Origin: a virus
Direction: 5' to 3' (one strand)
IMG/VR virus record: IMGVR_UViG_3300031841_001609
Location: 1 to 21,954 of that record
Length of the DNA stretch: 21,954 nt
Position 1 is the first letter of the stretch; each line of letters begins with the position of its first letter. The notes beneath the pieces were generated by a model. The model saw only the letters and a list, made by a program, of their open reading frames with translations, made no database searches and had not been told where the DNA came from. This document shows positions 1 through 21,954 of the stretch, in pieces. The position numbers and the translations under genes were made by a program.

Positions 1-39
1 AACAACTACCGTATTATTGACGGACAGGCTTACCGATAA
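1..39 (+). CDS. possible 3' end of a convergent plus-strand gene (partial)
   Basis: Reading the plus strand from base 1 gives twelve sense codons (NNYRIIDGQAYR) and then TAA. The stop is followed within 15 bases by a hairpin that has T-tracts on both sides, the usual layout for two genes converging on a shared terminator. Of the other two plus frames, one stops at once and the other runs open through the terminator, which a real gene would not do. Nothing about function can be said from twelve residues. If real, the region left of this window is transcribed in the opposite direction to the virion genes. Short open frames of this size occur by chance, so the call rests mainly on the terminator. 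Confidence 0.35.
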   Translation, partial: NNYRIIDGQAYR

Positions 40-53
40 AAGCAATAAGACAC

Positions 54-89
54 AAAAAGCCCCAGATCGTAAGGTCTGGGGCTTTTTTT
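54..89. terminator. bidirectional intrinsic terminator
   Basis: AGCCCCAGA (58-66) pairs with TCTGGGGCT (75-83), giving a 9-bp G+C-rich stem with an 8-base loop. A-T pairs can extend it outward. On the plus strand it runs into seven T (83-89). On the minus strand it runs into five T (complement of 54-58). It lies immediately after the stop codon of the last minus-strand gene (91) and so would end the late transcript; it could also end a convergent plus-strand transcript. Confidence 0.85.
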
Positions 90-90
90 A

Positions 91-966
91 TTATGAGAAT
101 CGTGAAATAACTCGATTCCAATCAGCATCTGCAACAGCAATTGGATCACGACCAGATGTAGTCAAGTCTTCAACTGCCATTCGGTATAGACGTTTCAATG
201 GTCTTGGATCGCCGCCAAACGCAGTACTGTGACCAAACTGCAGTTTACTCGAGCTATAGTCATGTGTGATAGTTTGTAAGGCTGCACCACCACCAGAAAC
301 AGTTGTAGTAGCTGTTTTGTACCTCCAGCTTAGTGTGTCGCCATATGTATGAACAACAAGCTGAGTAATCGCATTACTTACATTATCCTTAAATCTACCG
401 CCTGTTGCAGAACTTGCGCTATTTTGAGAACTAGTTCCTGTATCACGACGAACAGATAAATCACCATTTGTGCCACTTTGTAGGGCAGCTAAGATCCAAG
501 CATCTCCAGTGTTGTATGCAATATTTGAACCCATAAATTGCTCAATAGAAGCATCACTATCCCACCAAGAAGCATCTAAGAATTTACCATACATAGTGAT
601 TGCATAGTTATGCTCATTAGTTCCACCAGTATTCCAAATAGTGCTACTAACAGCCGCAGGTAACTCAACAACACCCGTTGCAGCACTATATGGAGAAACG
701 CCATCGGGGGCAAAATCAAGCCCACCACCTGCAATGTTTTCACCATCATTTGTAAATAACGCAAGTACAGCATCGTTCTTCTCAGCAATGTCATAAAGAA
801 CTGCACCGTTTGTCGGTGTACTAGTACCTCCTCGCCACGAAAAAGCATCAGAAAAGTCACCTAAAAACAAAACACCGTTATTATCACCACTTAAAAAATC
901 GTCACGACGTATTTGTGGTAATGTAGTATCACCAAAAGATTCATTTAATTTTGTTATAAGACCCAT
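91..966 (-). CDS. putative tail/receptor-binding protein, last gene of the late operon
   Basis: A 291-aa protein that I do not recognise by family. It is rich in Gly, Ser, Thr, Asn and aromatic residues, lacks membrane segments and has few Cys. Alternating hydrophobic and polar stretches in the second half (for example AITQLVVHTYGDTLSWRYKT and KLQFGHSTAFGG) suggest a beta-sandwich such as the lectin/LamG-like folds common in phage adhesins; the fold is an inference. The N-terminus (MGLITKLNESFGDTTLPQIR) could be a short attachment segment. It sits 21 bases after the fibre stop, just before the operon terminator. Its start has one of the better Shine-Dalgarno sequences in the window (AAGGA, 6 bases upstream of ATG), which supports this start. 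Its position next to the fibre suggests a second host-recognition protein or a fibre partner. A fibre chaperone is an alternative but is less likely given the repeat-free, beta-rich composition. Confidence 0.6.
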   Translation of the reverse strand: MGLITKLNESFGDTTLPQIRRDDFLSGDNNGVLFLGDFSDAFSWRGGTSTPTNGAVLYDIAEKNDAVLALFTNDGENIAGGGLDFAPDGVSPYSAATGVVELPAAVSSTIWNTGGTNEHNYAITMYGKFLDASWWDSDASIEQFMGSNIAYNTGDAWILAALQSGTNGDLSVRRDTGTSSQNSASSATGGRFKDNVSNAITQLVVHTYGDTLSWRYKTATTTVSGGGAALQTITHDYSSSKLQFGHSTAFGGDPRPLKRLYRMAVEDLTTSGRDPIAVADADWNRVISRFS

Positions 967-987
967 AATATTCCTTTATTTTTTTGT

Positions 988-3507
988 TTACACTGTGTAT
1001 AAATAATCTACGATTGCTCTACTCATTAAATAACCACCTACATGTGTTGGGTGTACTCTATCTGAGTTCATTATATTTGCATCAACAAGTAATTGAAATT
1101 GCGCATCAACCCCAGAAGTTAATCCAGTAGATTCAATTGGTTGCACAATACGAGAAAAATCAATAAAACCGCAAGATTTATCATGTGCTATTGAAATTAA
1201 AGCATCTCGATAATCACCTAATTTATAAGTCTTAGGGTCTTCCCACTCATACTTGGTAAAAGTAGGTAACATCAACACAATATCTTGCATTGGTTTAACT
1301 TCACGGATATTATCAATAATTCTTTCAATCCATGTGGTGTAATCCCCAGTCGGAGAGAAATTGTTACCCATCTCATTAGTAGCAAACATAATAAATGTTG
1401 CATCTGAGTCGAGTTCTGCAAAAGAGTGCTTCCATAAATCTGTAGCAGCAAATACTCCACCTGTTGCTCCAGACTTGCCGCACTTATGCAGCTGAAAACC
1501 ACTTAAATTATTATCGGTAACATCTTTGTCACCAACACCTCCAAGAAGAATAACATTTGTATCGCATGTCACTGTAATATTATAGGGAACACTTGTTTGT
1601 GCAGATAAATTAATATTAACGGTAGATACAGATTCAGTAGCATTCGTTGAAACAGTGACCGCAGCTCCTCCGTTTACACTATAAGTAAAGTCACCTCCAC
1701 CCGTCTGAGTGACATACATTAACTTAAAAGAATCCAGTGGTGTACCCTTTACCTCAATGTCAAAGGTAGCACCATTTGTATTTGACTCAATGTGAGAAGC
1801 GTCTGGTCCATGACCACCGCCCGCAGTTAGATCAAATTTTGCTACGTTTGCAATATCTATATCCATGTCTAACTCAGAGGTATCCACGGATAAATTAGGT
1901 AATCGAGCACTTCCATCAGAGTTCAGACTGTGCCAAGCAAAACTAAGATAACCAGCTCCAGCATTTTGAAAACCTTTTCCACCATTTTTAGTGGAAAGCA
2001 TCATATCTCTAAAAGGCTGGCATACGCGAAATGACCCATGCGTGTATGAATCACCAATCATACACACCTTAATTGGTCCTTTAGCAATATCATCAGTACC
2101 ATTTGGTTCAGCATGACCAAGGTAAGCTACGCGACCTAACTTCATCCGCAAAAGCCGTGTAGCATAATCATTTAAAGTTGTTGTATAACCAGCAGCTGTA
2201 ACGCCCTGACTCTGAAGCGTACTAACATCACTCTGTAGTGTTGTAACATCACTCTGTAGTGTTGTAACATCGCTTTCTAATGTTGTAATATCAGCTTCAG
2301 CTGTTGTTACTCTTGTTAATAGTTCGCTGTACGACTTATTAACAATATCACCATTCTTTTTAACTGCAAAAGCAACAAAATTCTGATTGTCGTGAACAAC
2401 AAATGCATACTGAGCAAAAAGTGATGTAGATCCTGCTTCTGATACTTCAATATCTCCAACTGGAATAGTTCCTTCAACTGTTCCAAAATTTGCAGTTATT
2501 TGACCAGTTAGTTTATTTTGCGTAACGCTAAGACCATTAGCAACTGTAGTGTTAATTGGTAGATTTGCGTATACAACACCATTTGATTTAATATATAAAG
2601 GTGCAAACCCATCCTGATCTACAACACTCCAAAAAATATCTGGATTTGTTATATTCTCAAAACGACGTTGTACATCTTGAGCTAATTTTTCAAACGTCAC
2701 CTGATTTGCAAGAAGATAAACAGGCGTTGCACCCCTTAATAACCAATTTGTACCATCGCTAAATACATAGCCACCATCTTCGGCAGTCCCTGTTGGCGCA
2801 TTTGCTCCTGTAAATGTTCCAGAAATACCATCAATAAAAGCCCACTTTCCTGTATTTGCTGTTGGGTCTGCAAAATCAGCAGTAAGCGATGTAATTGCAC
2901 CTAAGTAATTTTCTGGGTCCAAAGAACCAGCAATTGCGCTTTTTAGTTCAGGTGTTAACAAATCATAACGAACTGAACCCTCATTTGCATTATTTAAATT
3001 TGTATCCGCTTTTTCATTAATAACCGATATTGGATAAATACTGGACACTGAGTTACCGTTTTCGTCAGTTACTGCAATATTATCTTCTACAGCATTTGTA
3101 TCCGTAGCAGCTGGGGTATAGTTATTGTATAAACCCTGATTAGAGATTCCTGTAACATTTTTAGCTGGTGGTGTTCCTTGGGCATAAGTAGTTGCATCAG
3201 ATATATTATCAAAATCACGTACATCACCATCCCAATCCAACATGGCTATGTAGTCATTACCAGAAATAGTTCTTATTGTACCACCATTATCTGTATGCAC
3301 TCCTGTTGCACGCTTCCACTGCCTTGTCGGAGAATCTCCAAGCATACTACGCCCAGATGTAGTATACACCAAATCAATACTTGGTAACGTCGTTAACCCT
3401 TTTAAATAAATCAATAATTGACTTACAGTTATATCTGAGTTATTGGCTTTATTGAGTATTTCATCAATAGTGGAGCCTTCAAGAGAAAGTGTGTACGGAT
3501 CTGGCAT
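988..3507 (-). CDS. tail fibre/tailspike with C-terminal SGNH-hydrolase domain
   Basis: An 839-aa fibre. The N-terminal part (about 1-130) probably anchors to the tail. A long Thr/Asn/Gly-rich beta region follows to about residue 390. Residues 406-433 are four heptads of the type DVTTLQS, a short trimeric coiled coil. The C-terminal part (about 475-839) has the block order of SGNH/GDSL esterases: GDSYTHGS with predicted nucleophile Ser487, ATNEMGN with Asn711 in the place of the block III Asn, and DRVHPT near the end with Asp816 and His819 as the rest of the triad. Such domains on phage fibres usually remove acetyl or other ester groups from surface polysaccharide, so an esterase role on host glycan is likely but inferred. 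The gene lies between the small basic-protein cluster and the 291-aa putative adhesin, where T7-like phages often keep fibre genes. No clear Shine-Dalgarno precedes the ATG. Confidence 0.85.
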   Translation of the reverse strand: MPDPYTLSLEGSTIDEILNKANNSDITVSQLLIYLKGLTTLPSIDLVYTTSGRSMLGDSPTRQWKRATGVHTDNGGTIRTISGNDYIAMLDWDGDVRDFDNISDATTYAQGTPPAKNVTGISNQGLYNNYTPAATDTNAVEDNIAVTDENGNSVSSIYPISVINEKADTNLNNANEGSVRYDLLTPELKSAIAGSLDPENYLGAITSLTADFADPTANTGKWAFIDGISGTFTGANAPTGTAEDGGYVFSDGTNWLLRGATPVYLLANQVTFEKLAQDVQRRFENITNPDIFWSVVDQDGFAPLYIKSNGVVYANLPINTTVANGLSVTQNKLTGQITANFGTVEGTIPVGDIEVSEAGSTSLFAQYAFVVHDNQNFVAFAVKKNGDIVNKSYSELLTRVTTAEADITTLESDVTTLQSDVTTLQSDVSTLQSQGVTAAGYTTTLNDYATRLLRMKLGRVAYLGHAEPNGTDDIAKGPIKVCMIGDSYTHGSFRVCQPFRDMMLSTKNGGKGFQNAGAGYLSFAWHSLNSDGSARLPNLSVDTSELDMDIDIANVAKFDLTAGGGHGPDASHIESNTNGATFDIEVKGTPLDSFKLMYVTQTGGGDFTYSVNGGAAVTVSTNATESVSTVNINLSAQTSVPYNITVTCDTNVILLGGVGDKDVTDNNLSGFQLHKCGKSGATGGVFAATDLWKHSFAELDSDATFIMFATNEMGNNFSPTGDYTTWIERIIDNIREVKPMQDIVLMLPTFTKYEWEDPKTYKLGDYRDALISIAHDKSCGFIDFSRIVQPIESTGLTSGVDAQFQLLVDANIMNSDRVHPTHVGGYLMSRAIVDYLYTV
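2209..2292 (-). repeat. four 21-bp tandem repeats encoding fibre coiled-coil heptads
   Basis: Four in-frame 21-base units encode DITTLES, DVTTLQS, DVTTLQS and DVSTLQS. The two middle units (2230-2250 and 2251-2271) are identical at the DNA level; the outer ones have diverged. Hydrophobic V/I and L residues recur at heptad spacing, as in a trimeric coiled coil between the shaft and the enzymatic tip. The perfect central copies suggest recent duplication by slippage or recombination. Confidence 0.85.
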
Positions 3508-3525
3508 AATAAATTTTGTAAATTG

Positions 3526-3765
3526 TTAGCATTTCCACTTGCGCAATGCAAGTGCTTTTCTTGTAGGACGACCTTTTTCGTCCTTCATTGGTCCCTTGAC
3601 CCCGCCCATACGAGCACAAAAAGACTTGCGACGCTTAGAAGCCTTAGACCCGCGCTTCACTTTACCAGTTACAGGAGCCTTTAGGTTGGCTCCTTCCTTG
3701 GCTTTAAAGTACCGACGTCCCGCTGCGGTCAGACCGCCTGTCTTGCTCTTATGTTCTTTTCTCAT
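3526..3765 (-). CDS. small very basic conserved viral protein (DUF6321-like)
   Basis: A 79-aa protein, about one third Lys/Arg, with a sequence typical of a small conserved family in aquatic phages and large eukaryotic viruses. Recognisable stretches are KTGGLTAAGRRYFKAKEG, then APVTGKVKRGSKASKRRKSF, then CARMGGVKGPMKDEKGRPTR and the C-terminus ALALRKWKC. From memory this matches DUF6321; the number should be checked. Function is unknown. The charge suggests nucleic-acid contact, possibly inside the virion or during packaging. The ATG overlaps the stop of the preceding 91-aa gene by four bases (ATGA), so translation is probably coupled, and the stop lies 18 bases before the fibre start. Confidence 0.8.
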   Translation of the reverse strand: MRKEHKSKTGGLTAAGRRYFKAKEGANLKAPVTGKVKRGSKASKRRKSFCARMGGVKGPMKDEKGRPTRKALALRKWKC

Positions 3766-4037
3766 TTTTTTCTACGAATAGCTTTTACTTTACGCGGCTT
3801 GCCTGCTGGCTGACCGATTCTTTTTTTCTGGGCGATTCGTGTGCGCTTTTCACTTTTGGATATTTCGCTTGAGGTCGCAGGTGTCTTTGAACTCACACGC
3901 TTCGATGGTCTGCAATATGGCGTTCCGCGCTTTTCGCCCTCTTGTCGTCCGCAGGGCTTCCCTGAGCGAACATCTTTCCAGTCCTCTTTGAACCATCTCC
4001 GAAGAGCTGCACCCTCTGCTGTCTTGCGAACCGCCAT
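3762..4037 (-). CDS. small basic conserved viral protein (DUF5872-like)
   Basis: A 91-aa Lys/Arg-rich protein. The N-terminal half has the pattern RRWFKEDWKDV, GKPCGRQEGEKRGTPYC and RPSKRVSSKTP, which I associate with DUF5872, a family of unknown function found in aquatic phages and giant algal viruses. The two Cys in CGRQ and PYC are conserved in the family as I recall it and could bind metal or form a disulphide. The C-terminal tail (about 60-91) is nearly all basic and probably disordered. The start codon directly abuts the stop of the 46-aa gene (4038-4040), and the stop overlaps the 79-aa gene in an ATGA. It lies inside a cluster of four tiny basic genes and probably acts with them or on the same target. 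Confidence 0.8.
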   Translation of the reverse strand: MAVRKTAEGAALRRWFKEDWKDVRSGKPCGRQEGEKRGTPYCRPSKRVSSKTPATSSEISKSEKRTRIAQKKRIGQPAGKPRKVKAIRRKK

Positions 4038-4178
4038 TTACTTTTTCTTCTTTTTTGATTTGCTGCCCCAACTGCTTGCGCCAACTTTACGACACTTCGC
4101 AATAGCACCAGAAGCATAGGCAGATGGAAACACCTTGTACCTAGCTTTGACTTTTCTATAGCAAGCGTCTTTAGGCAT
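4038..4178 (-). CDS. 46-aa Lys-rich small phage protein
   Basis: Translation gives MPKDACYRKVKARYKVFPSA, then YASGAIAKCRKVGASSWGSK and a tail of SKKKKK. The core (RYKVFPSAYASGAIAKCRKVGA) is a pattern I have seen in small proteins of marine phages and large viruses, so this is very likely a real gene despite its size. Two Cys (residues 6 and 29) and the many Lys/Arg suggest a small nucleic-acid- or virion-bound protein; no function is known to me. It starts two bases after the preceding 37-aa gene and its TAA abuts the ATG of the next gene. No Shine-Dalgarno sequence is visible, so coupled translation is likely. Confidence 0.75.
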   Translation of the reverse strand: MPKDACYRKVKARYKVFPSAYASGAIAKCRKVGASSWGSKSKKKKK

Positions 4179-4180
4179 TG

Positions 4181-4294
4181 TTACTTTTGCTTACGGTTAT
4201 ATTTTACTTTCTTACCTTTTTTCTTTGCAGCAGCCTTAGCCATTGCAATTCCTTTAGGTGTGTACGAGTACTCTTTTCCGTTTACTTTAGGCAT
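4181..4294 (-). CDS. 37-aa Lys-rich small phage protein
   Basis: Translation gives MPKVNGKEYSYTPKGIAMAK followed by AAAKKKGKKVKYNRKQK and TAA. About a third of the residues are Lys or Arg. Short proteins of the form MPKVxGKxYxYT with a lysine run recur in phage genomes and in related small-gene clusters, so I take it as real. It shares the MPK start with its 46-aa neighbour. It begins two bases after the stop of the holin-like gene. Function is unknown; a DNA- or RNA-contacting role is inferred only from charge. Confidence 0.7.
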   Translation of the reverse strand: MPKVNGKEYSYTPKGIAMAKAAAKKKGKKVKYNRKQK

Positions 4295-4296
4295 TG

Positions 4297-4701
4297 TTAT
4301 TTAACTTGAGATGAACCGAAATAGAAGCCAACAATAGCCAACGCTGTCTGCCGAACTTCTGGTAAAATTACATAGCCAGTGATTGTCTCCCACTTGGCTC
4401 CTTTAATAAGACCAAACAAAAAGCTTGTGTCCTTCTGTACTGATACTCCTACGTCAGTAAACGCAACAATAAAGGGAGCTGCTATTACTGCGAACATAGT
4501 CGCCACAGTAATAAACCGACGAACCCATGGACCACTGGAACCGCCACGCTTAGCAGCAGCATCAGCCGACGCATCAGCTACTTCCTGCTTCTTAATGGTC
4601 TGTTCAAACAGTGCTGCTTGGTTCTGCATCTGCGCGGCGATCAGTTTCATTACGAAACCACTCACGCCTCCGCCGAGCATAGCTATAAGTTCTGGGGTCA
4701 T
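4297..4701 (-). CDS. putative holin (three-membrane-segment type)
   Basis: A 134-aa membrane protein. The hydrophobic or amphipathic stretches are at about residues 3-22 (ELIAMLGGGVSGFVMKLIAA), 62-82 (RFITVATMFAVIAAPFIVAF) and 116-131 (ALAIVGFYFGSS). A polar, Ala/Gln-rich linker (23-60) with the basic turn AAKRGG lies between the first two. This layout, and motifs such as AKRGG and GYVILPEVR, resemble the 3-TM holin family known from gene transfer agents and marine phages. A holin would open the inner membrane at the end of infection. The ATG overlaps the stop of the upstream 56-aa membrane-protein gene (ATGA), which fits a coupled lysis pair. No endolysin gene is in this window. Membrane topology is predicted by eye, and another membrane role is possible. 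Confidence 0.65.
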   Translation of the reverse strand: MTPELIAMLGGGVSGFVMKLIAAQMQNQAALFEQTIKKQEVADASADAAAKRGGSSGPWVRRFITVATMFAVIAAPFIVAFTDVGVSVQKDTSFLFGLIKGAKWETITGYVILPEVRQTALAIVGFYFGSSQVK

Positions 4702-4868
4702 TTTTTCTTAAAAATATAATAATAACCAGTAGCCAAAGAAGCTGCTCCTGCACAAAGATAAGATATACCACGAGCAAGGTCGCCAAAATCAGCAACATTA
4801 AAAGCTGTTATTTCTCCCAAAAATACCAATCCCCAAATTTTTAATTGCACTTGAATAAGGTCTTCCAT
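4698..4868 (-). CDS. 56-aa small membrane protein
   Basis: Translation gives MEDLIQVQLKIWGLVFLGEI, then TAFNVADFGDLARGISYLCA and GAASLATGYYYIFKKK. A first short hydrophobic run (11-19) and a second longer one (about 34-53) ending in KKK suggest a small protein with one or two membrane passes and a cytoplasmic basic tail. The reading frame fills the gap between the 1595-aa gene and the holin-like gene exactly, and its TGA overlaps the next ATG by four bases; both support a real gene. It could be a second holin, an antiholin or another lysis accessory protein, but I do not recognise its family. No Shine-Dalgarno is visible before the ATG. An upstream ATG at 4873 is in another frame. Confidence 0.6.
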   Translation of the reverse strand: MEDLIQVQLKIWGLVFLGEITAFNVADFGDLARGISYLCAGAASLATGYYYIFKKK

Positions 4869-4883
4869 ATCATTGTATAGTTT

Positions 4884-7800
4884 TTAATCTGGCTGTTGCA
4901 CCTCGTCAAGCATATCTTGCTGTATTTCAGCCAGATACTCGGTCATAACTTCGCCAATCATACCGTGTAACCACTGAGGTGGTCCGTAAATGTTGCCGCC
5001 AGTAAGTGCCTGAACATTATCTAGTGCTCCTTTTGCATCGCTACTGGCTAAATCAATACCCAATCCAAAGATTGTAGACGGCAGTGGAGACAGTGCTTCC
5101 ATAGCCCCAAAGTCCTTAACGTCCAAAGGTACTTCCAGAACCCCCAGAATACCAGACTGTTGCACTATTCGTGACCACTGGTACGGTCGCATATCAAATA
5201 GTGACATCGGTTCTTTACCTTGTGCCAGATCCTTAAGAACTGTTGCCATGTAGCCAAAAGCCAATGCGCCACCAACATAAGAAACAAGATGTGCTACCTT
5301 ATACGCCATAGCAGCGTCTCCTTCACCAAAGTCACCATTCATAAAGCGACGGTACAACAATTTGGTCATACCCACCATAAACGGTTGGTATTGTGTAGCA
5401 ATACGAGCCAGAGTACCCTCAAATGTACCTTTTCGAAAACCAAGGGTCATCTGGGCATTTGTACCTGCATCTGGCATAAAGACCGCCTGACGCATATATT
5501 TAGTAATATATTGGCGATACTTCTTAGCCAACTCAGCGTCCTTAATACCTGTGGGCACTACGCGAGAAACTCCATCAGGTGACTTAGTTACAGCTTTACG
5601 CAGTTTGTTAATTTCTTCTGCTGTAAATCCAAAGTCTATAAGATTTGCTCGCATCTGACGACCCATAGCTGGCTTGCCAAACTCACGAGCTATACCCTGA
5701 GTCAGTACATCCACAAACAGCTCTTGGTGAGCAGTTGTTAGCGCATTCAAACCATTTACTTTAAACAACAAGTTATGCAACTTGTCCATCTTTCCAACAT
5801 TTGTTGTTGTATCAGATAGTCGGCGAATAACTTGGTTGTTGATTGCGTCAAAGCCTGCGCCCTGCCCTAAAAAGAACTCGCGCATTCCATCCTGATCGTC
5901 ACCAAAGCGACGCCTCATTGCATCTGCATAGGCATCTAAAAACAGCTTATTTGTATCTCCAAAGCGAACACCCATAACCTCTAAGGTAGACGCAACCATT
6001 GGTATGTCGGTCAGTGATGAAATACCAGAACCAGACAAAAACAGAATATTACTCAACTGCTTAAACTTGTTCTCAAACGTAGCCAGCGTAGAATCTACAG
6101 GATTTTCTAAAATACCCGTAAGCGCATCTACTGTTGCTTTGTATGACTTTGCATTGAACGCGTTCTTACCTCGTCCTGTGCTTAAGCCACCAAGCAGACC
6201 AGTCAGCATCTCATTTGGCTTAGTCCCTGCAAAACTCGCCATTGTAGCCAACGCCGAACGACGCTGTATCTGCTGCAACATTAAATACCCTACATTGTCG
6301 TAGCCACTAAACTCAAGCATTACTTCTGTAGCATACTCAGGCTTAATGCGAACCATACGACCACCAAAAGATTCCTCTAAGTCAAAAACCTGTACATCCG
6401 AATCAATATTTCTGTTCGGGTCTAATGTGTCGTACCACTGTTCTAAGAAAGCATCTACTGTAAAAGGCTGCTCCTTACCATCAATAAACAAGACGCCTGC
6501 GTGTGTATTGGACGTAGCTTCTACGTCCATAACCTCTAACATACGAGCCTTAAATTGATTAAAGCCCATGTTATGGATAATTGTGCCATCCCACTTCTGA
6601 GACACACCACCGAAGTCAGAAAGCATTTTAATGTCCAAACCTGCAGCATTTAGTTCTTCCAGCAGCCGAACCTCTGTTGCCACTATAACATCAAATAACT
6701 CTTTTAGTGCTGGTACTTTTTCCCACTCTTCTGGGAGCTTGCGTGCTAATAATGCCTTGTGTAGCTCGTCGTGAAAAACCTTTGACCGATCTTTACGAGT
6801 CTTTCCAAACATCTGCCATTTTGGATCTTCACGATCAATACGGAAAACACCAAAGCTGTTATCTGGCATAAATAACTCATCCAGACCGTGCTTATAAATA
6901 ACATCAAGAATAGGTACTGCTGCATTCTGAGAGTTAGCAGTCATCTCATTCTCCAGACCTGCAATGCGCGGCATACCCTTACGCTCTTGACCGTCCAGAA
7001 GAGTACGTAGATATGCAAGCTTCTGGGCGTCTGTCTTAAAGTTACGCAACCGCTCGTTAATAGCTGCACGCTTCATTGAGTTGTTAACAACAGCCTGCGC
7101 CTTATCTTCGTAGTATTCTTTTACAATACGGTTCTTAACCGAGCGGTACTGAGCAGATGTTTGTTCCAAATCCTTCGTACCACGAAGTACCCTACGATAA
7201 AGGTCATTATTACGCAGTAACGACTTGTCGTTAACAAGATTCATTGAGTACATCCGAAGATTTTCGTACAACTCGTTGTAATCTGCATCAGATAGTATGT
7301 CTGCTCTTGTAAAGTCTTCGTCTATAATCTCACTCGTAAACTCACGGATACGTGCTCTGTATTCGTCAAAACCAATAAACTCCTGCGCGTCGGGGTCTAC
7401 ACCCTCAGCTAACTCATCAAGGTAATTAGTTAATGTTTCAACAAATCGCTGTACATTCTCCCCACGGACATTAGGCATTGTTGTAGCAGCCAACCGATTA
7501 AAGGTTTGTCTGCGGTGTTCGCGCAACTTAGCATTTTGCGCAGCTACTGTCTTCTCTGGCTTGTGATCTTCAATTACACGATCAGCTTCAGTCCTTACCT
7601 TAGTGTCAATAGGCTCTGAATAAACAACATTCCGAATGTTGTTGCTGATACTTTGAGACGCATCCAATATTTCATTAAACGGTAAATTTCTTCCACGCCC
7701 CTTGTTAATGATTGATGCCAACTGACGAGCAAACTCAGCTGGTGTCATATCCACCAAAAGACTATCTACATCTTTTAAGAAGTCCGTGTTAAGCTTTGAC

Positions 7801-9671
7801 TTACTAAATAATTCCTTAGCTCGTTGAAGCATCTCAACGATTGCCTCTGCAAATTTTTCAAACAGTGTTCTATTTGCTTTAGACAACTCATCCCAAAACT
7901 CTGCTTGGGTAATCGCCCACTCAAGTGTAACAGATGGGACCTCCTTCGTTCTCAGATCTCTTCTGTAATTACTTTTAAACTTCACTATCTCAGCTTCAAA
8001 GTCTGGATGCTTTCTGATAGCTGCTTGCAGCTCCGCATACACATCTGGCATAGCTGCCTCAATAATGTGCACTGCTTCGTGGAGCATCAGTGAAAAAGGA
8101 GATTTACCCATCCCCAAAATAACTTCTGCTCTGTTTAAGAAAATTTTATCTTGGCTTCCGAGTGCCTCACCAAACAAAATGCTGCCAGTTTCTTTGACGC
8201 CCCTCTTTTCTCGAGAAAGCTTTTCAAAGTTAAACTTACGCCCAAAAATATTGTTAATTACTGCGTTTGCTACACCAATCTCTCTGGAGTATGCTTTCTC
8301 ATACGCTTTATTAAAATTCGTCAACGCAGCTATCTTCTGCTCTTCGCTAATAACGCCCTTTTTAACAAGGTCGTCTAAGCTAGTTACACCTTCATCTTTT
8401 ATAAGTCTTAGGATGTTACCAGCACGGTAGTGTGCTTCTGCTAATGACCCTAAGTTATCCTTGTTATATTTAAGTCTTCCTTTTGTTGATTCTGTTGGCA
8501 GGTATCCCTCACCTTCGTCAAAGCGAGCACCAACCGAATCATTAACAACTGAGCGTGCAATCTCTTGGTCTACTTCACTAAGCCTGCTAATATCGCCTTC
8601 CTGTACAGCTACAAGTATCTCTGAGAAACGTGTGCGCTGCCTAAAGGCAAACTCATTAATACTTACATCTGGATCTGACTCTAACTCCGCGACCAATTGT
8701 TTTGACAGCGCGTTAGTAAGAGATGCCTGCAAACCTTCTGTGTGGTAATAGTTTAGCACACCACGTAAAGTTTTTAGTTGATCTGGATTTAGATTTGTAA
8801 AGTCAACAACACCGTCTGTCTGTATAGACGTGTTAAGAATTTCTGTAAACTCACCTGTTTTCTTAACTGCTTTACGGAAATCAGGGCTGCCCGCATACAA
8901 CACATTAGCCGCTTTAGTATACTCACCTGTTTGAAAAAACTGGCTCATATCCTCAAACATCTGAATCTTATTCAGATTGCGACCAGCGTGCCTAAAGTTC
9001 TTATACGCGCCGATGGGTCCAAAGAAACCAACACCAACTCCTGTACCTAAAACAATATCAAGGGCAACATCAGCTGCTCCGTAATCAACACCCAAATAGT
9101 CCGCGTGAACATAGTGAAAAGGTGACACAGCCACATTACCAACAAAGGCTTCGGCTGTATAGTCCTTAAGTGAATGCTTTGCAGCAGTCCACTTTTTTCC
9201 CTGCATTATCGCAGTATTAAGTTGGTTTACTTTTGAAACTTGCCTACCTGCGGAAAAGACCCTGCCAAATGGTACAAGGTTAGCTGGATCAAAAACTTGT
9301 GGTGATAACATACCCACCATATTTGTAATTGGGTATTTTTCATTTATCTTTTGATGGCGTATCTGCTGGGCAAGTTGCTCCTCTGCACGTAGCTCTAACT
9401 GTGTCGGTGTTTCGTCTTTAATGTAATCCAGATTAGGTAATCCAAGATCACGATACTTTTTGACATCATCTTCGGTAACCGCAGTCAATCCGTTTTTCTT
9501 ATCCTGCGTACCTGCATACCAGTTTTTTACTGGATTTGAGATATATCCAACTGCGTTAGTAAACCCTTCTTCCAATGATGCACCAAAAGACTCTTTTCGT
9601 CCTGTTAGTTTAACATGGTCACTTAAGTTGGTGGGTACACGCGCAGCTTTCGGTGTGTATGTAAAAGACAT
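4884..9671 (-). CDS. giant internal virion/ejection protein (T7 gp16-like position) with HEAVH metallopeptidase motif
   Basis: A 1595-aa protein, third of three consecutive large genes after the tail tubular genes, the place of T7 gp16 (1318 aa), which forms the DNA-ejection channel. Residues 531-535 are HEAVH within SLMLHEAVHIIEAAMP, a classic HExxH zinc-metallopeptidase helix with hydrophobic residues before it. The third metal ligand is probably a downstream acidic residue, for example in SVTLEWAITQAEFWDEL. I see no clear lysozyme or transglycosylase signature of the kind found at the T7 gp16 N-terminus. Long charged helical stretches (about 600-1000) suggest coiled coils. Hydrophobic stretches occur near 1205-1225 (NILFLSGSGISSLTDIPMV) and 1460-1475 (VGGALAFGYMATVL) and may insert into membrane. 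It begins 13 bases after the 893-aa gene. Virion location is inferred from order and size. Confidence 0.75.
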   Translation of the reverse strand: MSFTYTPKAARVPTNLSDHVKLTGRKESFGASLEEGFTNAVGYISNPVKNWYAGTQDKKNGLTAVTEDDVKKYRDLGLPNLDYIKDETPTQLELRAEEQLAQQIRHQKINEKYPITNMVGMLSPQVFDPANLVPFGRVFSAGRQVSKVNQLNTAIMQGKKWTAAKHSLKDYTAEAFVGNVAVSPFHYVHADYLGVDYGAADVALDIVLGTGVGVGFFGPIGAYKNFRHAGRNLNKIQMFEDMSQFFQTGEYTKAANVLYAGSPDFRKAVKKTGEFTEILNTSIQTDGVVDFTNLNPDQLKTLRGVLNYYHTEGLQASLTNALSKQLVAELESDPDVSINEFAFRQRTRFSEILVAVQEGDISRLSEVDQEIARSVVNDSVGARFDEGEGYLPTESTKGRLKYNKDNLGSLAEAHYRAGNILRLIKDEGVTSLDDLVKKGVISEEQKIAALTNFNKAYEKAYSREIGVANAVINNIFGRKFNFEKLSREKRGVKETGSILFGEALGSQDKIFLNRAEVILGMGKSPFSLMLHEAVHIIEAAMPDVYAELQAAIRKHPDFEAEIVKFKSNYRRDLRTKEVPSVTLEWAITQAEFWDELSKANRTLFEKFAEAIVEMLQRAKELFSKSKLNTDFLKDVDSLLVDMTPAEFARQLASIINKGRGRNLPFNEILDASQSISNNIRNVVYSEPIDTKVRTEADRVIEDHKPEKTVAAQNAKLREHRRQTFNRLAATTMPNVRGENVQRFVETLTNYLDELAEGVDPDAQEFIGFDEYRARIREFTSEIIDEDFTRADILSDADYNELYENLRMYSMNLVNDKSLLRNNDLYRRVLRGTKDLEQTSAQYRSVKNRIVKEYYEDKAQAVVNNSMKRAAINERLRNFKTDAQKLAYLRTLLDGQERKGMPRIAGLENEMTANSQNAAVPILDVIYKHGLDELFMPDNSFGVFRIDREDPKWQMFGKTRKDRSKVFHDELHKALLARKLPEEWEKVPALKELFDVIVATEVRLLEELNAAGLDIKMLSDFGGVSQKWDGTIIHNMGFNQFKARMLEVMDVEATSNTHAGVLFIDGKEQPFTVDAFLEQWYDTLDPNRNIDSDVQVFDLEESFGGRMVRIKPEYATEVMLEFSGYDNVGYLMLQQIQRRSALATMASFAGTKPNEMLTGLLGGLSTGRGKNAFNAKSYKATVDALTGILENPVDSTLATFENKFKQLSNILFLSGSGISSLTDIPMVASTLEVMGVRFGDTNKLFLDAYADAMRRRFGDDQDGMREFFLGQGAGFDAINNQVIRRLSDTTTNVGKMDKLHNLLFKVNGLNALTTAHQELFVDVLTQGIAREFGKPAMGRQMRANLIDFGFTAEEINKLRKAVTKSPDGVSRVVPTGIKDAELAKKYRQYITKYMRQAVFMPDAGTNAQMTLGFRKGTFEGTLARIATQYQPFMVGMTKLLYRRFMNGDFGEGDAAMAYKVAHLVSYVGGALAFGYMATVLKDLAQGKEPMSLFDMRPYQWSRIVQQSGILGVLEVPLDVKDFGAMEALSPLPSTIFGLGIDLASSDAKGALDNVQALTGGNIYGPPQWLHGMIGEVMTEYLAEIQQDMLDEVQQPD

Positions 9672-9684
9672 TAGTTACTATTAT

Positions 9685-12366
9685 TTACTTACCACGCTCA
9701 ATTTCACGCAGCACTTGTTCTCTAGCTGTTGCTCCAATAGTTGGAACCCAACCACCTTCGCTATTCAACCTGTTCATTGCTGCTGTACTTGTAATCACGA
9801 CCTGTTCGTTATTTGTATCAATCAGGTTTTCATACCGTCCTGTTGTTCGGTCGTAGTACCTCACAGCAACACCGATTTCGTTATTAGCCCACGACTTGGC
9901 ACTAAAGTCAAGTAATGGGTAGGAAGTACCACCAACAAAAACTCTACCGTCTTTTAAAATGTCCTGAATCTCTTCTTTTGTACGAGTAGTTGCTAGACCA
10001 AACTCCTCAACCATCTGACGAAATCCTGCTGGGAACTTATCTACGTTTTTAACCATTGCTGGTGTAAAGTTCAAATCGAAGCTCTGAGCTACTTCTGTTG
10101 CGTACACCTCTGCTGCACGGTTAGTTGCCTGCTCAGGAAGTACACTGTAGTCTCCATTTCTAAAACGAGCTGAAAGCTGTTGCCGATCGTAGTAGCTTGC
10201 TCGACCCAAAAAAGATAATGTTTCTGGGCTGATGCCAAAAACTACATTGACATCCGTAAACGGCAATGTCGTACTAAGTATACGCTCCAAAATTGGATTC
10301 ATCGGCTTACGGAACTCTAAGTCAACCGCATCAAGCATTGATGGTAGAAGAGTAACCTTGGTGTCATTGTACGCCACTCTTGTTAAACCTGTTCGCTGTG
10401 TTAATAACTCACGCTCTTTATCAAAGAATGTGTTTAACATCCTAGCACGAGTAGCTTGGTCCTGACCTGCTAAAATATTTACAGTTGTCTCTGCTGACAA
10501 AGCTCTTTCAAGCTTGCCTTTTAGTCCGCCTTTTTCAACACCGTATATATCATCTGCAAAAGCATCTGTTACTGAAACAATCAAGCCTTGAAACAATGAC
10601 AAGTACGCATCAGCCTCCTCAGCATCTCCATTCTGCAAGGCTACCTTGTACATGTTGTACACCTCACTGTCCGTCATCTCAGTTGTTTCTGGAGCCTGTC
10701 CTGCTTCACCACCAAGAAACATCTGAGTAATCGGTGTATGCTGAGCATCAACATATCGATCAGACGCCGCCGTTAAGTCTGTAACTACTTTTGTAATCTT
10801 AGCAGCTTCTTCTGGGCTTGCAGCCATTGAAGCAAGCTGATAATTTAATCCCATTGCACGATCTGCTTTTGTCGCGTTTGGGTTTTTCATTAGATTATGA
10901 CCACGCTGAGCTACTGCTGCTGGTGTGTTATCTGTCAACGCCTGCGCAATATGCAACGACGAGGACTCTACATCGTTAGCACTCCATGGGATACTGTTAC
11001 CAGTAAATAATGGCATATCCCTGTACCCCATATCTCTTAACAACTGAGCCTGCTCTGTTGCGTCAGGTGTTAGCAACCCAAGAACCGAAGTGTCACCGCC
11101 CTGTAAGCCTTTGTGGATGCTTAAGGCAACCGTGTTTACATATTGACGCAGCTTACCTGCATCATCTGCTCTCACATTAGGTAGTAACTCGTCATCCAAC
11201 ACATACTTTGGTATGTTACCGTTTTGTTTTGCTTCTGAAAGTGCAGTCAACAACCCCTGCCTAAAGGGACTGGTTACAATTGCCTCACCAGCAGCATTCT
11301 CAACCTGTTGTGGTTGAAAAAACACAGATATTGAAGCTGCTGATCTATATTTCTCTCTATCCGCATCATTTAAAAATGCTGGATCGATATCCATCAGCAC
11401 ATTACTTGTATTTGTCGCTGCTGCAACCATACTCTCAATATCTGATGCCTGACCTAACGTGTTTAAAAATGTCTGTGATACTTGATCTAACGCAGCTGTA
11501 TTCTGTGCTATCAAGAGTTTGTTACCATCTGCTGTTAGTGCATCAACTCTCCGTTCAGCAGCATCTGTAAGTGCCTTACGATCATTTTCATTAACAAACT
11601 CAAGCTGATCGCCGTACTGCTCAATACCTTTTGAGACATAGTGGTTAATCTCATCAATGCTCCTAGCATTTTCAATGTTATGTAAAAAAAGCTGACGAGC
11701 CATACCACTTGCATCGCCTTTAAACGCAGCAACCGACTCAGGTGATGTTAGACCACCCAAACCTTCGTGATTACCCAAAGCTATAATACCTGTCAGTGCT
11801 GTATCAAACGTATCCGTTTGCATTGTCCGACCAAGATTATTCTGACGTGCTTGGTGTAAGCCCACACTTGCTTCACTCCGAGATGTCTTAAGCAAGTTCT
11901 TTAATTGATGGTGCGGCTTTAATGCTCGAAGCTTAAGCTGAGCTTTTTGATATAACTCCGTAGCTCTGTCTGTGTACCCATTAGCTTGGTAAAAAGTTGG
12001 ATCAGAAACTTTTGTTGGCGCAAAATTATCTAAAGTAAAATTTGCAGCAGATGTATCGAATGTTGCCAAAGCCGACTCTGCTTCCGCAATCGCGTCATCG
12101 TTCTCCTGTGCATATGCATCTTGAACAGCAGCAACAGCCGTATTTAGCTGCAACCCATACTGGGTGTCTGCGCTGTTTGCTGCAGATTTATTTACAGCGA
12201 ACTGCTTCTTAGCAAACATATCACCCACAGAGCCTGCTGCTCGTGCTGTTTGGTTCAAAGCATCCGACACAGCGGATAAGGGCGACTCAAACACCTGCTT
12301 ATATCCAAAAACAGACGCATCTGCTTTTTGTTGTTCTACGACACCTGTTTTTACTCTAATTGCCAT
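9685..12366 (-). CDS. internal virion/ejection protein (T7 gp15-like position)
   Basis: An 893-aa protein, somewhat longer than T7 gp15 (747). It is largely helical in appearance: Ala-, Gln- and Asp/Glu-rich with no membrane segments. The N-terminal 130 residues resemble a coiled coil (for example SANSADTQYGLQLNTAVAAV). I see no enzymatic motif. In T7, gp14, gp15 and gp16 leave the head and form a channel from the outer membrane to the cytoplasm; gp15 is the periplasmic tube. The same role is inferred here from order and size rather than from clear sequence similarity. Its ATG shares one base with the stop of the gp14-like gene (TAATG) and follows a strong GGAGG at a short distance, one of the few good Shine-Dalgarno sequences in the window. 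Confidence 0.7.
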   Translation of the reverse strand: MAIRVKTGVVEQQKADASVFGYKQVFESPLSAVSDALNQTARAAGSVGDMFAKKQFAVNKSAANSADTQYGLQLNTAVAAVQDAYAQENDDAIAEAESALATFDTSAANFTLDNFAPTKVSDPTFYQANGYTDRATELYQKAQLKLRALKPHHQLKNLLKTSRSEASVGLHQARQNNLGRTMQTDTFDTALTGIIALGNHEGLGGLTSPESVAAFKGDASGMARQLFLHNIENARSIDEINHYVSKGIEQYGDQLEFVNENDRKALTDAAERRVDALTADGNKLLIAQNTAALDQVSQTFLNTLGQASDIESMVAAATNTSNVLMDIDPAFLNDADREKYRSAASISVFFQPQQVENAAGEAIVTSPFRQGLLTALSEAKQNGNIPKYVLDDELLPNVRADDAGKLRQYVNTVALSIHKGLQGGDTSVLGLLTPDATEQAQLLRDMGYRDMPLFTGNSIPWSANDVESSSLHIAQALTDNTPAAVAQRGHNLMKNPNATKADRAMGLNYQLASMAASPEEAAKITKVVTDLTAASDRYVDAQHTPITQMFLGGEAGQAPETTEMTDSEVYNMYKVALQNGDAEEADAYLSLFQGLIVSVTDAFADDIYGVEKGGLKGKLERALSAETTVNILAGQDQATRARMLNTFFDKERELLTQRTGLTRVAYNDTKVTLLPSMLDAVDLEFRKPMNPILERILSTTLPFTDVNVVFGISPETLSFLGRASYYDRQQLSARFRNGDYSVLPEQATNRAAEVYATEVAQSFDLNFTPAMVKNVDKFPAGFRQMVEEFGLATTRTKEEIQDILKDGRVFVGGTSYPLLDFSAKSWANNEIGVAVRYYDRTTGRYENLIDTNNEQVVITSTAAMNRLNSEGGWVPTIGATAREQVLREIERGK

Positions 12367-13016
12367 TATCCTCCAAAGCCGAATGATTTAATACCTGCTG
12401 TCTGATTCGATGAAAGTGCTGAACTTGTCATACTTACACCACCAGCAATTGTTCCTAATGCAGAAGCAATACCAGCAGTCTTTGTAGCACTTGCCTGATT
12501 CTTCAAGTTGTTAGACTCATTCTGTGCACCAAACAGGATATTACGAGCATTTGTCTCACCACGCTGGTGATACAGCTTACCCATACGTGTATGCTCGTTC
12601 GCCTGCAAGTAACCAGATAAACTCTCATCTGAAATTTGTGCAGCTACAGAAATCTGTTGCGCATATGCATCATCTTCCAATGAGTCCATGAACGAATTAA
12701 ATGTACCACCATATCCAAACTTAGCATCAAAGCCAGCCAACTCCTGCTGTGTCTTTTTCGCGAAGATTGCTTGCTCCCGCTCAGCTTCATCCATCGCCCG
12801 TTGTCGGTTAGCTAAAACAACTGCGCGGTCATACTCCGACTGCTGTTGCTGCGCCTGCGCATTACTGCGCTCAACTGCTGCATTGTATTTACCCTGCTCT
12901 TCGACGGCTTTTGCATTTGCCTCCAACGCCTTAGCTTGTTGGCGTGAAGACATATAACCAACCGCTGCCGAAGCTGCGGTTGTTGCTGCAATGATAAATG
13001 GTACTGCCGTTGCCAT
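12366..13016 (-). CDS. internal virion protein (T7 gp14-like)
   Basis: A 216-aa protein close in length to T7 gp14 (196). The N-terminus has a hydrophobic segment (AVPFIIAATTAASAAVGYM, about 4-22). A long Ala/Gln/Glu-rich helix (about 25-95) follows, and then a Gly/Ser/Ala-rich hydrophobic C-terminal part (TAGIASALGTIAGGVSMTSS). This layout is typical of the small internal protein that inserts into the host outer membrane during DNA ejection. It starts two bases after the tail tubular B stop and overlaps the next gene by one base, so the three internal-protein genes form one coupled unit. Assignment rests on order, size and composition. Confidence 0.75.
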   Translation of the reverse strand: MATAVPFIIAATTAASAAVGYMSSRQQAKALEANAKAVEEQGKYNAAVERSNAQAQQQQSEYDRAVVLANRQRAMDEAEREQAIFAKKTQQELAGFDAKFGYGGTFNSFMDSLEDDAYAQQISVAAQISDESLSGYLQANEHTRMGKLYHQRGETNARNILFGAQNESNNLKNQASATKTAGIASALGTIAGGVSMTSSALSSNQTAGIKSFGFGG

Positions 13017-13017
13017 A

Positions 13018-16000
13018 TTAATTTAAGTCGGTTTTTGTCACAAGTGACACGATAGTAAGTGGATACGGTTCACTTTGCTCAATGTCTATGATTTTATCAA
13101 CCCCAAAATAAGCACCTCTGAGCGGCTTTTCTCGGTCAAAGCCTGTAAATGAGGTTTGAGGTGGGGCTACATAATCAAGAAAGGTATTTAATGCAAAGCC
13201 ATCAGACGTTAGTAACTCAGAACCTGTTGAATCATTGATTTGTGTTAAATAATCAGATATGCTCGAAACACCTCGGTCTTCTGCTGAGACATGACCATCC
13301 AGCTCAATTAACTCTAAATCACCATCAATACCGATACTATAGCGTGACGAGTCCACCAAATAAGCCTTTGAGGATATTATACGAGCGTTATCTGAACCGT
13401 ACGATGGTTTGTTTGCACCATCCCATGTTGGATACATTGGCTGTAATTCACCTGTATACTTTAACCCAATTGTCCAACGTTCAGACTCCCCCAATAACAT
13501 CTGTATTTGTATCTTACCACCTACAATCTCATAGTTGCCCATATATGTCCCAGATACAACTACATCAACTCTACGGTTGCTCCTAAATACATCTGTATAT
13601 GTCGGTACTATTGTTAGTGTTTTTGTAGTCTGATCATATGCCTGTGTGTTCTTACCCACAACACCTGTTTCAGAGCTATCTAAATAAACCGTCGGCTCGT
13701 CCACATCCGATGGGAATGGAACTGTTGGTTCTCCATTAATATTCGCATCCGAGGACAGCACTTCATGCTGAACAAAGCCAAACCTATTAACTAAAATATA
13801 GACCTGATCCAGTCCAGACTTATATGTCTCACGGAGAACAACAAGGTCTAAGACATCTGCACCATCTGCTATTACTACTTTTGACCAAGCATAGTAATCT
13901 TCTTGGCGTTGGTATGTTAAACAATAAATAACACCTGAACTAGTTAATACCCATATCCTTGGTTGAGGTGTTTCCTGTACCGCAATTCGCTTAATTGTGT
14001 CTGTTGTTAGTACTGGGAATATAAATTTCGATATATCGTTTGCATTACTTCGCTGTATTGCCCCATCATACTTATACTCCAATAACTGCGTTCCTGACTC
14101 ATTTGGAAAGAATATTGATGTGCCTACCATATAGGCTTCATCCTTACAATTAACCTCATCATTTAACTGAAAACGAATGGTTTTTGGACTAACAGCAGCT
14201 TCATATTCATTAACCGACATTGAAAAGATACCCCTAGTAGTACCCACAATTAAATCCTTAGCTGCAATAATCCAACGAACTGATGAGTTTACATTCGACA
14301 ATGGGTATGAAATTCCATTTGTGTCCAGAACTGTCTTGTCATCCTCTGACGGTGCAAACGAATCTTCATCATCAAGCTGACTAAAGAATACGTAGTTTGG
14401 ATTTGACGGTGTGCCACCGTAAACACGCCGACGCTCAAAATAAGCTACATCTGATGGGTAATTATTTGAGTACCAAGCACCAAAACTAAATGTTTCAAAC
14501 CTACCTGAATTTTCAAAACCACCCGTCACACCACTTCTTGGTACTGGATTCTTTAATCTAGCACGAACTTCAGTATCTGAGGTTCTATCTATAATCTGCA
14601 TATACACAACACCTGTTGGCATAACACCTCTAACATGACGATCGACAGATGTCCCAGCTGTAAAAATACCATCAGTAGCTGTTATTGTAACATCATTAGC
14701 TATCTCGGTTATGCTTAACGCCCCTGTTGGTTGTATGAGATTTGCGCTAACACCTCCCAATGTGTCCGAATGAACCGCGTCTACACTCGTGTCTACCTTA
14801 TGGACATCAAACTCCAGTGCTGTTGATAAATTACCAATTACATCGTCTGCACTTGCGTTATCATCAGCTGTTAGCGAATTACCATTTGTAATTACAAAAA
14901 TACCACCGACCCAAGTAAATGTTCTTTGACCACCTGTTGTTATCTCAGCTGTCAAAGTACTCGCGCTATGACTTGACGAGGAGTGTACTTCAAAAGAAAC
15001 ATCGCCGTAAGACTTATACACAGCCCCGTATTCATAAAAACCTAAATCATTAGGAGTTACTGGATCTTCATTGTAATCAACCCCCAGTATACCCTCACCT
15101 CTAACAAAGTCTACTGGGTGAGCCTCATTACCTAAATACTTCTCAATCTTTACCCAGCGAGTCATTGAACTACTGCTGTCAACCAACACATCACTTGATG
15201 AGTTTTCTTCGTTAACACGAATCCATGAACTAATCTGTGATGAATCAAAAATATCAGTGTCTGTGCGTAAATGCACCTCACCAACTGGAACCGCATCTTT
15301 TGTTAACGCATGCTCCTGAACCGAACCTGATGTTGTAACATTATTGTCCAGCAAATACAGTTGAGCAGATGCATCATTGATATCGGTTACAAAATCAGCT
15401 TGGTCCACGTAAACAACTGTTGGTGTGGGACCTGTCACTTCTGGGTAGTTTGTGGCTGAATCAATAACCTTACCAAGCAGCCAAACATCGTTTACCTCAT
15501 ACTCAACATACCAGTCTTTAGAAAATGTATTAGCTTGCTTACCACCAGTTGTATCAATATAGTCATCATATATGTCTTGGAAGTCAGCAGTTGTACTTTC
15601 AACTTTAGCAACTTCCTCACCCTTAGTGATGTCAAGACGTGTACTTGTTTGCTCTTCTTGAAGAAATGGCTCAATATACGTGTCTACTTCGTAAAAATAA
15701 GATATATCGTTTTCAATCTCAAACTTTCGAGGTCTGTGGCTGGGATGACAAATATAGATAACACTTGTTTCTGAACTAAAACGTAAATCATTAAGTTGCT
15801 CAACCGTATACGGTGTGTTCAACCACTGATATTGAAGTACACCATCTGTATCAAATACACGCAGTTTTTGATGAGTAAACACAAGTCTATACGACTCATC
15901 CTTACCTACTGTTAAGTGTATCTGCCTGAATTGTGTGTCAGTCTCCTCTGGGTCTACATAAGATAACTGAAACCCCTGACGATATGTAGTGGGTCCCTGT

Positions 16001-16128
16001 AATGAGGGGAAAAAGTTTGTAAGCTTACGGCACGAGTTAGCAACGCGATCAATATCCGTCCTACCCGCTAAATTATCGGTGATTAGACCACCAGAAAAAT
16101 TTGTAGTAACATTACTGTATCGTGCCAT
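13018..16128 (-). CDS. tail tubular protein B (nozzle), T7 gp12-like
   Basis: A 1036-aa protein. The N-terminus (NVTTNFSGGLITDNLAGRTD, followed by a CRKLTNFFPSLQGPTTYRQG segment) is the classic start of gp12-like nozzle proteins: an SGGL motif, Arg/Asp, then a Cys/Leu-N-F-P segment with GxxxR(Q)G. Further family features are YFERRRVYGGTPSNPNYVFFSQ and the following beta-propeller-like repeats. It would form the hexameric tip of the short tail. It is about 240 aa longer than T7 gp12 (794). Part of the excess may be a Ser/Thr/Val-rich segment at about 373-500 that reads like an inserted Ig-like or other beta domain. The start overlaps the tail tubular A gene by 17 bases. Confidence 0.9.
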   Translation of the reverse strand: MARYSNVTTNFSGGLITDNLAGRTDIDRVANSCRKLTNFFPSLQGPTTYRQGFQLSYVDPEETDTQFRQIHLTVGKDESYRLVFTHQKLRVFDTDGVLQYQWLNTPYTVEQLNDLRFSSETSVIYICHPSHRPRKFEIENDISYFYEVDTYIEPFLQEEQTSTRLDITKGEEVAKVESTTADFQDIYDDYIDTTGGKQANTFSKDWYVEYEVNDVWLLGKVIDSATNYPEVTGPTPTVVYVDQADFVTDINDASAQLYLLDNNVTTSGSVQEHALTKDAVPVGEVHLRTDTDIFDSSQISSWIRVNEENSSSDVLVDSSSSMTRWVKIEKYLGNEAHPVDFVRGEGILGVDYNEDPVTPNDLGFYEYGAVYKSYGDVSFEVHSSSSHSASTLTAEITTGGQRTFTWVGGIFVITNGNSLTADDNASADDVIGNLSTALEFDVHKVDTSVDAVHSDTLGGVSANLIQPTGALSITEIANDVTITATDGIFTAGTSVDRHVRGVMPTGVVYMQIIDRTSDTEVRARLKNPVPRSGVTGGFENSGRFETFSFGAWYSNNYPSDVAYFERRRVYGGTPSNPNYVFFSQLDDEDSFAPSEDDKTVLDTNGISYPLSNVNSSVRWIIAAKDLIVGTTRGIFSMSVNEYEAAVSPKTIRFQLNDEVNCKDEAYMVGTSIFFPNESGTQLLEYKYDGAIQRSNANDISKFIFPVLTTDTIKRIAVQETPQPRIWVLTSSGVIYCLTYQRQEDYYAWSKVVIADGADVLDLVVLRETYKSGLDQVYILVNRFGFVQHEVLSSDANINGEPTVPFPSDVDEPTVYLDSSETGVVGKNTQAYDQTTKTLTIVPTYTDVFRSNRRVDVVVSGTYMGNYEIVGGKIQIQMLLGESERWTIGLKYTGELQPMYPTWDGANKPSYGSDNARIISSKAYLVDSSRYSIGIDGDLELIELDGHVSAEDRGVSSISDYLTQINDSTGSELLTSDGFALNTFLDYVAPPQTSFTGFDREKPLRGAYFGVDKIIDIEQSEPYPLTIVSLVTKTDLN

Positions 16129-16735
16129 AGGTTCGGTGTGTACCTAAAATTCTAGATGTTGAGTCATCCATTGGAGCTTGTGATGGTCCCTGCCTTCCGT
16201 CCACCACTCGTGCACGACGAAGCGCAAGCATATATTGTTGGAAGAGTATCTCGTGTCGATTTTCAGAGCCTGATAACTCAATACTTAAAGCTTGGGCTAT
16301 GTGCAGTACAATGACACGGTTTAAGAATGGTGGTATAGATTCTGCGTATTCCTCTAAGTCTGGGACAAACGTAAAGTACAAGTTAACACTGTCTTCATTT
16401 GCATACAGAGTACCCTGCTCAATAACATAGTCAGAAATCTTATAATGTTGTGTTGGGTGCTCTAAGTAGTATAATGTATTAAAATCAGATGGTAGTTCAA
16501 AATAATTCTCGTACGGTCGATCAGTAATTAAGGTTACATTAACAGCCGATAACTCAACTTTTCGGGTATTGTAGCTAAACCTGTTTTCAGAGAAAATTTC
16601 TAAAATTGCGTCAAGATACGCCTGATTAGCAATCTGGTACGTTGTGCTTGTAGTGTCGTTCTCGTCCAGAAAATAACTGCCTACTTTACGTAGAGCAGCA
16701 TTCATTATGTTCAGCTTTGTAGGCGTAGTTGACAT
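16112..16735 (-). CDS. tail tubular protein A (gatekeeper/adaptor), T7 gp11-like
   Basis: A 207-aa protein, close to T7 gp11 (196). The N-terminus (TKLNIMNAALRKVGSYFLDE) has the family pattern of K-L-x-x-x-N-x-A-L-R-x-x-G. The region ANQAYLDAILEIFSENRFSY corresponds to the conserved a-x-x-x-L-x-x-x-x-W/F region before the first beta strands. It forms the dodecameric ring between portal and nozzle. The ATG at 16735 lies two bases after the T-tract of the terminator that follows the capsid gene, and there is no Shine-Dalgarno. Its synthesis therefore depends on readthrough of that terminator or on a promoter I cannot see. The family pattern begins six residues after this start, which supports it over the internal Met11. 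Confidence 0.9.
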   Translation of the reverse strand: MSTTPTKLNIMNAALRKVGSYFLDENDTTSTTYQIANQAYLDAILEIFSENRFSYNTRKVELSAVNVTLITDRPYENYFELPSDFNTLYYLEHPTQHYKISDYVIEQGTLYANEDSVNLYFTFVPDLEEYAESIPPFLNRVIVLHIAQALSIELSGSENRHEILFQQYMLALRRARVVDGRQGPSQAPMDDSTSRILGTHRTYGTIQ

Positions 16736-16737
16736 AT

Positions 16738-16780
16738 AAAAAAAGGGAGTAGCCTCCCCCGAATTTACAGGGGAGGCTAC
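16738..16780 (-). terminator. terminator after the capsid gene, with two mutually exclusive hairpins
   Basis: On the minus strand, GTAGCCTCCCC (complement of 16770-16780) pairs with GGGGAGGCTAC (16749-16759), an 11-bp perfect stem with a 10-base loop. It is followed by TCCC and seven T (16738-16744). The downstream arm can instead pair with the TCCC: GGGAG-GCTA-CTCCC (16758-16745) forms a 5-bp hairpin directly against the T-tract. It stands 9 bases after the capsid stop codon, as Tphi does after gene 10 in T7. Confidence 0.85.
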
Positions 16781-16788
16781 GGTTAAGA

Positions 16789-17832
16789 TTAGGATTCGTT
16801 ACAACGGATCTCTCCAGCAACCTCACCCCACATACGAGAAGCATCTGCACAGAGCTTAAAGTAGATGTAAGGGATGTTTTTCTTGGAAGGATCGCGCCAC
16901 ATGTCGCCCTTAAGTCCTGTACCAACAGACATCTTAAGTGCTTTAGGTGATGCAACAATAACACGACGCTCGTCACCGTCAGTACCAGTTGAAAGCGGTA
17001 GACGCTCACAGTGGATGAAACGGAATCCGAGGAAGGTTGTTACAGTACCTTCAACAAGCGACTTGCGTACTGCGTAGTCAGAGCTGACCACTTCATCAAT
17101 ACCCAGAAGGTCGTCAATCTGTTTTGCAGTAACAAAGCAGTTAACGATGTCATCTTGGTCGATTGAGTGAAGCTTCAGCATGGTTGTACGTGCTGCACGA
17201 AGCTTCTCAAGTGTCAGACCAGAACTTGCTGTTCCATAATCGCCACCAACAGAGAAGCCTTCGGTGTTGCCACCAGCAACTACATAACTACCAGCTGTGG
17301 TAATGTCACCAGCAGAAACAGCACCAACAACAATGTTGCTGCGGTTTTCGTCGCCAGCACCTTCTGCGAAAGTAACAGAAGTTCCGCCACTCTTACCAGT
17401 GTATGCAGTGCCAAAGAACTTGTCGATGATAATGTCATCAATCTTACGCTTACCCGAAGCAAGAAGTGCTTGGGTGTAAGCATTCATTGGATCGGTGATC
17501 ACACGCTTAAGGTCCTTCTCGTCGATATACTTACCGAGTTCGTAGTCCTTAAGACCGATGCGACGACGGTCGTGATTGATTTCACTATTGGGGTTAGTAC
17601 CAAAACGAGAAGTGTCTTCCGCCATGTCCTCGGCTTTGCCGATACGGTCGAAGTACTGATACTCTTCGTTCTGTGTTTCCTGTTCGAAATACGGCTGAAG
17701 CTTTGATTCGGATTGCTGGAACGCTTGTTCGAATCCTTCACGGAAAGCTGCAACGTATGCTTTTTCAATATAATCGTTACCAGAACCTCCTCCAGTGGAG
17801 TAGCCCTGTGAACCTACTGCTGATAATGCCAT
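16789..17832 (-). CDS. major capsid protein (T7 gp10-like)
   Basis: A 347-aa protein, nearly the length of T7 gp10A (345), with a HK97-type fold expected. Recognisable family regions are EKAYVAAFREGFEQAFQQSE near the N-terminus, the DRRRIGLKDYELGKYIDEKD segment, the helix DPMNAYTQALLASGKRKIDD and the KLHSIDQDDIVNCFVTAKQI region with the following FLGFRFIHCERLP. The C-terminus includes MWGEVAGEIRCNES. It assembles the icosahedral shell on the scaffold protein encoded just upstream. The gene is isolated: a terminator precedes its leader and another follows its stop. The ATG is preceded by an almost pure A/T stretch with no Shine-Dalgarno, which is odd for the most abundant phage protein. I see no in-frame slippery site giving a T7-like minor capsid form. 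Confidence 0.93.
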   Translation of the reverse strand: MALSAVGSQGYSTGGGSGNDYIEKAYVAAFREGFEQAFQQSESKLQPYFEQETQNEEYQYFDRIGKAEDMAEDTSRFGTNPNSEINHDRRRIGLKDYELGKYIDEKDLKRVITDPMNAYTQALLASGKRKIDDIIIDKFFGTAYTGKSGGTSVTFAEGAGDENRSNIVVGAVSAGDITTAGSYVVAGGNTEGFSVGGDYGTASSGLTLEKLRAARTTMLKLHSIDQDDIVNCFVTAKQIDDLLGIDEVVSSDYAVRKSLVEGTVTTFLGFRFIHCERLPLSTGTDGDERRVIVASPKALKMSVGTGLKGDMWRDPSKKNIPYIYFKLCADASRMWGEVAGEIRCNES

Positions 17833-17902
17833 AATATATAATAATTAGAAGTTATTTTAAGATAGTTTGTTTTTCGACGAGCTACCCTTACGGACTCTTC
17901 TA

Positions 17903-17930
17903 GTTATAACGTGACTAACGGCTTTCCAAA
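17903..17930 (-). promoter_or_regulatory. weak candidate promoter upstream of the capsid gene
   Basis: The minus strand has TATAAC (17903-17908), a five-of-six match to a bacterial -10 box. The best upstream partner is TTTGGA (17925-17930) at 16-bp spacing, only half matching a -35 box; TTGGAA matches better but at 15 bp. The palindrome GTTATAAC may create this resemblance by chance. A phage RNA polymerase promoter in the same region is equally possible, but I cannot find a second copy of any motif that would define one. Confidence 0.25.
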
Positions 17931-17945
17931 GCTGTCTCTGGACCC

Positions 17946-17979
17946 AAAAAAGGGCTACCCAGTATGTCCTAGATAGCCC
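17946..17979 (-). terminator. terminator between scaffold and capsid genes
   Basis: On the minus strand GGGCTA (17974-17979) pairs with TAGCCC (17952-17957). The stem extends inward by five more pairs, two of them G-T, to an 11-bp stem with a GACATA loop. Six T follow directly (17946-17951). It is 25 bases past the scaffold stop and so would limit readthrough from the portal-scaffold operon into the capsid gene. Confidence 0.75.
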
Positions 17980-18004
17980 AGTAAAATGGTGTTGTCAAGT
18001 ACTT

Positions 18005-18931
18005 TTAACCTTCTCCGTACAGCTGAGCATAAAGCTGTGCACGCTTGTCAAGGATTTGCTGACGTTTTGATCGGTCAGCCATCGGCAGCGACGAAGGGTT
18101 TGACAAGATTAGCTCAGAATTTGATGCATCCAAATCCTGAATCTGAGCACGAATACCCTGAACTGAACCACTACCAAAAGCAGATGGTACGTTGCTACCT
18201 GACGGCGGTAATGTATCACCCATAGTCTGAGACAACTTATGAAACAACTTCATTGTTGCTGGGTGATTAGCTACAATCGGATCACTAATCAATTCATTAA
18301 GCTCTGGGATCTCCTGAGATAACGTGTTGAATGCCTCGGTGCTACTCTTCATATTGACGTCGAAGTCGTCCTTCCACTCTGCCTGAAGAGCTGTCTTAAA
18401 CTCTTTTAGAGTACCCGCTTGCTGCTGTATGACATTCTGATTGCCTTCGGCATACATCTGACCGTAGCGACTGTATAGCTGATCAAATTGACGTTGCGTT
18501 AAACCCATCTCACCTGCGAAATCCACAAGCTCTTGGACTGTGTCGTCGTCGAAGTTAGGAGCTTCGACACCGTCAAAGCCTTCTGGTAACTGAATCTCTT
18601 CAGGAACTGAGTACTCATCATTCTCTGGGCGTAAGTTTCCATAAAACTCCTCCCATTGATCATCACCCCAGTCTTCCTGTGGTGATTCAAGACGTTTCTT
18701 ACCCAAAGCACTTTGAGCATTTAACATCTGGTTAGCAAGAGATGTAAAATCTTTTGTCTCTTGTAGTGCTTTTGCACCGCGTACATCCTCTGGTAGTGTT
18801 TCGACAAACTGCCGATACATATCTTCGCTACCAAAATCCACACTAGGTGCAGACTCTGTGACGTTACTCTCAGTCTGGACGGGTGTCTCTGTTAACCCGC
18901 TACCCAAACCTTCTGTAGTTTCTTCACTCAT
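18005..18931 (-). CDS. capsid scaffolding/assembly protein (T7 gp9-like)
   Basis: A 308-aa, strongly acidic protein, the same length as T7 gp9 (307) and directly upstream of the capsid gene. The N-terminus is disordered, rich in Thr, Glu and Ser. The middle has the family-like stretch QWEEFYGNLRPENDEYSVPE, where peptides of the type Y-x-x-P or Y-x-V-P precede a loop of Asp/Glu/Pro. The C-terminal part is helical and ends in a basic patch (PMADRSKRQQILDKRAQLYA), the usual capsid-contacting end of a scaffold. It would direct prohead assembly and then leave. The start overlaps the Bbp19-like gene by 8 bases and has an AGGA 12 bases upstream of the ATG. Confidence 0.88.
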   Translation of the reverse strand: MSEETTEGLGSGLTETPVQTESNVTESAPSVDFGSEDMYRQFVETLPEDVRGAKALQETKDFTSLANQMLNAQSALGKKRLESPQEDWGDDQWEEFYGNLRPENDEYSVPEEIQLPEGFDGVEAPNFDDDTVQELVDFAGEMGLTQRQFDQLYSRYGQMYAEGNQNVIQQQAGTLKEFKTALQAEWKDDFDVNMKSSTEAFNTLSQEIPELNELISDPIVANHPATMKLFHKLSQTMGDTLPPSGSNVPSAFGSGSVQGIRAQIQDLDASNSELILSNPSSLPMADRSKRQQILDKRAQLYAQLYGEG

Positions 18932-19202
18932 CGTTTTGGTTTTCCTGTTCTATTTTACTTATTAACTGCTGAGGATCATCCTCCGCTAGTAGATTCAAAA
19001 AACTCATTGCCAAACGACGACGCCCCTCACTCTCACGAAGCTTGGACTCCTCACTATGGAACACTGGCTTGGTTACATGACACTCTCGCAGCAGCACAGC
19101 AAAAAACCGCTTACCCTCTGGGGTGTTGAGTATCTGAGTCAAATCCTCCCTAAGCTGAGCTTTCTTACGAAGCCGCTTAAGGTTCATCAAATGTAGATTC
19201 AT
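18924..19202 (-). CDS. Bbp19-like small head-associated protein
   Basis: A 92-aa protein. The core (NTPEGKRFFAVLLRECHVTK followed by PVFHSEESKLRESEGRRRLA) has the pattern TPEGrrfl-x-x-Ll-x-x-ChV-x-x-x-x-F, then an E-G-R-R-x-x-g segment. That pattern is typical of the small protein Bbp19 of Bordetella phage BPP-1 and relatives, coded next to the portal gene. Bbp19 is a structural protein of poorly known role, so a minor head or connector function is inferred here. The gene starts one base after the portal stop, without a visible Shine-Dalgarno, and overlaps the scaffold gene by 8 bases. The position between portal and scaffold fits. Confidence 0.7.
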   Translation of the reverse strand: MNLHLMNLKRLRKKAQLREDLTQILNTPEGKRFFAVLLRECHVTKPVFHSEESKLRESEGRRRLAMSFLNLLAEDDPQQLISKIEQENQNDE

Positions 19203-19203
19203 A

Positions 19204-20820
19204 TTATATGTTTAAAAGTTGACCAACCCCCTCTGGGTCAATCGACTTAGCTTGTGCAATATCTTTCATTGCGCCCCCAATTTGCGGAGCAGCTTGTGCT
19301 GCCTGCATCATCTGTTGTTGCTCGGCAGCTCCTTGTTTCATTTGTTGTAGTTCTTCTTCCGAGCGAATCACCGTTGGGGTTACGTTACGATAACGTGCGT
19401 AATCCTCAAATAATTGACGCTCATTAAGTGCCTCCATAAGCTCAGGCTTAACCTGCGCAAGTGGCGCAATATCACGCATAAATGCGCTCATATCCGAAAG
19501 ACGTGTAGAATACTGAGACTGTGCTGCAGGACTTGCATACGCAATCTCAAGCTCAACACCATTCATCGAAGCAGGTGCTTCTGGAAGCTCACCAGCACGC
19601 TCCAACATCTCGTATGTGATCTCAATTGCTGGTCCGATATACTCAGACTCCATACGGTTGATAAGCGGAGCCAGCTGATTCAGCATCTGACCGCGAGTGT
19701 CCTGAATCTCAGTTACACTCTGACGCTCCTTCTTCTCCTGACGGATAATCTGGTCAACAAAGAATGAACGATTAATCGTATCACGATACATGCGAATCAT
19801 GTCCATCATGTACTGTGGCTGGTTGCCTGCCATAATTGGAGCAGGCTTCTCACTACCTGCCTCATGGAATACAACCTGACGTGAGCCGTACTTCATAGGC
19901 AGCATAATGCTGTCCTCTTCGGCTGTCAGTGTTGGGAAATTCAAATACTCGGATGAAATCAAGACTTCCTTGACCATCTTATTGAGCACACGGATCTGGG
20001 ATAAGCATGTAAATGCTGGTCCGCGTCCGTATACCTCATCCGCTAACTTAGACCACCGAGGTACTAAGAATGTAAAATAACTTGAGCCGTCTACCTTAAG
20101 AGGCTCTTTAAATGATGGACACCAGTAAGTAACTGTATATGGACGCTCGGGTCCTACACGACCACCCTTTTTAGCTCGCTTGTCTGTGCTGGGCTGAATC
20201 GTGTATATAAGCTCATACTTAGAGTTGATACCGCGATTCTTGTCATAGCCCTGCATGTCCTCAACCTGCGGGAACATCTGCTTTAATTGACGTGCTGTCT
20301 TAAAGCAGCGGTAGAACACAGTGTCCACACGTCCGTGCGCATTAACATCAAAAAATGTATCAGCCAATGGGCGAGTTCGGAAGTTTACCACACCATCCTG
20401 ATATGATACCTGAACAGGTGATGTGCCGTACGCGCCGATATCTAGGAAGCACTCGTGTGATGCTGAATAGAACTGGGACTCAGGGAGTGCCAGCTCATGC
20501 ATAATACGATCAGAGACTTGTTGTAAGTATGTAAGCTCTTGGGGATTTAGCTGAGCTGTGGGTACATCCTTTGCTCGCAAATACATCCAACGATCCGACT
20601 TCGGAATCATATTCGAAGCCAAACCGTTAGCAAACATCTGATTACACCAGACGGCAGTGTCGTCAAAGATCTCGCGCGAGTCATCTTCTTTTCGCGTTGT
20701 GTGGTGGTGGTCAAACTCGTTTGAGTTCGGACGCACATACCGTTGAGAGTCTTGAAACATGTGGTCGAGATTCGACCGCAGTAACTTTAACTCCTCATAT
20801 CTCTGGCGTAAATCATTCAT
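19204..20820 (-). CDS. portal (head-tail connector) protein, T7 gp8-like
   Basis: A 538-aa protein, the same size as T7 gp8 (536). The N-terminal region (LRQRYEELKLLRSNLDHMFQ, then PNSNEFDHHHTTRK and REIFDDTAVWCNQMFANGLA with SNMIPKSDRWMYLRA) is the conserved start of the head-tail connector family: a leading helix, a D-x-T/S-A motif, and L-A-x-x-x-x-S-x-x-x-P-x-x-x-W. The central stem and wing regions follow, and the C-terminal 60 residues are Gln/Ala-rich (GAAEQQQMMQAAQAAPQIGG), as in other portals of this group. The dodecameric ring is the DNA entry and exit channel and binds terminase and tail tubular protein A. The start has no Shine-Dalgarno, only A/T-rich sequence. It lies six bases after the upstream stop. 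Confidence 0.93.
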   Translation of the reverse strand: MNDLRQRYEELKLLRSNLDHMFQDSQRYVRPNSNEFDHHHTTRKEDDSREIFDDTAVWCNQMFANGLASNMIPKSDRWMYLRAKDVPTAQLNPQELTYLQQVSDRIMHELALPESQFYSASHECFLDIGAYGTSPVQVSYQDGVVNFRTRPLADTFFDVNAHGRVDTVFYRCFKTARQLKQMFPQVEDMQGYDKNRGINSKYELIYTIQPSTDKRAKKGGRVGPERPYTVTYWCPSFKEPLKVDGSSYFTFLVPRWSKLADEVYGRGPAFTCLSQIRVLNKMVKEVLISSEYLNFPTLTAEEDSIMLPMKYGSRQVVFHEAGSEKPAPIMAGNQPQYMMDMIRMYRDTINRSFFVDQIIRQEKKERQSVTEIQDTRGQMLNQLAPLINRMESEYIGPAIEITYEMLERAGELPEAPASMNGVELEIAYASPAAQSQYSTRLSDMSAFMRDIAPLAQVKPELMEALNERQLFEDYARYRNVTPTVIRSEEELQQMKQGAAEQQQMMQAAQAAPQIGGAMKDIAQAKSIDPEGVGQLLNI

Positions 20821-20826
20821 TAAAAA

Positions 20827-21147
20827 TTAAACATACCCTTTCGCGCCTGAACGAGCTTTTACGCTAGCTTGCTTCTTGCGAGCACCCTGAGCTTCTTTCT
20901 TCTTCTGTTGGGACGTCTTAATTTTCTTACGCTTAGCTTCTGAAGATGATTTCCGATTCTCTACGTAAGACTTTTTTGCCCGCGCTCTGGATGCACCCTT
21001 ACTGGTATACTCCTTGTAATCTTTTATTGCATTAACCATGCCAGCAAAACCTTTTTGTTCGGCATAGCCGCCCTTGTCGTAAAACTTCCGAAAGTCTTTT
21101 TCGTCGGTAATACCAAACGCACCATAAGATCCTTTTGATGAAACCAT
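20827..21147 (-). CDS. small basic protein of unknown function
   Basis: A 106-aa protein that I do not recognise. The first half (SYGAFGITDEKDFRKFYDKG, then GYAEQKGFAGMVNAIKDYKE) looks folded, with several aromatic residues. The second half, from about residue 50, is a Lys/Arg/Ser/Gln-rich tail (for example AKRKKIKTSQQKKKEAQGAR) that is probably disordered and could bind DNA. It lies between the polyproline-protein gene (stop at 21150) and the portal gene. That position suggests a role in packaging or head assembly, but nothing shows it directly. The ATG is two bases after the previous stop and lacks a Shine-Dalgarno, so it is probably translated by coupling. Confidence 0.65.
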   Translation of the reverse strand: MVSSKGSYGAFGITDEKDFRKFYDKGGYAEQKGFAGMVNAIKDYKEYTSKGASRARAKKSYVENRKSSSEAKRKKIKTSQQKKKEAQGARKKQASVKARSGAKGYV

Positions 21148-21149
21148 AA

Positions 21150-21416
21150 CTACAACTTAGAGCCGTAGCCCATACCTGTTCTAGATCCACCCTTTGTCTG
21201 CCCTGCACGAACCTTTCGACGGGCAAGCTGACCAGACGACGCAACAACGCGAGCGGGCGAACGAACCGTAGCTCCTTGAGTAGCACCTGTTCGCAGACCA
21301 GTGCGTACACCAGTCAGTGGCTGCCTAATCCCCGCTACTGGCGGAGGAGGTGGTGGCGGCGGCGGTGGTGGCGGCGGTGGGGGTGGTGGTGGTGCTGATG
21401 GTTTGCTTCCTCCCAT
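21150..21416 (-). CDS. small protein with 18-residue polyproline run (MGGSK type)
   Basis: From the ATG at 21416 this is an 88-aa protein beginning MGGSKPSA, then 18 consecutive Pro, then a Gly/Arg/Thr-rich basic tail ending in GSRTGMGYGSKL. The MGGSK start followed by a Pro-rich stretch recurs in small phage genes near the portal, and I chose this ATG for that reason; a TTG three codons upstream is the alternative. No enzymatic motif is present. The polyproline would adopt a stiff PPII helix and its translation probably needs EF-P. The first part overlaps the preceding 155-aa gene in another frame, so the same repeat DNA is read twice. Role unknown; a minor structural or assembly protein is an inference. 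Confidence 0.65.
   Translation of the reverse strand: MGGSKPSAPPPPPPPPPPPPPPPPPPVAGIRQPLTGVRTGLRTGATQGATVRSPARVVASSGQLARRKVRAGQTKGGSRTGMGYGSKL
21325..21387 (-). repeat. CCN triplet repeat, read in two frames
   Basis: The minus strand is almost pure C with A, G or T at every third position. One frame reads CCN codons as polyproline (88-aa protein); the other reads ACC, GCC and TCC as Thr, Ala and Ser (end of the 155-aa protein). The codons vary at the third position, so it is not a simple monomer repeat. Slippage by whole triplets would change both proteins without a frameshift. Confidence 0.75.
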
Positions 21417-21792
21417 ATCGTACAAGTCTTTCTAATTTATTCCAGTTATAGTATTTAAGTTTATCTGGTTCTCCCAGTATTATGTTTCGATACCTACCAA
21501 ATGCCACAGTGTCAAGCTTATATGGTGCTAATCTCAGAATGTGCTCGACTGGATTTACCATATTACGAGCTGCAGCGTACATGACATACCAAAACCTCCC
21601 ATGTTCCTCATCCTCGGCAACCTCCGCTAAAATTAAAAGATCAGACGAACTGTACACATACCGCTCCGCAGGTGCGCGGAAATTCATGTACTGGTCTAAG
21701 ATTTCTATAAAATCCAGCCCCTTTGCGTGATATTTTATCACCGCTTCGTCAAGAAGCGATAACTCCTCACCATCTAACTGCTGCGACGTCAT
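21325..21792 (-). CDS. phage protein of unknown function between terminase and portal genes
   Basis: A 155-aa protein. After an acidic helical N-terminus there is a folded region of about residues 40-130. It includes RYVYSSSDLLILAEVAEDEE, GRFWYVMYAA and LAPYKLDTVAFGRYRN, and ends with KYYNWNKLERLVRYGR. Sequences of the form YVxSxxDLxLLA...FWYVxYAA...LxPYxLxxVAFxRxR...KYYxWxRL recur in small phage proteins near the terminase. Some are annotated as acyltransferase-like, but no catalytic motif is evident and function is unknown. The last 24 residues are Thr/Ala/Ser only, because the DNA here is the CCN repeat that gives polyproline in the overlapping gene. The start overlaps the terminase stop by 26 bases. 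Confidence 0.65.
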   Translation of the reverse strand: MTSQQLDGEELSLLDEAVIKYHAKGLDFIEILDQYMNFRAPAERYVYSSSDLLILAEVAEDEEHGRFWYVMYAAARNMVNPVEHILRLAPYKLDTVAFGRYRNIILGEPDKLKYYNWNKLERLVRYGRKQTISTTTTPTAATTAAATTSSASSGD

Positions 21793-21954
21793 ATGTTGTT
21801 TTCTGTTTCTTGTTGTCCAGTTTCGGCTGCTTTAAACCAACAGCCAGTGTTCGAAAGGCATCTGCGCCGTGAGAATTAGAATCGTGAACAGGTGTCTTAC
21901 GAAACACACCGCGACTGGAATCAAACTCCTTGTGGTATCCCTTCAACGCCTCAA
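21767..21954 (-). CDS. terL: terminase large subunit, C-terminal end (partial)
   Basis: Only the last 61 codons are in the window. They contain YHKEFDSSRGVFRKTPVHDS followed by NSHGADAFRTLAVGL, then a basic tail ending in YDVAAVRW. The H-D-x-x-S-H-x-A-D-A-x-R signature near the end is the conserved C-terminal segment of the terminase nuclease domain, where the late Asp helps bind metal. The enzyme cuts and pumps DNA into the prohead. The 5' end lies beyond the right edge. Its stop overlaps the start of the 155-aa gene by 26 bases. It is upstream of the portal gene, unlike in T7, where gene 19 lies at the other end of the late genes. Confidence 0.85.
   Translation of the reverse strand, partial: EALKGYHKEFDSSRGVFRKTPVHDSNSHGADAFRTLAVGLKQPKLDNKKQKTTYDVAAVRW

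Follow-up and report, generated by a model that had tools for sequence, protein, structure and literature searches.

The 1595-aa protein encoded at 4884..9671 (-) of the window (the whole stretch of 21,954 nucleotides analysed here, from virus record IMGVR_UViG_3300031841_001609) appears to carry, in the middle of a gp16-like ejection protein, a discrete and optional module of the gluzincin type, which on balance we judge would be injected into the host and most likely cut host protein(s) there. The predicted active site centers on HEAVH, residues 531-535 (8067..8081 (-)), with H531 and H535 as predicted zinc ligands and E532 as predicted general base. An earlier sequence-only reading of this DNA had placed HEAVH at exactly these residues and bases, which we confirm, and its interpretation as a zinc metallopeptidase is supported by the conserved residues, the predicted layout and the behaviour of the module in related phages. 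The weight of the case for this predicted site rests on conservation and not on the five letters HEAVH.

The identity of the carrier protein was examined using profile searches and gene order. The PHROG_684 (virion structural protein) profile matches residues 834-1513, herewith called the C-terminal core (5133..7172 (-)), with E=3.8e-37; this core is kept in cultured podoviruses, and the named PHROG_684 members come from Ab31, phiVC8 and HTVC100P, in each of which they are the final internal virion protein. The N-terminal conserved core, residues 1-440 (8352..9671 (-)), is kept in all relatives, including one designated L043, the C-core of which also matches PHROG_342, the T7 gp16 family (E=2.2e-12). 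L043 is the sole relative scanned with such an additional match; the 1595-aa protein itself gave no direct PHROG_342 match and no similarity to T7 gp16 in direct profile comparison, the link running via L043. Neither Pfam (E<=1) nor NCBIfam (E<=0.1) gave a domain match anywhere in the 1595-aa protein, and PDB sequence searches using either the whole protein or the domain as query found no relative. Ahead of the gene come the tail tube gene and then two other genes for putative internal virion proteins. Based on the PHROG_684-type C-terminal half, the place in the operon and the match of L043 to PHROG_342, 'gp16-like ejection protein' is a fair description of this presumed virion component, and the T7 gp16 position assigned to it in the sequence-only reading is upheld.

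The neighbouring genes in the window code for a portal or head-tail adaptor (19204..20820 (-); PHROG_332, E=1.4e-95), a head maturation protease (18005..18931 (-); PHROG_458 protease, E=6.9e-12) in the same place as epsilon15 gp6, a major head protein (16789..17832 (-); PHROG_3437, E=6.2e-50), and tail proteins in the positions of tubular protein A (16112..16735 (-); PHROG_394, E=1.5e-18) and tubular protein B (13018..16128 (-); PHROG_376, E=1.3e-77). Three putative internal proteins follow tail proteins A and B, measuring 216, 893 and 1595 aa. The 216-aa protein (12366..13016 (-)) matched no family and is assigned to the gp14 position by its location only, while the 893-aa putative internal virion protein (9685..12366 (-)) occupies the gp15 position, was not similar in sequence to T7 gp15 or epsilon15 gp15/gp16, and gave no transglycosylase match. 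A tail protein of 839 aa, encoded at 988-3507 (-) of the window, terminates, behind a coiled coil, with a GDSL lipase/acylhydrolase domain at residues 671-822 (Pfam E=9.5e-11), which suggests a spike or fibre that may deacylate surface sugars.

HEAVH is the sole HExxH in the 1595-aa protein, with 0.02 expected from composition. Counting the window, 14 distinct contigs have an intact domain, and every one of them keeps the HExxH motif together with a downstream Y-x7/8-E-x-P-S-x3-E-W-A, a signature that persists down to about 30% identity (29-33%). Invariant in the intact homologues are H531, E532 and H535, the three residues proposed for the site in the sequence-only reading, along with Y569, E577, P579, S580, E584, W585 and A586. 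Since the middle letters of the motif vary across the family (HEAVH, HEATH, HEALH, HEAGH, HEAMH, HEAIH, HEGVH and HEHIH), only the catalytic letters are fixed. In an alignment of 12 sequences, the invariant columns concentrate on HExxH and the stretch E577-W593. Within the downstream part, Tyr569 (7965..7967 (-)), belonging to the conserved Y-x7/8-E, is a candidate for the catalytic Tyr known from MtfA and lethal factor, and the segment EVPSVTLEWA, residues 577-586 (7914..7943 (-)), includes E577, a candidate third zinc ligand in an E-x-x-S/A context, and the family-invariant E584. Of the complete relatives, L062 (2100 aa) and L064 (1735 aa) have diverged furthest; their identity is 23-38% in the blocks covering residues 551-650 and falls to 11-26% in the neighbouring blocks. 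The relatives L045/L062, L049 and L064 were found by patterns containing EWA, so that their E584-W-A is present by selection; their HExxH and Tyr are independent of this search pattern. Among pairs of the window, L001, L002, L003 and L012, the zincin domain gave dN/dS of 0.11-0.20, indicating purifying selection, and this is 2-4 times the C-core value. Relatives of the protein turned up in viral contigs only: bacterial and archaeal genomes, scanned twice with the domain, yielded no relative, and no zincin-bearing relative was found among named phages. Five pattern matches (L026, L032, L046, L047 and L048) hold no HExxH and were discarded as chance. In L017 (contig IMGVR_UViG_3300046170_000095), the zincin frame breaks at about position 8381, right after HEAGHVLKQFDP, and continues in another frame, which represents either an assembly error or a broken gene.

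The zincin module, residues about 460-690 (7602..8294 (-)), was delimited by its absence as a block in L043, by its conservation as a block elsewhere, including L045/L062, L049 and L064, and by the structure model described below. L043 (7968-12125 (+)), which was recovered via a C-terminal pattern and not via the zincin, is a 1385-aa version of the ejection protein with 42% identity. Its frame is continuous and its N- and C-terminal cores align throughout, and the window residues about 460-690 have no counterpart save scattered alignable residues. As the module is cleanly missing while both flanks stay homologous, this comparison shows a discrete and separable module that would be dispensable to the ejection protein. 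L043 is a single contig, yet an assembly artefact is unlikely, because a clean in-frame loss would be an odd artefact. The cultured PHROG_684 ejection proteins examined contain no HExxH; T7 gp16 holds HERLH, unrelated to the zincin HExxH. In the 2100-aa protein of L062 (L062:5946-12245 (+)), extra insertions flank the zincin on both sides, the longest unbroken one being about 115 aa, and these parts gave no family match apart from a weak one to PHROG_3590.

The AlphaFold model of residues 440-660, based on 12 sequences, reached pLDDT 71 and pTM 0.70. Block means were 74-92 in the part that starts with the HExxH helix and runs to the helix following the Glu helix, whereas the strand region had low confidence (pLDDT about 40-60). 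The modelled elements follow in the order N-terminal helix, three strands, HExxH helix, two-helix insert, and a helix carrying both E577 and E584; in model numbering, the helix H4-37 precedes the strands E42-45, E65-67 and E70-73, an arrangement to be read as an order of elements only. Residues 531-535 lie on model helix 86-101, and E577 and E584 on model helix 132-147. The predicted layout is that published for the zincin-like metallopeptidases of polyvalent proteins, namely helix, three strands, HExxH helix and Glu helix (PMC5512222). The sequence-only reading named a third zinc ligand next to the HEAVH helix as a test, and the model sets conserved Glu residues, candidates for such a ligand, on the helix after it. 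The PDB fold search with this better model gave no significant match to any solved structure. Among the viral models of BFVD, the best match gave E=4.5e-4 with a match probability of 1.00, the best matches spanned E=4.5e-4 to 0.2, and later rows included proteins annotated as large-polyvalent and ART-PolyVal, with TM-scores of only 0.33-0.39. The mini-gluzincins 4jix, 4qhi, 4qhg and 4qhf (Z 3.3-3.8; 97-104 residues aligned at rmsd 4.4-5.8) did not rise above unrelated rows and were dropped as evidence. A first structure model (residues 411-690, 9 sequences) had pLDDT 62 and gave no usable fold match.

Searches of the profile libraries (PHROGs, Pfam and NCBIfam) with the domain gave only weak, non-significant matches, including Pfam M90 (PF06167), which scored 13.8 bits where its cut-off demands 26.2. 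The strand and the HExxH helix could be aligned with E. coli MtfA (hhalign P=2.5e-4 over 39 columns; also P=6.9e-4), and the direct profile similarity of the domain to N4 virion RNA polymerase (vRNAP) and P1 DdrB was insignificant. MtfA and lethal factor are characterized by HExxH plus E plus Y with a Y-x6-E motif (PMC6356308). After its HExxH, MtfA reads Y-x6-E211-C-F-A, and the phage family reads Y-x7/8-E577-x-P-S. From the Y-x6-E motif and the structure of MtfA, we take E211 to be its third zinc ligand. In a hand alignment, the position of E577 is common to MtfA E211, N4 vRNAP E2310 and P1 DdrB E955; at this place N4 vRNAP reads E-F-M-A and P1 DdrB E-V-F-S, both without Tyr and both without a counterpart of E584. 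Since the position is common to these three proteins, E577 is most likely the third zinc ligand; E584, which had been considered for this role, was set aside after the same comparison and probably belongs to the second shell. The domain looks as if it resembles a gluzincin in its working, but we do not class it as a member of M90, because of its score below the Pfam cut-off and its different Tyr spacing.

In the mechanism that we propose, H531, H535 and a Glu of the following helix, most likely E577, would bind Zn2+, E532 would activate water, and Y569 would probably stabilise the transition state; such zinc binding and catalysis by the module we consider highly probable. The ejection protein would reside inside the head, be threaded through the tail upon infection, and refold in the host envelope and cytoplasm, and the protease would then arrive with the genome, ahead of any phage gene expression; delivery together with the genome we hold to be just as probable. 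The N-terminal part of T7 gp16 is located in the periplasm and its C-terminal part presumably in the cytoplasm (PMC8954989), and as the zincin lies between the two cores, it could act in either compartment. Two roles have been discussed for the zincins of polyvalent proteins, self-processing and attack on host proteins (PMC5512222). We prefer the second of these, as an accessory function directed at a host protein, on account of the relative without the module and the faster evolution of the domain than of the C-core. The protease would most likely act on a single host protein or a small number of them, with roles in defence, the envelope or regulation, although taken by itself the assignment of the substrate to the host is close to an even call.

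The zincin might instead cut the very protein that carries it, either inside the host or already in the head before ejection, and so set free the N- and C-terminal portions. The module sits between two independently conserved cores that a cut there would part, and autoprocessing has been proposed for P1 DdrB and other polyvalent zincins (PMC5512222), but L043 without the module and the cultured PHROG_684 proteins manage regardless, and N4 vRNAP is packaged uncut despite carrying such a domain (PMC5512222). Self-processing is thus a serious but rather unlikely explanation.

The sequence-only reading had also proposed that, with no transglycosylase signature apparent in the 1595-aa protein, a peptidase may take the place of the transglycosylase. 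Its first part agrees with our profile searches (Pfam and NCBIfam), which detected neither a transglycosylase nor an SLT or lysozyme signature when applied to the window's ejection genes and the virion genes examined. Because a control search of the same kind did pick up the SLT domain in T7 gp16 (E=1.7e-31), the lack of a recognisable transglycosylase can be taken as real at such sensitivity. SLT was detected in only 2 of the 11 related records, each time on a small ORF of its own, and just one of these two exceeded the cut-off. These results leave room for a peptidoglycan endopeptidase assuming the local wall-opening role of the T7 gp16 transglycosylase. Against the proposed replacement itself stand the location of the module in the middle of the protein (about 460-690), the SLT of gp16 being N-terminal (1-156), and L043, which is without the whole module. 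In addition, the nearest resemblance is to MtfA, of the protein-acting type, and most of the related records are fragments beyond which an SLT could lie. Known peptidoglycan peptidases mostly belong to other metallopeptidase clans. We therefore regard a wall-opening endopeptidase as improbable, and among the substrates listed in the sequence-only reading the peptidoglycan cross-link becomes the least favoured, a host protein or the ejection protein being likelier. The small SLT-like ORFs, about 145-156 aa, are found in L050 (IMGVR_UViG_3300046170_000095) and L051 (IMGVR_UViG_3300007539_000074), that of L051 adjoining replication-type genes, and are perhaps endolysins.

A zincin fold without catalysis could serve as a structural or zinc-stabilised spacer, in keeping with the mainly structural nature of ejection proteins, which refold during ejection; we consider this quite improbable, since a spacer needs none of E532, the ligands and the downstream Tyr and Glu, all of which are invariant in the 14 contigs while their surroundings drift. 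That HEAVH arose by mere chance within a helical protein, a view for which only the general motif frequency noted above could be cited, is refuted by the homologues, in which it is kept with the Tyr and two Glu, the whole block being gained or lost.

No domain is commoner than the zincin in the polyvalent proteins of phages and plasmids (PMC5512222), and zincin domains in injected phage proteins are already known, N4 vRNAP and P1 DdrB being named carriers of zincin-like MPTase domains (PMC5512222, Iyer et al. 2017). As far as these tools show, three things are new: the carrier, a signature that includes Tyr, and the natural occurrence of the protein both with the module and lacking it. We tentatively suggest that an uncultured podovirus lineage may have turned a gp16-type ejection protein into a vehicle for an optional effector protease similar in kind to MtfA and lethal factor. 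Injected with the genome, this protease would disable a specific host protein ahead of all phage gene expression. The targets of polyvalent-protein zincins are mostly guesswork, and natural phages that have this ejection protein in either form offer a clean comparison for the role of an injected protease, with a compact module and a testable predicted active site. The gp16-type ejection proteins would then be exchangeable carriers of cargo, and not merely parts of a DNA channel.

In comparison with known systems, the 1595-aa protein resembles T7 gp16 (PHROG_342) as a large ejection protein in the same operon place, and through the PHROG_342 match of the L043 C-core, but gp16 carries an N-terminal SLT where the phage protein has none, having the mid-protein zincin module instead. 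With Ab31 ORF16, phiVC8 p19 and HTVC100P gp44 (PHROG_684) it shares a homologous C-terminal half; the cultured proteins compared in detail are 769-974 aa in size, and lack both HExxH and the N-terminal 740 residues in the same chain. The gene order of portal, protease, major head protein, tail A, tail B and then internal proteins is that of epsilon15, and epsilon15 gp17 corresponds to the 1595-aa protein by operon position. The likeness to MtfA (M90; PDB 3dl1, 9srw) covers an I-x-L-N strand, F-x-x-x-x-HExxH and then Y-x6-8-E-x-x-A/S, and the second Glu 7 residues on and the aromatic-rich tail are as in the MtfA/lethal-factor type. In contrast, the insert is 59 residues in MtfA and 42 in the phage domain, the Tyr spacing is 6 in MtfA and 7-8 in all phage family members, the Pfam M90 score stays far under its cut-off, and no structural match was significant. 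N4 vRNAP and P1 DdrB differ from the phage family in a third-ligand spacing of 78-79 against 42 and in the absence of the extra conserved Tyr, and the carrier here is of the gp16/PHROG_684 type, without polymerase or other recognisable enzyme domain. They agree with it, as modelled, in the HExxH helix after three strands, the strand-then-HExxH pattern being visible at N4 residues 2201-2232 and DdrB 845-876, and in a Glu on the next helix, and further in a zincin embedded within a large packaged or injected protein, as the protein family would imply for the 1595-aa protein.
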